Position numbers and translations under genes: made by a program
Shown here: positions 1 to 54,429 of the stretch, in pieces
How the letters are laid out: the number at the start of each line of letters is the position of its first letter
Numbering within the stretch: position 1 is the first letter of the stretch
Assembly: GCA_017447815.1 (NCBI GenBank)
Contig: JAFSMS010000018.1
Span: 1-54,429 of the forward strand
Direction of reading: 5' to 3'
DNA: 54,429 nucleotides
DNA from: Bacteroidales bacterium
GTDB lineage: Bacteria; Bacteroidota; Bacteroidia; Bacteroidales; UBA932
Notes under the pieces: model-generated
Database searches by the model: none
The model's input: the letters and a program-made list of their open reading frames with translations, nothing else
What the model was told of the DNA's origin: nothing

Positions 1-32
1 TCATCCTGAGCCAGGATCAAACTCTTCATTGT
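1..32 (-). rRNA. 16S ribosomal RNA, 5' end only
   Basis: Read on the minus strand, the first 25 bases are the universal start of bacterial 16S rRNA (AGAGTTTGATCCTGGCTCAG, then GATGA), preceded by ACAATGA as in other Bacteroidota. The gene runs leftwards out of the window, so only about 32 nt are present. The mature 5' end near position 32 is set by alignment with the E. coli numbering from memory and may be off by one or two bases. It heads an rRNA operon whose promoter lies at 197-227. Confidence 0.95.
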
Positions 33-97
33 ATATTCTATAATGCTTAGCTTGTCCTTGACCTTCGTTTCCTAAGAAACTGACGCTCGTTTAGTTT

Positions 98-116
98 GAA
101 AAGTGTTACACTTTTC
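98..116 (-). other. Hairpin in the 16S rRNA leader
   Basis: GAAAAGTG and CACTTTTC form a perfect 8-bp inverted repeat with a 3-nt loop between the rRNA promoter and the 16S start. It has no U-run, so it is not a terminator; a role in pre-rRNA folding or processing is inferred. The rest of 33-190 is leader RNA without a gene. A second imperfect stem lies at 173-191, just after the expected transcription start. From 228 to 321 the DNA is AT-rich, as expected upstream of an rRNA promoter, and holds no gene. Confidence 0.5.
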
Positions 117-196
117 CGGTACTTGCTTGTACTTTCCTTTCAGTCTTTTCAATGATCGTTTTTCGTAAAAATCCCGCTCGTTTCCGAACGGGACTG

Positions 197-227
197 CAAA
201 GGTACTACCTTTTTTGAAACTGGCAAA
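197..227 (-). promoter_or_regulatory. rRNA operon promoter, Bacteroidota type
   Basis: On the minus strand TTTG (227-224) is followed after 19 nt by TACCTTTG (204-197), an exact match to the Bacteroidota -33 TTTG / -7 TAnnTTTG consensus. Transcription should start near 193, giving a leader of about 160 nt before 16S. T- and A-rich tracts lie directly upstream. Confidence 0.85.
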
Positions 228-321
228 TTTTTTTGATGAAATTTTTCAACTTTTTTTTTGCCTTTTTTCGTAAAGGGCTAATACTCAATTCTATAAAAAT
301 TTTATAAAGTTTTGAGCCGGA

Positions 322-2151
322 TTAGAGGGCCTCAATCACCTCACGATTGATCTTGTAAAGTTCCGCCGCCGGCATTTTGGTCACCTCACGGTCATAGGTC
401 ATCAGGCCATTCACTTCCACCTCGACGTCGGTGGTCTGGGTGTACACGGCGGCGCTCACGCCATCGGCAATGGTGGCCTTGAGTTGCTGCGCATACTCAC
501 GATACTGTTCCAGGACCTCTTCGCCGCTCTGGAACTTCACATAGCCCCAGTTGCCGCCGGGCTGCCACAGATGGCCTTCAACCGGCCAGCCGATGCCGCC
601 GTATTCGCCCAGCACATCGATCTGCTTGCCTTCGGAGGTAAACTTCATGTGCGGGTCCGGATAATTGTGGCTGTCGAAGATATCGCCGCATTCCGGATAG
701 GAATTGCCGCCGGAGGCAGAGTTCACAAGACGGGTAGGATCGGTCTTCTTGGTGAAATCCACCACCTTGTAGGTGTCGAACTGGGCCCAGGCCTCGTTGA
801 AGGGCACCCACACCACAATGCACGGGAACACCTGCTGCTGGTTGATAATCTCGGCCCACTCCTTATAATATGTCTTTTTGGCCGATTCCGTCAGGCGCGC
901 GTCGTCGTCGGGCGTGGCCCAGGTGTGCTGTTCCCATCGGCCGGGACGGCTGTCGGTGATGCAGGGCATATCCTGCCAGACCAGGATGCCCAGACGGTCG
1001 CACCAATAATACCAGCGGGCCGGCTCCACCTTGATATGCTTGCGGATCATGTTGTAGCCGAAGGCCTTGGTTTGCTCGATATCGTAGCGGAGCGCCTCGT
1101 CGGTGGGGGCGGTATAAAGGCCGTCGGGCCACCAGCCCTGGTCCAGCGGGCCGAACTGGAAATACGGCTTACCATTGAGGCCCAGGCGTTTATGGCCGGC
1201 CTCGTCCGTCACCTCCTTCACTTCCCGGAGGGCGCCGTAGCCCTGTACCTTGTCGATAGGCTTCCCGTCCCGCTGAACGGTGAACTCGATGTCATAGAGG
1301 AAGGGATCTTCCGGCGACCACTGACGGGGATTCTCGGGCGTCAGGCGGGCCGACTGCCCTGCAGGGACAGATGCCCGGGCCACTTCCTTGCCTTCGGAAA
1401 GCAGGCGGATGTCCACGACATCACCGTCCTGGGGCTGTTCCACCACAGGCGCGATGGCAAAGGACGCAGCGCCCGCATCGGCCACGGCGTAGTAGTTGGT
1501 CAGGTGTGTCTGGGTGGGCGTAGGCTCCAGCCACACGCTTTGCCAGATACCGCTCACGGCCGTGTACCAGATTCCCTTGGGTTTGGACACCTGCTTGCCG
1601 CGGGGCTGCTCGTCATTGTCGGTGCCGTCCAGCACTTTCACAACAAGTTCCTGCCTGCCTTTTTTCAGATACGGGGTAATGTTGAAGGCAAACGCCGTGT
1701 AGCCGCCGGTATGGGAACCGACCTTCTGCCCGTTCAGCCACACTTCGGTACTCCAGTCCACGCCCTGGAAATTGAGCCACACCTGATTCTTCTTCCACTT
1801 GCGGGGAACCGTAAATGTGGTGCTGTACCAGAGGGCGTCGTTGTCTGTGATGTGCCTGCCCACTCCGGAAAGGGCGCTTTCCAGCGGGAAGGGAACCAGA
1901 ATCTTCCCTTCGGCGGCCGGCTGTTCCCCTTCCTTGGGGCCGATGGAATAGTCCCACAGGCCATTGAGGGACTGCCAGTCCGTACGCACAAGTTGCGGGC
2001 GGGGATATTCCGGGAGCGGGTTCAGGGGATCGACATCGGCCGCCCACCGGCTGAGAATATGGTCCTGCAAAGGGGCCCAGGTAACAGTTTCCGTCTTTTG
2101 CGCACAGGCAAAAAGACCCAGAAGGAGCGAAAACGCCAAGATTCGTTTCAT
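322..2151 (-). CDS. Glycoside hydrolase family 2 lipoprotein (beta-galactosidase/glucuronidase-like)
   Basis: A 609-residue secreted lipoprotein that probably removes beta-linked sugars from glycans at the cell surface or in the periplasm. The start is set at 2151 because it gives a signal peptide ending in a lipobox (LFAC, C16) and lies 14 nt after the expected transcription start; a longer reading to 2241 would run through the promoter. Order of domains: N-terminal jelly-roll sugar-binding domain (NGLWDYS, then DWSTEVWLNG, about 60-210), immunoglobulin-like domain, then a TIM barrel with acid/base E453 in FNEAW and nucleophile E516 in GEYGG. At about 600 residues it is one of the short GH2 enzymes. 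Substrate cannot be read from sequence. It is monocistronic, downstream of groEL and separated from it by a palindromic repeat. Confidence 0.9.
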   Translation of the reverse strand: MKRILAFSLLLGLFACAQKTETVTWAPLQDHILSRWAADVDPLNPLPEYPRPQLVRTDWQSLNGLWDYSIGPKEGEQPAAEGKILVPFPLESALSGVGRHITDNDALWYSTTFTVPRKWKKNQVWLNFQGVDWSTEVWLNGQKVGSHTGGYTAFAFNITPYLKKGRQELVVKVLDGTDNDEQPRGKQVSKPKGIWYTAVSGIWQSVWLEPTPTQTHLTNYYAVADAGAASFAIAPVVEQPQDGDVVDIRLLSEGKEVARASVPAGQSARLTPENPRQWSPEDPFLYDIEFTVQRDGKPIDKVQGYGALREVKEVTDEAGHKRLGLNGKPYFQFGPLDQGWWPDGLYTAPTDEALRYDIEQTKAFGYNMIRKHIKVEPARWYYWCDRLGILVWQDMPCITDSRPGRWEQHTWATPDDDARLTESAKKTYYKEWAEIINQQQVFPCIVVWVPFNEAWAQFDTYKVVDFTKKTDPTRLVNSASGGNSYPECGDIFDSHNYPDPHMKFTSEGKQIDVLGEYGGIGWPVEGHLWQPGGNWGYVKFQSGEEVLEQYREYAQQLKATIADGVSAAVYTQTTDVEVEVNGLMTYDREVTKMPAAELYKINREVIEAL

Positions 2152-2168
2152 AATAAATACATTTTTTA

Positions 2169-2200
2169 CAAAAATAACTTTTTTTTGCCACCCTTCCAAA
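2169..2200 (-). promoter_or_regulatory. Promoter of the GH2 gene
   Basis: TTTG (2200-2197), 20 nt, then TATTTTTG (2176-2169) on the minus strand match the Bacteroidota promoter. The predicted transcript starts near 2165, leaving a leader of about 14 nt, which supports the ATG at 2151. Confidence 0.75.
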
Positions 2201-2210
2201 TGGCGTTTAG

Positions 2211-2318
2211 AGGTGGCTCGCAACTCCCTGAGCCACAACAACTTACGTATAATCCTCTACGCATTTTGCGCAGAGGATTATACGTAAAACATTGATTCAG
2301 AGGCTGTTACCAGCCACC
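2211..2318. repeat. Nested palindromic repeat, copy A (MITE/REP-like, about 108 bp)
   Basis: An inner palindrome (ATAATCCTCT ... AGAGGATTAT around 2248-2285) sits inside an outer inverted repeat (GGTGGCT at 2212-2218, AGCCACC at 2312-2318). Two further copies at 50450-50560 and 50658-50770 have the same outer ends, inner palindrome and total length, and can be aligned along the whole element. Copy A lies between groEL and the GH2 gene and could fold the groEL 3' end, but no U-run follows the stem. Confidence 0.8.
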
Positions 2319-2332
2319 ACCATGCGAGGGGA

Positions 2333-3958
<1,626 letters not shown>

Positions 3959-4225
3959 TTACAGAATTGCTAAAATATCGGACTGCTTGACGATGAGGTA
4001 CTTCTTGTTTTCCACGGTTACCTCGGTGCCGGCATATTTGCCATAAAGAACGGTCTCGCCCACTTTCACTTCCATGGGTTCGTCCTTGGCGCCCGGGCCG
4101 ACGGCCACGATGACACCCTGCTGCGGTTTCTCTTTGGCATTGTCCGGGATGTAAAGGCCCCCGGCGGTCATGGTCTCGGCCTCTTTGGGCTCGATCACCA
4201 CTCTTGTTCCTAACGGTTTCAGCAT
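3959..4225 (-). CDS. groS: Co-chaperonin GroES (10 kDa)
   Basis: An 88-residue GroES, the heptameric lid of GroEL. It has the characteristic start [11 protein letters not shown], a mobile loop region around [17 protein letters not shown] (about 18-34), and the conserved GKYAGTEV segment near the C-terminus. The length is slightly short of the usual 90-97 but complete. It is the first gene of the groESL operon. No TAnnTTTG element was found in the 160 nt upstream, so heat-shock control by another route is possible. Confidence 0.98.
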
Positions 4226-4260
4226 AGTATTGTGTGTTTTTTAACTGTTTCGTTTTGTCC

Positions 4261-4290
4261 GGAGACTCTTCGCTGCGCTCAGAATGACAG
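4261..4290 (-). repeat. Short widespread repeat motif upstream of groES
   Basis: On the minus strand the segment reads CTGTCATTCTGAGCGCAGCG and continues AAGAGTCTCC. From general knowledge, very similar TCATTCTGAGCG-type motifs are scattered through many bacterial genomes. Only one copy is present here, so the call rests on memory of the motif and not on repetition within the window. Confidence 0.35.
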
Positions 4291-4350
4291 GCGGACGGCT
4301 CTGTTGAATCAACTGCTGTGCCAATGTCCGGAAACTGACAATTTGGCAGG

Positions 4351-4380
4351 CAAAAAAAGCCGCCCCGAAAACGAGGCGGC
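4351..4380 (-). terminator. Rho-independent terminator of the DUF3737 gene
   Basis: Downstream of the DUF3737 stop codon on the minus strand, GCCGCC (4380-4375) pairs with GGCGGC (4364-4359), with two more pairs and one mismatch around a TTTT loop, followed directly by seven Ts (4358-4352). This is a textbook intrinsic terminator. Confidence 0.85.
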
Positions 4381-4387
4381 AGGTGGG

Positions 4388-5227
4388 TCAGTCAATCACG
4401 CAATTGCCGGGAGCCATGATGTTCCCGTCCAGGATGACCTGGCCGATGGAATCGGCGTGGATGCGCCCGGAGCGCGGGTTTTTCACGGAGACGATGTGGC
4501 CTTTCACCGTGGCCTGGACCGAACTGTACTCGAAGGCGAGGTCGGCATCGGGCTCGAAGGTGCAGTCCTCAAGGACGAGGTTCTCACAGTAGCACAGGGG
4601 CTGGGTGCCGCCGATGCGGCAGCGCACCAGGCGCAGGTTCTTGGCATACCAGGCCAGGAATTCTCCGTTGATCACGGAATCGTACACCGTGATGTTCTCG
4701 CTCTCCCAGAAGGCGTCCTTGGTCTGGAGGTTGGCATTGCGGATGACGGCGTTCTTCACATACTGGAAAGAATAGTTGCCGTGCAACTCATAGCCGTCGA
4801 TGTCGATGTTCTCACAGTGCATGAAGATGTAGTTGGCATCGGCCGTATAGACATTGCGGAGTCTGATGTCCGAGCAGTCCCAGAAGGTTTCCTGGGCCAT
4901 GGGCATGCGCACGTTTTCCAGACAGACGTCCGAGATGCGGCGGAACATCTTGGGAGCCTCCACCAGGGTGTCGTACATTTTGCAGCCTCGGCTGTACCAC
5001 AGGGCGGCACGGGCGCCTTCCCGGAAAACGCTGTCGCGGACCGTGAATCCGTCGCACTCCCAGAAGGGATATTTTCCGTTGAACTCGCAGTGAACGGCCT
5101 CGATGCCAGCCCCCTCTTTCAGGGAAGATTCCCCGGGGCCGATTTTCACATTTTCGAGCCTGAGCCCGTCTCTTTTACAGTAGAGGGGCCTCTCCCCCTC
5201 GAAATATTGGTCTTTGATTATTTCCAT
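4388..5227 (-). CDS. DUF3737 family protein (right-handed beta-helix-like)
   Basis: A 279-residue protein without signal peptide or membrane segment. It is built of repeating short strands of the type xxxNVxxxxxxF/Wxxxx (for example LENVRM, LRNVYT, VIRNANL, LVRCRI, LVLEDCTF), which in this family (DUF3737) suggests a right-handed parallel beta-helix. No catalytic function is established for the family. DUF3737 genes are often near MalY/PatB-type lyases in gut bacteria; here a malY 5' fragment starts divergently 65 nt away, and a second DUF3737 3' end lies at 5371-5611. The gene has its own terminator. The -7 element lies only a few bases before the ATG, so its leader is about 5 nt. Confidence 0.85.
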   Translation of the reverse strand: MEIIKDQYFEGERPLYCKRDGLRLENVKIGPGESSLKEGAGIEAVHCEFNGKYPFWECDGFTVRDSVFREGARAALWYSRGCKMYDTLVEAPKMFRRISDVCLENVRMPMAQETFWDCSDIRLRNVYTADANYIFMHCENIDIDGYELHGNYSFQYVKNAVIRNANLQTKDAFWESENITVYDSVINGEFLAWYAKNLRLVRCRIGGTQPLCYCENLVLEDCTFEPDADLAFEYSSVQATVKGHIVSVKNPRSGRIHADSIGQVILDGNIMAPGNCVID

Positions 5228-5235
5228 AGCGGGCG

Positions 5236-5243
5236 CAAAGTTA
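5236..5243 (-). promoter_or_regulatory. -7 element of the DUF3737 promoter
   Basis: TAACTTTG on the minus strand (5243-5236) matches TAnnTTTG. The -33 region is weak. The expected start of transcription is about 5 nt before the ATG at 5227, so translation would be nearly leaderless. Confidence 0.55.
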
Positions 5244-5255
5244 GTAAATTTTGCT

Positions 5256-5263
5256 TATTTTTG
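5256..5263 (+). promoter_or_regulatory. -7 element upstream of the malY-like fragment
   Basis: TATTTTTG followed by TAAAA on the plus strand matches TAnnTTTG. The same TATTTTTGTAAAA string lies upstream of the intact malY gene (21495-21502), so the chimeric pseudogene still has the promoter context of malY. Confidence 0.5.
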
Positions 5264-5292
5264 TAAAATCAGTACAGTAAGTTTATCGCGCT

Positions 5293-5611
5293 ATGAAATA
5301 CAACTTCGACAACTGCCCGGACCGCCGGGGTACCGAAAGTGTAAAATGGGACCTCTATCCCGGGACGCTGCCACATCGGCGGCACCCAGCCCCTGTGCTA
5401 CTGTGAGAACCTCATCCTGGAGGATTGCACCTTTGAGGCCGATGCCGACCTCGCCTTCGAATACAGCAGCGTGCAGGCCACCGTGAAAGGGCACATCCCT
5501 TCCGTGAAAAACCCCAGGAGCGGTTTTGTATGCGCCGGAAGCATCGGCGAAGTCATTCTGGACCAGAACATCAAAGCTCCGGGGAATTGCAGCATTCACT
5601 GCGTGGGGTGA
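5293..5611 (+). pseudogene. Chimeric pseudogene: malY 5' end joined to DUF3737 3' end
   Basis: The first 78 or so bases (from ATG at 5293) are nearly identical to the start of the PatB/MalY gene at 21521 and encode the same N-terminus, NFDNCPDRRGTES through YPGTLP. From about 5371 the DNA abruptly becomes the 3' part of a DUF3737 gene, encoding IGGTQPLCYCENL onwards to a stop at 5609-5611; it differs from the intact DUF3737 (4388-5227) at many positions. The join lies in CGCTGCC, a 7-base string present at the corresponding point in both parents. The DUF3737 part is one base out of frame, so the malY ORF stops at 5406 after 37 codons. About 140 nt after 5611 hold no recognised gene. Confidence 0.85.
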
Positions 5612-5750
5612 GATCGTTGGGGGCTACGCCGTCCGGATCCGGCAAACAGCGCCCTGGAGTCGCAGGAATTGTCGTAATAGGCACAGAGCATCTTCGCCGC
5701 CATGGCCTTGCAAGGTACGAATTTTTTCACAAGATGGCAGAAGGCCAGCC

Positions 5751-6116
5751 CTACATCCCCAGTATCAAGGCCGGAGCGATGCCAAGAGTAGCACACAGCA
5801 GGCGTGCTACCTTCAGGGTGGGTTCAGCCCTGCCTGTGACGTAATCATTGATGCGGGTTGGACTTACACCAATCTTTTTGGCCAGGTCCCGTTGCGTCAT
5901 CCCCTGCTCTTCCAAAGACAATTGAATGATCTGCGAAACCGTTGGTTTCCCTATCGGGAAATGTTCTTTCTCATAGGCAATCACGAAGTCGGACATGATG
6001 GCCAGTTCCAGGGCCAGAGGGTCATTGGCCGGTGTATCCTCCCCCACGAGAGGAAGAAGTTCTTCCACCCGCGAAAGCGCGTACTCATATCTCATTTGCT
6101 CCAAACTCTTTTTCAT
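5751..6116 (-). CDS. higA: HigA-like antitoxin with XRE helix-turn-helix
   Basis: A 121-residue DNA-binding antitoxin that should neutralise the HigB-like toxin encoded just upstream and repress the shared promoter. An N-terminal helical part (1-65) contains the toxin-binding region of COG5499-type HigA proteins (MSDFVIAYEKEHFPI), followed by an XRE helix-turn-helix at about 73-94 (MTQRDLAKKIGVSPTRINDY). Its start codon overlaps the toxin stop by 4 nt, indicating translational coupling. Toxin-first order is typical of higBA. It is complete and looks functional. Confidence 0.88.
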   Translation of the reverse strand: MKKSLEQMRYEYALSRVEELLPLVGEDTPANDPLALELAIMSDFVIAYEKEHFPIGKPTVSQIIQLSLEEQGMTQRDLAKKIGVSPTRINDYVTGRAEPTLKVARLLCATLGIAPALILGM

Positions 6117-6412
6117 ATCGTTGCTGCATCTATGTTGCCATATTCTTCATGGGTGCCGACAAAACGGATAAATACATATCCCATCACAAACTTCACCACT
6201 ACCACCAGCCTGTATTTGTTCCCTCTGATTTTGAAGACATAGTGCTGGTTTCCCACGGCATCCACACTTCCAAAGTCGACCTTCATTTCGGCGAAATTCT
6301 GCCACTCGGCCGCCTCGGCAATTTCATACCATCTTTCCAGCGCCACTTCCGAATCTTCTTTACCCGGCGACTGGTAGAACTCCCTCAATTTCCTATGTGA
6401 CACAATTCTCAT
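6113..6412 (-). CDS. higB: HigB family mRNA-interferase toxin
   Basis: A 99-residue toxin of the E. coli HigB (YgjN-like) family, expected to cleave mRNA on translating ribosomes. Family marks are the N-terminal RIVSHRKLREFY, the central NQHYVFKIRGNKYRLVV core strand pair, and the C-terminal FVGTHEEYGNID. The start at 6412 is preferred over an in-frame ATG at 6433, because the latter lies inside the -7 promoter element at 6431-6438. It is followed by higA with a 4-nt overlap. Both genes appear intact, so the module is probably active. It sits on the same strand, directly downstream of fimbrial operon 1. Confidence 0.88.
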   Translation of the reverse strand: MRIVSHRKLREFYQSPGKEDSEVALERWYEIAEAAEWQNFAEMKVDFGSVDAVGNQHYVFKIRGNKYRLVVVVKFVMGYVFIRFVGTHEEYGNIDAATI

Positions 6413-6430
6413 TCCGTCTTCATTACGCCA

Positions 6431-6460
6431 CAAAGATACACAGGAATTCCGAAATCCAAA
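6431..6460 (-). promoter_or_regulatory. higBA promoter with palindromic operator candidate
   Basis: TTTG (6460-6457), 18 nt, TATCTTTG (6438-6431) on the minus strand form a near-consensus promoter. The spacer holds the perfect 8-bp palindrome GGAATTCC (6443-6450), a plausible HigA operator. Transcription should start near 6427, about 15 nt before the toxin ATG. Confidence 0.7.
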
Positions 6461-6532
6461 ACTATTTATGAGAAAAAAATTGATTTATGGAATAATTGTC
6501 GGTGTTTGGCCAGGAATTACTCTGCTTTTTCC

Positions 6533-9500
6533 TCAGTCACTAAGAGTGCCCTTGAAGGTCAGCGGGATGATCCCGGTGATGACAATGGGATGGTCGGATG
6601 GAGCCCTGAGGGTGATGGTGGTTTCCGTGATGCCGCCGGTGGGGATGACGACAATCTGGGTGGCTCTGTTCCCCAGATAGCGGATGACAGAGCTGCCGCT
6701 CGTTGACGAGACAATAGAAGCCGGCATCATATCCTGTACGGTTCCATACCAGTCGTAATCAGCCAGGTAATCAATGGCAATCTGAACCAGTTCGAAGCCG
6801 GAAGTCTGGCTTGTGACCGTCATCTTATACTCTCCGCCCGCATCCAGGACAATACCGGCCGGGTCCATGGACTGGATGGCGGAAATCTTGTCAAAACTAA
6901 CCTTGCAGCTTCGGTTCCACAGGGAGACCGTATAGGTGGGATTGTCCACTGTAAATTTGTAACTGTTACCTGGACGGAACACGTTGTCGGTATTGGCCAG
7001 GAGAGGGGTCAAATCCCCGCTGAAGCAATTGGCCGTCACGGGACAGTCCACATAGCCCACGGACGAAATGGTAAAGCTGGCAGGGGATCCGTTCTTGGAG
7101 CTCATGTCAAACTGGTGATAGGGTTTCCAGCTGCCCACACGTTGGGGGACAAAGGGGACGGTAGCATACGTTTTGGGAAGCCCACTCACAGTAAGATTGG
7201 TCAAATTCTTGATGGTGATGGGGGCATCGGGGGCATCCGGATCGTCCATATATCCGAAGAGGGCCTGCTTTCCGGCTTTGTTCACATGCCCCCGGATTAC
7301 ATTGGACCAGTTACTGGTGTTGGTCAGCATTTTACGTCCGGCCACAAATTCCCAGGAACTGAACTTCCAGGGTTTCAGGCTTAGCGATTCCAGAGAGCCG
7401 TCCACAGCCGAAAGCTCCAGGGACACGTCACCTGTATCCACACCGGTGGAAAAAGACAATTCCGTGGATTCCGCCGTCGGCGTCCACAAGTAATCATCTT
7501 CCCGCTCCGTATCATTGTCCGAAACCAGATCAGACCCGGCCGGCGTGAGATTCTTCAGAATCAGGCGCACCTGGGGATAGTCATCCCCCATCATCGGCAC
7601 GGAGACATTCACTTTCACGGCAGCGTCGGCCTCCAGGGGAATGGACGTAGTGAACTTCACGTTGCCAAAGGTATTGTGATTGACAAAACTGTCACATGCC
7701 TTGGTAAAATACGGGTTGGACACCCACACGCTGGTGGCGCTCTCGTCGCAATTGGATTTGAAATAGCAGCTGATACGACGCCAGGTGACAGCATTGCTGT
7801 CGGTATACAGCGGGAGGGCCCGGTATTCCGTCCAAGACAGCGAGCGAACGAACTGGAAGACCGTCTGCCCGGCATAGTCCTTAATAATAGACGTTCCGCT
7901 CACCACGGGAAGGCTATTGTCCGTATAGGAATTATCAGGAGTAAGGGTCAGATTCTCGGCCTCTATGGTAAAATCCAGCGGAGAACTGAACATGGCGCGG
8001 GGAAGGCCATTGGGAATGAGGATATCCACCACCTGGGGGCTCCCCTGCCAGCGCGGAATAGAGGAATTCTGGCACACCACTTCCATGGGCTGGATTCCCT
8101 GGACGGTAACGCTAATGTCCCGGTACATCGTCACGCCGTCAGATGTGGCGTTTACCCGCAGGGTCTGTGACCGACGATAGGCGGCGGGAGCAGGTGTGGA
8201 GAAGGTGATGGGCCAGAAGCCATTTTCGTCCGCGGCCGGTCCGATGACAGGGTCGATAATCACTGGATCCACGTTGCCATCGTCGGGATCCATCAGCTTC
8301 AGGGAGAAGCAATTGGTGGTCTCGGGCGTAGAAGACTGTGCGAGATTGCTGTAGAAAGCGGCAAAAACCTGCACCTGGGACTGCGCTTCGGTGAAGAACA
8401 TGTCCAGAGAGGGACGGATGACCAGCCTGCGGGTACCGTCCGAAATGTCCAGCAGGGCCGACGCATTGATATTGGAGGACACGTCCCCGCTGCCGGCCGC
8501 CAGCATGGCCGCCTGGGGTGTGTCAAAGCCCGGCGCCGATATGTTCAGTATTTCGATTTCGTATTTGAAATTCCGGTAAATGGGATAATACCGGTCCCCT
8601 TCCATCAGGTCTATCTTATAGAAATAATCACCTTCATACGCAGCCTGGGAATCGTCATCGTCATTCTTGTAATGGCCGAAAACGATGACATAGGTAGGAA
8701 GCATCTCGTCGGAAGGGACAGGCCGTTCATACAGATAGAAACCCGGATTGGGGTCATCCCGGGTACCGGCGTGGGGGGGCCAGACATCCACGGCCCAGCC
8801 GCTGGGGGTTTCAAATTCCAGACGGTTGGGAACACTGGTATTGAAGTATACGGAAGAGGGCAAGTTGGCGGCATACTCCAGGGTTTCGTCCAAATCCGTG
8901 AAGGAGAGGTCCTGATAATCGGTGATAAAGCCTGTGGGATAGCTATTGATGATTTTTCGGGAGCCACTATAGGGAACAAATGTTCCCTGGCGGGGCACGT
9001 TGACCGCCACGAAACTGTAGGGCGTAAAATGCGAGCCGGAGGCAGCCGACAATTCCAGCTTGGCCCAGTTCCGGATCATGGGAATGCCCTTCTTCACACC
9101 GTCTACGGTATTGTTGAAGGCATCGGACGTAGCTTGGTCAGGCTTGAAAGGCAAGTTGAAGGTATCGCCATCCTTATGGGGTGTCCCGTCAATATACAGG
9201 TAACGCAACTGTTCATCCTGGGCCGCCCGGATGCCGTTGGGCAATTCAATCATCTGCCAGAAAACAGCGCCGCCGTCCGAGCACAACAACGAGGGCAGGA
9301 CTTGGTTGTCGTAACCGAAATCCAGCACATCCGGGCCATTGCCAATCAGGTGCACATAACGCTTGCTTTCGGTGAGGGACAGGGTGGCGGTGAAGGTATA
9401 CTGGTCCACCTGCACCTCCACCTGAGTGGGTGACCTCCCAGACTCGATGGTATAGACCTTCTTCTCCGCCATTTTCACCGGAGTGGCCGTTACATACTCC

Positions 9501-9730
9501 TTCAGATAACCTGAGCTGCCGAACACCGCCAGATGCAGCGAAGTAAGCTCCACATTCTCTCCCAGTGCCTTGGTCCCGGCGGCGGCAGGCGCCATGTCGT
9601 TAAGGGTAAATGTAACGGTCACCGGGGCCCCTTCGGGGAAAGCCCCCCCCCTCCCGTATTCCTCACTTTCGCGAACACAGGACAGAAGCGCCAGCAAGGC
9701 CCCTATGGAAAACAACGCCTTTCTCATCAT
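6533..9730 (-). CDS. Large fimbrial tip-type lipoprotein (operon 1, gene 7)
   Basis: A 1065-residue lipoprotein (signal peptide, lipobox LLSC, C18), last gene of fimbrial operon 1; its start overlaps the previous stop by 4 nt. The N-terminal 350 residues have the sparse fimbrillin-like pattern of Bacteroidales pilus proteins (VTVTFTLNDM, LTSLHLAVFG, RYVHLIGNG). The rest consists of several probable beta-sandwich repeats (for example SRRLVIRPSLDMF and repeated VSGLPKTYATVPF-like strands). Size and last position in the operon fit a tip or adhesin protein comparable in role to FimC-E or Mfa5, perhaps of the DUF4906 type. The ligand cannot be inferred. No frameshift or truncation is seen. Confidence 0.7.
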   Translation of the reverse strand: MMRKALFSIGALLALLSCVRESEEYGRGGAFPEGAPVTVTFTLNDMAPAAAGTKALGENVELTSLHLAVFGSSGYLKEYVTATPVKMAEKKVYTIESGRSPTQVEVQVDQYTFTATLSLTESKRYVHLIGNGPDVLDFGYDNQVLPSLLCSDGGAVFWQMIELPNGIRAAQDEQLRYLYIDGTPHKDGDTFNLPFKPDQATSDAFNNTVDGVKKGIPMIRNWAKLELSAASGSHFTPYSFVAVNVPRQGTFVPYSGSRKIINSYPTGFITDYQDLSFTDLDETLEYAANLPSSVYFNTSVPNRLEFETPSGWAVDVWPPHAGTRDDPNPGFYLYERPVPSDEMLPTYVIVFGHYKNDDDDSQAAYEGDYFYKIDLMEGDRYYPIYRNFKYEIEILNISAPGFDTPQAAMLAAGSGDVSSNINASALLDISDGTRRLVIRPSLDMFFTEAQSQVQVFAAFYSNLAQSSTPETTNCFSLKLMDPDDGNVDPVIIDPVIGPAADENGFWPITFSTPAPAAYRRSQTLRVNATSDGVTMYRDISVTVQGIQPMEVVCQNSSIPRWQGSPQVVDILIPNGLPRAMFSSPLDFTIEAENLTLTPDNSYTDNSLPVVSGTSIIKDYAGQTVFQFVRSLSWTEYRALPLYTDSNAVTWRRISCYFKSNCDESATSVWVSNPYFTKACDSFVNHNTFGNVKFTTSIPLEADAAVKVNVSVPMMGDDYPQVRLILKNLTPAGSDLVSDNDTEREDDYLWTPTAESTELSFSTGVDTGDVSLELSAVDGSLESLSLKPWKFSSWEFVAGRKMLTNTSNWSNVIRGHVNKAGKQALFGYMDDPDAPDAPITIKNLTNLTVSGLPKTYATVPFVPQRVGSWKPYHQFDMSSKNGSPASFTISSVGYVDCPVTANCFSGDLTPLLANTDNVFRPGNSYKFTVDNPTYTVSLWNRSCKVSFDKISAIQSMDPAGIVLDAGGEYKMTVTSQTSGFELVQIAIDYLADYDWYGTVQDMMPASIVSSTSGSSVIRYLGNRATQIVVIPTGGITETTITLRAPSDHPIVITGIIPLTFKGTLSD

Positions 9731-12081
9731 TCAGTATCTCCCCTCAGGGGAGCATCTCCCCATACAGGGGTTGCAATATCAACTTGTTCATCGCCCCAAT
9801 ACCAGGCATCATATACACAACGCATAAGGCAAACCGGCTGCATGCCTTCTGCGGTAATGCGCCGCCTGCCGTAGAGCTGGGCTTCCGTCGCCTCCCTAAT
9901 TGTAGAACCATCCACATAAATGGCCCTTCCGTCCGCCGCCCAATAATAGCCTCCGTTGGAAAACTGCACTTCAAACACCTTGTTGGCCGACAGATTGGAG
10001 ATAAAAGTAATCTCGCCCCAGGTGGGCAGGCGCCAGCGGCCGGCCGGAAAGCCGTTTTCCTGGATGGAAGCGCAGCGATACTGGGCTTCCTTGAAAGGAA
10101 CGCCGTCCTTCTCAATGCCCGTATAGAACTTGGAGGTAAGCCGATAACTGGGAGCCAGCATGTTGGTGGTACGGGGAGTATTATCGGTAGGATGATACCA
10201 CTTCAAGCTCCGTGTCCCCCCCTCAATGGCAGCACCTTTCTCGAAATCATCATACCCCAGGTTATTGATGTCAGGGGAACGGGGATCGCCAATCACGAAG
10301 GATGATCCCGAAGGCAGCACCGTCACGTTAATCTTGAACATGTCTTTACCGCCCTCATGGTAATGAACGAGACGCCAGTTATTGTCATGGACATAGCCGG
10401 TAGAAGGGTACAGGGCGTCAAACTCGCTCATCTTAAGCTGGCCGCCATTGACAAAAACGTATCCGTAATGCGAATTGTCCGCAGCATCCGGGTTGTGCGT
10501 AGCCTCGATATAAATGCCCGGATACTGGGTAAGCGTGATGGTATGCTGATAGCGCGTGTCATCCGGCCGATCCAGATGGGCGATGGTAAAACGGATGGTA
10601 TAAGGGGAATAGTCAAAATTGCTCTGGGTATAGTCATTGTTCAGCGTATGCGTATAGACGACGGACGTACCGGTGTCCTGCAACCACTCCTCGTTGCCGT
10701 TGAGTTTCTTCCGCTGTTCCTCGCTATAATCCAGATATTTATCTCCTTTATCATTCTGCTTGATGGTGGCACCGTAAGCAGTGGTGTTCACATTGCCGGT
10801 TCCGTAATAGGGGCGGGTGACGCTGATGTCCTTGATGGTGATAGGATGGCTGGAGGTATACCCCATCTCCACCGTCGTCAAGTTATTCAGTTCGTAGCTT
10901 TCCCGGTTCACGGAAAGGTAACGGGCATTGCCCACCACCGCATGCTTGATTACCACGTCCTTGTCCTGCCAATATGCGATATATAGCTGCCCCTCCTGGA
11001 GGGCCACTTTGGCATCGTCGGTATCCGAGCCCAGCATGCTCACGTCCACATTGATATGGTACCAGTTGTTGCTGGCAAAGCGCTTTTTGTAGTCGGCACG
11101 CACATCCTCGGGAATAAGAATCTTATAGTAAAACTGTTTCTGGATTCCTGTGTATCCTCCATAATCCAGGCGGTGCCAGGGAATGACCAGTTTGATATAA
11201 GGCTCTTTTTCCGGAGATTCGGTGGAACCGTAAGTCCAATGCTGGGGATACATGTACACGGGTTCCGTAAAATAGTACTCCCCCTGCTTGTCAATGGGAT
11301 CCTCCGTATCCTGATCCAGAAAAGTCTTGGCATACTCCCGGTAATTGACATAGGAAGGAGTGGAGGCTTCACCTCCCAGGGAGGCATTTTCCACGCCATC
11401 CACCAGATAAACGGACATGCCCTTAAGCATGGGCTGCCAGCGGGCCACTTTCTCAGGATCCGAGGCATCCACGATATCCACATAGTCTTTCACCTTCAGT
11501 CCCACCGTCAATTTGCAGGCAAGACGTTCGAGTTCGATGGTACCGTCGGCCACCACAATTTCGTCCCGGCGGGAGATGACGATACTTCCCGTCATGATGA
11601 ACAGGTCCTGGACAGCCTGGCTTCTGAAGTCTGTCGTAACGGTTGTCTCCAGGATTTTGTCCAGCGAAGGATATTCCCCCAGCGTGCTCAGCACCGATTC
11701 GGGCGCATTGACCAGCGCAAAGACCAAAGTGTTGTCATACTGGACGGGGCTCACCGGAAAAATCTTTGTATTTACCAGATCGGATGTCACTTCTTTCAGG
11801 AAAGAGGCGTTGCCCTGGACTTTGGGTTCCTGGTAGAAATGATAGCTGGCCGCCGAAGAAGTCTGTTCCCCCGGGTAAAAGTAAAAGTCCACCCTGGAGA
11901 TGAAGTTTTCGTTACGGGATTCGTCTCCCGCCACGGACGTCCTTGTTTCCACCGTGTTCCTGCACCAGACATTCATTTTGAGGACAGGGCCGTCCCAGGC
12001 CTTTTCCTCCTCCCGGGAACAGGAAAAGAGCCCTCCCATCATCAAAAGGCATACTAAACTGTATGAAAGGCGTCGCATCAT
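9727..12081 (-). CDS. Fimbrial tip-type lipoprotein with C-terminal lectin-like domain (operon 1, gene 6)
   Basis: A 784-residue lipoprotein (lipobox LFSC, C21). Residues about 30-400 have a fimbrillin-like layout including VFALVNAPESVL and a strand LERLACKLTVGLKV typical of Mfa-like subunits. The C-terminal 130 residues (ASIQENGFPAGRWRLPTWGE, then FSNGGYYWAADGRAIYV and PVCLMRCVYD) look like the FISUMP/C-type-lectin-like fold found at the ends of several Bacteroidota surface proteins. This suggests a binding function at the pilus tip. Start and stop overlap the neighbours by 4 nt on both sides, so translation is coupled. Confidence 0.7.
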   Translation of the reverse strand: MMRRLSYSLVCLLMMGGLFSCSREEEKAWDGPVLKMNVWCRNTVETRTSVAGDESRNENFISRVDFYFYPGEQTSSAASYHFYQEPKVQGNASFLKEVTSDLVNTKIFPVSPVQYDNTLVFALVNAPESVLSTLGEYPSLDKILETTVTTDFRSQAVQDLFIMTGSIVISRRDEIVVADGTIELERLACKLTVGLKVKDYVDIVDASDPEKVARWQPMLKGMSVYLVDGVENASLGGEASTPSYVNYREYAKTFLDQDTEDPIDKQGEYYFTEPVYMYPQHWTYGSTESPEKEPYIKLVIPWHRLDYGGYTGIQKQFYYKILIPEDVRADYKKRFASNNWYHINVDVSMLGSDTDDAKVALQEGQLYIAYWQDKDVVIKHAVVGNARYLSVNRESYELNNLTTVEMGYTSSHPITIKDISVTRPYYGTGNVNTTAYGATIKQNDKGDKYLDYSEEQRKKLNGNEEWLQDTGTSVVYTHTLNNDYTQSNFDYSPYTIRFTIAHLDRPDDTRYQHTITLTQYPGIYIEATHNPDAADNSHYGYVFVNGGQLKMSEFDALYPSTGYVHDNNWRLVHYHEGGKDMFKINVTVLPSGSSFVIGDPRSPDINNLGYDDFEKGAAIEGGTRSLKWYHPTDNTPRTTNMLAPSYRLTSKFYTGIEKDGVPFKEAQYRCASIQENGFPAGRWRLPTWGEITFISNLSANKVFEVQFSNGGYYWAADGRAIYVDGSTIREATEAQLYGRRRITAEGMQPVCLMRCVYDAWYWGDEQVDIATPVWGDAPLRGDTE

Positions 12082-13604
12082 GGCAAGATAAAACGGTATC
12101 TGGTGTCAATGAGTTCGCTGTCGGCCAGCATTTCGCGGCCACCGGCCTCCACTACAAACTTGAGGGTTATGGAGCCCGAACCGGTCTTGTCCGACGCGCC
12201 GATCGTAATCTTGACGGGAACGTCCGGATTGATAACCCCGAAAGGCGAGGGGGTGACCTCAAATAAATCGTCCTGTCCCATGGTACGGATATACAACTTT
12301 CCGCCCACCGGGGTTTTGATGGGAGCATAGGCCACTACCGGACTACTGCGGTTTACATAGATGTTCCGGTAACCATCCTTGGTTTCCGCAGCCAAGGCTG
12401 TGCTCTCCTCTACATAGAACTTGGGGTCGGCCCAGATGGCGGCATCCGAAAAATCGATGCTATAGAATTGCTTGTCCCAGGGCAGCACGCCCACGGAGAG
12501 CTGCAGGCTCATATCCCGCACAAAGTATCCGTACAGCGTCCAAATATGGTTCCGGGCAAAATCGCCCGGCGCGTTCATGGAAAAATCTTTGTATTTCTGC
12601 TCCGTAACACCGGCTTTGGTCACCGAGTAGTCAATGCGGCCGGTAAGCTGGAGGTCGCTTTCGCGGAAATAAGTCACATCTCCGTCAAAATGGCTCAGTT
12701 CGCCCAAAGCCACCCCTTCGGCAAGAAGGTTTTCATAAGTCAGGGCATCCTGGTTCACATAACGGTAACGCTCCGGCGTGGAACTGGACGGAAGGTTGGT
12801 CCAAGGGCCGGTAAGGACAAAAGGACTGGGGTCATACTCACCCGGGACAATCCCTGTACTCCCCTCTGTAAATACATATTCCTGCTTTGGAATCTGGCCT
12901 CCGCCAAGTGTAATCTTGTCAATGGAAATCTGTGCCAACGCCTCCGGATTGCTGGAATTGAAGGACATTTGGGAGAAAACCCAGCGGAATTTGGAAACAG
13001 CCCGCGTTAGAGCCAGCGGATTGAGACCCAGGAAGGGTTCGCTACCGCTCACCGTCTGGCTCTGTGCCATGGCACTCATGGGCAGACCACCCTCCGGAAC
13101 GGCATGTACCGGCGATGCCACCCCGAAATAACCCGCCCCGATGACGGCATCATGCACGTCGGCCCAAGAAGACACAATCTCCGTATTGGATACATTTTCC
13201 CAGGTATCAGCCGTTTTCAGATTACATCCGATGGAAGCGGCATTGGCCAGGATAAAGACATCTACCAGGGGCGGATCGGCGGCAAATGTCCGGGAAGTAT
13301 GCAAGGCATAGCGCCGGGCCCCTCCTGCCGGAGGGAATTCGGAAGCGTCTACCGTCATGGAGGTGACAGGCGCATGGTGGTCATCCGAGGTATAGACCCA
13401 AATTTTAAGGTCATGGATGGCATTTTCGGCTGCCGAACCGGGGACCTCCCCCACCTCCGACTTCAGCACGGGGACAGCGGGAAACTCCACCGTGATATCC
13501 AGTGTCGCATCCATGCAGCGGCCGGGGTCATACGCGTCGTAAACGCAGGAAGTGAACAGCCACCCCAGCAACAAGACCGGTATGAAGTTTCGCATGCGCA
13601 TCAC
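12078..13604 (-). CDS. Mfa-like minor fimbrial lipoprotein (operon 1, gene 5)
   Basis: A 508-residue lipoprotein (lipobox FTSC, C20). The segment after the lipobox (VYDAYDPGRCMDATLDITVEFP) resembles the start of FimB/Mfa2-like anchors, and a central strand LALTRAVSKFRWVFSQMSF matches the conserved strand of Mfa-like subunits. The rest is beta-rich and the protein is longer than a standard anchor (about 300-350 residues). It overlaps both neighbours by 4 nt. A minor structural or tip-connecting role is inferred; an assignment as second anchor is the main alternative. Confidence 0.65.
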   Translation of the reverse strand: MMRMRNFIPVLLLGWLFTSCVYDAYDPGRCMDATLDITVEFPAVPVLKSEVGEVPGSAAENAIHDLKIWVYTSDDHHAPVTSMTVDASEFPPAGGARRYALHTSRTFAADPPLVDVFILANAASIGCNLKTADTWENVSNTEIVSSWADVHDAVIGAGYFGVASPVHAVPEGGLPMSAMAQSQTVSGSEPFLGLNPLALTRAVSKFRWVFSQMSFNSSNPEALAQISIDKITLGGGQIPKQEYVFTEGSTGIVPGEYDPSPFVLTGPWTNLPSSSTPERYRYVNQDALTYENLLAEGVALGELSHFDGDVTYFRESDLQLTGRIDYSVTKAGVTEQKYKDFSMNAPGDFARNHIWTLYGYFVRDMSLQLSVGVLPWDKQFYSIDFSDAAIWADPKFYVEESTALAAETKDGYRNIYVNRSSPVVAYAPIKTPVGGKLYIRTMGQDDLFEVTPSPFGVINPDVPVKITIGASDKTGSGSITLKFVVEAGGREMLADSELIDTRYRFILP

Positions 13605-15439
13605 TCAAGCACGACAGATGTTCCCGTTGATACGATCCAGTTGATCTGCGTCTGCACGCCCAGGGAAACAAGGGGGACGGAAAGGTCCGGTACAGCACTG
13701 TGGGCCCATTCCAGGGAAGAGACGACACAATGGATGGTGGTCTCATAGTCACTCATGAAAACGGAGGGGAACTGTTTCTTCTTGTCCTGCTGAATCTCCA
13801 GTTTACCGGTCAGATAAAATTTCTGTTCCGGAAGAATCCGGCCTTCGGCCCCATAAAACAAACTGCCGCTGTTGTTTTGCATCTCCACGCAGAAATACAC
13901 CGCTTCCTCCTGCGGCGTAGGCAGGACCAGGGTATGAATGGGTTCCGATTTGTCCGTGGAAAAGTTCACCCCCGATATTTCCCGGTCATAAAGAAAACAC
14001 TCTTCACCGGAACTGTCGGGCGTAAAATTATAAAACTGCGGATACTGCTTGCCGATGATAATGCCGGTCACCGGGAAATAAGACCCGTCCCCCACCGCCA
14101 CCAGATTTCCTTCCCGGTCCTGCAGCTTGTCAGATCTCGCCTGCACCGTAGCCTTCAGCTTTCCCACTGCATATTGCAGGGGTAGGTCCACGGCCACCGC
14201 CGTTGTATTGTTGGACACGGTAGTGCCCAGACGGTAATTCCCCACGATATCGTTCCAATTGCCATACATGTCGGTATAATACGAGCTCATATCCTTATCG
14301 GAAGTATGAATGGGGGAACTCACGTAATAATACAATGCCGGAGGGTAAACATAACGGCTGAGGGCCGGAATCCCGTCCAAACCATCGGCTACGGCAGATA
14401 CAAAGCCGACAGACGTCCAGCGCAGGGTCGCTGCCCCGGCCGGGAGGCCCAGGGATTCGGGATAGGTCCGAACCTCGTCGGAAAGGAAAGTCACGGCGCC
14501 TTTAGCCGAGATCTGCAGATACTTGTTTTTAAAACGAGCCTTCACCACATTCCGCAAGCCATTGTACAACTGTTTATACTGAATAGGGGTTTGATTGGAA
14601 TTGTAGGCCGGGCGCTCGACGCCATTTACCGAAACGCTGTACTGCCGGGTATCTTCGCTCTTGTAGGCCGACAACTGGCTATACAGGGTGTTCAGCCGGG
14701 TTTCCACTTTGTCTCCCGCTCCTGCCATCAGTTCGCCGTCATTGGAAAGGTAGCGGTACATCAGCTTCAAATCCGGTTCGGAAATGGACATATCCCAGTT
14801 TAGCGACACTCCTCCGTCTACTTTAATGAAGCTCTCACCGTCGTAATAATAACAATCGGTCGAATACGCCTCTCCAAAGCCGATGGCATTCAGCACAGAC
14901 AGGAGCACGGCGGCTTCCTCGTGTGCGGCACCATTGTCAATGGCTTCCGGCGAGAAGCGGATGGCCGCGGTTTCCCGTCCCATGCCGCTTTCCAGCAAGG
15001 AGCCGTTGATGTGCTTGTCATTCACCGCATTCCCGCTGGTGGACAAAGGCAGTGCCTTTCCGTACATCAAGACGGACGCCGTACGGAGGGGTACCGACAC
15101 GTCGGCGCTTTTATACAAGTGGGCATTCGGCCCAACCAGATCTGCCTTCCGAAGCTCCGGAAGGCCTGTCGGCAAGTTCAGGGAAGCGGTACTGTTCCCC
15201 GACTCAAAGGCGAGCATGCGGATATTCCCGATCCCCCACTTTTCATGGGAAGGATTGGTCATGTCCACCACGGCACCTTTTACACCCGGACGGCCCGAAT
15301 CCTCCCCCAGCCGGAATCCCAACTGTACGGAGACGGCATGGGCCGGCGATTCCGACAGCTTTTCCTTTTGGGAACAAGCCGTCGAAAGCAAAAGGAGCGT
15401 CAGAATGCCCCAAAATGCCGTTTGCCTAAAAAAGTCCAT
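13601..15439 (-). CDS. Shaft-like fimbrillin lipoprotein (operon 1, gene 4)
   Basis: A 612-residue lipoprotein (lipobox STAC, C22). The start at 15439 gives the signal peptide and lies 2 nt after the previous stop; a longer reading to 15478 would overlap that gene. It is a paralogue of genes 1 and 2 of this operon: it shares the early ASVLMYGKALPL segment, a YVSSPIHTSD segment, the VTGIIIGKQYPQF strand, and a C-terminal module FMSDYETTIHCVV then VPDLSVPLVSLGV. It is shorter and more divergent than the other two. It may be an accessory shaft subunit or the adaptor between shaft and tip. Confidence 0.7.
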   Translation of the reverse strand: MDFFRQTAFWGILTLLLLSTACSQKEKLSESPAHAVSVQLGFRLGEDSGRPGVKGAVVDMTNPSHEKWGIGNIRMLAFESGNSTASLNLPTGLPELRKADLVGPNAHLYKSADVSVPLRTASVLMYGKALPLSTSGNAVNDKHINGSLLESGMGRETAAIRFSPEAIDNGAAHEEAAVLLSVLNAIGFGEAYSTDCYYYDGESFIKVDGGVSLNWDMSISEPDLKLMYRYLSNDGELMAGAGDKVETRLNTLYSQLSAYKSEDTRQYSVSVNGVERPAYNSNQTPIQYKQLYNGLRNVVKARFKNKYLQISAKGAVTFLSDEVRTYPESLGLPAGAATLRWTSVGFVSAVADGLDGIPALSRYVYPPALYYYVSSPIHTSDKDMSSYYTDMYGNWNDIVGNYRLGTTVSNNTTAVAVDLPLQYAVGKLKATVQARSDKLQDREGNLVAVGDGSYFPVTGIIIGKQYPQFYNFTPDSSGEECFLYDREISGVNFSTDKSEPIHTLVLPTPQEEAVYFCVEMQNNSGSLFYGAEGRILPEQKFYLTGKLEIQQDKKKQFPSVFMSDYETTIHCVVSSLEWAHSAVPDLSVPLVSLGVQTQINWIVSTGTSVVLE

Positions 15440-15441
15440 GT

Positions 15442-16488
15442 CTAAAAGGGGACAACATATTCTTGTCCCGGTTCCCAATCCAGCGTTACGCTCACCCCAA
15501 CCAGCGGGTCACTGGTCTGAACGGCGCCATTATCCAACACCTTAACTTTTATAATCTTGAGATACCCAGCCGGCAATGCCGTAAAAACTCCCAGGATAGA
15601 TTCTGTCACCGTACCGTCCGGCAGCGTCACATATACGTAATACCGCCACAGCGCCCCTTCCGAAGTTTCCTCTACGTCGGGATTATCTATCTGGATAACG
15701 GTTTTTGTCGGCTCCACATCCCGCGAAGGGAAATTGACCGTGGCAAAACACAAGGCGGGCGAATCTTTCACTTCCACCCGGTCGGCCCTTATCTTGGGAG
15801 AATGCCGGAAATGATAAACGCTGTCGCAGAGGCTGAAATCCGTGGCAAAACCGTCGGCAAACACACGCATGTCCCGTATGGGGCAGTCTTGGGTGTCCAC
15901 TACCAGTGCCGATGCACAGTTGGCCATGAACAGGCGCACATTAAACTCCTGGTCCTCCCCTTCTTTGATATCCATGGGAAGGCGGGCCGAGAAGAGGCCG
16001 GTTTTCTGGCAGGGAAGGGTATCCTGAATGCCCTGCGTCAAGGACGCCCCATGGCAAAGATTGCCGTTTTCAAGGCTGACAACCCCGTTGTCTTCTATAT
16101 TGGCCACCGCCAGATGCATGTAACGGTGGACGGGAATATAGAGGGTATAACTGCTCTGGTTGGCATCCATGACATGGGCTTCATGATGCAGCCGCAGGGA
16201 GTCCCCGGAGGCCTCGTCCTCCACCACGTCATAGAAATTCAGATCCACGTCATGCGCAAAGTCCGTAAAAATGCCGTTCAGATAGGACTGCAGCGCCGTA
16301 GCCACTTTGACATCGGCGGCCAGGGAAAGCCGGGTCTGAAGCTCCGCAGTCATATTGGTCACCAGGCGGAGTTCATAGTCAAGCGTATAATCCGTTTCAC
16401 AGTCAGACATATCCTCATCCACAAGCTTGCAGCCCGTTACGGCTGCAAGCCCCAGAAAGAAGAAGATATGTCTGAATCTGACTCTCAC
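15442..16488 (-). CDS. FimB/Mfa2 family fimbrial anchor lipoprotein (operon 1, gene 3)
   Basis: A 348-residue lipoprotein (lipobox VTGC, C20) of the FimB/Mfa2 (DUF1812) family, which fixes the pilus base to the outer membrane and limits its length. Family features are the acidic stretch after the lipobox with a CETDYTLDYELRLV strand, the central YIPVHRYMHLAVANIEDNG strand pair with conserved tyrosines, and a C-terminal half ending in VSVTLDWEPGQEYVVPF. It starts 9 nt after gene 2 and is of normal length for an anchor. Confidence 0.82.
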   Translation of the reverse strand: MRVRFRHIFFFLGLAAVTGCKLVDEDMSDCETDYTLDYELRLVTNMTAELQTRLSLAADVKVATALQSYLNGIFTDFAHDVDLNFYDVVEDEASGDSLRLHHEAHVMDANQSSYTLYIPVHRYMHLAVANIEDNGVVSLENGNLCHGASLTQGIQDTLPCQKTGLFSARLPMDIKEGEDQEFNVRLFMANCASALVVDTQDCPIRDMRVFADGFATDFSLCDSVYHFRHSPKIRADRVEVKDSPALCFATVNFPSRDVEPTKTVIQIDNPDVEETSEGALWRYYVYVTLPDGTVTESILGVFTALPAGYLKIIKVKVLDNGAVQTSDPLVGVSVTLDWEPGQEYVVPF

Positions 16489-16497
16489 GAGAAAAGA

Positions 16498-18960
16498 TTA
16501 CTCCATTTTGCCCATTTCCACATCGAAGGCCAGACCTGGGGTCCAGGCCATATCGATGGACAAGCCCAGGGACACCTGGCTGGAACGCAAGTCCGGAAGG
16601 GTTACATAAGCATGCTTGAGGGCATCCTTGCCGATGATGAGGTTCGCCGTTGTCTTATAGTCCTGCATGAAAACGCGGGGGACATTGACGGTGGCGCCGG
16701 TAGCAGGGTCAAACGGCGGATAGTAGTAATACTTGCGGCTCAAGTCGGTAAAAGCCGCGGCATTGGTGCTCTGGGCCGTTTTGATGGCATCGGACAAATC
16801 CAGTTTGCCCAGAATATAGAACGTGCCGCCCTGGCGCACCAGGTTCATCTCTCCCCAGAAGTCCTCACCGGTATCATTCAGCAGTTCCAGGCCCACATAG
16901 ACATCGGCCTGCTGGGAAGGAGACTTTGTAGCATCATAGTTGTCCCACACCATGGTATACACAAGATCATCGGCTCCGACATAGAAGGGATTGAGCACCT
17001 TGTCGTATATCATCTTGTCAAACTTGTTTTTATCAAAGCTTCCTCCAGAGAAAGTGGTATCAGCGGCATTCCAGGACATGGCGGCGTATGCGCCGTTATC
17101 CGGGCGGCGGACATAATCCCAGCCCACTTCATCGGCCTGTCCGGCCACAATGAGCCCCGTCACCTTCAATCCGCTGCCGGAGCTCACTGGAATGCTGTTG
17201 TCCTCCTCGCCGGAATGAAGGGTGGAATTGTTGTCCAGAAGGGCGGTGACACCGGAACCATATTTCACGGTAGATTCCAACAGGGCCGTTCCGTAGTTGA
17301 TGTTGTTGATCATGGCCACGGCCCGGGTAGATGACGAAACGGCAGCGTCCGTACTGGTCCATCCTGTCCACTGCCCCTCGGTATTCCATGCCGTAACGGT
17401 AGCCGGATACTCCGAAGCCTTCTTCGACGAGTCGCTAACCCGGATGGGAGAATTGCCAAAGTACATGAGTTCGGCGGGATAACGGTAGTTGGCGATGGGG
17501 AAAGTGCTGGTGCCAAAGCCATAGGCCGGAATATCCGTCATATAATAGAAGGCATCGATACCCTGGGTCTTATTATCCGTATTGTCGGTCCCCTTGTTCA
17601 TGTCAAGAATGGCGGCGCCGAAAGGAAGGCCGACATTCACCGGGAAACCGGGCTGGTTATAGGAAGAGAAATACGCCTCATCCAGATTACTGTTGACAAT
17701 GCTTCCATACTGGGACCATTCGCTGGGAGAGCAACGCGTTTCCAATTTGGAAAGAAGGCCGCTGGTACCGCTAAGCACCACATTTCCGTCCGTCCCGCGG
17801 ATAAAGTCCAGATTGCCGTCGCTGTTAATGACAAAATAAACATCCATCCGTTCCTTAAGTTCCTGCGCCAGCAGCTTGGTCACCTGTTCTTCCCAAACGG
17901 TCGGCTCGGCACCGGCGCAACGCTCCACCACGGCATAAAGGTCCCGAACGGTGCGCAAGAAAGACTGGGCGCTGCCGGCACGAAGCTCCTTCAGCGTAGT
18001 GCCCTGTTTCTTGACGGTCGTAAGCTGATAGTAAGCGTCGCCCAGCACCTCGGTCAAAGCCGACATGGTAAACTGCGTACCGTTAGCCGTCTTCACTACA
18101 TCGTAGGAGTGCGTATCCGATTTGTCATCGTGGTCGTATTCATACATTCTGCCCATCTGGCGCCAGGAGACCTGGCCCTTGTAGCAGGTGTAAGTGACCC
18201 CGCCCACGGTTCTTGTTTCCTTATCGGCCACGCCACTCAACGCAGGAAGTTCAACCGTTGAGTCCGGCACAGGATACCAGATGGCATAACTTTTATCCTC
18301 GGTTCCCGTCGGATTGTTCCAAAACCCGGAATATTCGTTAACCAGGCCGGCCACCAGGAAATAATTGAGGATGCGGGAAAAAACGAAAGCTCCTGCATCA
18401 AAGGCGTTCTGGCTTTGGAGACGGCTGGTCAGGCGATAGTAAAGCGTGGTGAGGTCCTTGGGGTCCCCGTCCATGGTAATCTTGCCCTGCTGGTCATCCG
18501 AATAGGACTTGAGCGCCTTTCCATAAAGCATGACGGCATTGGTTCCCAAGGGAAGGGAAAGCTCTACCGTACGGGAAGACTTCTTCGTGGTAACCGACTG
18601 CGCAGGGAACAAAGCGCCCAGGTTATAGTCACGGCTGGCCTCCACGGCTTCCCCCCCGTAAACCGGGGTATAGAAGAAATGGCCGGTGTTCTTGGTGTCG
18701 GCGCTTGTATAAGGCAGCGTATAGGTAAGGAGATGGGCGGCATCCAATCCCAGGAAAACGCCGTTCTCCTGAACGTATTCGGCCGAGGTCTTGGTGTCCT
18801 TGCCCGTCGAGGTGGAAATGTTCAGGACGAACTCTGTCTTCACCGTCTGGGTGTCAGGGTCGTAATTGGGATTGTCCGTTGCGACATTCTCGTTCTCCCT
18901 TTGGCAGGCGGCCATGGAAAGCAAAGCCGCCATTCCGAAAAAGCTGATCAATCGTTTCAT
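16498..18960 (-). CDS. Major fimbrillin-like shaft lipoprotein (operon 1, gene 2)
   Basis: An 820-residue lipoprotein (lipobox MAAC, C19), paralogous to gene 1 and partly to gene 4. Shared elements include TVELSLPLGTNAVMLYGKAL near residue 140, a PAELMYFGNSPIRVSD strand, a KVTGLIVAGQADEVGWDY strand, and the C-terminal MQDYKTTANLIIG and VTLPDLRSSQVSLGLSIDM. Position before the anchor gene is where FimA/Mfa1-type shaft subunits are found. At about 800 residues it is twice the size of P. gingivalis FimA, so it is a larger variant. It starts 18 nt after gene 1. Export as lipoprotein followed by protease-triggered strand exchange is family knowledge. Confidence 0.75.
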   Translation of the reverse strand: MKRLISFFGMAALLSMAACQRENENVATDNPNYDPDTQTVKTEFVLNISTSTGKDTKTSAEYVQENGVFLGLDAAHLLTYTLPYTSADTKNTGHFFYTPVYGGEAVEASRDYNLGALFPAQSVTTKKSSRTVELSLPLGTNAVMLYGKALKSYSDDQQGKITMDGDPKDLTTLYYRLTSRLQSQNAFDAGAFVFSRILNYFLVAGLVNEYSGFWNNPTGTEDKSYAIWYPVPDSTVELPALSGVADKETRTVGGVTYTCYKGQVSWRQMGRMYEYDHDDKSDTHSYDVVKTANGTQFTMSALTEVLGDAYYQLTTVKKQGTTLKELRAGSAQSFLRTVRDLYAVVERCAGAEPTVWEEQVTKLLAQELKERMDVYFVINSDGNLDFIRGTDGNVVLSGTSGLLSKLETRCSPSEWSQYGSIVNSNLDEAYFSSYNQPGFPVNVGLPFGAAILDMNKGTDNTDNKTQGIDAFYYMTDIPAYGFGTSTFPIANYRYPAELMYFGNSPIRVSDSSKKASEYPATVTAWNTEGQWTGWTSTDAAVSSSTRAVAMINNINYGTALLESTVKYGSGVTALLDNNSTLHSGEEDNSIPVSSGSGLKVTGLIVAGQADEVGWDYVRRPDNGAYAAMSWNAADTTFSGGSFDKNKFDKMIYDKVLNPFYVGADDLVYTMVWDNYDATKSPSQQADVYVGLELLNDTGEDFWGEMNLVRQGGTFYILGKLDLSDAIKTAQSTNAAAFTDLSRKYYYYPPFDPATGATVNVPRVFMQDYKTTANLIIGKDALKHAYVTLPDLRSSQVSLGLSIDMAWTPGLAFDVEMGKME

Positions 18961-18978
18961 ATATCGTGTGTTTTTTTA

Positions 18979-21267
18979 TTATTCTACTTGTGTATTTCCG
19001 CCCAGGATGACATCGTTGTACAGCAGGCCGTCGCTCCATTGGATATCTACGGAAAGGCCCAGGGTCATGGAAGTGGCCCGCAGGTCCGGAACCGTCAGAT
19101 AGGCATATTGAAGGGAATACTGGCCTAATTTGAACGTCGCCGTGGTCTTATAATCCTGGATGAAAACGCGGGGAATCTCCTGGGACTTCCCCGCTAACGT
19201 GTAAGGAGGAATCACGGCTTTGCCATCGGCGGGCCAGATAACGTCCTTGTCGTACGTTCCACTGGTCTTTTTAGGAGCCGTAAGCGCCCCGATCAGATAA
19301 AAGTATCCTTCCTTGCGGATGAGATTGCAGTTGCCATAGAAGTCCCGCCCGGAATTATTCTGGAATTCCAGCGCCACATAAACGGTTTCCTGCCCGGTAG
19401 CGGATGGTGTCCAAATCCCGTCTGTACCCAGCGTCCCGGCGAAGTTGTCAAAGACCAGCGTATAGGTGGAGCCGCTGGTCCCACTCACAGGAATGGCCGA
19501 GGCCTCCTCCGGAATGGCGTTGTCATAGATAAAGCCTGTCACTTTCTTGTTCTCCCCGGGGGCCACACAGGGCAGATAATCCCATCCCACGTTCCTATAC
19601 TGCCCGCCGATGATGATGCCCGTCAGCTTGAAGGAATTCCCATCGACAACAATCTTGTTATTGGGTTCATTGGAATTCGTGTCTGACATCTTGACCACCG
19701 CATTGCGGTTGTCCTCAAGAACTTGGTTTGCCCCGGCGTACGCCACTTTGGTTTCCAGCATGGCCACGCCGTAATTGACTTCATACTGCAGGGCCACGCT
19801 GCGGGTCGAGGACAAGACATGGGCATTCTTGCTCCAGTCCGGATCGGCCGTTGTGCCGGCCGACCAGTTCTCGTCCTTATACCAGTCGGAAATGGTTGTC
19901 AGGGAATAATCGCTCACGCTGTGTTCCTTGTTGGATACGCGAAGGGGGCTGTTTCCAAAATAAAGCAGCTCGGAAGGATAATAGTAGCTGGTGGCATTAT
20001 AGGCCCCGCCTTCGGAGGGCGTTCCGCCCACGGCACTGGTGTTGAAGGCCTGGGGATAATAGAAGCATTTGGTGGTATTATCAAACGCCACATAGGAGGC
20101 TCCGCGGGGGATATGGAAATTGAAGGGGAAATCATTCAGCTTCCCTAACTGGTCCGATGTAACATCTCCCGGTTTATAAGTTGCATTTCCATCCTCCGTA
20201 GGCCAGCTTACCGCCAAGTCTCCATTAAGCGTGGTAGCCGCAGTCGCGGAAGTTTTGACACTTGTAACCGTCACCGTACCACCAGCTTCCGGAACGGTTG
20301 CATTGAAAATGGCGGAAAGCCGCACATGCACCTGCTGTGCAAAATACTTGGCGATGGCTTCTTCGGGACACAGCGGGTCTGCGCAGCGGATGGCGTTGAT
20401 GACGGACCAAAGGTCGGCTATGATGCGTTTAGAGGCTTCTCCGGAGCCGGCCCGCAATTCGCCTTTGTCACTGCGAATGGTTGTCATCTCCACATAAAGC
20501 GCTTTCAGTTGCTCTTCCAGAGGATAAAGATTCTGTCCGCTCAGCGGGCTTTTCCCATCCGAGTTGTTATAATCACTCCACCGGATATTGGGATAACCAG
20601 GATTGGCGTCTGTCGCATTGTAAGTAGTACTGTTTCCGGAAAAAGAATACTTATACTTGTTACTTCCATTGTCCGGGGTTTCGTCCGCAGAAATGTCACT
20701 ATGGTGCGTCTCTCCCTTCAGCGTAGTATTCATGATAAGCGTGAACATCCCCGCCATCAGCTTCTCAAGATTCTGGAACTCCGTGTAGTCGGCATCGGAC
20801 AGGCGGCGTCCCAGCTGGATATTGGTAGACCCTGCCAGGTTGGTGATGCTAAAATTGTCCAAATGGCCATACTCCCCGTAATTGGCAGTTTCGGGCTCCG
20901 GCGCACGGCCATACAGCAGCATGGTGTTGGTATTCAGCGGAAGCGACATCTCCAGGACACGCCGCGTATTGGCCGTACTGATGAGGCTGGAGAGGTTGTA
21001 TACACGGTCGGCGGTGGCATCGGCGGAGAGGATGGATCCATCGGAGTCCAACTTGTAGGTCATCAGCATGGCGTCGGAAATCCCGCGGAAGTTTTCCCCG
21101 GTCTGGGTGGACGTGCTTCCCTGCTTGGTAGCCGTAGAAGCCGTGGATACATTGAACACAAAACGCGCATTCACATCCGTGTTCCCGGCATCCCCTGTCA
21201 AGGAATCCCGCTGGCAGCCGAGGACTGCAAGCAGAGGAATCAACAAAAGAAATAGTTTCCGTTTCAT
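18979..21267 (-). CDS. Major fimbrillin-like shaft lipoprotein (operon 1, gene 1)
   Basis: A 762-residue lipoprotein (lipobox VLGC, C18), first structural gene of operon 1. It shares with gene 2 the VLEMSLPLNTNTMLLYGRAP strand, a PSELLYFGNSPLRVSNKE segment, a FKLTGIIIGGQYRNVGWDY segment, and the C-terminal IQDYKTTATFKLG and VPDLRATSMTLGLSVDI, so the two arose by duplication. It is probably the main shaft subunit because it is promoter-proximal. A 190-nt upstream region holds a TAATTTTG -7 element and a possible small ORF (21287-21451). No invertible-promoter repeats were noticed. Confidence 0.75.
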   Translation of the reverse strand: MKRKLFLLLIPLLAVLGCQRDSLTGDAGNTDVNARFVFNVSTASTATKQGSTSTQTGENFRGISDAMLMTYKLDSDGSILSADATADRVYNLSSLISTANTRRVLEMSLPLNTNTMLLYGRAPEPETANYGEYGHLDNFSITNLAGSTNIQLGRRLSDADYTEFQNLEKLMAGMFTLIMNTTLKGETHHSDISADETPDNGSNKYKYSFSGNSTTYNATDANPGYPNIRWSDYNNSDGKSPLSGQNLYPLEEQLKALYVEMTTIRSDKGELRAGSGEASKRIIADLWSVINAIRCADPLCPEEAIAKYFAQQVHVRLSAIFNATVPEAGGTVTVTSVKTSATAATTLNGDLAVSWPTEDGNATYKPGDVTSDQLGKLNDFPFNFHIPRGASYVAFDNTTKCFYYPQAFNTSAVGGTPSEGGAYNATSYYYPSELLYFGNSPLRVSNKEHSVSDYSLTTISDWYKDENWSAGTTADPDWSKNAHVLSSTRSVALQYEVNYGVAMLETKVAYAGANQVLEDNRNAVVKMSDTNSNEPNNKIVVDGNSFKLTGIIIGGQYRNVGWDYLPCVAPGENKKVTGFIYDNAIPEEASAIPVSGTSGSTYTLVFDNFAGTLGTDGIWTPSATGQETVYVALEFQNNSGRDFYGNCNLIRKEGYFYLIGALTAPKKTSGTYDKDVIWPADGKAVIPPYTLAGKSQEIPRVFIQDYKTTATFKLGQYSLQYAYLTVPDLRATSMTLGLSVDIQWSDGLLYNDVILGGNTQVE

Positions 21268-21286
21268 ATCCTATATTGTTATTTTA

Positions 21287-21451
21287 TTATCCATTCTTTC
21301 CACGCCAAGGTTTTGCATCACGGCCGCATCCCATAACAGATTGGTACATAGGGAACATCAAAGCCACCCCTTTGTCCATGTTTCTGGGGTGTGCCGACAT
21401 AACGGCCGCCGACGTAACACCGAGCAGAAATAATTCAATCTTGGGTAACAT
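21287..21451 (-). CDS. Possible small leader ORF upstream of fimbrial operon 1 (54 aa)
   Basis: A 54-codon ORF starting at an ATG about 8-9 nt after the expected transcription start of the promoter at 21464-21471 and ending 19 nt before the first fimbrillin gene. The predicted peptide begins with a hydrophobic stretch (LPKIELFLLGVTSAAVMSA) and has a basic tail (GRDAKPWRGKNG). No family is recognised. The tight fit between promoter, ATG and operon is the only evidence; it may be untranslated leader RNA. Confidence 0.35.
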   Translation of the reverse strand: MLPKIELFLLGVTSAAVMSAHPRNMDKGVALMFPMYQSVMGCGRDAKPWRGKNG

Positions 21452-21463
21452 CGCATTTAGCCG

Positions 21464-21471
21464 CAAAATTA
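21464..21471 (-). promoter_or_regulatory. -7 element for fimbrial operon 1
   Basis: TAATTTTG on the minus strand (21471-21464) matches TAnnTTTG; no clear TTTG lies 19-21 nt upstream, where the DNA is an A/T run. It is back-to-back with the malY promoter about 24 nt away. The operon 1 leader would be about 190 nt. Confidence 0.5.
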
Positions 21472-21494
21472 CTACTTTTTTTAAAAAAATGTCA

Positions 21495-21502
21495 TATTTT
21501 TG
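21495..21502 (+). promoter_or_regulatory. -7 element of the malY promoter
   Basis: TATTTTTG on the plus strand, 18 nt before the malY ATG, matches TAnnTTTG. The same string precedes the chimeric malY fragment at 5293. The -33 region is T-rich without a clear TTTG. Confidence 0.55.
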
Positions 21503-21520
21503 TAAAAAACCGAACACACG

Positions 21521-22705
21521 ATGACCTACAACTTCGACAACTGCCCGGACCGCCGGGGTACCGAAAGTGTAAAATGGGACCTCTATCCCGGTACGCTGCC
21601 CCTCTGGGTGGCCGACATGGACTTTAAGATTGCACCGGAAATCCAGCAGGCGCTGCAAAAGCGGCTGGACCACGGCGTATTCGGCTACGAACTCGTTCCG
21701 GACGCTTATTTCGATTCCATCGGCCGATGGTTCGCCGCCCGCCACGGGTGGACGGATATCACCCGTGACAAGATTGTCCCCACCACGGGGGTCATCGCCG
21801 CGTACAGCGCCGCCATCAAGGCCATGACCGTCCCCGGGGACAAAGTGATGGTGATGACGCCCTGCTACAACGCCTTCTTCCCCGCCATCCGCAACAACAA
21901 ATGCATCCAACTGGACAATCCGCTCCAATTCGACGGCAAGCGCTACATCGTGGACTGGGACGACTTCGAGAAAAAATCGGCCGAAGCCCGGGTGCTGCTG
22001 CTGTGCAATCCCCACAATCCCGCAGGCCGGGTGTGGACGCGCGAAGAACTGCTGCTGATGGCGGAAATCTGTCGCCGGAACAGCGTCTTCGTGATTTCCG
22101 ACGAGATTCACTGCGAACTCACCTACCCCGGACACGACTACACCCCCTGGGCCACCCTGCCGGAGCAGTACGTGCTGAATTCCGTCTCCTGCATCTCCCC
22201 CACCAAGGCCTTCAACATCGCGGGCATCCAGATTGCCAACATCTATGCCAAAGACCCGGCCATCCTGGCCAGGATGGACCGCGCCATCAACGACAACGAG
22301 TGCTGCGACGTGAACGTGTTCGGCGTCACGGCCCTCATGGCGGCCTATGACAAGGGCGGGGCCTGGCTGGACGAACTCCGCGAATACCTCTTCCACAACG
22401 CCCGCACCGTCTCCTGTTTCCTGGAGGACGAACTGCCGCAGGTGAACATACCGCCGCTGGAGGGCACCTACCTCATGTGGCTGGACTGCCGCGCCGCCCT
22501 CCGCCCGGGCGAGCCCCTGGAAGGCTTCAGCGAGCGCTTCGGAAAATACCTGCAGGAGAAGGTGCAGCTCACCCTGAGCCCCGGTTCCATCTACGGAGCC
22601 GCCGGGGAAGGCTTCATGCGAGTGAACATCGCCTGCCCCCGGACCCGTCTGCTGGACGGAATGCAAAGATTCATCGCCGGTTTTGAAAGTTATAAAAATG
22701 CGTAA
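21521..22705 (+). CDS. PatB/MalY family PLP-dependent C-S lyase (cystathionine beta-lyase-like)
   Basis: A 394-residue cytoplasmic fold-type I PLP enzyme. The family PatB/MalY cleaves C-S bonds of cystathionine or cysteine conjugates, releasing pyruvate, ammonia and a thiol. Family marks are PLWVADMDF near the N-terminus, NPHNPAGRVWTREEL (substrate-site arginine region), ISDEIHCEL (PLP-binding aspartate), and the Schiff-base lysine K229 in SPTKAFNIAG. Length is normal. Its 3' end overlaps the alpha-2-macroglobulin gene by 8 nt, so it heads a three-gene operon. A near-identical copy of its first 78 or so bases is found in the chimeric pseudogene at 5293. Confidence 0.93.
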   Translation: MTYNFDNCPDRRGTESVKWDLYPGTLPLWVADMDFKIAPEIQQALQKRLDHGVFGYELVPDAYFDSIGRWFAARHGWTDITRDKIVPTTGVIAAYSAAIKAMTVPGDKVMVMTPCYNAFFPAIRNNKCIQLDNPLQFDGKRYIVDWDDFEKKSAEARVLLLCNPHNPAGRVWTREELLLMAEICRRNSVFVISDEIHCELTYPGHDYTPWATLPEQYVLNSVSCISPTKAFNIAGIQIANIYAKDPAILARMDRAINDNECCDVNVFGVTALMAAYDKGGAWLDELREYLFHNARTVSCFLEDELPQVNIPPLEGTYLMWLDCRAALRPGEPLEGFSERFGKYLQEKVQLTLSPGSIYGAAGEGFMRVNIACPRTRLLDGMQRFIAGFESYKNA

Positions 22706-25700
22706 AGTTCTTCTTCTGGCGGCCGCCCTGGTCACCCTGGTGGCCTGCGGCCCCAAAAAACAGGCCCAAACTCCCTCGGCCGAGGAGTTCGCCTCCTACA
22801 TCAAGGCTTACACAGGCGGCATTGTGGCCGATGACGCCGTCATCCGCCTGCAACTCGCGGAGGATGTCACTCCCGGGGAGGACGGCATGCTGCCGGATCC
22901 CGGCAAACTGATCAAGATCTCCCCTTCGCTCAAGGGGCATGCGCTGTGGAATTCGCCTTCGGACCTCTCCTTCGTTCCCGAGGAGGGGGCACTCAAGGCA
23001 GGGACCACCTACCAGGTGTCCTTCCTGCTGGGAGATTTGGTGAGCGGCGCGCCCAAGACCTTTGACTTCGCCATCACGGTGAAGGGCCGGGAAGAGGCCG
23101 TCGCCGAGCCCGAAGCCGAGCCCGCAGCGCAGCAGGAAGGCTTCCACGTGGTAAGTTGCCGCCTGGAGGGAGACCATATCGGCCTTACCTTCAGCGAGGC
23201 GCCCGTGAATGCCAACAAGAAAGGGCTGGTGGAACTTTCCGGCGTCTCGCGCAGTTACATCCAGGCCGATGGAGAGAATGTCAACGTGTTCTTCGAAGGC
23301 CGCAACGCCGACATGCAGCTCACCCTGGGCGCCGCCCTCAAAAATGCCGAGGGCGAAACCCTGGGCAAGGAATGGACCCGCACCTTCCCCCTGCAGGAAG
23401 ACAAGCCGGCCGTGGAACTCCTCGTTGACGGCAGCATCCTTCCGGACAAGAACCGGCTCATCCTCCCCTTCCGGGCGGTGAACCTGAACTCCGTGGAGGT
23501 GCGCATCATCAAGATTTACGAGAAGAATGTCCTGATGTTCCTGCAGGACAACGACCTCGACGGCAGCAGCAGCCTGCGCCGCAGCGGCCGCCTCGTGTAT
23601 AAGGGAGACATTCCCCTGGACGCGTCCAAAGACCTCCGCAAGTGGAACGAGCACAGCATCGACCTGGGCGGTCTCCTGAAGAAGGAGCCCGGCGCCATCT
23701 ACCGCATCCGCCTCAGTTTCCGCCTGGACCAGAGCCTGTGGGGCGGCCGGGAGGCCCTCCTGCGCCCGTCGGCCCGGGACGGCAAGCCGTCGGCCGAGGA
23801 TGAAGCCGTCTGGGACGTCCCTTCCTCCTATTACTGGGACAACGACTACGACTGGGACACCTACAACTGGGAGGAAGCCGACGACCCGTCCAAGCCTTCC
23901 TATTATATGGACAGCGACCGCTTCCCTTCCGTCCAACTCATGGCCAGCGACCTGGGCCTCATGGCAGAATACGCCGGCGGCCGGCAAATCTGGATCACCG
24001 CCACCGACCTCATCTCGGCCAGCCCTACGCCCGGGGCCGATATCGAAGTCTTTGACTTCCAACTCCAGAGCATCGGCAAGGGGAAGACGGACAAGGACGG
24101 CATGGTCACCCTGGACATTGCCCGGAAGCCCTTCGCGGTGGTGGCCAAGGCCGGCGGCAGCACCGCCTACCTGAAAGTGACGGGGGGCAACGAGCGTGCC
24201 CTGAGCCGCTTCGATGTGGGCGGCGAGGCCCTGCAGCAGGGCATCAAGGCCTTCCTGTACGGAGAGCGCGGCGTCTGGCGCCCCGGCGACACGGTGCACC
24301 TTACCATGATCCTTTCCGACAAGGGCCGTTCCCTCCCGGAAGACCACCCCGCCACCCTGGAAGTCTATACCCCCGAAGGTCAGTTCTATACCCGCATGGT
24401 GCGCAAAGGCACCGACGGATTCTACAGTTTTGACATCTCCACCCGCGAAAGCGATCCCACCGGTTACTGGAACGCCTATGTAAAGGTGGGCGGCAGCAGT
24501 TTCCATAAAACGCTGCACATCGAGACCATCAAGCCCAACCGCTTCAAAGTGAACACGGAATATCCGGCCGTGCTGGAAGCCGGGTCCACGGTAACCCTCC
24601 CCGTATCGGCCTCCTGGCTCACCGGCGGAGCGGCCTCTCTCAGCCCGGCCAGGGCCGAAATGACCCTCTGGAAAACCACCGGCAGCCCCTTCAAGGACTT
24701 TGCCGACTACCGTTTCAACAACCCTTCGTCCAACTTCACCAAGGCCGAATTCCAACTGTATAAGACCACGCTGGACACCTACGGCAAGGGCAGCGCCCGG
24801 GTTGTGCTGCCCGATGCCCAGGAGGCTCCCGGCATGCTGAAAGCCTTCATCGTCACGTCCGTGGCCGAGCCCGGCGGCGACGAGAGTTTCACCACCGAAA
24901 CCATCCCCTTCTCCCCCTTCAGCGCCTACGTGGGCATCCGCCTTCCCAAGGGCGACTTCCTGGAAACCGGCAAGGAGCACAGCCTCCGTGTAGCCGTGGT
25001 GAATCCCCAGGGCAAGCGCGTCAAGGGGCACGCCGTGGAATACCGCGTGTTCAAGACCGGCTGGAACTGGTGGTGGGACAATCCGGGAAGCGACCTGGAC
25101 GCCTATGTGAGCGGGAATTCCGTGAAGACCATCCTCTCCGGCACCTTCACTTCCGGGGCCGAAGACCATGTCATCTCCTTCAAGGTGAGCGACGAGGATT
25201 GGGGCCGCTACCTGATCCTGGTGCGCGACAAACAGTCCGGCCACGTGAGCGGATGCCCGTTCACGGCCGACTGGGGAGACTATGAGGGCCGTGCAGGCCG
25301 CCAGGATCCCGAATCCCTCACCATGCTGCGCCTGTCCACCGACAAGCCGCAGTACAAGGCCGGGGAAACGGCCACCGTGTTCATCCCCGCCGCCAAGGGC
25401 GGCCGGGCCCTGGTGTCCCTGGAGAACGCCGCCGGCGTAATCCGCCGCGAATGGGTGCCGACCGGCGAGAAAGACACGCCCTGGCGTTTTACCGTAGAGC
25501 CTTCCATGGCGCCCAACATCTATGTACACGTGACGCTCCTGCAGCCCTACGGCTTTGCGGTGAATGACCTTCCGCTGCGCCTGTACGGCGTGCAGCGCAT
25601 CCTGGTGGAGAATCCCGAGAGCCATCTGGAGCCGGTCCTGAGCCTGCCCCAACTGATCCGCCCGGAAGAAGAATTCACCGTGAAGGTGTCTGAAAAGAGC

Positions 25701-27812
25701 GGCCGCCCCATGACCTATACCCTGGCCATCGTGGACGAAGGCCTGCTGGACCTGACCGCCTTCAAGACGCCCGACCCGTGGGCCAAGATGTACCGCAGCG
25801 AAGCGCTGGGCGTGAACACCTGGGACCTTTACGACCAGGTGATCGGCGCCTTCAGCGGCCGCTTCTCGCCGCTGGCCGCCATCGGCGGTGACGAGGATGC
25901 CGTCCGCAGCGCCCGGAAGGACAACCGCTTCAACCCGGTGGTGCTCACCCTCGCGCCCAAGACCCTTCTCAAGGGCACCGACGTGCTCAAACTCAAACTT
26001 CCCATGTACGTGGGCAGCGTGCGTGTGATGCTGGTCGCCGGTCACGACGGCGCCTTCGGCAATGCGGAGAAGACCGTCCCCGTCCAGAACCCGCTCATGC
26101 TGGTGACCACCCTGCCGCGCGTGCTGGGCACCGGCGAGGAAGTGGCCGTTCCGGTGAACGTCTTTGCCATGGAAGACGGCGTGAACGAGGCCGAGGTGTC
26201 CATCCAGGCCGAAGGTCCCGTGACCTTCACCGGCCCCACCACCCGGAAAGTGAAATTCGAAGCCAAGGGAGACCGGCTCATCCACTTCGCCATGAAGGCA
26301 CAGGATGCCGAAGGCACCGCCCGCATCAAGGTGAGCGCAAGCGCTGCGGGCCACAAGGCCGGCGAAAGCATCTCCCTGGAAATCCGGAACCCCCATGCCG
26401 AAATAACCCTGGCCGAGAACTTCTCCCTTGCTCCCGGCGCTTCCAGGAAACTGGCTCCGGGCATGCTCCAACTCTCCGGGTTCCCGGCCCTCGACGCCCG
26501 CAGCCTCTACATCCAAATGCGGGATTACCCGTACGACTGCGGGGAGCAACTCAGTGCCCGGGGCCTTGCGCTCCTGCACCTGATGCCGCTCCTGAGCGAG
26601 GCCGATGCCGCCGAGGCCAAAGCCCTTCTGCCCGGCATCGTGAAGCAGTTGTATGGCCGCCAACTTTCTGACGGAGGCTTCACCTACTGGAGCGGACCGC
26701 AGAGCAGCACCTGGGTTTCCTCCATGGCCGGCCTCTTCCTCACGGAAGCCGAAGCCGCCGGCATCGAAGTGAACAAGGGCGTTCTCAAAGCCTGGAAAGC
26801 CTATCAGCAGAAGACCTCCAAGAACTTCCGCGTGGCGGCCGGAGAAGGATTCGCCCAGCAGGACGAAGCCTTCCGCCTGTACACCCTGGCGGTGGCCGGC
26901 GCCTCTTCGCAGCCCGGCATGAACCGCCTCCGCGAGTCGGATCGGCTGAGCGCCCAGGCCCGCTGGATCCTGGCATCGGCCTATGCCGTGAGCGGCAAGA
27001 AATCGCTTGCCGAAGGCCTTCTGAACGAGGCAGGACGCGATTTCCCGGAATACGAGCCCTACAACCTCACCTTCGGCACAGCCCTTCGGGACCGTTACAT
27101 GGCCCTGCAGGCGCTGGTGCTGACCGGCCGCATCACCGAGGCCCTGTCGCTGGCAACGGAAACCCTGCCGGAACGCAGCCTTTCCACGCAGGAAGCCGCC
27201 TTCGCCGCCATTGCATACGGCATCCTCTATGACAAAGTGCCCGTCCAGGGCGTCAAGGCCGATGTGGACGGACAGACGCTGTCCTCCGCCAAGAGCAGCC
27301 TGACCGCCCCCGCGAAGGAATCCGTGAAGAACCTCTCCGAGGGCACGCTGTACGGCACCCTGTGCCGGGTGAGCCGCGAGCCCATGAAGGCCCGGGGCAA
27401 CGGCCTCAAGGTGGAAGTGACCTATACCGGCGAGGACGGCGCCCCCGTGACGCCCGCATCCCTGAAGCAGGGCACCCGTTTCACCGCCACGGTAAAAGTG
27501 ACTTCGCTTCTCGGCGGGAAAGACTTGGAGCAACTGGCCCTGAGCCTCCGCATCCCGTCCGGCTGGGAAATCCTGAACGACCGCATGACGGGCGGGGCCG
27601 ACGGCAGCGAGGGCTACGACCACAAGGACATCCGGGATGACCGGGTGAACTGGTTCTTCGCCCTGCCGGCCGGCCGGTACAAGACCTTCAGCGTGGGGCT
27701 CCGCGCCGCTTACGAAGGCAGTTACGTGATGCCCGCCGTCGTGTGTGAAGCCATGTACGAACCGGCTCTCAACGCCTCCACCGAGGCAGGAACCGCCGTT
27801 GTCACCCGATAA
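22698..27812 (+). CDS. Bacterial alpha-2-macroglobulin lipoprotein (MG2 domain protein)
   Basis: A 1704-residue lipoprotein (lipobox LVAC, C17) that should trap proteases in the periplasm by covalent capture, working with PBP1C, which repairs damaged peptidoglycan. The start at 22698 gives the cleanest signal peptide; an in-frame ATG at 22683 is possible. Domains: N-terminal strands, MG1-MG2 region with FLYGERGVWRPGDTVHLTM (about 520-540), bait region, A2M core with LPRVLGTGEEVAVPVNV, then the thioester site YPYDCGEQ with C1281 and Q1284, and the helical thioester domain (DGGFTYWSGPQSS). The CGEQ form is that of animal A2M and complement, whereas many bacterial proteins have CLEQ. The pbpC gene follows after 4 nt. 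Confidence 0.93.
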   Translation: MRKVLLLAAALVTLVACGPKKQAQTPSAEEFASYIKAYTGGIVADDAVIRLQLAEDVTPGEDGMLPDPGKLIKISPSLKGHALWNSPSDLSFVPEEGALKAGTTYQVSFLLGDLVSGAPKTFDFAITVKGREEAVAEPEAEPAAQQEGFHVVSCRLEGDHIGLTFSEAPVNANKKGLVELSGVSRSYIQADGENVNVFFEGRNADMQLTLGAALKNAEGETLGKEWTRTFPLQEDKPAVELLVDGSILPDKNRLILPFRAVNLNSVEVRIIKIYEKNVLMFLQDNDLDGSSSLRRSGRLVYKGDIPLDASKDLRKWNEHSIDLGGLLKKEPGAIYRIRLSFRLDQSLWGGREALLRPSARDGKPSAEDEAVWDVPSSYYWDNDYDWDTYNWEEADDPSKPSYYMDSDRFPSVQLMASDLGLMAEYAGGRQIWITATDLISASPTPGADIEVFDFQLQSIGKGKTDKDGMVTLDIARKPFAVVAKAGGSTAYLKVTGGNERALSRFDVGGEALQQGIKAFLYGERGVWRPGDTVHLTMILSDKGRSLPEDHPATLEVYTPEGQFYTRMVRKGTDGFYSFDISTRESDPTGYWNAYVKVGGSSFHKTLHIETIKPNRFKVNTEYPAVLEAGSTVTLPVSASWLTGGAASLSPARAEMTLWKTTGSPFKDFADYRFNNPSSNFTKAEFQLYKTTLDTYGKGSARVVLPDAQEAPGMLKAFIVTSVAEPGGDESFTTETIPFSPFSAYVGIRLPKGDFLETGKEHSLRVAVVNPQGKRVKGHAVEYRVFKTGWNWWWDNPGSDLDAYVSGNSVKTILSGTFTSGAEDHVISFKVSDEDWGRYLILVRDKQSGHVSGCPFTADWGDYEGRAGRQDPESLTMLRLSTDKPQYKAGETATVFIPAAKGGRALVSLENAAGVIRREWVPTGEKDTPWRFTVEPSMAPNIYVHVTLLQPYGFAVNDLPLRLYGVQRILVENPESHLEPVLSLPQLIRPEEEFTVKVSEKSGRPMTYTLAIVDEGLLDLTAFKTPDPWAKMYRSEALGVNTWDLYDQVIGAFSGRFSPLAAIGGDEDAVRSARKDNRFNPVVLTLAPKTLLKGTDVLKLKLPMYVGSVRVMLVAGHDGAFGNAEKTVPVQNPLMLVTTLPRVLGTGEEVAVPVNVFAMEDGVNEAEVSIQAEGPVTFTGPTTRKVKFEAKGDRLIHFAMKAQDAEGTARIKVSASAAGHKAGESISLEIRNPHAEITLAENFSLAPGASRKLAPGMLQLSGFPALDARSLYIQMRDYPYDCGEQLSARGLALLHLMPLLSEADAAEAKALLPGIVKQLYGRQLSDGGFTYWSGPQSSTWVSSMAGLFLTEAEAAGIEVNKGVLKAWKAYQQKTSKNFRVAAGEGFAQQDEAFRLYTLAVAGASSQPGMNRLRESDRLSAQARWILASAYAVSGKKSLAEGLLNEAGRDFPEYEPYNLTFGTALRDRYMALQALVLTGRITEALSLATETLPERSLSTQEAAFAAIAYGILYDKVPVQGVKADVDGQTLSSAKSSLTAPAKESVKNLSEGTLYGTLCRVSREPMKARGNGLKVEVTYTGEDGAPVTPASLKQGTRFTATVKVTSLLGGKDLEQLALSLRIPSGWEILNDRMTGGADGSEGYDHKDIRDDRVNWFFALPAGRYKTFSVGLRAAYEGSYVMPAVVCEAMYEPALNASTEAGTAVVTR

Positions 27813-27816
27813 GCCC

Positions 27817-30195
27817 ATGCCTCCCGAGCACCAAAAGGGGCGTTTTCGTGCACGAGGGGACGTTTTGGGCAGGCTCGTGCACCAAAAGGGGCGTTTTCGT
27901 GCACGAGGGGTGCTTTGGGGGCTGGCCGGGGCGCTGCTGCTGGGCTGGCTGTTCTGTCTGCCGCGGCAACTATTCAAGGGTACGGTGTATTCCACGGTGG
28001 TGGAAAGTGCGGAAGGAGAACTGCTGGGCGCCCGCATCGCGGAGGACGGCCAGTGGCGCTTTCCTCCGGCCGATACGGTCCCCCGCCGCTTTGCCACCGC
28101 CCTGGTGCAGTTTGAAGACCGCCAGTTCTGGTGGCATCCGGGCGTGAACCCGGCGGCGCTGGTGCGGGCGGCCATCGACAATGCCCGCGCGGGACACGTG
28201 GTGAGCGGCGGCAGCACCCTCACCATGCAGGTGATTCGCCTTTCCCGCGGAAAGGAACGCACCCTCCGGCAGAAAATGATCGAAGCCGTGCAGGCCACCC
28301 GGCTGGAACTGCGCTGCAGCAAGCGGCGCATTCTGGCTCTCTACGCAGCCCACGCGCCCTTCGGCGGCAATGTGGTCGGCCTGGAAGCCGCCGCCTGGCG
28401 GTACTTCGGCCGGCCGGCCTCCGAACTTTCGTGGGGAGAGGCGGCCACCCTGGCGGTGCTGCCCAATGCCCCGGCCTCCATGCACCCGGGGCGCAACCGG
28501 GAGCAACTGCAGGAAAAACGCAACCGCCTCCTGAAACGGCTCCTGGAGCATGGAGACATCGACGCCGACACCTATGAGGCGGCCCTGGCGGAGGAACTGC
28601 CCGATGCGCCGCTCCCCCTGCCGGGGTGGGCCTCCCATTACGTAGAACATTGCCCGCGCGGGGAACGGACGCGCACCGCCATCCGCCTGCCACTGCAGAA
28701 AGCGGTGGAATCGGCCGTGAACCTGCGGTCCGACGACCTGGCCCGGGAGGGGGTGGCCGACATGGCCGCCCTGGTCATCGACAATCGCAGCGGCGAAGTG
28801 GTGGCCTATGTGGGCAATTCCTCGCCGGAGCGGGAGCGGCCCGGGAAGGAGGTGGACGTGGCGGCATCGGCCCGGAGCACGGGAAGCATCCTGAAGCCTT
28901 TCCTCTATGCGGCTGCGCTGCAGGAAGGGGTGATTCTGCCGCGGACGCTGCTGCCTGACGTGCCCGTGAACCTGGGCGGATTCGCCCCGCAGAACTTCGA
29001 CCGCCAGTTCTATGGCGCCGTCCCGGCCTCCGAGGCCCTGGCCCGCTCCCTGAACGTACCGTCGGTGTTCCTCCTGCGGGAGTACGGCGTGCCCAAATTC
29101 CACGCCCTCCTGCAGAAAGCCGGCCTCACCACCCTGGGGCACGACGCCGCCTGGTACGGCCTGTCCCTCATCCTCGGCGGGGCAGAGGCCCGGCTGGACC
29201 AGATCAGCGCCGCCTACAGCGCCCTGGTCCGCAGCTACTTCTCCTCCGGCGAACCGCGCGGAGCGAATAATGACGAGCCAGGGGCAAAGAATGACGAGCC
29301 CGGGGCAAAATCGGCCCTTTTTGCCCCTGGAACGGCAAAATATAGCGGGCGCGGGGCAAAATCGAGCCTTTTTGCCCCTGGAGACTGGAATCCGGTGGCG
29401 CTGTGGTACATGTTCGAGGCGCTGAAGGAGGTAAATCGGCCCGATGAACTGGACTGGCGCCTGATCCGCAGCGTGCGAAAAGCCGCCTGGAAAACCGGCA
29501 CCAGTTACGGTTTCCGCGACGCATGGGCCGTGGGCATGACGCCGGAATACACGATTGGCGTCTGGGCCGGCAATGCCGAGGGCCACGGCGTCCCGGGACT
29601 CACCGGCGCCCGTGCGGCCGGCCCTGTACTCTTCGACCTCCTGAACCTTCTCCCCGCCTCGGAAGGCTGGTTCCCGGAACCCTCCGCATCCAAGAAAACG
29701 GGCGAATCGCTGGATGCGGAAGGCGTCTGGGCCAGCGTGTGCCGGGAGTCAGGCTACCTGGCAGGGCCGGACTGCCCGGATCCGGAGGACATTCTCATTC
29801 CATCGGCCGGAGAGGAAACCGACCCCTGCCCCTATCACAAAAACGGAAACTTCGTGCTGCCGCCCGCCATGGAGTGGTTCTACAAGCCCCATCACCCGGA
29901 ATACACCGGGGCCGGGGAAACCGCCAGCACCGACACCGTCATTCAGTTCATCTACCCCTCCCCCGGCAGCACCCTCTACCTCCCCCGGCAAATGAGCGGC
30001 GAAGTGGAAGGCGCCGTTTTCCGTGCGGCCCATCACAAGGCCGACGCTACCCTGTGGTGGCATCTGGACCAAACCTATGTAGGGGAAACCCGCTTTATCC
30101 ACGAACTCCGCCTGGCCCCCGCCCCGGGAAAACACAGCCTCACCGTAGTGGACGACGAGGGCAATACCGCCAGCGTGAGTTTTACGGTGCAGTAA
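27817..30195 (+). CDS. pbpC: Penicillin-binding protein 1C
   Basis: A 792-residue bifunctional peptidoglycan synthase. The start at 27817, 4 nt after the A2M stop, is preferred to an in-frame ATG at 27745 inside the A2M gene. A 30-residue cytoplasmic tail made largely of a repeated HQKGRFRARG is followed by one membrane segment (VLWGLAGALLLGWLFCL). Glycosyltransferase: E100 in FEDRQFWW, and GGSTLTMQVIRL. Transpeptidase: S357-x-x-K360 (GSILKP), SLN, and KTG at K559. The C-terminal BiPBP_C beta domain covers about 700-792. Inserts built from palindromic DNA occur in the tail and between transpeptidase motifs (about residues 486-525). Pairing with A2M is the conserved arrangement. Confidence 0.95.
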   Translation: MPPEHQKGRFRARGDVLGRLVHQKGRFRARGVLWGLAGALLLGWLFCLPRQLFKGTVYSTVVESAEGELLGARIAEDGQWRFPPADTVPRRFATALVQFEDRQFWWHPGVNPAALVRAAIDNARAGHVVSGGSTLTMQVIRLSRGKERTLRQKMIEAVQATRLELRCSKRRILALYAAHAPFGGNVVGLEAAAWRYFGRPASELSWGEAATLAVLPNAPASMHPGRNREQLQEKRNRLLKRLLEHGDIDADTYEAALAEELPDAPLPLPGWASHYVEHCPRGERTRTAIRLPLQKAVESAVNLRSDDLAREGVADMAALVIDNRSGEVVAYVGNSSPERERPGKEVDVAASARSTGSILKPFLYAAALQEGVILPRTLLPDVPVNLGGFAPQNFDRQFYGAVPASEALARSLNVPSVFLLREYGVPKFHALLQKAGLTTLGHDAAWYGLSLILGGAEARLDQISAAYSALVRSYFSSGEPRGANNDEPGAKNDEPGAKSALFAPGTAKYSGRGAKSSLFAPGDWNPVALWYMFEALKEVNRPDELDWRLIRSVRKAAWKTGTSYGFRDAWAVGMTPEYTIGVWAGNAEGHGVPGLTGARAAGPVLFDLLNLLPASEGWFPEPSASKKTGESLDAEGVWASVCRESGYLAGPDCPDPEDILIPSAGEETDPCPYHKNGNFVLPPAMEWFYKPHHPEYTGAGETASTDTVIQFIYPSPGSTLYLPRQMSGEVEGAVFRAAHHKADATLWWHLDQTYVGETRFIHELRLAPAPGKHSLTVVDDEGNTASVSFTVQ
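27827..27910 (+). repeat. In-frame palindromic repeat pair in the pbpC 5' end
   Basis: Two tandem copies (about 27827-27860 and 27874-27910) of a unit with the core CACCAAAAGGGGCGTTTTCG followed by TGCACGAGGGG. Copy 2 is bounded by CTCGTGCA (27874-27881) and TGCACGAG (27900-27907), and AAAA/TTTT extend the symmetry. The two copies encode the repeated peptide HQKGRFRARG in the cytoplasmic tail of PBP1C without breaking the frame. Confidence 0.8.
29262..29381 (+). repeat. In-frame tandem and palindromic repeats inside pbpC
   Basis: Two 21-bp direct repeats encoding NDEPGAK are followed by two hairpins with perfect 9-bp arms GGGGCAAAA / TTTTGCCCC (29302-29327 and 29353-29378), each encoding GAKS(A/S)LFAPG. 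Together they add about 40 residues between the SxN and KTG motifs, in frame, at a place where PBP1C is not expected to have such low-complexity sequence. Confidence 0.8.
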
Positions 30196-30272
30196 TCAGC
30201 ACCAACTGTGGCCAATGTCCCAGTGGATGGCGTACTCGAAGACGGTATTTTGTGCTGAAAGGTCAAACTCCT

Positions 30273-30501
30273 CTAACACAAGTTCTTTGGCCTCTGGAAC
30301 CGGTCTTCGTCCGGAAGGTAGAAAATCCGTCCCCGGGGCTTGTTTTCATACGCGCCGATAAAGGGGCCGCTGCCGTCTCCGTGGTGTTTTTGCCGATTGT
30401 ATTTCTCCAGGGGGATGAGCACGGCACCCGTGTCCCCTTTGGTGATGATCATAGTATTGCTTGATATTGGCCCGGAATCCGGAGATGGTGGTTACTTGCA
30501 T
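30273..30501 (-). pseudogene. Decayed Phd/YefM-like antitoxin gene
   Basis: The minus strand starts like an antitoxin (MQVTTISGFRANIKQYYD), but then the frame changes and about 10 residues are missing before ITKGDTGAVLIPLEKYN, the typical second half of the Phd/YefM fold; this frame runs to a stop at 30273. So a small deletion with frameshift has inactivated the gene. A further short open stretch downstream (EAKELVLEEFDLS, ending about 30196) is in another frame and not recognised; no toxin of the YoeB/RelE type was found. The promoter and operator at 30511-30549 are intact. Antitoxin identity is by pattern recognition. Confidence 0.65.
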
Positions 30502-30510
30502 AGTGCCCGA

Positions 30511-30549
30511 TTTTGTACAAAGTCATGTACAAAATTTCAGAAATGCAAA
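30511..30549 (-). promoter_or_regulatory. Promoter with perfect inverted-repeat operator before the decayed antitoxin
   Basis: TTTTGTACA (30511-30519) and TGTACAAAA (30526-30534) form a perfect 9-bp inverted repeat with a 6-nt spacer. On the minus strand TTTG (30549-30546), 20 nt, TGACTTTG (30525-30518) give a near-consensus promoter (one mismatch in -7) that the inverted repeat overlaps. This is the arrangement of an autoregulated toxin-antitoxin operator. Confidence 0.65.
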
Positions 30550-30585
30550 GGGGGGTCAGAAGGAAGTTTCGGAAGGTTTTTATTG

Positions 30586-32256
30586 TTAATCTTTCTTCCC
30601 ATTCTCGCACTCCAGCACCGCGGCATTGTGCGCCCCGGCCATGGCATTCCAGTCCAAAGCCTCCTGGCGCGCTGCGGCGGCTTCCCGCCGGCGAGCCAGG
30701 GCGCCCTCGTAAGCCCTGTAAAGGCTCACGGCCTCTTCATACGCCCCGCGCCGGGCGTCCAGTTCCTTCAGGACATCCCGCGCACGGGCGTCGTCCATGG
30801 CCGAAAGGGCCCTCCTCCCTTCTTCCACCTGTCCGGCGTTGATCCTGCCGATGGCCCCGTTGATCTCGTCGGCCGCCTTGTCCGGCACCCACGACACATA
30901 CACCCGCACATAGCCGGAATTGCGCTGATCGCCCAAAACCTTTTCCTTGATCTTGCCCCACAGGGCCGAGTGTTTCTTAAGCTCCAGCTCCTTCCGGCGG
31001 TTGTGAGCCGCATCCAGCGTGGGCGCTCCGGCAATGCCGACGGCCGTTTCCAGTTCCCCTGTGGTGAAACCGGTAGCCACGCCCCGGCGGGTTTCCCGCA
31101 GAAGGTCTTCCAGCATGTCCTTGAACTCGGCCCAGCCTTCTTGCCCGTTCTCCACCACAAAGGCCTGCAAGGGGGCCTGCGTGCGCTTTTGCACGTACTC
31201 CTGCAGCGCCCGGGCGCGCGCAAGCGCCAGCCTTTCATTGGCCGGCTCGCCGCCGTCGATGGAAGAGAAACCCACAATCTGAATCTTCTCCACCTTGGAG
31301 ATATCGTCGGATAGGATCATGCGCGTAATGTTCACGATGGAATCCAGGGCGGGCTGGTTGTCGCGCAAACGGCCGGATTCTTCGAACGACGTCCGCAGGG
31401 CACTGCTCCCCTGGGGGTAGTAAACCTTGATCATGCCGCGCTTTTTGCGCAGCACCTGATCCGGAGTATAAGGCTGAAAATCGCCGATATGCAGAAGGAA
31501 AGGCGTTTTTACGGAGTCCACGGCACCGCGGTGCGGTTCCACGGGGGCCAGCTGCGGACGGAAGGGGCCGGGATCCTCCACGGGGTCCGGCATAGGCATT
31601 TCTTCCGGAACTTCCCTGAGCGGGATGGGAACATCGCATTCCCTCGGGCGTTTCACGGGGTTCCAGGCCACATTCACGCCCAGTTTGGGCACCAGGGCAG
31701 GCTTGGATTCGTCGGCCAGCTTGTCGCCGCAGTGCTCGCAACGATAACTCCCGTAACCGGCGTAACCGGCGGCTACACCGGCCTCCAGCTCCAGCCGCCA
31801 ATGGTCACCCAGCCACCAGGAATAGCCGCCGAAAAGGCCGAGGCCCACAAAATCGCCCTGCAGGCGCTTGTCGCGGGTTTCGGGATACAGGCCCAGCGGA
31901 AAGGACACTTTGCCCACATTGAAGTAGGTATAGACCAGATCGGCCCCAAGGAACAGGCCTTGATACACCCGGCCAGGGTAGAAACGGACTTCCGGAACAA
32001 TGGCGAAATTGCGCCAGTGGCGGGGATTGTTGATGTTGTCGGTGTCCCAGAACAGCCAGCGGGGCCAGCTCTTGAGCCCGGCATCCAAACCCAGGGATAA
32101 ACGTTTGCCAATAGGAAACTCAAGGCCCAGATTGGGCTCTGCCGCACCGTCCCAAAGGAGGTTGGTACGGACAGAAATTCCCTGCGGCGCAGACTGCGCG
32201 AAAGCCAAAACGCTCACCGTCAATCCGAGCAGGGACAACTTCAATTTCCGAAGCAT
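30586..32256 (-). CDS. DUF3575 outer-membrane protein fused to an OmpA/DUF3868-like C-terminal region
   Basis: A 556-residue exported protein (signal peptide ending in AFAQ; start at 32256 fits the promoter). Residues about 25-190 are a DUF3575 domain (RTNLLWDGAAEPNLGLEFP, family CxxC in YRCEHCGDK), thought to be an outer-membrane barrel linked to pili. Residues about 270-400 resemble the C-terminal half of the DUF3868 protein of operon 2 (here IQIVGFSSIDG and ALARARALQEYV; there IWIKGHASPEG and ALAKGRTEAIRDYV), an OmpA-like element. The last 120 residues are helical. Operon 2 has these two functions as separate neighbouring genes; operon 1 has neither, so this gene may serve operon 1. It is monocistronic. 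Confidence 0.75.
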   Translation of the reverse strand: MLRKLKLSLLGLTVSVLAFAQSAPQGISVRTNLLWDGAAEPNLGLEFPIGKRLSLGLDAGLKSWPRWLFWDTDNINNPRHWRNFAIVPEVRFYPGRVYQGLFLGADLVYTYFNVGKVSFPLGLYPETRDKRLQGDFVGLGLFGGYSWWLGDHWRLELEAGVAAGYAGYGSYRCEHCGDKLADESKPALVPKLGVNVAWNPVKRPRECDVPIPLREVPEEMPMPDPVEDPGPFRPQLAPVEPHRGAVDSVKTPFLLHIGDFQPYTPDQVLRKKRGMIKVYYPQGSSALRTSFEESGRLRDNQPALDSIVNITRMILSDDISKVEKIQIVGFSSIDGGEPANERLALARARALQEYVQKRTQAPLQAFVVENGQEGWAEFKDMLEDLLRETRRGVATGFTTGELETAVGIAGAPTLDAAHNRRKELELKKHSALWGKIKEKVLGDQRNSGYVRVYVSWVPDKAADEINGAIGRINAGQVEEGRRALSAMDDARARDVLKELDARRGAYEEAVSLYRAYEGALARRREAAAARQEALDWNAMAGAHNAAVLECENGKKD

Positions 32257-32295
32257 CGGGCCTGTCATCGCTAACAATAATAACGCAAAACAATG

Positions 32296-32327
32296 CAAAA
32301 ATACGACTTTTTTGTGTAATTAACAAA
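32296..32327 (-). promoter_or_regulatory. Promoter of the DUF3575 fusion gene
   Basis: TTTG (32327-32324), 20 nt, TATTTTTG (32303-32296) on the minus strand match the consensus. Transcription should start near 32292, giving a leader of about 36 nt before the ATG at 32256. Confidence 0.75.
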
Positions 32328-32340
32328 AAAACCAACTCGC

Positions 32341-32712
32341 ATGAAAGAAATCGGCATTCCCCAATGGACCCAAAAAAGGAAAGGCGAAAGGTCACCGGCA
32401 CCGTTACCCCGTAACGGACCATCGGCTTTTGTTTTTTCGCCGGAGACTTCTGTGATGGACCAGTATGTTGGATGGCTCCGCAGCATGTTCAAGAGCGTCA
32501 ATGCCAATGATGTGTTCGTCGGCGTGTACCTGACAGGCATTCTTCCCATAAAAAAGTATAACTCCCAGTCGGCCCTGAACAATTTTGCGGACATTGTGCT
32601 GATTCCGCGCAAGAACGTGGACTTGCCGGCCCTGAGTGCTTACCCTGTTGTGTCTCCTGTGTTACACCGTGTATTACCAATCGTTCCCATAAGGGGAACT
32701 ATCTTAGCGTAA
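32341..32712 (+). pseudogene. Deleted remnant of an AAA-ATPase-like / PD-(D/E)XK (DUF1703) gene
   Basis: A 123-codon ORF that joins pieces which are far apart in the parent family of about 500-600 residues. DQYVGWLRSMFKSV through YLTGILPIKKYNSQSALNNF is the middle of the ATPase part, and ADIVLIPRKNVDLPAL comes from the C-terminal nuclease domain, just before where its ExK motif would be. The N-terminal 40 residues and the last 30 do not match anything recognised, and the ORF ends inside the neighbouring minus-strand fimbrillin gene. It is therefore at least a doubly deleted pseudogene. Family identity is from memory of its motifs. Confidence 0.6.
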
Positions 32713-33646
32713 CGCTCAGGTCGTACTTTTTGAACGGATCGAAACCCGCGTTGCTGTTGGAAGTATTGATAAAGTTAATCTGCTGCGATTTTGTAATAGC
32801 ACCGGTAAGGTTTAACGTAACCGCCAGGCGCTTATAATTTTGGGGGATGGCATAGAACGTAAAGGACGCTTTCTCGTTCATGCTCATGGTTTTGGCATAT
32901 GAAGGCTGCAGGGACTTATAAGGCGGGGTCTCCACCAGTCCGCCATAAGAAACGGATGGCGCATAATAACCATAACCGTCTCCTATCCCTTCGATATCCA
33001 CATAATACTTTCCGTACATATACATCTGATTCGAGGACGAAGTCCAATAAGGCTCATCCCAGGCAACTACCTGAACGGATGCAATCCGTAAGTCTGCCGC
33101 ATACTTGTTTTCTACAGTGATACGGAATACCGACACGGCAGGGGTCATGTAAAACTGTTTTTGAACCTCCGGGGCATCAGAATGCGTGGCACCCACCATG
33201 TAAAATTTATTTGGGTCGCCATTGGACATGTTGCGGGTAATCTCGGCCTCAATCCTACCCCGTGGGTTTTCACCCACTGTCGGCGTAGAAACGGGAATAA
33301 TCTTGGTGCTGGAGGGATATGCCACATAAAAATCGTGCGGTCCCGTTTCAGTCCAGCGTAAAGGGCTCGCCGAAGACCATTGATAAGTTGATGTATTGTA
33401 TGTATACACAGCCTCGTCACTTGCACCGGAAGACGAATACTTGAGGATTTTCACCTGGTCGTTCTCCCATTCAGGATACACCCAATTATTCCAAAACTTA
33501 AGAACCAATTTGGTGTCGGGCTCGCTTTCCTCTATATTGGTGGAAAACTGGATCTCCTTCCCGATCAGCTCATTCTGCTGTTCGGGAAACTTTGAGCAAG
33601 CCACGGTCACAAGTGCGCAAAAGCTGTATATTAGGACTCTCTTCAT
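32699..33646 (-). CDS. Fimbrillin-like lipoprotein (operon 2, gene 8)
   Basis: A 315-residue lipoprotein (lipobox VAC, C17), last gene of operon 2, 2 nt after gene 7. The layout is that of short fimbrillin-family proteins: an N-terminal EIQFSTNIEESEPDTKLVL, the central FYMTPAVSVFRITVEN strand, and a C-terminal region ending FDPFKKYDLSVTLR. It is visibly less GC-rich than most genes nearby. A role as minor or tip subunit is inferred from position. It could also be a separately acquired fimbrillin. Confidence 0.7.
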   Translation of the reverse strand: MKRVLIYSFCALVTVACSKFPEQQNELIGKEIQFSTNIEESEPDTKLVLKFWNNWVYPEWENDQVKILKYSSSGASDEAVYTYNTSTYQWSSASPLRWTETGPHDFYVAYPSSTKIIPVSTPTVGENPRGRIEAEITRNMSNGDPNKFYMVGATHSDAPEVQKQFYMTPAVSVFRITVENKYAADLRIASVQVVAWDEPYWTSSSNQMYMYGKYYVDIEGIGDGYGYYAPSVSYGGLVETPPYKSLQPSYAKTMSMNEKASFTFYAIPQNYKRLAVTLNLTGAITKSQQINFINTSNSNAGFDPFKKYDLSVTLR

Positions 33647-33648
33647 CT

Positions 33649-36600
33649 TTACAAGTAAATGCTTCCTGCCGAGAAAGATCCTCCATAGGTCAACGAACCG
33701 GCAGTAATATAGGTAACTTCAAATGGAATATTCCCGGCATCCTCGTAGCGGTCGCGGACCGGGCGCACCTGGCAGCCGTGAGCGCGAAGGAAGCCGGAAT
33801 ATGGAATGGTGTTCGGCGCCGCTGCCACTGTATAGACGGGAATACATTGAGGGTAGCCCATCGTGGTGGACAAGTCGGTGATGCTGCGCCGCATGGTGAA
33901 GGTACGGGCATACAGCGCATCATCATAGAAAGGCGCAGCCGTCCAATACAATGCCTCCTCATACATGCCGCTGATTTTGCCGGCATCCCCTCCGAATCCT
34001 ACGCGGCGTCCCAGGGCCGGGAAGAACATGATTCCGTTGTCCTTGTCCCGGGGGTCGCAGTACAGGAACATCCCCTGGCTGCCGAAGGGCTGGCCGTCGC
34101 CGTAGTCTCCGTTGATATAGAAACTGGGACGGAGCCCGTTGATGACCAGCGTGGGGTCCGCCTTCTCGGCGTCCGTAACCACATTGGCATCCATACCCTT
34201 GAGGTTGAAGCCGGTGAAGGCATATTCGTTGGGCACTTTGAAACCCGGAGGGCAGGGGTCATACACCGTCTTGGCGACATAGTAACCGTCGAAATGCTCC
34301 GTAGATTCTTTGGTATAATGCGTCACGTTGGCATCCCACAGGTTGTCAAAGCGTTCCCCCGACCAGGTGTAGGGACCGCTGGCGTCTATGGTGTATTGCG
34401 TATAAGGATAGGCCATGGTCTCCGGAATATAGTTGGAAGGCCAATCCCAATATGCCTGAGAGCCGGTATTATACGTGGGGAGGATCTCCGAACTCGTGAT
34501 TGTCCCGTCTTCGAAATAGATTGTTTTGGCGAAATTCTTGGATTGATCCCCTCCCACGCTGAACATGGGATCCTTCCGCCCCCATTGGTAATGGACCGCG
34601 CTGGCCGTGGACGCGTCCCCTTGTTGTACAAGATCCACGATAGCCTCATTTCCCGATGTCTTTTGCCTGAATTTCACCCGGCAATAACGCGGCGGCTTGC
34701 CGGCCACATAACCCAGATTCAAGTCCAGCATGTCGTTATTGGCCAGTTTCGTCGGCTCTGTCGTATTTGCCGGGACAGAACCTACTTCCTGATACTTCGG
34801 GTCCAGCCAATAATACACCTTCTGCGTTTTTAGGACGCTCTCGGGGACGGCCCAGATATGCCAGCTCCATATAATGTTTCCAATTGCGTCTTCCAGGGCG
34901 ATGACCGCGTTTCCTCCTGCCCGGTTGGACAGGTTGTCAACCTTGAAATAAAGGTAATGGTCTTCGTACGAGAAACTCCCGTGCACATCCACCATATCCT
35001 CAACATCCTGCCATACCAGGTGCGGATAACAGTACCAGCTCAGGCCCATGCCGTTATCTCCATCATCGCGGGTAATCCAGGGTTTAGACAGCCAAGTCCA
35101 GTTTGCTGCCAGGAACTGTCCCGCGATGTAACTGCCCCCAATATTTGGACTGAAGGCCTTGGTGTTAATCGTCCCCTGCTGGTATGCATTGCCCCAGACC
35201 ATCGGAATCTTGTACCAGCCTGGCCCGGACACCACATAGCAGTTGGCCGTCTCGTAGGGCGTATCGGAGGGCGTCCCCTGCATGGTTCGGCCCGGATAGG
35301 CCAACTGCGTCAGGAAATCATAATTGCTGAGGTCGATGGCCGTTTCCGGCGTAGTGTTGCCCAGGTTCAGCCAAACGTCATCTGCGGAAAGATCGTAGGT
35401 CGCCTCGACCTCGGCATCATAATCCACCACCGCCGTCGAGGGATCCACGGGGTCTCCCGTGGGGGCCTTGCCGTCACCGGTATAGGCTTCCAGAGTTAAC
35501 CAGGCTGGTTTGGATGTCGTCCACCCCTCTCCTGTATTGTACTCCACGGCATCCCAGGGCCAGGCTTCGTATTCGTCCTTGTCCAGTGCCTTATTGTAAG
35601 TCTTACGATAGCTGGAAACGTGATAATAGTCGTCAATAGCGCTTCCCTCCGGATGGAACTGACCATATTCCTGGGTTACGGCAAAGATATACTCGATATC
35701 CACCAGGTTCATGTTTACAATGAGCTTCCGGGTGGCCGGCAAACGATACCACTCTCCGCTTGTCTTGACCTGCAGGTTCAGCTTCCGCAGACGCGTCTTC
35801 CCTGCATCATCCTCAAATGTAATGACCACGGTTAGGCAGGTCTGGTCCACGGGAAGTGCGAGAAGCGTGGCAATCACCGTATTGTCAGCCAGCGTCTCAC
35901 TCATGTTCAGGTCCATGGAAATGCTGCGGCCCTCCGAAGACTTTTGCACGGATTGAATATCTCCGGTAAGGCCATCTTGCAAACCCACTTCGGCGGTAAA
36001 ATCACCGTACAGGTCAGACCCGGCGACTCCGTCAGCGGAAGTCAGGGTAAGCCGCTTGAGTTTGTAGCTGCGGGAAGCGGTATCCCCCGCCTTGATAACG
36101 AACTTGAAGGCGCTGAACAACGGCCTGAACAGCAACTCCACCTTCTGTTTCCCTACATCCTGCCCACCCACCTTGGCACCGGCATACATGTAGGCATTGG
36201 TCATATCTGGCAGATACTCATAGGTGGTAATGCCAGCGGAAGTGGTCTCAGAACGGCTGAGGGCCGTCTGGACAGACGGGACACCCCCCTTGATCACCGC
36301 CGTTTTTTTCTCCGTACCCAGGGCAAAATCGCCATCATCGGCCGGCAGCGGATACATGCCGAAGAAATAATGGTCGGTGGTGGAAGGCTCCCAGTAAAGG
36401 TCCTTGCCGGAAGTGACGGGATCGACCTCGGCTTCACTCTGGCGAAGGCCCGCCTGGTTGGTCTTGGCATTGGCCACTACGGTATAGTCGGCCGATTTGT
36501 CCCCCGCCTTGGTAACGCCCACGTTGGAGATGACACGAATTTTGTCCACGCCGGGCCGCCAGTTGATACGCTCATATCCCCCCACGATTTCCCCGCTGTA

Positions 36601-36747
36601 AGCCGTCTTGGTAAGCGGCCCCTGGAACGTAGAAACGCCAAAATGGATGCGGTCATCCTGTAACAGCCCGTCTTTCTCCGGCGTCTTGCTGCAGGAGAGA
36701 AGGACTGCCAGGGCCAGCGCCGCCATATATGTTATTCTTCTATTCAT
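33649..36747 (-). CDS. Large fimbrillin-family tip lipoprotein with C-terminal lectin-like domain (operon 2, gene 7)
   Basis: A 1032-residue lipoprotein (start 36747 gives lipobox LLSC, C19; it overlaps gene 6 by 8 nt). Residues about 30-340 form a fimbrillin-like module (IHFGVSTFQGPLTKTAYSG, LLFRPLFSAFKFVIKAGD). The middle carries further beta domains. The last about 200 residues (YDPCPPGFKVPNEYAFTGF, ALYARTFTMRRSITD, LRAHGCQVRPVRD) have the FISUMP/C-type-lectin-like signature seen in Bacteroidota surface adhesins. Size, position and this domain make it the probable tip adhesin of operon 2, parallel to genes 6 and 7 of operon 1. Confidence 0.75.
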   Translation of the reverse strand: MNRRITYMAALALAVLLSCSKTPEKDGLLQDDRIHFGVSTFQGPLTKTAYSGEIVGGYERINWRPGVDKIRVISNVGVTKAGDKSADYTVVANAKTNQAGLRQSEAEVDPVTSGKDLYWEPSTTDHYFFGMYPLPADDGDFALGTEKKTAVIKGGVPSVQTALSRSETTSAGITTYEYLPDMTNAYMYAGAKVGGQDVGKQKVELLFRPLFSAFKFVIKAGDTASRSYKLKRLTLTSADGVAGSDLYGDFTAEVGLQDGLTGDIQSVQKSSEGRSISMDLNMSETLADNTVIATLLALPVDQTCLTVVITFEDDAGKTRLRKLNLQVKTSGEWYRLPATRKLIVNMNLVDIEYIFAVTQEYGQFHPEGSAIDDYYHVSSYRKTYNKALDKDEYEAWPWDAVEYNTGEGWTTSKPAWLTLEAYTGDGKAPTGDPVDPSTAVVDYDAEVEATYDLSADDVWLNLGNTTPETAIDLSNYDFLTQLAYPGRTMQGTPSDTPYETANCYVVSGPGWYKIPMVWGNAYQQGTINTKAFSPNIGGSYIAGQFLAANWTWLSKPWITRDDGDNGMGLSWYCYPHLVWQDVEDMVDVHGSFSYEDHYLYFKVDNLSNRAGGNAVIALEDAIGNIIWSWHIWAVPESVLKTQKVYYWLDPKYQEVGSVPANTTEPTKLANNDMLDLNLGYVAGKPPRYCRVKFRQKTSGNEAIVDLVQQGDASTASAVHYQWGRKDPMFSVGGDQSKNFAKTIYFEDGTITSSEILPTYNTGSQAYWDWPSNYIPETMAYPYTQYTIDASGPYTWSGERFDNLWDANVTHYTKESTEHFDGYYVAKTVYDPCPPGFKVPNEYAFTGFNLKGMDANVVTDAEKADPTLVINGLRPSFYINGDYGDGQPFGSQGMFLYCDPRDKDNGIMFFPALGRRVGFGGDAGKISGMYEEALYWTAAPFYDDALYARTFTMRRSITDLSTTMGYPQCIPVYTVAAAPNTIPYSGFLRAHGCQVRPVRDRYEDAGNIPFEVTYITAGSLTYGGSFSAGSIYL

Positions 36748-38350
36748 ACCAACCACTTGTATCCGTCCATGTTTCTATCTGCTGGCCATTGGTCTGGATG
36801 GCTCCGGACGGATCCACAAACACAAATTCCTGCACAAACTGCCGCCAGGGCGACACGGTAATGTATGCCGACAACTGATACTCACCCGACGTACGGATGG
36901 GGACGATGGGCTCGTCCTGGTCCGGAACAGCGGTGCCGATACCGGAAAGCCCCTCAACCGTAAGGGTATAATTGTGATTGCGCACAACGCCATAATTGCC
37001 TGTATTATAAGAGGTTCCGCTAGCAGGGACATCGTTGTTCAGATGCTCCACGGGAATCTTGTAATACATAATCTTGTTCTTGAAACACTCGACCGTTCCA
37101 CCGGGGTAGGCCGTTTGCGCCGCCAGGGCATCGGCCTCCGTGGCATAGAAGATCCCGTTATAACGATAGATGTCGGTGGCCGTGGTGTATCCCTCCGAAT
37201 CGGTCCCCGAAGCCAGGCTGAACACCAGTCTCGCCTTCACCAGGACATGGGTAATGCGGGAATAGAGGGTGGCCGATGCGTCGTCGGCCAGGGGCAGATA
37301 CGGCCCGTCAGCCGTATTCTCGCGGCAATACAGGCTGCCGCTGTAATAGCCGCTGCCGTCCAGGACAAGAGACCCTCCCAGGCCATTGTAAGACACATAA
37401 TCCAGGGCGTCGCCTGCCGTAATATCGGCGGCCTTTACCGGATAACTTCCGCTGTCATAATTGGGGTCCTGCGCCCAGTAGCTGCGCCGATGGGCCGCGC
37501 TGTTCCAGGACCAGGAAAAATCACTGCCCCAGGATGTCCGGATGTTTTTGAAGAGATAAGCGGTCTTGTTGGTGGCGTTCAATCCCCAGCCCAATACCTC
37601 CACCCGGGTGGAAATATTGTTGACAGCGGTAACGGCGGGCACTTTGTATTCCAAGGCAGAAAGGCGCAGCGTGACCTTGGCCGCCAGGCGCTCGATATAC
37701 ACCTCCATGGGCGCTGCCGCGGCCTTCGCCGCCGTTTCTTTCAGGCTCGCCTCCGGCACAGCCACATCAGAGATGACCTGTCCGGCATTGGACAACCAGG
37801 TACCCGACGTCATCGGGAAAGGATTGACGGTGGCCGAGCCGGGCGTGCCGTCCACTTCATAGTCTACACTTAGGGAGGAATCCCATTTGCAGGCAATGTC
37901 CGACACCAGCGCCTGCGCCTGGGCCACAGTCTTGCCCGTGAGGGCCGTCACGTCCTCGTCGCGCAGGTTGGCTGCCACCAGCATCCGGTAGGGCCGATGG
38001 TCCAGAGTAATCAATTGATAACCCGTCTGCGCCTCCACGGAAGGATTCCCCGTGGCGGTGTTGTATTCCAGGCCCACCAAATGGTGTTTTTCCAAATAGC
38101 TGCCATCAGCATCGTAGAAGAAGACATCGGCATGGGCGATGAGCATTTCCGACAGGGCAGCATTGGCAAAAGCACTGGGAGAACCTTCGCCGGCTTTGGT
38201 GGCCGATCCGCGCTCTCCCTGCGGATGCAGTACCAGGGCCAGGTAATACTTGCCCCGCTCGCAGCCAGCTTCCGGAGCCAGCGTGTCATACACGCACCCC
38301 GTCGCCAGGATGAGTGCAGCCATCATCGATATGAACGTCCGCTTTCTCAT
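36740..38350 (-). CDS. Mfa1-like fimbrial subunit lipoprotein (operon 2, gene 6)
   Basis: A 536-residue lipoprotein (lipobox ATGC, C19). It has the Mfa1-family plan of the major subunit in gene 3: IERLAAKVTLRLSALEY followed by EVLGWGLNATNKTAYLFK (compare ELKSWGLNAVNRKTYFVK in gene 3), and a C-terminal YYKIPVEHLN, GNYGVVRNHNYTLTVEGLSGIG module followed by a polymerisation-type last strand. So it is a paralogue of the shaft protein and probably an accessory subunit. It overlaps gene 5 by 4 nt and gene 7 by 8 nt. Confidence 0.78.
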   Translation of the reverse strand: MRKRTFISMMAALILATGCVYDTLAPEAGCERGKYYLALVLHPQGERGSATKAGEGSPSAFANAALSEMLIAHADVFFYDADGSYLEKHHLVGLEYNTATGNPSVEAQTGYQLITLDHRPYRMLVAANLRDEDVTALTGKTVAQAQALVSDIACKWDSSLSVDYEVDGTPGSATVNPFPMTSGTWLSNAGQVISDVAVPEASLKETAAKAAAAPMEVYIERLAAKVTLRLSALEYKVPAVTAVNNISTRVEVLGWGLNATNKTAYLFKNIRTSWGSDFSWSWNSAAHRRSYWAQDPNYDSGSYPVKAADITAGDALDYVSYNGLGGSLVLDGSGYYSGSLYCRENTADGPYLPLADDASATLYSRITHVLVKARLVFSLASGTDSEGYTTATDIYRYNGIFYATEADALAAQTAYPGGTVECFKNKIMYYKIPVEHLNNDVPASGTSYNTGNYGVVRNHNYTLTVEGLSGIGTAVPDQDEPIVPIRTSGEYQLSAYITVSPWRQFVQEFVFVDPSGAIQTNGQQIETWTDTSGWYE

Positions 38351-39633
38351 TCTTCAATTCCCGCCGCCACCCATTCGTAGCTATAGTTGCCAATCAAATT
38401 GAAATAAGTCCCTTTCGCCACCGGATCACCATTGACGTCCACCTTGGCTTCCTGCGTACAGAAGCGCAACCAGGGCATGGCGTAATGGAAGTCGCGCGGC
38501 AAGGTGGCGTCCGAAGGGTCGCTCACCGTAACTTTCTCTTTGGTATATAAGTATGTACGGGTCGTCCCGTCCACCTGGGCTTCAAGGGTAAGGTAAGGTT
38601 CCTCATCGGTACCTGCCAGAGCGGTGACCTTGCTTTCCGGCACATAGGCCACCCAATGGCCCGTACTGATTTCCCGGAAATCAACCGTATTCTTGAGCAG
38701 GGAACCCACAGGGGAAACCTCATCGAAAGGTGTAATATCCGACAAGTTGCCGGGCACCAGGGCGATTTTGCTGTAGTAATGGTTCACCTTCGCCGACAAA
38801 ATGGTCATGTCCTTCTTACCACTGATTCCCTTGACAGTGTACAGGTGGATGCGGCTCAGCCGGCGCTGCAGCTGGATCAGGTCCTCATCGGCCACGAAAC
38901 CCTTGGCATAATAGGCATCCACGGCCGCGCTACTGGCAAAGCCCGTCTTCGTAAGCGGCGTGGACATATTCCGGTAGAACTTGAGGCCCTTGGCCAGTTT
39001 CGCAGCCGCCAGGTCTGTCTCGCCCTGCAGGTCCCCGAAGAGCTTCCAGCCCCACATGGGAATGGGCACCGTTTCGCCATAGGCCGCATCTTTATTGAAC
39101 GTCATGAGCTTGATGGCTTCCGTGCGGAGCGTGGAAATTGCGTCCGACATCTTGTCCCCCTTGCTGCCGACGGAATTGTACATCGACACATCGTCCACGT
39201 TGGCCAGCACCAGCACGGCCAGCGAGGTGGCCGCCTGGGCGGTGAATTCGAGGCGGCGGATGCTGCCTACCAAGCCTTGTTGATCGATGGTTACGCTACC
39301 GTCGCAAATCTGCACGGCCAGACTCGGGTCAAAGACCAGTTTGCCGGCTTCCGTCTTATAGGCATCGGAGGCATCAAACACGTAGACAAGCAGCTTATTC
39401 CCGTCCACGGTATTCTCACCGGCATAGCGATATGCCTCATCCACGGCCACAAAGTCGGCTTTGGTGAGCACCGGAGCCTGCTCCCAGCCGGTGTAATCGG
39501 CCACGCTCACATCCAGATTCATCCGGACTGCACCGGAAGTCACGGTCTGTGACGCATCCTCCTGCACAACTTTTGTGCAGGCTGGTGCAAGCGTGACCAG
39601 CAAGACGGACAATATGCGGAAAAGCCCCTTCAC
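38347..39633 (-). CDS. Minor fimbrial lipoprotein (operon 2, gene 5)
   Basis: A 428-residue lipoprotein (lipobox APAC, C19). It has a fimbrillin-type first strand (VRMNLDVSVADY), VLVLANVDDVSM, and the LQRRLSRIHLYTVKGI strand typical of Mfa-like proteins, and ends with FNLIGNYSYEWVAAGIEE. Its ATG directly abuts the stop of gene 4 and its stop overlaps gene 6 by 4 nt. Between anchor and tip genes it matches the position of Mfa3/Mfa4-type accessory proteins, but no specific family is recognised. Confidence 0.7.
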   Translation of the reverse strand: MKGLFRILSVLLVTLAPACTKVVQEDASQTVTSGAVRMNLDVSVADYTGWEQAPVLTKADFVAVDEAYRYAGENTVDGNKLLVYVFDASDAYKTEAGKLVFDPSLAVQICDGSVTIDQQGLVGSIRRLEFTAQAATSLAVLVLANVDDVSMYNSVGSKGDKMSDAISTLRTEAIKLMTFNKDAAYGETVPIPMWGWKLFGDLQGETDLAAAKLAKGLKFYRNMSTPLTKTGFASSAAVDAYYAKGFVADEDLIQLQRRLSRIHLYTVKGISGKKDMTILSAKVNHYYSKIALVPGNLSDITPFDEVSPVGSLLKNTVDFREISTGHWVAYVPESKVTALAGTDEEPYLTLEAQVDGTTRTYLYTKEKVTVSDPSDATLPRDFHYAMPWLRFCTQEAKVDVNGDPVAKGTYFNLIGNYSYEWVAAGIEE

Positions 39634-40635
39634 TTAATCCAAGTTATTGTTTTGCAGCACCACGTGCCAGCCGTTGATGAAAATGCCGGCGGCAATGCTC
39701 CAGCCGTGGGTGTTGTCCAGGAAGAAGGTGATCTGGTAGTCGTCCTGGCGGTCCAGATATTCCTGGTCACCCATTTCGCGGTTGTAATTGCCCTTCACCA
39801 GCAGGAAGTAATCCACGATGGGAATATGGATTACTTTCTCTCCCGTGGTCTTGTCGATGACGGAAAGCATGGTTTTCTTGTCTTCCTTCTTGAACAGGCG
39901 GTTCAAGGTAAACTCGGCCACCACGGCCGTCAGATAAGTTTCATTGTCGTCATATTCTACCATGCCCTGACGTTTGTCCCAGGGGGAATAAGTCACGTCT
40001 ACCGGCTTGGAAGCTTCGTCTTTCCAGTCCAGAAGGACGTTGTCGTCTCCGATGGTGATGTCGTACTCTTCCGGAGTCAGCTGGGCGCCCGTATTCAAGG
40101 CCTGCAGCAGCACCTTCACGTTGTTGGTGTTCTTAATCAGGCTGATTACGATGGTATTCACCGAGCCCGGAGGCAGGATGTCCAGCTGCACGTTTTCGGC
40201 ATAGCCATAGTAGAGGGCTCCCGGGTCGGTGTCGATATATTCCGACGCCTTGGTGAGGGTGTTCATCCGGCAGAAGAGTTCCTCCTTGGTCTTGGGATCG
40301 GTCACCGTGAAATCGCTGTCCGCCAGGCCGCACCAGGCCACCAGGTCGTAGCGGCCTTTGGTAAGGCCGGGAATGGTCATGTAGTAGTTCTGGTCCAGGT
40401 GTTTACCGGAATCCGAGGCCTTGGTCACAAAGGCCCCCGTCACCGGATCGAAGACAAACATGGTCACCGAATGCACCTCGTTGGGAAAGGCGTCGGCAAA
40501 TTTCATGTTGTACTCGTACTTGAAACGGACGGCCACCTCGCAGACATCCTGTCCCTGGTCATAGACCAGCGAGCGGCAGGAGCCCAGACAAAGGAGCCCC
40601 GCTATCACCCATACTATGGTATTTCCAATTCTCAT
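39634..40635 (-). CDS. FimB/Mfa2 family fimbrial anchor lipoprotein (operon 2, gene 4)
   Basis: A 333-residue anchor lipoprotein of the Mfa2/FimB family; the start at 40635 yields the signal peptide with lipobox LGSC (C20), whereas the longer reading to 40803 would overlap the shaft gene. Family features: DVCEVAVRFKYEYNM after the lipobox, MFVFDPVTGAFVTKA, GLTKGRYDLVAWCGLAD, and IPIVDYFLLVKGNY near the C-terminus. It ends with GWSIAAGIFINGWHVVLQNN, a typical last strand. It lies 79 nt downstream of the major subunit gene, with a GC-rich hairpin between. Confidence 0.88.
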   Translation of the reverse strand: MRIGNTIVWVIAGLLCLGSCRSLVYDQGQDVCEVAVRFKYEYNMKFADAFPNEVHSVTMFVFDPVTGAFVTKASDSGKHLDQNYYMTIPGLTKGRYDLVAWCGLADSDFTVTDPKTKEELFCRMNTLTKASEYIDTDPGALYYGYAENVQLDILPPGSVNTIVISLIKNTNNVKVLLQALNTGAQLTPEEYDITIGDDNVLLDWKDEASKPVDVTYSPWDKRQGMVEYDDNETYLTAVVAEFTLNRLFKKEDKKTMLSVIDKTTGEKVIHIPIVDYFLLVKGNYNREMGDQEYLDRQDDYQITFFLDNTHGWSIAAGIFINGWHVVLQNNNLD

Positions 40636-40675
40636 ACTGTCATGCTTCCGGAGGCGCGTGTGCCCCCGCCTGGCA

Positions 40676-40702
40676 CCCCGGAGGAGGGTCAGCCCCTCCG
40701 GG
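40676..40702 (-). other. GC-rich hairpin between shaft and anchor genes
   Basis: On the minus strand CCCGGAG (40702-40696) pairs with CTCCGGG, extended by CCC/GGG, around a TGA-containing loop; no U-run follows. A second weaker stem candidate (GGCGGGGGC ... GCGCCTCC, about 40670-40651) lies beside it. The position between major subunit and anchor suggests an mRNA-stabilising or attenuating element that keeps shaft expression above anchor expression; this is inferred. Confidence 0.5.
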
Positions 40703-40714
40703 ATGAAAAAGACT

Positions 40715-42544
40715 TTATTCAGAAAGATTAACCGTCTGCTTGACAATATGCCAGGCATTGATGTTAACCTTGGCAGCCAGATACCATAGTTCAGCCTTGT
40801 CACCGGGAACGATTATTTCGGTGGGATCATAGATGCCCTTGCCCAGCGAAGTAATGTCATCGGTGGTGATGTTGTACAGGTGATTTCGAACAACACCGTA
40901 CATGCCCATTTCAACCGGTGTACTCAAGGGATTGTAGTGCTCAATAGGCACGCAATAGTACATGAAACCATTCTTGAAGGCATTGGCCCGCTCAATCGCT
41001 TTGGTTGCAATAGCCTCAAGCAGTTTGGCAGAACCCGTATCTTCCGTTACGTCGCCGTCCGTAGGTGTTCCCACGAAAGAGGCGGGAACGGTGTACCAGG
41101 TCTTGGATGCACCCGTCGTACTCAGAAATACGGAAACATAGCCATCAGAATTCCCATTAGTTTCCACAATCTTGTCTCCACTGATAACAGCCTTGGCAAT
41201 TTTAAGGTCGACCTTGTCAATCTGCTTGTAAACGCTACCATCCTTGTAGAAGAACAGGTAATCGGTCTGAAAACCAGATACCGAACTCAGGGCAAGATTC
41301 AGATAATCATCTTCGGCATAATAAGAACCATTGTATTTATAGAAATCCTTGACGGCACCGTCCATGGTCGCCTGAGCAAGAACCAGTACATGAGAGCCCA
41401 CACGACGGAAATTGACGGCCAGCGTATTGTCAAAGGTGTTCTCCAGGCAGAAGCGCTTTTCGATATCCTGTTGGGAGTATTCCACGACAGTACCGTCGTC
41501 GACAATGGCATTACCGCTGATTTTCTTGAAGCCGTGGTTCAGCACTTCATTCATGGTATAATAATAAAGTTGTCCTCCAACATGGTTGGAATAGCCCTCT
41601 GCCTTATTCGGGAAATCATTAAGGTGGGTGGTGGGGTCAGCCGTACTGAAGTTGGGATCCTTGGCCCATGAAATGCGGAATTTCTCGTCGCCGGAACGAC
41701 CGATATGCATCCAGGGATAGTCAGCAGCTTTCCAGTCCCCCAGTTCCTTTACAAAATATGTTTTGCGGTTCACGGCATTCAGGCCCCAGGACTTGAGTTC
41801 AACGGCAAAGTTATGGGTTCCAACAGTAATATCCTTGTTGGTAATGTTATAGCTCACATTCACCTTGGCAGCAATGCGGTCCAGGTAAATGTTAAGGGCA
41901 TCCGACTCTGCGCTGATGGCTTCAGCTGCGGAGGTTTTTATATTGTATTCCATGACGGGATAAGCCTCGACGGCATCACCAGCAATATAAGCGGAATTAG
42001 ACATCATGAAATATTTCTTTCCGCCGTCTTCAATGTAGAAATGGCGATGAGAACCGGATCCAGCACCAAAATCATTGATGACATCCAGCGCGGCCGAGAG
42101 ATTTTGCTTGCCAATACGGGCCATGTCAGCATTGCTGAAATTGGCCAGGCACAGAACCTCCGTAGGCTTGGCTCCCGTGGATTCCAACACCACAACCACC
42201 TTGCTGGACTTCCGCTCAACGGAACCGACAAGAGCAGGATCCGCAGTAGGCGTAAAGGTAAAGTCACCAGGGGAAACCGTCTTACCCTCTGCCAGATAAA
42301 CGCCATTACGATAGAAGAGAAAATGGATGTTACGAATCTCACTTTCCTTTACCGTTGCGGCATAATTATCATTATTGCCCGCACCAGGCGTAACTTCCGC
42401 ACCCTTCACATCCACCGGCGTGACAATCTCGAAAGCGACATAGCGGTTGACATCGCCATCTCCGGAGTCAATCGCTTGCTCCCTTTGACACCCCACCAGC
42501 GCCAGGCCGGCAAGGGCTGCAATCAGTAAATACTTGGTTTTCAT
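40715..42544 (-). CDS. Mfa1 family fimbria major subunit (operon 2, gene 3)
   Basis: A 609-residue lipoprotein (lipobox LVGC, C19). It has Mfa1-type marks: RYVAFEIVTPVDVKGAE, IHFLFYRNGVYLAEG, IYLDRIAAKVNVSYNI, ELKSWGLNAVNRKTYFV, the YYCVPIEHYNP and MGMYGVVRNHLYNITTDDI module, and a last strand ending WHIVKQTVNLSE that would act as donor strand in type V pili. Export as lipoprotein, proteolytic trimming and strand-exchange polymerisation are family knowledge. It starts 37 nt after DUF3868. Its DNA is visibly less GC-rich than the neighbouring genes. Confidence 0.88.
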   Translation of the reverse strand: MKTKYLLIAALAGLALVGCQREQAIDSGDGDVNRYVAFEIVTPVDVKGAEVTPGAGNNDNYAATVKESEIRNIHFLFYRNGVYLAEGKTVSPGDFTFTPTADPALVGSVERKSSKVVVVLESTGAKPTEVLCLANFSNADMARIGKQNLSAALDVINDFGAGSGSHRHFYIEDGGKKYFMMSNSAYIAGDAVEAYPVMEYNIKTSAAEAISAESDALNIYLDRIAAKVNVSYNITNKDITVGTHNFAVELKSWGLNAVNRKTYFVKELGDWKAADYPWMHIGRSGDEKFRISWAKDPNFSTADPTTHLNDFPNKAEGYSNHVGGQLYYYTMNEVLNHGFKKISGNAIVDDGTVVEYSQQDIEKRFCLENTFDNTLAVNFRRVGSHVLVLAQATMDGAVKDFYKYNGSYYAEDDYLNLALSSVSGFQTDYLFFYKDGSVYKQIDKVDLKIAKAVISGDKIVETNGNSDGYVSVFLSTTGASKTWYTVPASFVGTPTDGDVTEDTGSAKLLEAIATKAIERANAFKNGFMYYCVPIEHYNPLSTPVEMGMYGVVRNHLYNITTDDITSLGKGIYDPTEIIVPGDKAELWYLAAKVNINAWHIVKQTVNLSE

Positions 42545-42581
42545 GATGATAAAGATTTAATAATTAAAACTATATTGTTTG

Positions 42582-43622
42582 TTAATTGTTTTCCTTGATA
42601 TCATAGTCAATCCGGTAGTCGGTGCGGCGCAGGTACGGCAGGCACTGCTGCAGCAGGATTTTCCAGTCATCCGGATAGCGGCTCTTGATCATCCACTCCT
42701 TGTCGTCTGGCAGACGGTCGCCGTCGATGATCTCCAGGATCTCCCCGCGGTGCGGCAATGAAGATGCCTCCACGAAGGAACGCAGCCCCTCCCAGTTCTC
42801 GGCCTCGTATTCCACCGACATCAGGCTGCCGTCCAGGCGGCAGAGGGAAACCACATAGTCCCGGATGGCCTCCGTACGGCCCTTGGCCAGGGCCTCGTTC
42901 TTGTCATAGGGCCCCTCGGGCGAAGCATGGCCCTTGATCCAGATCTTGCGGATGGTCCAGCCGGGGTTGGCCATGGCACTTTCGATGGTGGCCCTCATGT
43001 CCGCCAATTCCTTCTTGTTGGCATGGTAGGAAGGCTGGATAACCGTTTCCCCGATGGGGAAGTCGATGAAGGCCTCGCCGTTGATGGAACGGGTGCGGCT
43101 TTCCTTCTCGATGTAGACGGGACGGTCGATGTAGACGGTGTCCACGCGGGTTTTCACGACGGTCTCGTCCCGGAAAACGGCCAGGAGGCGCTCCTGCAAC
43201 TGGGATTTCTCTTCCCCGCAGCAGCCCTTGGTTTCGCGGAGGAGGAACAGCTCGGCGCCGTCCATCCAGCTGCGGTACGGGACCATGGTCTCATAGTTGA
43301 ACACCGCGGGCGCCTTGCCCTTGCGGAGGGATATCTCCTCCGGGGACTCGCCGGCTTTCTTGCCTATGCGCTGGTAATAGTACCACTGGTTTCGGCTGTA
43401 GATGCCCAGCGGTTTGAGGGAAAGCCGGTTCTGGTCACTACGCAGTTCCGGGGTGAGGACGACGGTCCGGTTGGCACCGGGCAGGGCATCGGCCAGGCCG
43501 ATCTCCATCTTCACCAACATCCAGTCTCCCAGGCGTTTGAGCTCCAAATCCTCGATTTGCTGGGCCTGCATCGCATAAGCGGATGCGGCCAGAAGCACTA
43601 GGGTAAGTACAATTCTTTTCAT
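42582..43622 (-). CDS. DUF3868 domain protein, OmpA-like C-terminus (operon 2, gene 2)
   Basis: A 346-residue exported protein (signal peptide ending MQAQ; start 43622). The N-terminal 120 residues (LGDWMLVKMEIGLADAL, RTVVLTPELRS) are the DUF3868 domain found in Bacteroidales pilus operons. The C-terminal half has an OmpA-like element (IWIKGHASPEGPY, ALAKGRTEAIRDYV). A TVYIDRPVYIEKE stretch links the two. It lies 12 nt after DUF3575 and 37 nt before the shaft gene, the usual order DUF3575-DUF3868-mfa1-mfa2. It is probably an outer-membrane or periplasmic accessory protein; its exact task is unknown. Confidence 0.87.
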   Translation of the reverse strand: MKRIVLTLVLLAASAYAMQAQQIEDLELKRLGDWMLVKMEIGLADALPGANRTVVLTPELRSDQNRLSLKPLGIYSRNQWYYYQRIGKKAGESPEEISLRKGKAPAVFNYETMVPYRSWMDGAELFLLRETKGCCGEEKSQLQERLLAVFRDETVVKTRVDTVYIDRPVYIEKESRTRSINGEAFIDFPIGETVIQPSYHANKKELADMRATIESAMANPGWTIRKIWIKGHASPEGPYDKNEALAKGRTEAIRDYVVSLCRLDGSLMSVEYEAENWEGLRSFVEASSLPHRGEILEIIDGDRLPDDKEWMIKSRYPDDWKILLQQCLPYLRRTDYRIDYDIKENN

Positions 43623-43634
43623 ATCCGCCATGTG

Positions 43635-44231
43635 TTAAAAAAGGTATACCAGGTTGATGGCCGCCTTGGTGAGGGCGGGACGAAGCTTCCGGATGTCGGA
43701 TTCGGTGGGACGGTTGCACACGTCGCACTCGAAACCGTTGGCGATGGAATAAATGGCGCCCAGGCCCAGTTCGAACTCCAGGTTCCAGTGCTTGCCGATG
43801 GGAAGGGCATAGCCATAGCCCAGGCCGCCGCCGAAAGCCCAGCCTTCGAAGCGCTGGTCGGTGAGAACGGAGAAGTCCGTTCCCAGCAGCTTGATGTTGT
43901 TCTTGATGCCGCCGAAGTTGAACTGGCCGGCCAGCGCATGCAGCGCGAAGAAATGACCGGCGAAACGGTTGCAGGTCCACAGACGAAGCTCCGGCTGCAC
44001 CAGCCAGTGCTTCCACTTCCTGTTGTCCTTCCAGGTCCAAAGGTTCAGATTGCCGGAGACATCCAGCGTGAGCCGCTGCGACAGCCCAAGTTCGACACCG
44101 AGATTGATGCTTGCCGTGGCATCGTACAAAAGGTTGGTCTTCATCCCCGCTGTCTGGGCACGGGCGCCCATTGGCATTGACACCAAAAACAACAGGATTG
44201 CCAAGCCTGCAAGATTCTGTCTTGATTTCAT
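43635..44231 (-). CDS. DUF3575 domain outer-membrane protein (operon 2, gene 1)
   Basis: A 198-residue protein with signal peptide (ending ARAQ) and a complete DUF3575 beta-barrel-like domain: MKTNLLYDATASINLGVELG, WTWKDNRKWKHWLVQPELRLW, and the family CxxC in FECDVCNRPTE, ending AINLVYLF. An alternative ATG lies 9 nt upstream at 44240; both fit the promoter. First gene of operon 2, with a leader of about 30 nt. The related domain forms the N-terminal half of the fusion protein at 30586-32256. Confidence 0.9.
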   Translation of the reverse strand: MKSRQNLAGLAILLFLVSMPMGARAQTAGMKTNLLYDATASINLGVELGLSQRLTLDVSGNLNLWTWKDNRKWKHWLVQPELRLWTCNRFAGHFFALHALAGQFNFGGIKNNIKLLGTDFSVLTDQRFEGWAFGGGLGYGYALPIGKHWNLEFELGLGAIYSIANGFECDVCNRPTESDIRKLRPALTKAAINLVYLF

Positions 44232-44272
44232 CCTTACCATAAATTCACGTCTTTCGGACATCCGTGACAACG

Positions 44273-44303
44273 CAAAGATAGGCAAAGATTTTATTAATCC
44301 AAA
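44273..44303 (-). promoter_or_regulatory. Promoter of fimbrial operon 2
   Basis: TTTG (44303-44300), exactly 19 nt, TATCTTTG (44280-44273) on the minus strand are a full consensus match. The predicted start is near 44269. No inverted repeats that would allow promoter inversion were noticed around it. Confidence 0.8.
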
Positions 44304-44393
44304 TTTTTAAAAACCTATACCTCGTTAATAAAAATTATGGAAAATTAAGGGTCGCTATGATTGATAATCAAGCACTTGTATTTATGCAGTAGG

Positions 44394-45458
44394 CTAACTT
44401 AGGGGGGAAGTAAAATTAAAAATTCCTGTATTTTTCCCCGAGAACATCTTCTTGTCTGTAGCTTCCGCTTCCAGATAGAGCCCCAACTGCTCGGTGAGCG
44501 CCTCCTTCAAAGGCACCTCCCGCGGGATGTTCAGGCACGAGCGGATCTTGGAGCGTTGCGCATTGACATTGTTTTCGGTCTTGCCCAGCGTACGGCAAAT
44601 CTCCGACAGTTTCTTGTCCTGAAGGATCAACTGGCAAATGCTGATCTGGGTAGGCGTCAGATTGGGAAACGCAGCCAGCAGCCTGTCGCGCGAGCTGTCA
44701 TTCTGGGCTTTCACGGCCAGGACCCCGCCAACAAGATTATCCCGCAGGCGCGCATCCATGCGGTTCAGAAGCTCCCGCGTTCTCTCGGTGCTGGTGGCAC
44801 CCTTCTTGGACAAAAGGACAATCTCCTCGATGTCTTCCAGCGAAAGGCCGGTGACACGGACGAACTCGCGCAGCTCTTTTTTGGCGATGACATTTTCCTC
44901 CACGATTTCCTTGGCGCCCCGCGCAGCCATGGCATCGAAAAAGACCACGCCCGAAAGAATCACGATATAAATCGGGAAGAATGCAGTCACTACCGCAGAA
45001 TCGGCAATAACGACACAGGCAAAATACGTAATGAAGGAAAGAAGACTGAGGATGAGCGGGGTATAGGTGAAAAGCGTCACCAGCAGGATCATGATCAGCA
45101 TCAGGGACAGGAAAGCGTCCTGAAGCACAAGGATGGAAGCGCTTGTGGTGCCCAGGGTGCTCAGGAATAGCATGTGCACGCTGATTTCGACCTGAAGGAT
45201 CAGTGAAAGTGACACGGAAACGTCCTTGACATTCAGATAGCGGAGAACATAAAGGGCCAAAAGGCCCAGGGTAAGGGCCATGCAAGCAACGTCTGCCGAT
45301 ATGACGAAAACGCTCTTGGGCTGATAAAAGAAAGAGGCCACGGTCAACAGCAACGAGAACACGGCTGTGGTCTCGAAAAAAATCAGGCGCTGCCGGCCCA
45401 GTGCCGTATTCTCGCGCATCTGATGATGACGCTTCAAAACGCTGATGGGTGAAGTCAT
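44394..45458 (-). CDS. Membrane-bound LuxR-type helix-turn-helix regulator
   Basis: A 354-residue protein with about six membrane segments (between about 27 and 175), a cytoplasmic helical linker, and a C-terminal LuxR/GerE-like helix-turn-helix at about 265-315 (LTPTQISICQLILQDKKLSEICRTLGKTENNV). Such proteins may sense a membrane signal and regulate without release, but the signal is unknown. It lies directly upstream of fimbrial operon 2 on the same strand, 90 nt from its promoter, so it is a candidate regulator of the pilus. Its start overlaps the thioredoxin-like gene by 4 nt. Confidence 0.8.
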   Translation of the reverse strand: MTSPISVLKRHHQMRENTALGRQRLIFFETTAVFSLLLTVASFFYQPKSVFVISADVACMALTLGLLALYVLRYLNVKDVSVSLSLILQVEISVHMLFLSTLGTTSASILVLQDAFLSLMLIMILLVTLFTYTPLILSLLSFITYFACVVIADSAVVTAFFPIYIVILSGVVFFDAMAARGAKEIVEENVIAKKELREFVRVTGLSLEDIEEIVLLSKKGATSTERTRELLNRMDARLRDNLVGGVLAVKAQNDSSRDRLLAAFPNLTPTQISICQLILQDKKLSEICRTLGKTENNVNAQRSKIRSCLNIPREVPLKEALTEQLGLYLEAEATDKKMFSGKNTGIFNFTSPLS

Positions 45459-45952
45459 GGCTGAAGTTCCTCCAAATCTTGAATCAGATTCTCCAGGCCG
45501 GGGCAGGGATTGTCGTCATAACATCTGACGACAATGCCCCCGGCGTCTGAAATATAGATGCGCGGAATGCGCGAAGTGGCAAAAAGATGATAGACAGACT
45601 CGTCACTCTGGGCGGAAAAAGGGAGCGAAATCGCATGTTCCTTCCACCAGGAACGGATTTCCCCGGCCGATTGGGCACGGGAAACGGCGACAAAACGAAC
45701 CTTGTCACCGAATCTTTCATAGGCCTGCTGCACCAGCGGAATGGTACGCCGGCAATCGCTGCAGCCCGTATGGAAAAAAAGAATCAAGGAAGGGGCACCC
45801 AAAAGCCGGGAAGAGTGCAGGAGGGTGCCGTCGTCCATCGTAACCGCAAAAGCGGGGAGCGGGTCTCCCGGCCGAATTTCGCTGTTTTGCTGTTCCTGAT
45901 GGAGACAAGATGTTAATAAAAAACACAATATTCCACACCAAAACCGCGGCAT
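45455..45952 (-). CDS. Thioredoxin/TlpA-like lipoprotein
   Basis: A 165-residue lipoprotein (lipobox LTSC, C16) with a TlpA/AhpC-type thioredoxin fold: GDPLPAFAVTMDDG, LILFFHTGCSDCRRTIP with C64 and C67, VRFVAVSRAQS, and the cis-proline region ATSRIPRIYISD. It should act in the periplasm on thiols; the CSDC active site suggests a reductase. It is co-transcribed with the membrane regulator (4-nt overlap), which suggests redox sensing as one possible input to that regulator; this is inference. Confidence 0.85.
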   Translation of the reverse strand: MPRFWCGILCFLLTSCLHQEQQNSEIRPGDPLPAFAVTMDDGTLLHSSRLLGAPSLILFFHTGCSDCRRTIPLVQQAYERFGDKVRFVAVSRAQSAGEIRSWWKEHAISLPFSAQSDESVYHLFATSRIPRIYISDAGGIVVRCYDDNPCPGLENLIQDLEELQP

Positions 45953-45969
45953 AGAAGCAATCTCCTATA

Positions 45970-45999
45970 CAAATATAATACAAAATTTTAAAAAGACAA
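45970..45999 (-). promoter_or_regulatory. Promoter of the thioredoxin-like/regulator operon
   Basis: TTG (45999-45997), 19 nt, TATATTTG (45977-45970) on the minus strand match the consensus. Transcription should start about 14 nt before the ATG at 45952. Confidence 0.75.
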
Positions 46000-46030
46000 G
46001 CGTGGTTCAGAATTGTTTTCCATACGGCCA

Positions 46031-46453
46031 CTAAATGTGCCCGCCTCCTTCGGCCTCCAACTGTTTGTCCACTTTGTTCTTTTCGGCCATCAGAAGGTCC
46101 AGGAGCCAGTCTTTCTGCTCGTCCACGAGGCCGAGGTCCCGGCAGGCGCTCTCGTATCGGCCCAGCACGGCTTCCTGGTAGCGGTGGTAGCGCATGGATT
46201 TGAGGATTTCTTCCTCGATGGTGTCGTGCTCAATCTCGTAACTGTCTTTGTAGTATTCCTTGTACACCTTTTCGGAGGTGTAGCGGATACAAAAGTAGAA
46301 CAGCCCGGAGGCCAGGATCACGATGCCCAGGATTCCTACGACAAGGGGCACCCGTTGGATGAGGCCCAACATGCCCAGCACGGAGCCTGCCACAAAGAGC
46401 AGCAGCGCCGCCAGTTCACTTTTGTGGCGTTTAACTATTGAGGAAATCTTCAT
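46031..46453 (-). CDS. Small membrane protein of unknown function, end of the TPR sensor operon
   Basis: A 140-residue protein with two membrane segments (about 14-34 and 38-60) and a charged, helical C-terminal domain rich in Tyr, Glu and Lys (about 65-140). The start at 46453 is chosen because it removes a proline/arginine-rich non-protein-like extension; it overlaps the end of the upstream TPR gene by 23 nt. No family is recognised. Position as the last gene of a kinase/regulator operon suggests a part in the same signalling chain. Confidence 0.7.
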   Translation of the reverse strand: MKISSIVKRHKSELAALLLFVAGSVLGMLGLIQRVPLVVGILGIVILASGLFYFCIRYTSEKVYKEYYKDSYEIEHDTIEEEILKSMRYHRYQEAVLGRYESACRDLGLVDEQKDWLLDLLMAEKNKVDKQLEAEGGGHI

Positions 46454-47771
46454 AATCGGTAAGCACGTTGGTGGTGCGGTTTTGCAGGATTTTGATCTTA
46501 TAGTCGTTCTCGGCCTCGCGGGCGTCCATGGCCTTCTGGAAGGCACGGCGGGCGACTAGGGCCTCGTTGTTCTTGCGGCGCATCTGCTCCAGGTTTTCCC
46601 TGAGCTGCCACTGCTGCAGGAGGATGGCGGCGAAGGCGATGGCAAACATCACCAGGAAGCCCAGGAGGATGGTGAGTTGATTGCGGGCCTTCAGGCGCTG
46701 GGCCTCTTCCCGGAGTTGGGCGTTGTTCATCTCGGCATCCAGGATGGCCAGGTCTTCGTTCTGGACCTTGATATAGATGGAGTCCTTTTCGGTCATGAGG
46801 GCCGACAGGGAGGCATAGGCCCGGTCGAAGGAGCCCATGTCGGCATAGATGCCCTGCCGATGCTCCAACTGCCCGCGGCGGGTGCCCAGGGAATCGGCCT
46901 TGACAAGGGCCTCTTCCAGGAGCCCGCGGGAGCGGTAGTAGAGGATGTCCAGGCCGAGGCGGCTGTCGGCATCGGCCTGCACGCGGTACAAAGGGTCGGC
47001 CACAAGGGCCTCATAGCACTTCCAGAGGGCGGCCTGGTCCCCTTTCACGTAGTAGAGATAACCGCGCGTCATCTGCGCCTTGAGCCGCACCGACGGAAAG
47101 AAACCCGCATATTCCTCGGCCTTGAGGCAGAAGTCCTCGGCCCGGGGGAAATCGCCCTGTTTCACGCATTCCTGCGCCAGGAGGATGTACATGTTGGGGA
47201 GGTCTTGCTCGGAACGGGCCTCGCGGCAGTATTTCACCGCCTTTTCCAGGTTCTGGATGGCCAGGAAGGAATTGTCACGGTAACTTTGGATAAGGCCGAC
47301 GATGCGGTAAGAGTACATGAGTCCCAGGGACTTTTTTTCCTGAAGGGCCAGGCGCTCCAGGGCACGGGCCTCCAGCATGGCGTCCGACGACCGGCCGATA
47401 TGTACCAGGTACTCGCAGTACTCGTGCAGGAAGGGGAAATAGAATTCCCGGAGGTCTTTCCGGCCGTCCAGGAGCACTTTCACTTCGGCGGCCACCTCGT
47501 CCATGCGCTCATACTCTCCCCGGGCGAAGCGGACGGGCATTTCCAGCGACAGGGCCAGGCACTTGTAGCGGAAGTTTCCCTGCGCCTGCCCGGCGGCGTA
47601 GAGCGAATCGGCCAGGGCGAGGTTGGCGGGATTGAACTGCTGCATGCGGCCGTAGGCGTAGCGGAGGAAGGTGTCCTGATCGACGCGGAGGCGGTTCACA
47701 ATCTGCGCCCCGGCGCCCCGACAGACAAGGAGCGCCGTCACAAGCAGGAGCAGCCGTCTCATTCCACGCAT
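46431..47771 (-). CDS. TPR-type membrane sensor protein lacking a kinase domain
   Basis: A 446-residue protein with a signal peptide (an ATG at 47762 would also serve), a periplasmic part made of helical TPR-like repeats (about 30-330, for example CLALSLEMPVRFARGEYERM and YILLAQECVKQGDFPRAEDF), one membrane segment (about 365-387), and a cytoplasmic coiled coil of about 55 residues (LRENLEQMRRKNNEALVARR). The architecture copies the sensor half of the kinase encoded two genes upstream, but it stops where the kinase would begin. It may pair with that kinase or with the response regulator, whose stop codon it directly abuts. Confidence 0.75.
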   Translation of the reverse strand: MRGMRRLLLLVTALLVCRGAGAQIVNRLRVDQDTFLRYAYGRMQQFNPANLALADSLYAAGQAQGNFRYKCLALSLEMPVRFARGEYERMDEVAAEVKVLLDGRKDLREFYFPFLHEYCEYLVHIGRSSDAMLEARALERLALQEKKSLGLMYSYRIVGLIQSYRDNSFLAIQNLEKAVKYCREARSEQDLPNMYILLAQECVKQGDFPRAEDFCLKAEEYAGFFPSVRLKAQMTRGYLYYVKGDQAALWKCYEALVADPLYRVQADADSRLGLDILYYRSRGLLEEALVKADSLGTRRGQLEHRQGIYADMGSFDRAYASLSALMTEKDSIYIKVQNEDLAILDAEMNNAQLREEAQRLKARNQLTILLGFLVMFAIAFAAILLQQWQLRENLEQMRRKNNEALVARRAFQKAMDAREAENDYKIKILQNRTTNVLTDYEDFLNS

Positions 47772-48191
47772 TTACCGGGCCTTGCTTTGGACGATCTGCA
47801 TCTGCGTCACCACGCAGGAGAGCAGTTTTTCCATGATGATGGGCTTCATGATGAAGTCGTTGGCCCCCACATTGAAACCCTTTACGATGTCCTCATTGGA
47901 GTTGAGGGCGCTCAGAATCACAATCTGGATGTCGGCGCTGGCAGGGTCGGCCCTCAAGCGCCGGATTACCTCGAACCCGTCGATGCCGGGCATCATCAGG
48001 TCCAGGAGAATCAGGTCCGGTTTCTTCGCCACAACGGCATCCAGGGCCTGCTGGCCGTTGGCCGCCGTTCGCATCTGGAAATTGAAGCGGGAAAGCATCT
48101 TCTGCACCAGCAGGAGGTTCAGCGGAATGTCGTCCACAGCCAATACGTTGTATTGGGAATAGTCGTGGTCTTGGGCGTAGAAGGGTGTCAT
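47772..48191 (-). CDS. Stand-alone response regulator receiver protein
   Basis: A 139-residue single receiver domain with no output domain. Acid pocket D20/D21, phosphoacceptor D64 in LLDLMMPG, S94 and K116 in FIMKP are all present. It starts 1 nt after the kinase stop, so the two are a cognate pair. Without a DNA-binding domain it must act by protein contact, as in CheY-like or phosphorelay proteins. Confidence 0.92.
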   Translation of the reverse strand: MTPFYAQDHDYSQYNVLAVDDIPLNLLLVQKMLSRFNFQMRTAANGQQALDAVVAKKPDLILLDLMMPGIDGFEVIRRLRADPASADIQIVILSALNSNEDIVKGFNVGANDFIMKPIIMEKLLSCVVTQMQIVQSKAR

Positions 48192-48192
48192 T

Positions 48193-50133
48193 TTATGCGG
48201 TTTTAGGAGGTTCGACAGGAATTTGGAAAATGAAGCGGGAGCCGCCTTCGGTGTAGGAGGTGTCCAGGAACACCTTGGCGCCCATGCGGCCGGCGATGTC
48301 GCGGCAGATACTCAGGCCCAGGCCCGTGCCCTGCACGAATTCGTTCAGTTTGGTGAAACGCTCGAAGATTTTCTCGGCATCTTCGGGCGGAATGCCGGGA
48401 CCGGTGTCGGTGACGGCATAGGTGACGTAGCCGGGGCTCCGGGTGAGCGAGCCGGTGACTTTGATTTCGCCTTTCTCGGTATGCTTGCAGGCGTTAGTGA
48501 TGAGGTTGATCAGGATTTGCTGCACGCGGCGGGGGTCGGTGGTGAAGCGGAAGGGCGCCGCGTCCTCCGGGGCGTAGTACAGTTTGACGCCGGGCTGCAG
48601 GCGGTGCTCGGAACTGGTGATGGCCGCCTGGGCCATGTAGTGCATCTCCCCTTCCTCATAGGTGATGCGGTAATTGCCGCTGTCCATGGCCGATGCATTG
48701 AGGATGTCGTCCAGGAGCATGGTGAGCATCTTGGTATTGTTCACGATATGCTGCGAGAACTCCTCCTTCTCGGCCGGCTCCAGCGTGCCGTCCGGCAGGG
48801 AGAGCAACTGCGAGAAACCCACGATGGCGTTCAGGGGCGTGCGCACCTCGTGGCTCATGTTCTGGACGAAACGGGTTTTGGCGGCGTCGGCCAGCCGTAC
48901 TTTTTCGTTGGCTTCTTCCAGTTCGACGATGTGCTTTTTGTCCCGGGCGCGCTTTTTCTTAAGATACCGGATGTTGCTCCAGAGGAAAATGGCGACGACG
49001 GCCAGCAGGATGACCAGCAAAATCAGAAGCAGTCGGGTGATGCGGGAAATCTGGCTTTCCTTGGTGGCGAGGTCGGCGCTGAGGGCGGCCTTACCCATGC
49101 TCACGTCCAGTTCCGACAGGCGGCTCTGGTTGGTCTGGGAAAGCATCCTTTCCATGCGGGTCACAATCCCTTTCTCCACCTCGAAGGCGAAGGCTTCGAA
49201 GCCCCGGCGCTCGCACAGGTTGGCAATCACTTTGATTTCCCGGAAGGCGGGAAGGGCCATCACGTCGTCGAGCCGGCCCGTGATGGAGCCGTCCAGCACG
49301 GCATCGATGAGCGAGAAAAAGGACGGACCATAATTGCGCACCTGGTGGAAACGATTGTCGGCCAGGCAATTGTCACGCAGCTCACGGTAATAGGTGTCCT
49401 GCCCGTCCAGGGCGGCCAGGCGGGCTTGGTAGTACCACACGCGCACCGAATCTAGATGCGTGGCGGCATAGCGAGCGGCCAGATCCACGTTCACGTGCAC
49501 GGAATCGGCGCCAATGGGATAGACATCGGCCAGGTCGCAGTACAGGCGGGTGGGCGACTGGCGGCGGACGGTGGGATCTTCGGTGCTCTGCCAGGTTTTG
49601 AGGGCCCTGATAAGGTAGGGCTTGGCGCTCACATAGTCTCCGCCGACGATGTACAGCGAGGCCAGGTACTTGTCGGCCGTCCAGAGGCCGAAGGCGTTGT
49701 CTTCCAGGAGGGCTTGCTGCTGCATTTCCTTCACCAGGGAAAGGGCGCGCTCCCGCTGGTGGTTGTTGTAATAATAACTCTGGGCCAGTTGGTAGGCAAA
49801 ATAGAAGTACTGCGGATAACCGTTTTCCCGGGCAGCCTGCTTGAGGGTTTCGAAGGCCTGGTCCACCTTCTGGTCGTTCTCCGGCGTGGAAGGAGACTTG
49901 GCGATATGCTTCAGGGCATTCACGTAGTACAGCGTCTCCGCTTTCTTGTCTCCCGCCTCCCGGGCCGATTGCAGAAGCAATTCATTGACAGGCTCGAAGC
50001 CTTGTTTGCCCACCAGCGCTTCCGACTGCTCGAAATATTGGAAGCAGCGGTCGTCAATCTCATACGGATTGTCCTGCGCCCGGAGAGAGAAGGCGCATAG
50101 CAGAAGAAAAACAGTAACAAGACAGTGTTTCAT
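48193..50133 (-). CDS. TPR-sensor histidine kinase
   Basis: A 646-residue membrane kinase: signal peptide (ending LRAQ), periplasmic TPR-like helical sensor (about 25-370), one membrane segment (about 371-393), coiled-coil linker, HisKA with H428 in NMSHEVRTPLNA, and HATPase_c with the N box LITNACKHTEKG, G1 DTGPGIPP, F box KIFERF and G2 GTGLGLSI. It should phosphorylate the receiver encoded next. The ligand of the TPR part is unknown. The -7 element ends only 4 nt before the ATG, so the transcript may be leaderless. Confidence 0.93.
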   Translation of the reverse strand: MKHCLVTVFLLLCAFSLRAQDNPYEIDDRCFQYFEQSEALVGKQGFEPVNELLLQSAREAGDKKAETLYYVNALKHIAKSPSTPENDQKVDQAFETLKQAARENGYPQYFYFAYQLAQSYYYNNHQRERALSLVKEMQQQALLEDNAFGLWTADKYLASLYIVGGDYVSAKPYLIRALKTWQSTEDPTVRRQSPTRLYCDLADVYPIGADSVHVNVDLAARYAATHLDSVRVWYYQARLAALDGQDTYYRELRDNCLADNRFHQVRNYGPSFFSLIDAVLDGSITGRLDDVMALPAFREIKVIANLCERRGFEAFAFEVEKGIVTRMERMLSQTNQSRLSELDVSMGKAALSADLATKESQISRITRLLLILLVILLAVVAIFLWSNIRYLKKKRARDKKHIVELEEANEKVRLADAAKTRFVQNMSHEVRTPLNAIVGFSQLLSLPDGTLEPAEKEEFSQHIVNNTKMLTMLLDDILNASAMDSGNYRITYEEGEMHYMAQAAITSSEHRLQPGVKLYYAPEDAAPFRFTTDPRRVQQILINLITNACKHTEKGEIKVTGSLTRSPGYVTYAVTDTGPGIPPEDAEKIFERFTKLNEFVQGTGLGLSICRDIAGRMGAKVFLDTSYTEGGSRFIFQIPVEPPKTA

Positions 50134-50137
50134 ATTC

Positions 50138-50145
50138 CAAATATA
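50138..50145 (-). promoter_or_regulatory. -7 element of the sensor kinase operon
   Basis: TATATTTG on the minus strand, 4 nt from the ATG at 50133. A TTTG lies 23 nt upstream, wider than the usual 19-21. If correct, transcription begins at or next to the start codon. Confidence 0.55.
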
Positions 50146-50288
50146 AGAAAAATTTCGGACAATCTACACAAAGCGGGGAGTGAGGGTGGGTTTATCGGCC
50201 GATGATGGCCGTGGGAGCGTCTTGTGGCGGGTGTTTGTGGCTGATGGAGGCTTGCCGGCCGGGGAAGGCTTGCTGCCGGTACCGAGGC

Positions 50289-50453
50289 GGGGCATGGTTG
50301 TGAGGGCTACTGGCTGATGGAGGCTTGCTGCTGGTACGGTGGCGGGGCATGGTTGTGAGGGCTACTGGCTGATGGAGGCTTGCTGCTGGTACGGTGGCGG
50401 GGCATGGTTGTGAGGGCTACTGGCTGATGGAGGCTTGCTGCTTGCACCGAGGG
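50289..50453. repeat. 55-bp tandem repeat, three units
   Basis: The unit beginning GGGGCATGGTTGTGAGGGCT occurs at 50289, 50344 and 50399, exactly 55 bp apart. The first two copies are nearly identical and the third diverges at its end, where it runs into palindromic copy B. A degenerate partial unit lies at 50238-50288. It is contiguous without spacers, so it is not a CRISPR array. Confidence 0.9.
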
Positions 50454-50560
50454 TGGCTGGTATCTCGCTGATACTCAGCGTGTTGCGTGTAATCCTCTGC
50501 GCAAAAAGCGCAGAGGATTGTGCGTAAGTGATTGGTTCACAATTGGTTGCCAGCCACCCT
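50450..50560. repeat. Nested palindromic repeat, copy B (111 bp)
   Basis: Perfect 11-bp outer inverted repeat AGGGTGGCTGG (50450-50460) / CCAGCCACCCT (50550-50560). The inner palindrome AATCCTCTGCGC (491-502 of 50xxx) / GCGCAGAGGATT (508-519) surrounds AAAAA. Same family as copies at 2211-2318 and 50658-50770. Confidence 0.88.
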
Positions 50561-50657
50561 TGTGGGCGCAAGGGCCGAAAGAAGGCATCGGCCGATGAAG
50601 CCCGTGGTTGCGTCTTGTAGGGGGCGTTTGTGGCCAAAAACGTTTGCTGCTGGTACC

Positions 50658-50770
50658 AAGGGTGGCAGGTATCTCGCTGATAATCAACGTGTTGCGTGTA
50701 ATCCTCTGCGCTTTTTGCGCAGAGGATTGTGCGTAAGTTATTGGTTCACAATGGGTTGCCAGCCACCCTT
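50658..50770. repeat. Nested palindromic repeat, copy C (113 bp)
   Basis: Outer arms AAGGGTGGCAGG (50658-50669) / CCAGCCACCCTT (50759-50770), one mismatch; the inner palindrome AATCCTCTGCGC / GCGCAGAGGATT surrounds TTTTT, the loop being inverted relative to copy B. About 90% alike to copy B by eye. Confidence 0.88.
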
Positions 50771-50799
50771 GCGGGCGCAAGGGCCGGAGGAGGGCACCG

Positions 50800-50905
50800 G
50801 CCGATGACGCCTCGACAAGCGAATGGGCCTTGCAGGGACCTGAGAGGCCGATTGTGCAACCGAGACGGCAACTAAAACTGCCCTTTGGCCTAAAACGTTG
50901 CCGCC
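50800..50905 (+). repeat. Direct repeat left of the rpn locus (DR1)
   Basis: A 106-bp segment beginning GCCGATGACGCCTCGACAAG and ending GTTGCCGCC, with a same-orientation copy at 52847-52953 on the other side of the rpn genes. The two are similar along their whole length with scattered differences. Confidence 0.8.
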
Positions 50906-51055
50906 GTGACGCCAATGCCAACGTTGTGACGCCAACGATGCCGGCGTAGCAGCAAAACTTTTGTCAATCGTAAAAAACATTTCGGAAAGTATTTACGTTT
51001 TGAACGATTTGTCCGGATTTTTTTGTATATTATTGCAGCCATAAACATTTGAGTT

Positions 51056-52012
51056 ATGGCAAGATATGCAAACATTCTGAACGATGACGCCTGGAAGGTG
51101 GTCATCTTCACCCCGGGGAACGAAAAACTCATGTCCCGGATGCTGGAAGTGCTGCTGCCCGGCAGGCGCATCTCCCACCTGGAATTCCGCCCCACCGAGC
51201 AGCACGGTTTGGCGGTTTCCGATAAAATCAGTAATTTTGATGCGGTATGTACCTCAGACACCGGTGAGATGTTCATCGTGGAGATGCAGGGCCTGCAGCA
51301 GGACAGTTACGCCGACCGGATGCTGTGCTACGCCTCCTTCCCCATCCGGATGCAACTGGAGCAGAAACTCAGGGACGTCCACGAGGGGAAAGCCAAGCCG
51401 ATGGACTACGGTCTGCTGCCGATTTATGTGGTGAGTTTCGTGAACTTCGCCATCGGCCATGAGCATGCAGACGTGCTGGAAGAGGGTTTGGTGAGCCGCT
51501 ACTGTATCTGCTCCCCCAGAACGGGAGAAGTGATGACGGAGTCGCTGCAGTTCGTGTATCTGGAGCTGGGTCGTTTGGATGCGAAACTCGGCGAACAAGC
51601 CAAATGCAAAAGCACGCTGGAACAGCTGGCCTATAGTTTGAAGTACATGAAAGAACTCGCAGAGTGCCCGCGGGAGTTTACGGACGATTTGTTCCCGCTC
51701 CTTTTCAAGGCCAGCGAGTACGCAGAGATGGATGTAAGCAAACAAATGCAAGTCACACAGATCATGAGAACCGAACTGGACCGCATTGCGGAAAACAACT
51801 TCGCCCGGAAACAGGGCCTGGCCGAGGGCCTAGCCCGTGGCGAGGCCAAAGGAAGGGCCGAAGGGAGGGCCGAAGGAAGGGCCGAAGGGCTGGAACAGGC
51901 ACGGGCCGAGATGGTGCGCGAGATGTCTGCTGCCGGATTGTCTATGGAGCAGATGGTTCGTATTTCGCACCTGTCACAGGAGAAAGTACGGGCAATCTTA
52001 GACAAGAGCTGA
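51056..52012 (+). CDS. Rpn family recombination-promoting nuclease / putative transposase
   Basis: A 318-residue protein with a PD-(D/E)XK nuclease core of the Rpn/YhgA-like type: ILNDDAWKVVIF, D62 in SNFDAV, and E76-x-Q78 in FIVEMQGLQQDSYADRM. Family knowledge: Rpn proteins are DNA endonucleases that promote RecA-independent recombination and, in enterobacteria, act in phage defence. The middle is helical (LKYMKELAECPREFTDDLF). From M225 (MDVSKQMQV) follows the C-terminal part with GRAEGRAEG repeats and a final helix (MSAAGLSMEQMVRISHL). That part is duplicated twice downstream as free ORFs. All catalytic residues are present, so the protein should be active. Confidence 0.9.
   Translation: MARYANILNDDAWKVVIFTPGNEKLMSRMLEVLLPGRRISHLEFRPTEQHGLAVSDKISNFDAVCTSDTGEMFIVEMQGLQQDSYADRMLCYASFPIRMQLEQKLRDVHEGKAKPMDYGLLPIYVVSFVNFAIGHEHADVLEEGLVSRYCICSPRTGEVMTESLQFVYLELGRLDAKLGEQAKCKSTLEQLAYSLKYMKELAECPREFTDDLFPLLFKASEYAEMDVSKQMQVTQIMRTELDRIAENNFARKQGLAEGLARGEAKGRAEGRAEGRAEGLEQARAEMVREMSAAGLSMEQMVRISHLSQEKVRAILDKS
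51728..52012 (+). CDS. Candidate internal small protein (RpnS-like) within rpn
   Basis: An in-frame ATG at codon 225 of rpn would produce the last 94 residues alone. The detached copies downstream begin at exactly this ATG (MDVSKQMQV), which argues that it is a true start. In enterobacterial Rpn genes a C-terminal small protein (RpnS) is made from an internal start and inhibits the full-length nuclease. Whether this holds in Bacteroidales is inference. Confidence 0.45.
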   Translation: MDVSKQMQVTQIMRTELDRIAENNFARKQGLAEGLARGEAKGRAEGRAEGRAEGLEQARAEMVREMSAAGLSMEQMVRISHLSQEKVRAILDKS

Positions 52013-52053
52013 ATATGGGTATTTAGTGCCTGCGGGAGTATACGGATGCAGGG

Positions 52054-52302
52054 ATGGATGTAAGCAAACAAATGCAAGTCACACAGATCATGAGAACCGA
52101 ACTGGACCGCATTGCGGAAAACAACTTCGCCCGGAAACAGGGCCTGGCCGAGGGCCTGGCCCGTGGCGAGGCCAAAGGAAGGGCCGAAGGGAGGGCCGAG
52201 GAAAAGCGGCAGACTGCCAAGAGCCTTAAGGAGTTGGGGGTTGATTTGTCCATTATCCAGCAGGCCACAGGACTCAGTGCCGAAGACATTCAGGCGCTAT
52301 AA
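52054..52302 (+). CDS. Detached Rpn C-terminal cassette 1 with alternative tail (82 aa)
   Basis: An 82-residue ORF starting 41 nt after rpn. Its first about 150 bases differ from the corresponding part of rpn (from 51728) at about one position, so the copy is very recent or kept identical by conversion. After the GRAEGRAE repeat it switches to a different end, EKRQTAKSLKELGVDLSIIQQATGLSAEDIQAL in two parts, a tail known from other Rpn proteins. It begins with the same MDVSKQMQV start. Upstream, CLREYTDAG is fused to the start, lacking 14 residues of the rpn linker, and is cut off by a stop. It may be an inhibitor of Rpn or a donor for tail exchange. Confidence 0.7.
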   Translation: MDVSKQMQVTQIMRTELDRIAENNFARKQGLAEGLARGEAKGRAEGRAEEKRQTAKSLKELGVDLSIIQQATGLSAEDIQAL

Positions 52303-52352
52303 AGAATTGTCGCTTGTTGCATCTTTGCCCTCAGGAGTTCACGGATGCAGGG

Positions 52353-52577
52353 ATGGATGTAAGCAAACAAATGCAAGTCACACAGATCATGAGAACCGAA
52401 CTGGATCGCATTGCGGAAAACAACTTCGCCCGGAAACAGGGACTGGCCGAGGGGCTGGAACAGGCACGGGCCGAGATGGTGCACGAGATGTCTGCTGCCG
52501 GATTGTCTATGGAGCAGATGGTTCGTATTTCGCACCTGCCACAGGAGAAAGTACGGGCAATCCTGGACAAGGCTTGA
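52353..52577 (+). CDS. Detached Rpn C-terminal cassette 2 (74 aa)
   Basis: A 74-residue ORF with the same start MDVSKQMQV as cassette 1, but lacking most GRAE repeats (GLAEGLEQARAE) and ending in the same helix as full-length rpn (MSAAGLSMEQMVRISHLPQEKV) with few substitutions. An in-frame ATG at 52314 would add CPQEFTDAG and a few residues; the conserved ATG at 52353 is preferred because all copies share it. It lies 50 nt after cassette 1. Function as in cassette 1: a free C-terminal part of Rpn. Confidence 0.7.
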   Translation: MDVSKQMQVTQIMRTELDRIAENNFARKQGLAEGLEQARAEMVHEMSAAGLSMEQMVRISHLPQEKVRAILDKA

Positions 52578-52591
52578 ATATGGGTGTTTGA

Positions 52592-52637
52592 TGCCTGCGG
52601 GAGTATACGGATGCAGGGATGGACATAAGCAATTGAT
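52592..52637 (+). pseudogene. Stub of a third Rpn C-terminal cassette
   Basis: The bases TGCCTGCGGGAGTATACGGA followed by TGCAGGGATGGA repeat the lead-in of cassette 1 exactly (52030 onward), and ATAAGCAA matches the start region with changes, but the sequence stops at TTGATAG. So it is the 5' remnant of another cassette, truncated right before the terminator. Confidence 0.75.
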
Positions 52638-52670
52638 AGTTCTCGTTCGTTTTTTGGAACGAGAACTTTT
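52638..52670 (+). terminator. Rho-independent terminator after the rpn cassettes
   Basis: AGTTCTCGTTC (52638-52648) pairs perfectly with GAACGAGAACT (52657-52667) around an 8-nt T-rich loop, followed by TTT. The 11-bp stem and its position after the last cassette suggest that rpn and cassettes share one transcript ending here. Confidence 0.85.
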
Positions 52671-52846
52671 AACAAAGTAAGCGTCTCCGGGATGCCGTTA
52701 TGCGGCTATGGGTGAGTCTACCGGTCCATCAGTGTGGCAGGGTGTTGTCAAAAAGGGGCATTTTCGCACATAGTGGTCCCCTCGGATGACAGAGTAACGT
52801 CACCGACCGCGGTCAGTCATGATGACCGTGGAGTTGCCTTGCCTAA

Positions 52847-52953
52847 GCCGATGCCGCCTCGACAAGCGAATAGGCCTTGCAGGGCCGTAGGAGGCCGATT
52901 GGGAGAACGAGGCGGCAGCCAAAACTGCCTTTTGGGCCAAAAACCCTGCCGCC
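52847..52953 (+). repeat. Direct repeat right of the rpn locus (DR2)
   Basis: A 107-bp counterpart of DR1 in the same orientation, beginning GCCGATGCCGCCTCGACAAG and ending CTGCCGCC. It contains an inverted repeat GGCGGCAG / CTGCCGCC (52911-52953) and its first part recurs at 52949-52964. The surrounding 52671-53030 holds no gene; a degenerate piece AAAAAGGGGCATTTTCG at about 52751 resembles the palindromic unit in pbpC. Confidence 0.8.
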
Positions 52954-53030
52954 TCGACAAGCAGAAGGCCCCAGAAGGAGGCCGCTGAAAAAGTAGAGTG
53001 TTTCCTGTTTTCCGCAATGGGACACCCATT

Positions 53031-54429
53031 TCAGCAGTTTGCTGAGATGATGTCGAGGAGTTCGGCGACTTCGGGCTGCTCCTTGGTGTGGAGAAGTACC
53101 GACTTGCGCTTGTTGTCGTACGGATTGACATAGTCAATTTGGTATATCTTCTCCGCAAGGAAGCGTGCTCTATCCAGCGATATCTTGGATCCGGCGCTCT
53201 TGAGGATGCGTTCCAACTCCAGCATGATTGTATAGGCAATGAAGCAGATACAAACGTGGGCTTCGATTCTGTTGAAGAGTCGGTGAGACATCGGACGGAT
53301 GTCCAGATCGGTTTTGCAGAAGCGGAAGGCCCTCTCTATCATGAACAAGTATCCGTATTCCTCAATGACTCTGTCATCTGATAGCGTACTGTTGGTTGTG
53401 TACCCCTTGTAACCGTCCAGGCGTTCATCTTTTGCAACCTTGTCGTAGTCGATTTTGATGGAGGCGTCCCCTGACATCGTGAGGAAGCGGTTGTACCCAC
53501 GGTTGTTCAGCTTGTCCTTCGTGAGTTTGTCTGTCCTGAAGCGCTTTTCAAGCCGTTTGAGACCTCTTTCACGCTCAGCAGCGTTCTTCCTTGCACGAGC
53601 GTCGCTCATCGTTACAACCATACCCCTGGCCTTGGTAAGTTGTATGCTGGTACTCTGCCCGTTGGACAGTCCCAGTCCTGCTACCTTCTCCTTGAACTGC
53701 TCACTCTGAGAACGTATCCTTGCACCGAGGATGTACTCGTAACCACCTTCTTCCAAGTCGCGGATGTTCTCCTTGCTCAGCAGACCAGCATCGGCCACTA
53801 CGATGGGTTTGGGAAAGCCGAAGCGCTGCTGCAGTTTCTCAATGATGGGGATCATCATATGGCCCTCGTAGGTGTTGCCGAGATGGATCTCGTACCCTAT
53901 CGGATTACCACCTGGACCGACCAACAGACCCAGAACCACCTGCGGATTGGCATTCTTGCCATCCTTGGACCAGCCTGGGATACGGACGTCGTCCTCGCGG
54001 GACTCGAAGTACATCGTGGTCGTGTCATAGAAGACTACGGCTACAGTGCCACCAAGAACACGTTTGGTCTGTTCGTAGGTTACTTGTTCAACATCGTGCT
54101 TGACATCGTATGTTTTGGCTTTGCGCTTGGTCTCCGGCCTCCAACAGAGCTCGTCCAGATAGCGATAGATCTTGTCCTCATCGTAGTACTTGTTCATGAA
54201 GTAGGCCATGTAACGTAGCGTCTTCAACTTGCTTCCAGGGCGGTATAGCCGCGTTACTACTAGGCTCTTGAAGATATCGTTGTCAGACGTCCGGACAGTC
54301 CCGAACCCGATCTTGTCGAACAAGCGGCCGTAGATGAGGTCCGGCCCAACCAGCCTGAGCTGGTCCTGGCCGATGCCAGCCATCATGGCATCATAGTCTG
54401 CTGCTCCGTCAGGGGCAAACAGGTCTTCA
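53031..54429 (-). mobile_element. IS1634-like transposase, 5' end beyond the window
   Basis: A DDE transposase of the IS1634 type, at least 465 residues visible. Counting from the first internal ATG (54386), catalytic D121 lies in VVFYDTTTMYFES, D199 in IVVADAGLL, and the glutamate in the signature FMIERAFRFCKTDLDIRPM. The reading frame stays open upstream of that ATG to the window edge (EDLFAPDGAADYDAI), so the true start is outside; family members are about 500-600 residues. The C-terminus (LLDIISANC) is complete. Element ends and target duplication cannot be determined. It lies 78 nt from DR2. Confidence 0.88.

Follow-up and report, generated by a model that had tools for sequence, protein, structure and literature searches.

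The window, that is the whole stretch of 54,429 nucleotides of a Bacteroidales bacterium analysed here, contains a full rpn gene and, behind it, its C-terminal part as two intact free copies plus a five-codon stub, with the following features, all on the forward strand:

51056..52012, +, rpn (RpnL), a PD-(D/E)XK-type nuclease of 318 aa (PF12784) containing an intragenic RpnS
51764..52012, +, probable intragenic RpnS with start M237 (HMM column 221), proposed from Met conservation and putatively translated
52013..52053, +, lead-in 1, in which 52027-52053 is degenerate rpn DNA without 36 nt (repeat family D4)
52054..52302, +, cassette 1, predicted free RpnS with a different tail, ORF of 82 aa, likely start ATG 52090 (70 aa)
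52303..52352, +, lead-in 2, rpn-like portion 52326-52352
52353..52577, +, cassette 2, predicted free RpnS with the rpn tail, ORF of 74 aa, likely start ATG 52389 (62 aa)
52578..52636, +, lead-in 3 and the five-codon stub of an additional cassette (repeat families D2, D4)
52638..52667, +, 11-bp stem-loop at the array end, weak as a terminator

The rpn product scores 98.6 bits against PF12784 (PDDEXK_2), above the gathering score of 27.4, and its residues D62, E76, Q78 and R88 are invariant across 55 aligned proteins, the first three forming what we take to be the D..ExQ active site of the nuclease core. As its score against TIGR01784 (NCBIfam Rpn family) is under the cut-off (42.6 vs 52.1 bits), the gene was named by Pfam. 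A PDB search by single sequence gave no match for rpn, and PADLOC, applied to rpn and cassette 1, reported only a 'C3a178 putative invertase' matching the C-terminal part. Sigma-70 promoters around rpn are not in excess (2 sites vs 1.2 expected). The Rpn toxin probably fights viruses.

The units of the array are connected by direct repeats, namely a 157-nt repeat at 51722, 52048 (97%) and 52347 (80%), a 193-nt repeat of the tail and following lead-in at 51875 and 52440 (92%), and a 41-nt lead-in plus start at 52027, 52326 and 52592, which has a 61% match inside rpn at 51701. The original prediction of a complete rpn, two free ORFs and a stub sharing a lead-in is confirmed by these copies, and its description of the two cassettes proved accurate as well: cassette 1 shares its head with rpn (97% over 157 nt) before another tail follows (18% identical to the rpn tail), and cassette 2 keeps the rpn tail (92%) and lacks the GRAE repeats, having five four-residue repeats fewer than rpn. 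The stub (52619-52636) reads ATG GAC ATA AGC AAT TGA. All lead-ins are degenerate rpn coding DNA from which 12 codons (36 nt) are missing by an identical deletion, and a stop TAG at 52024 stands immediately before the lead-in 1 copy at 52027. Because every lead-in misses the same 36 nt, all cassettes of the window probably descend from a single detached copy. The stem at the array end, originally called a terminator, does pair (52638-52648 with 52657-52667; folding z -3.35 over a 91-nt stretch), but it is trailed by three T only and is absent from the list of the terminator scan; the contig continues 1.8 kb beyond the array.

Identity and probable internal start of the free C-terminal copies

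A profile built from the cassettes matches E. coli RpnA-S by sequence (7th0_A, E 1.8e-7, 39 profile positions), an entry that stands in row 19 of the profile-search table, below mostly designed or natural repeat proteins which match by weak single repeats (i-E 6 to 11 and 0.02-0.04 for the full repeats in two alignments). For the AlphaFold model of cassette 1, 7TH0 ranked first with 46/46 residues and the three-helix RpnA-S fold was recovered, and the four-residue repeats start at residue 19 of MRTELDRIAENNFARKQG-LAEG, within the 8-20 residues past the start Met that characterize RpnS. Both the sequence profile and the predicted fold identify the free C-terminal copies as RpnS; Pfam gave weak matches alone for the cassettes, all under the cut-off.

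The small ORFs had been predicted to begin at M225 of rpn, but this start is probably wrong, as M225 (HMM column 209) is Met in 35% of 156 genes, vs 109/156 genes (70%) for M237 (column 221), the better start; Met at column 221 or 224 is present in 132/156. One free copy (L079) starts exactly at the column-221 Met, and among the cassettes adjoining rpn 14/17 start 1-18 codons upstream of the RpnS Met, the other three (L026, L068, L126) doing so 25-33 codons upstream. The conserved internal Met equivalent to rpn M237, rather than M225, is therefore the likely cassette start, that is ATG 52090 and ATG 52389 in the window.

A second rpn copy and the genomic surroundings

On contig C3 of the same genome lies a second rpn, whose protein is 97% identical to that of the window. 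The two DNAs are 96% identical over 1142 nt, a homology that begins 89 nt before the rpn start codon, spans rpn and the lead-in and ends 55 nt into cassette 1, beyond which the C3 cassette continues with a tail that belongs to a different rpn subfamily. Both parents contain the 10-nt word GAACTGGACC, at which the two parts join; counted from this word, the first 68 nt of the C3 cassette agree fully with L160, a broken rpn from another species, and a 35-nt relic of the tail subfamily's own head (86%, E 3e-6) lies downstream of the cassette.

Several repeats were observed around the window locus. A 96-nt direct repeat (83%) at 50800-50895 and 52847-52942 flanks rpn and the array; a mobile unit bounded by it was set aside, the repeat having four genome copies, two of them on other contigs (C117, C1). 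Upstream of rpn there is a 168-nt direct repeat (89%, 50435-50602 and 50644-50811) with an inverted repeat inside. The head word CATTGCGGAAAACA of rpn and both cassettes (51784, 52110, 52406) has an inverted copy at 53006-53022 (14 nt, 100%), just past the 3' end of a DDE_Tnp_1 transposase gene (53031-54386, - strand), which lies at the contig end a short way past the array. Integron-like or transposon cassettes were set aside, with inverted repeats off the unit borders and lead-ins made of degenerate rpn DNA, and so was an origin from a phage or plasmid (no relatives in viral_contigs, a single record among phages at 24% identity, 16 plasmid records below 60%).

Recurrence of the arrangement

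The rpn family is present in at least 270/400 genomes of the genus (PF12784 search, sorted by score), whose assemblies are fragmented, with many contig ends in or near rpn. The search of related genomes that the original prediction had proposed found the pattern again in other species: free C-terminal ORFs stand beside rpn at L013, L026, L068, L083, L126, L169, L191, L192, L193 and L200, and beside contig-cut rpn genes at L079, L198 and L199. A tandem pair of cassettes occurs at L191, with a full rpn upstream, and at L198, with a contig-cut unit upstream, while L204 and L081 have two C-terminal units each and no rpn in view, one unit being cut by the contig end. The free candidates numbered 41, reduced to 32 by dropping overlapping fetches and brought by three additions to 35, some of which stem from broken rpn genes, whose C-terminal part they are (e.g. 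L019, L085, L213, L215, L160), and do not count as cassettes next to an intact rpn.

Downstream copies were screened for behind 144 rpn genes of mixed ascertainment, in that a C-terminal match or fragment already known there was the reason for fetching L191, L192, L193, L200, L169 and L083. Any downstream match was found for 24 genes, comprising 12 C-terminal-only copies, 7 other small pieces, 2 short C-terminal pieces (L040, L106), 2 large duplications (L025, L108) and 1 neighbouring rpn (L088); the 30-base 'upstream' matches in this screen are overlaps of slicing. In the least biased sample, consisting of full rpn genes with at least 700 nt downstream from the fetched part of the best-scoring PF12784 matches, 2/100 genes have a downstream C-terminal-only copy (L068, L126), so that, counted per gene, the arrangement is uncommon. 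Among 20 regions fetched from outside the genus, a single clean case of rpn plus cassette was found (L258), and in 9 of the other 19 the C-terminal piece touches a contig end.

Two further forms of duplication were observed in the genus. At L025:1450-3612 two entire rpn genes stand in tandem (DNA 88% identical), and at L032:1498-2397 an rpn has its C-terminal part repeated in frame, giving two RpnS-like parts per protein, with a weakly similar third ORF behind it.

Tail exchange and mismatch in repeat number

Tails are common to, or exchanged between, the rpn genes and cassettes of the genus, and the heads are nearly identical. For 20 cassettes with rpn or its 3' part in the locus, the tail matches the rpn tail at 50% identity or less, or not at all, in 10, at 60-64% in 3 and at 75% or above in 7. 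At one orthologous locus the rpn tail itself was switched cleanly (L078/L102, genomes G198 and G145): the nuclease part is 98-100% identical per 60-nt window and the flank 95-100% from about 170 nt beyond the stop, and the tail and those 170 nt are replaced, so that a C-terminal part is switched between a constant core and flank, as in Rhs. At L191/L197 (genomes G372 and G349), 492 nt of upstream flank are common (97%) and the rpn tails are different, and cassette 1 of L191 is related, not closely, to the L197 rpn tail (104 nt, 73%).

By our own measure of repeat number, the longest run of G spaced by 4, taken for 18 pairs of which 17 are rpn-cassette, the number differs in 15/17 pairs and the tail differs in the other two (L200, L079), leaving 0/17 pairs that match in both; the upstream cassette of L093, which is outside this list, equals its neighbour in length and is 74% identical to it. 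A match elsewhere in the same genome was found in G210, where the L093 cassette is identical over 78 aa to the RpnS of another rpn (L068), the one such case among 19 cassettes of six genomes compared with the fetched rpn genes.

Relation to known systems

The available part of Zhong et al. (2023; PMC10327210), to which our statements about that paper refer, describes Rpn/RpnS as an intragenic toxin-antitoxin and already contains free downstream RpnS, namely ypaA of E. coli rpnE-ypaA, whose protein was detected by tagging, and rpnCS in some strains. It also reports that inhibition was lost in E. coli RpnC on the addition of a single repeat, describes whole-rpn arrays or full-length tandem duplications, and suggests that RpnL may help to start the recombination yielding downstream small homologues. 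The present locus resembles these systems in its RpnS with four-residue repeats and 7TH0 fold, and rpnE-ypaA in particular in the free copy directly downstream that begins at an internal start with a changed repeat number; it differs from what is given there for rpnE-ypaA in having at least two tandem cassettes, tails of other subfamilies and tail exchange between paralogues and alleles, and in occurring in Bacteroidales. With the full-length duplications it shares the gene family and the tandem mode, whereas the repeats here comprise just the 3' antitoxin part, the whole-gene case (L025) being separate. In K-12, ypaA is annotated as a pseudogene. A query of E. coli rpnE/ypaA, without rpnC, found at most two places in any of 5371 matching genomes (of 5426), a count that may merge neighbouring pieces into a single place; the K-12 slice begins directly after the rpnE stop, and the true homology start may be a few bases upstream.

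A second parallel is offered by rhs loci, for which C-terminal displacement and arrays of displaced tips (Jackson et al., 2009; PMC2935791) and the acquisition of an orphan tip by the main gene through fusion (Koskiniemi et al., 2014; PMC3967940) are described in the parts of these papers available. Common to both are a constant core and an exchangeable C-terminal part, with displaced parts retained downstream in rhs and probably here, but in contrast to Rhs as presented there, it is the antitoxin itself that is detached here, with a likely start codon of its own, and the toxin is an intracellular nuclease with no separate immunity gene. Among the matches listed in the openly licensed literature, there is no tandem or re-tailed RpnS array. 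The original view that the array was undescribed can be kept for this form, a single free downstream RpnS being already known from ypaA; as far as the listed literature goes, the novelty lies in RpnS cassettes that stand in tandem, carry foreign tails and have altered repeat numbers.

Possible function of the detached RpnS copies

Judging from the sequences and structural models, we consider it moderately probable that the locus represents an Rpn toxin-antitoxin gene with detached RpnS copies, which were displaced by recombination and probably act in trans. Recombination in the common head and the 12-nt repeats would swap tips, and because the toxin tail and the antitoxin are the same DNA, one swap would change both together. 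The displaced RpnS would persist behind the gene, with tip displacement as in rhs loci, and could be amplified in tandem. Free RpnS proteins would be made from ATG 52090 and ATG 52389 and could inhibit in trans those Rpn having their repeat number and tail, be it paralogues or former or incoming variants; alternatively, they may tune the resident RpnS by forming dimers with it. Should the cassettes work in trans, the specificity of the toxin, its cis antitoxin and a portable immunity would all reside in one DNA module. The available part of PMC10327210 leaves open how the tails and repeat numbers of Rpn can diversify without toxin and antitoxin falling out of match, a question for which the loci reported here provide test material: a tail switch found in nature, hybrid cassettes and a trans match within one genome.

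The original prediction of antitoxin-like cassettes is upheld by their RpnS-like character and open frames but not by their pairing with the neighbouring gene: given that 0/17 pairs match and that repeat number affects RpnC, it is unlikely that the cassettes are simply a reserve of antitoxin for the toxin next to them. Two options follow: the cassettes serve other Rpn variants, or matching copies are short-lived, since identical repeats recombine away and such copies would exist only briefly. A tentative and rather doubtful extension of the first option is that the Rpn loci of the genus constitute an expressed bank of non-cognate antitoxins, each kept for protection against Rpn with its own repeat number and tail; the array would then be a record of past toxin specificities, and the resident toxin could change its tip without self-poisoning.

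The same mismatch in 17/17 pairs would also be produced if the cassettes were neutral by-products of recombination-prone, repeat-rich rpn loci, bound to decay, with quick deletion of identical copies leaving mismatched ones only, and the rarity per gene and the broken pieces (the L192 head piece, L160, L085) point in the same direction. We nevertheless hold this to be quite unlikely, because the frames are open in 12/12 loci with C-terminal-only copies despite an average pS of 0.445 to the neighbour (17 pairs), such copies (12) exceed the other small rpn pieces (7) downstream, and the C-terminal RpnS part has stayed open in several rpn genes whose nuclease part is broken (L019, L035, L106, L108, L213, L215). 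The pN/pS of cassette vs neighbour is 0.36 over 1388 codons, a value to which selection on rpn and, before detachment, on the tails also contributes. Decay in relatives, which the original prediction had named as its refutation, is seen in some pieces, L192 additionally having a head piece without tail (HMM 184-221), L160 a stop within the RpnS part and L085 a shortened tail, but not in the cassettes of the 12 loci. On balance, open frames, pN/pS and broken rpn genes with open RpnS, set against the broken pieces, favour a function, which is unproven.

That this function would mainly be to serve as recombination donors, a crossover in the head (~150 nt) deleting the DNA between and fusing a new tail to the nuclease, appears unlikely, even though the heads are near-identical with abruptly diverging tails, L078/L102 demonstrates tail switching, L191/L197 combine a common flank and unlike rpn tails with a cassette related to one of them, and orphan rhs tips provide a precedent (available part of PMC3967940). 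The window rpn and its C3 paralogue have the same tail, therefore no switch is visible at the window locus, and what is borne out of the original donor idea is the exchange of tails between loci and the switched rpn tail at L078/L102, the donation of a cassette tail to its own rpn being hypothetical; besides, the open frames with starts within 18 codons of the RpnS Met in most cassettes (all but the three noted above) would be unneeded by a mere donor. Mis-joining of repeats in a fragmented assembly (118 contigs, 86% complete), which the many fetched cassette regions ending at a contig border might suggest, is very improbable, as the window copies differ from rpn by 2-8% where aligned, 1.8 kb of contig follows the array, like arrangements occur in other genomes (L191, L200, L013, L026, L083) and the single-copy form stands in the complete E. 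coli K-12 chromosome. Detached RpnS copies probably acting in trans thus remain the reading that we prefer.

Two minor observations may be added. At L213, L215, L019, L035, L106 and L108 it looks as if the antitoxin outlives the toxin, with counter-examples at L160, L085 and L110, the last having the N-terminal part alone. At L040:1021-1210 (G019), an ORF behind rpn, without a match in Pfam, opens at a stop/start overlap with an exact RpnS head of just 35 nt and then runs on as an unrelated ORF, whose continuation is, to our eye, reminiscent of the N-terminal part of HigA-type antitoxins.
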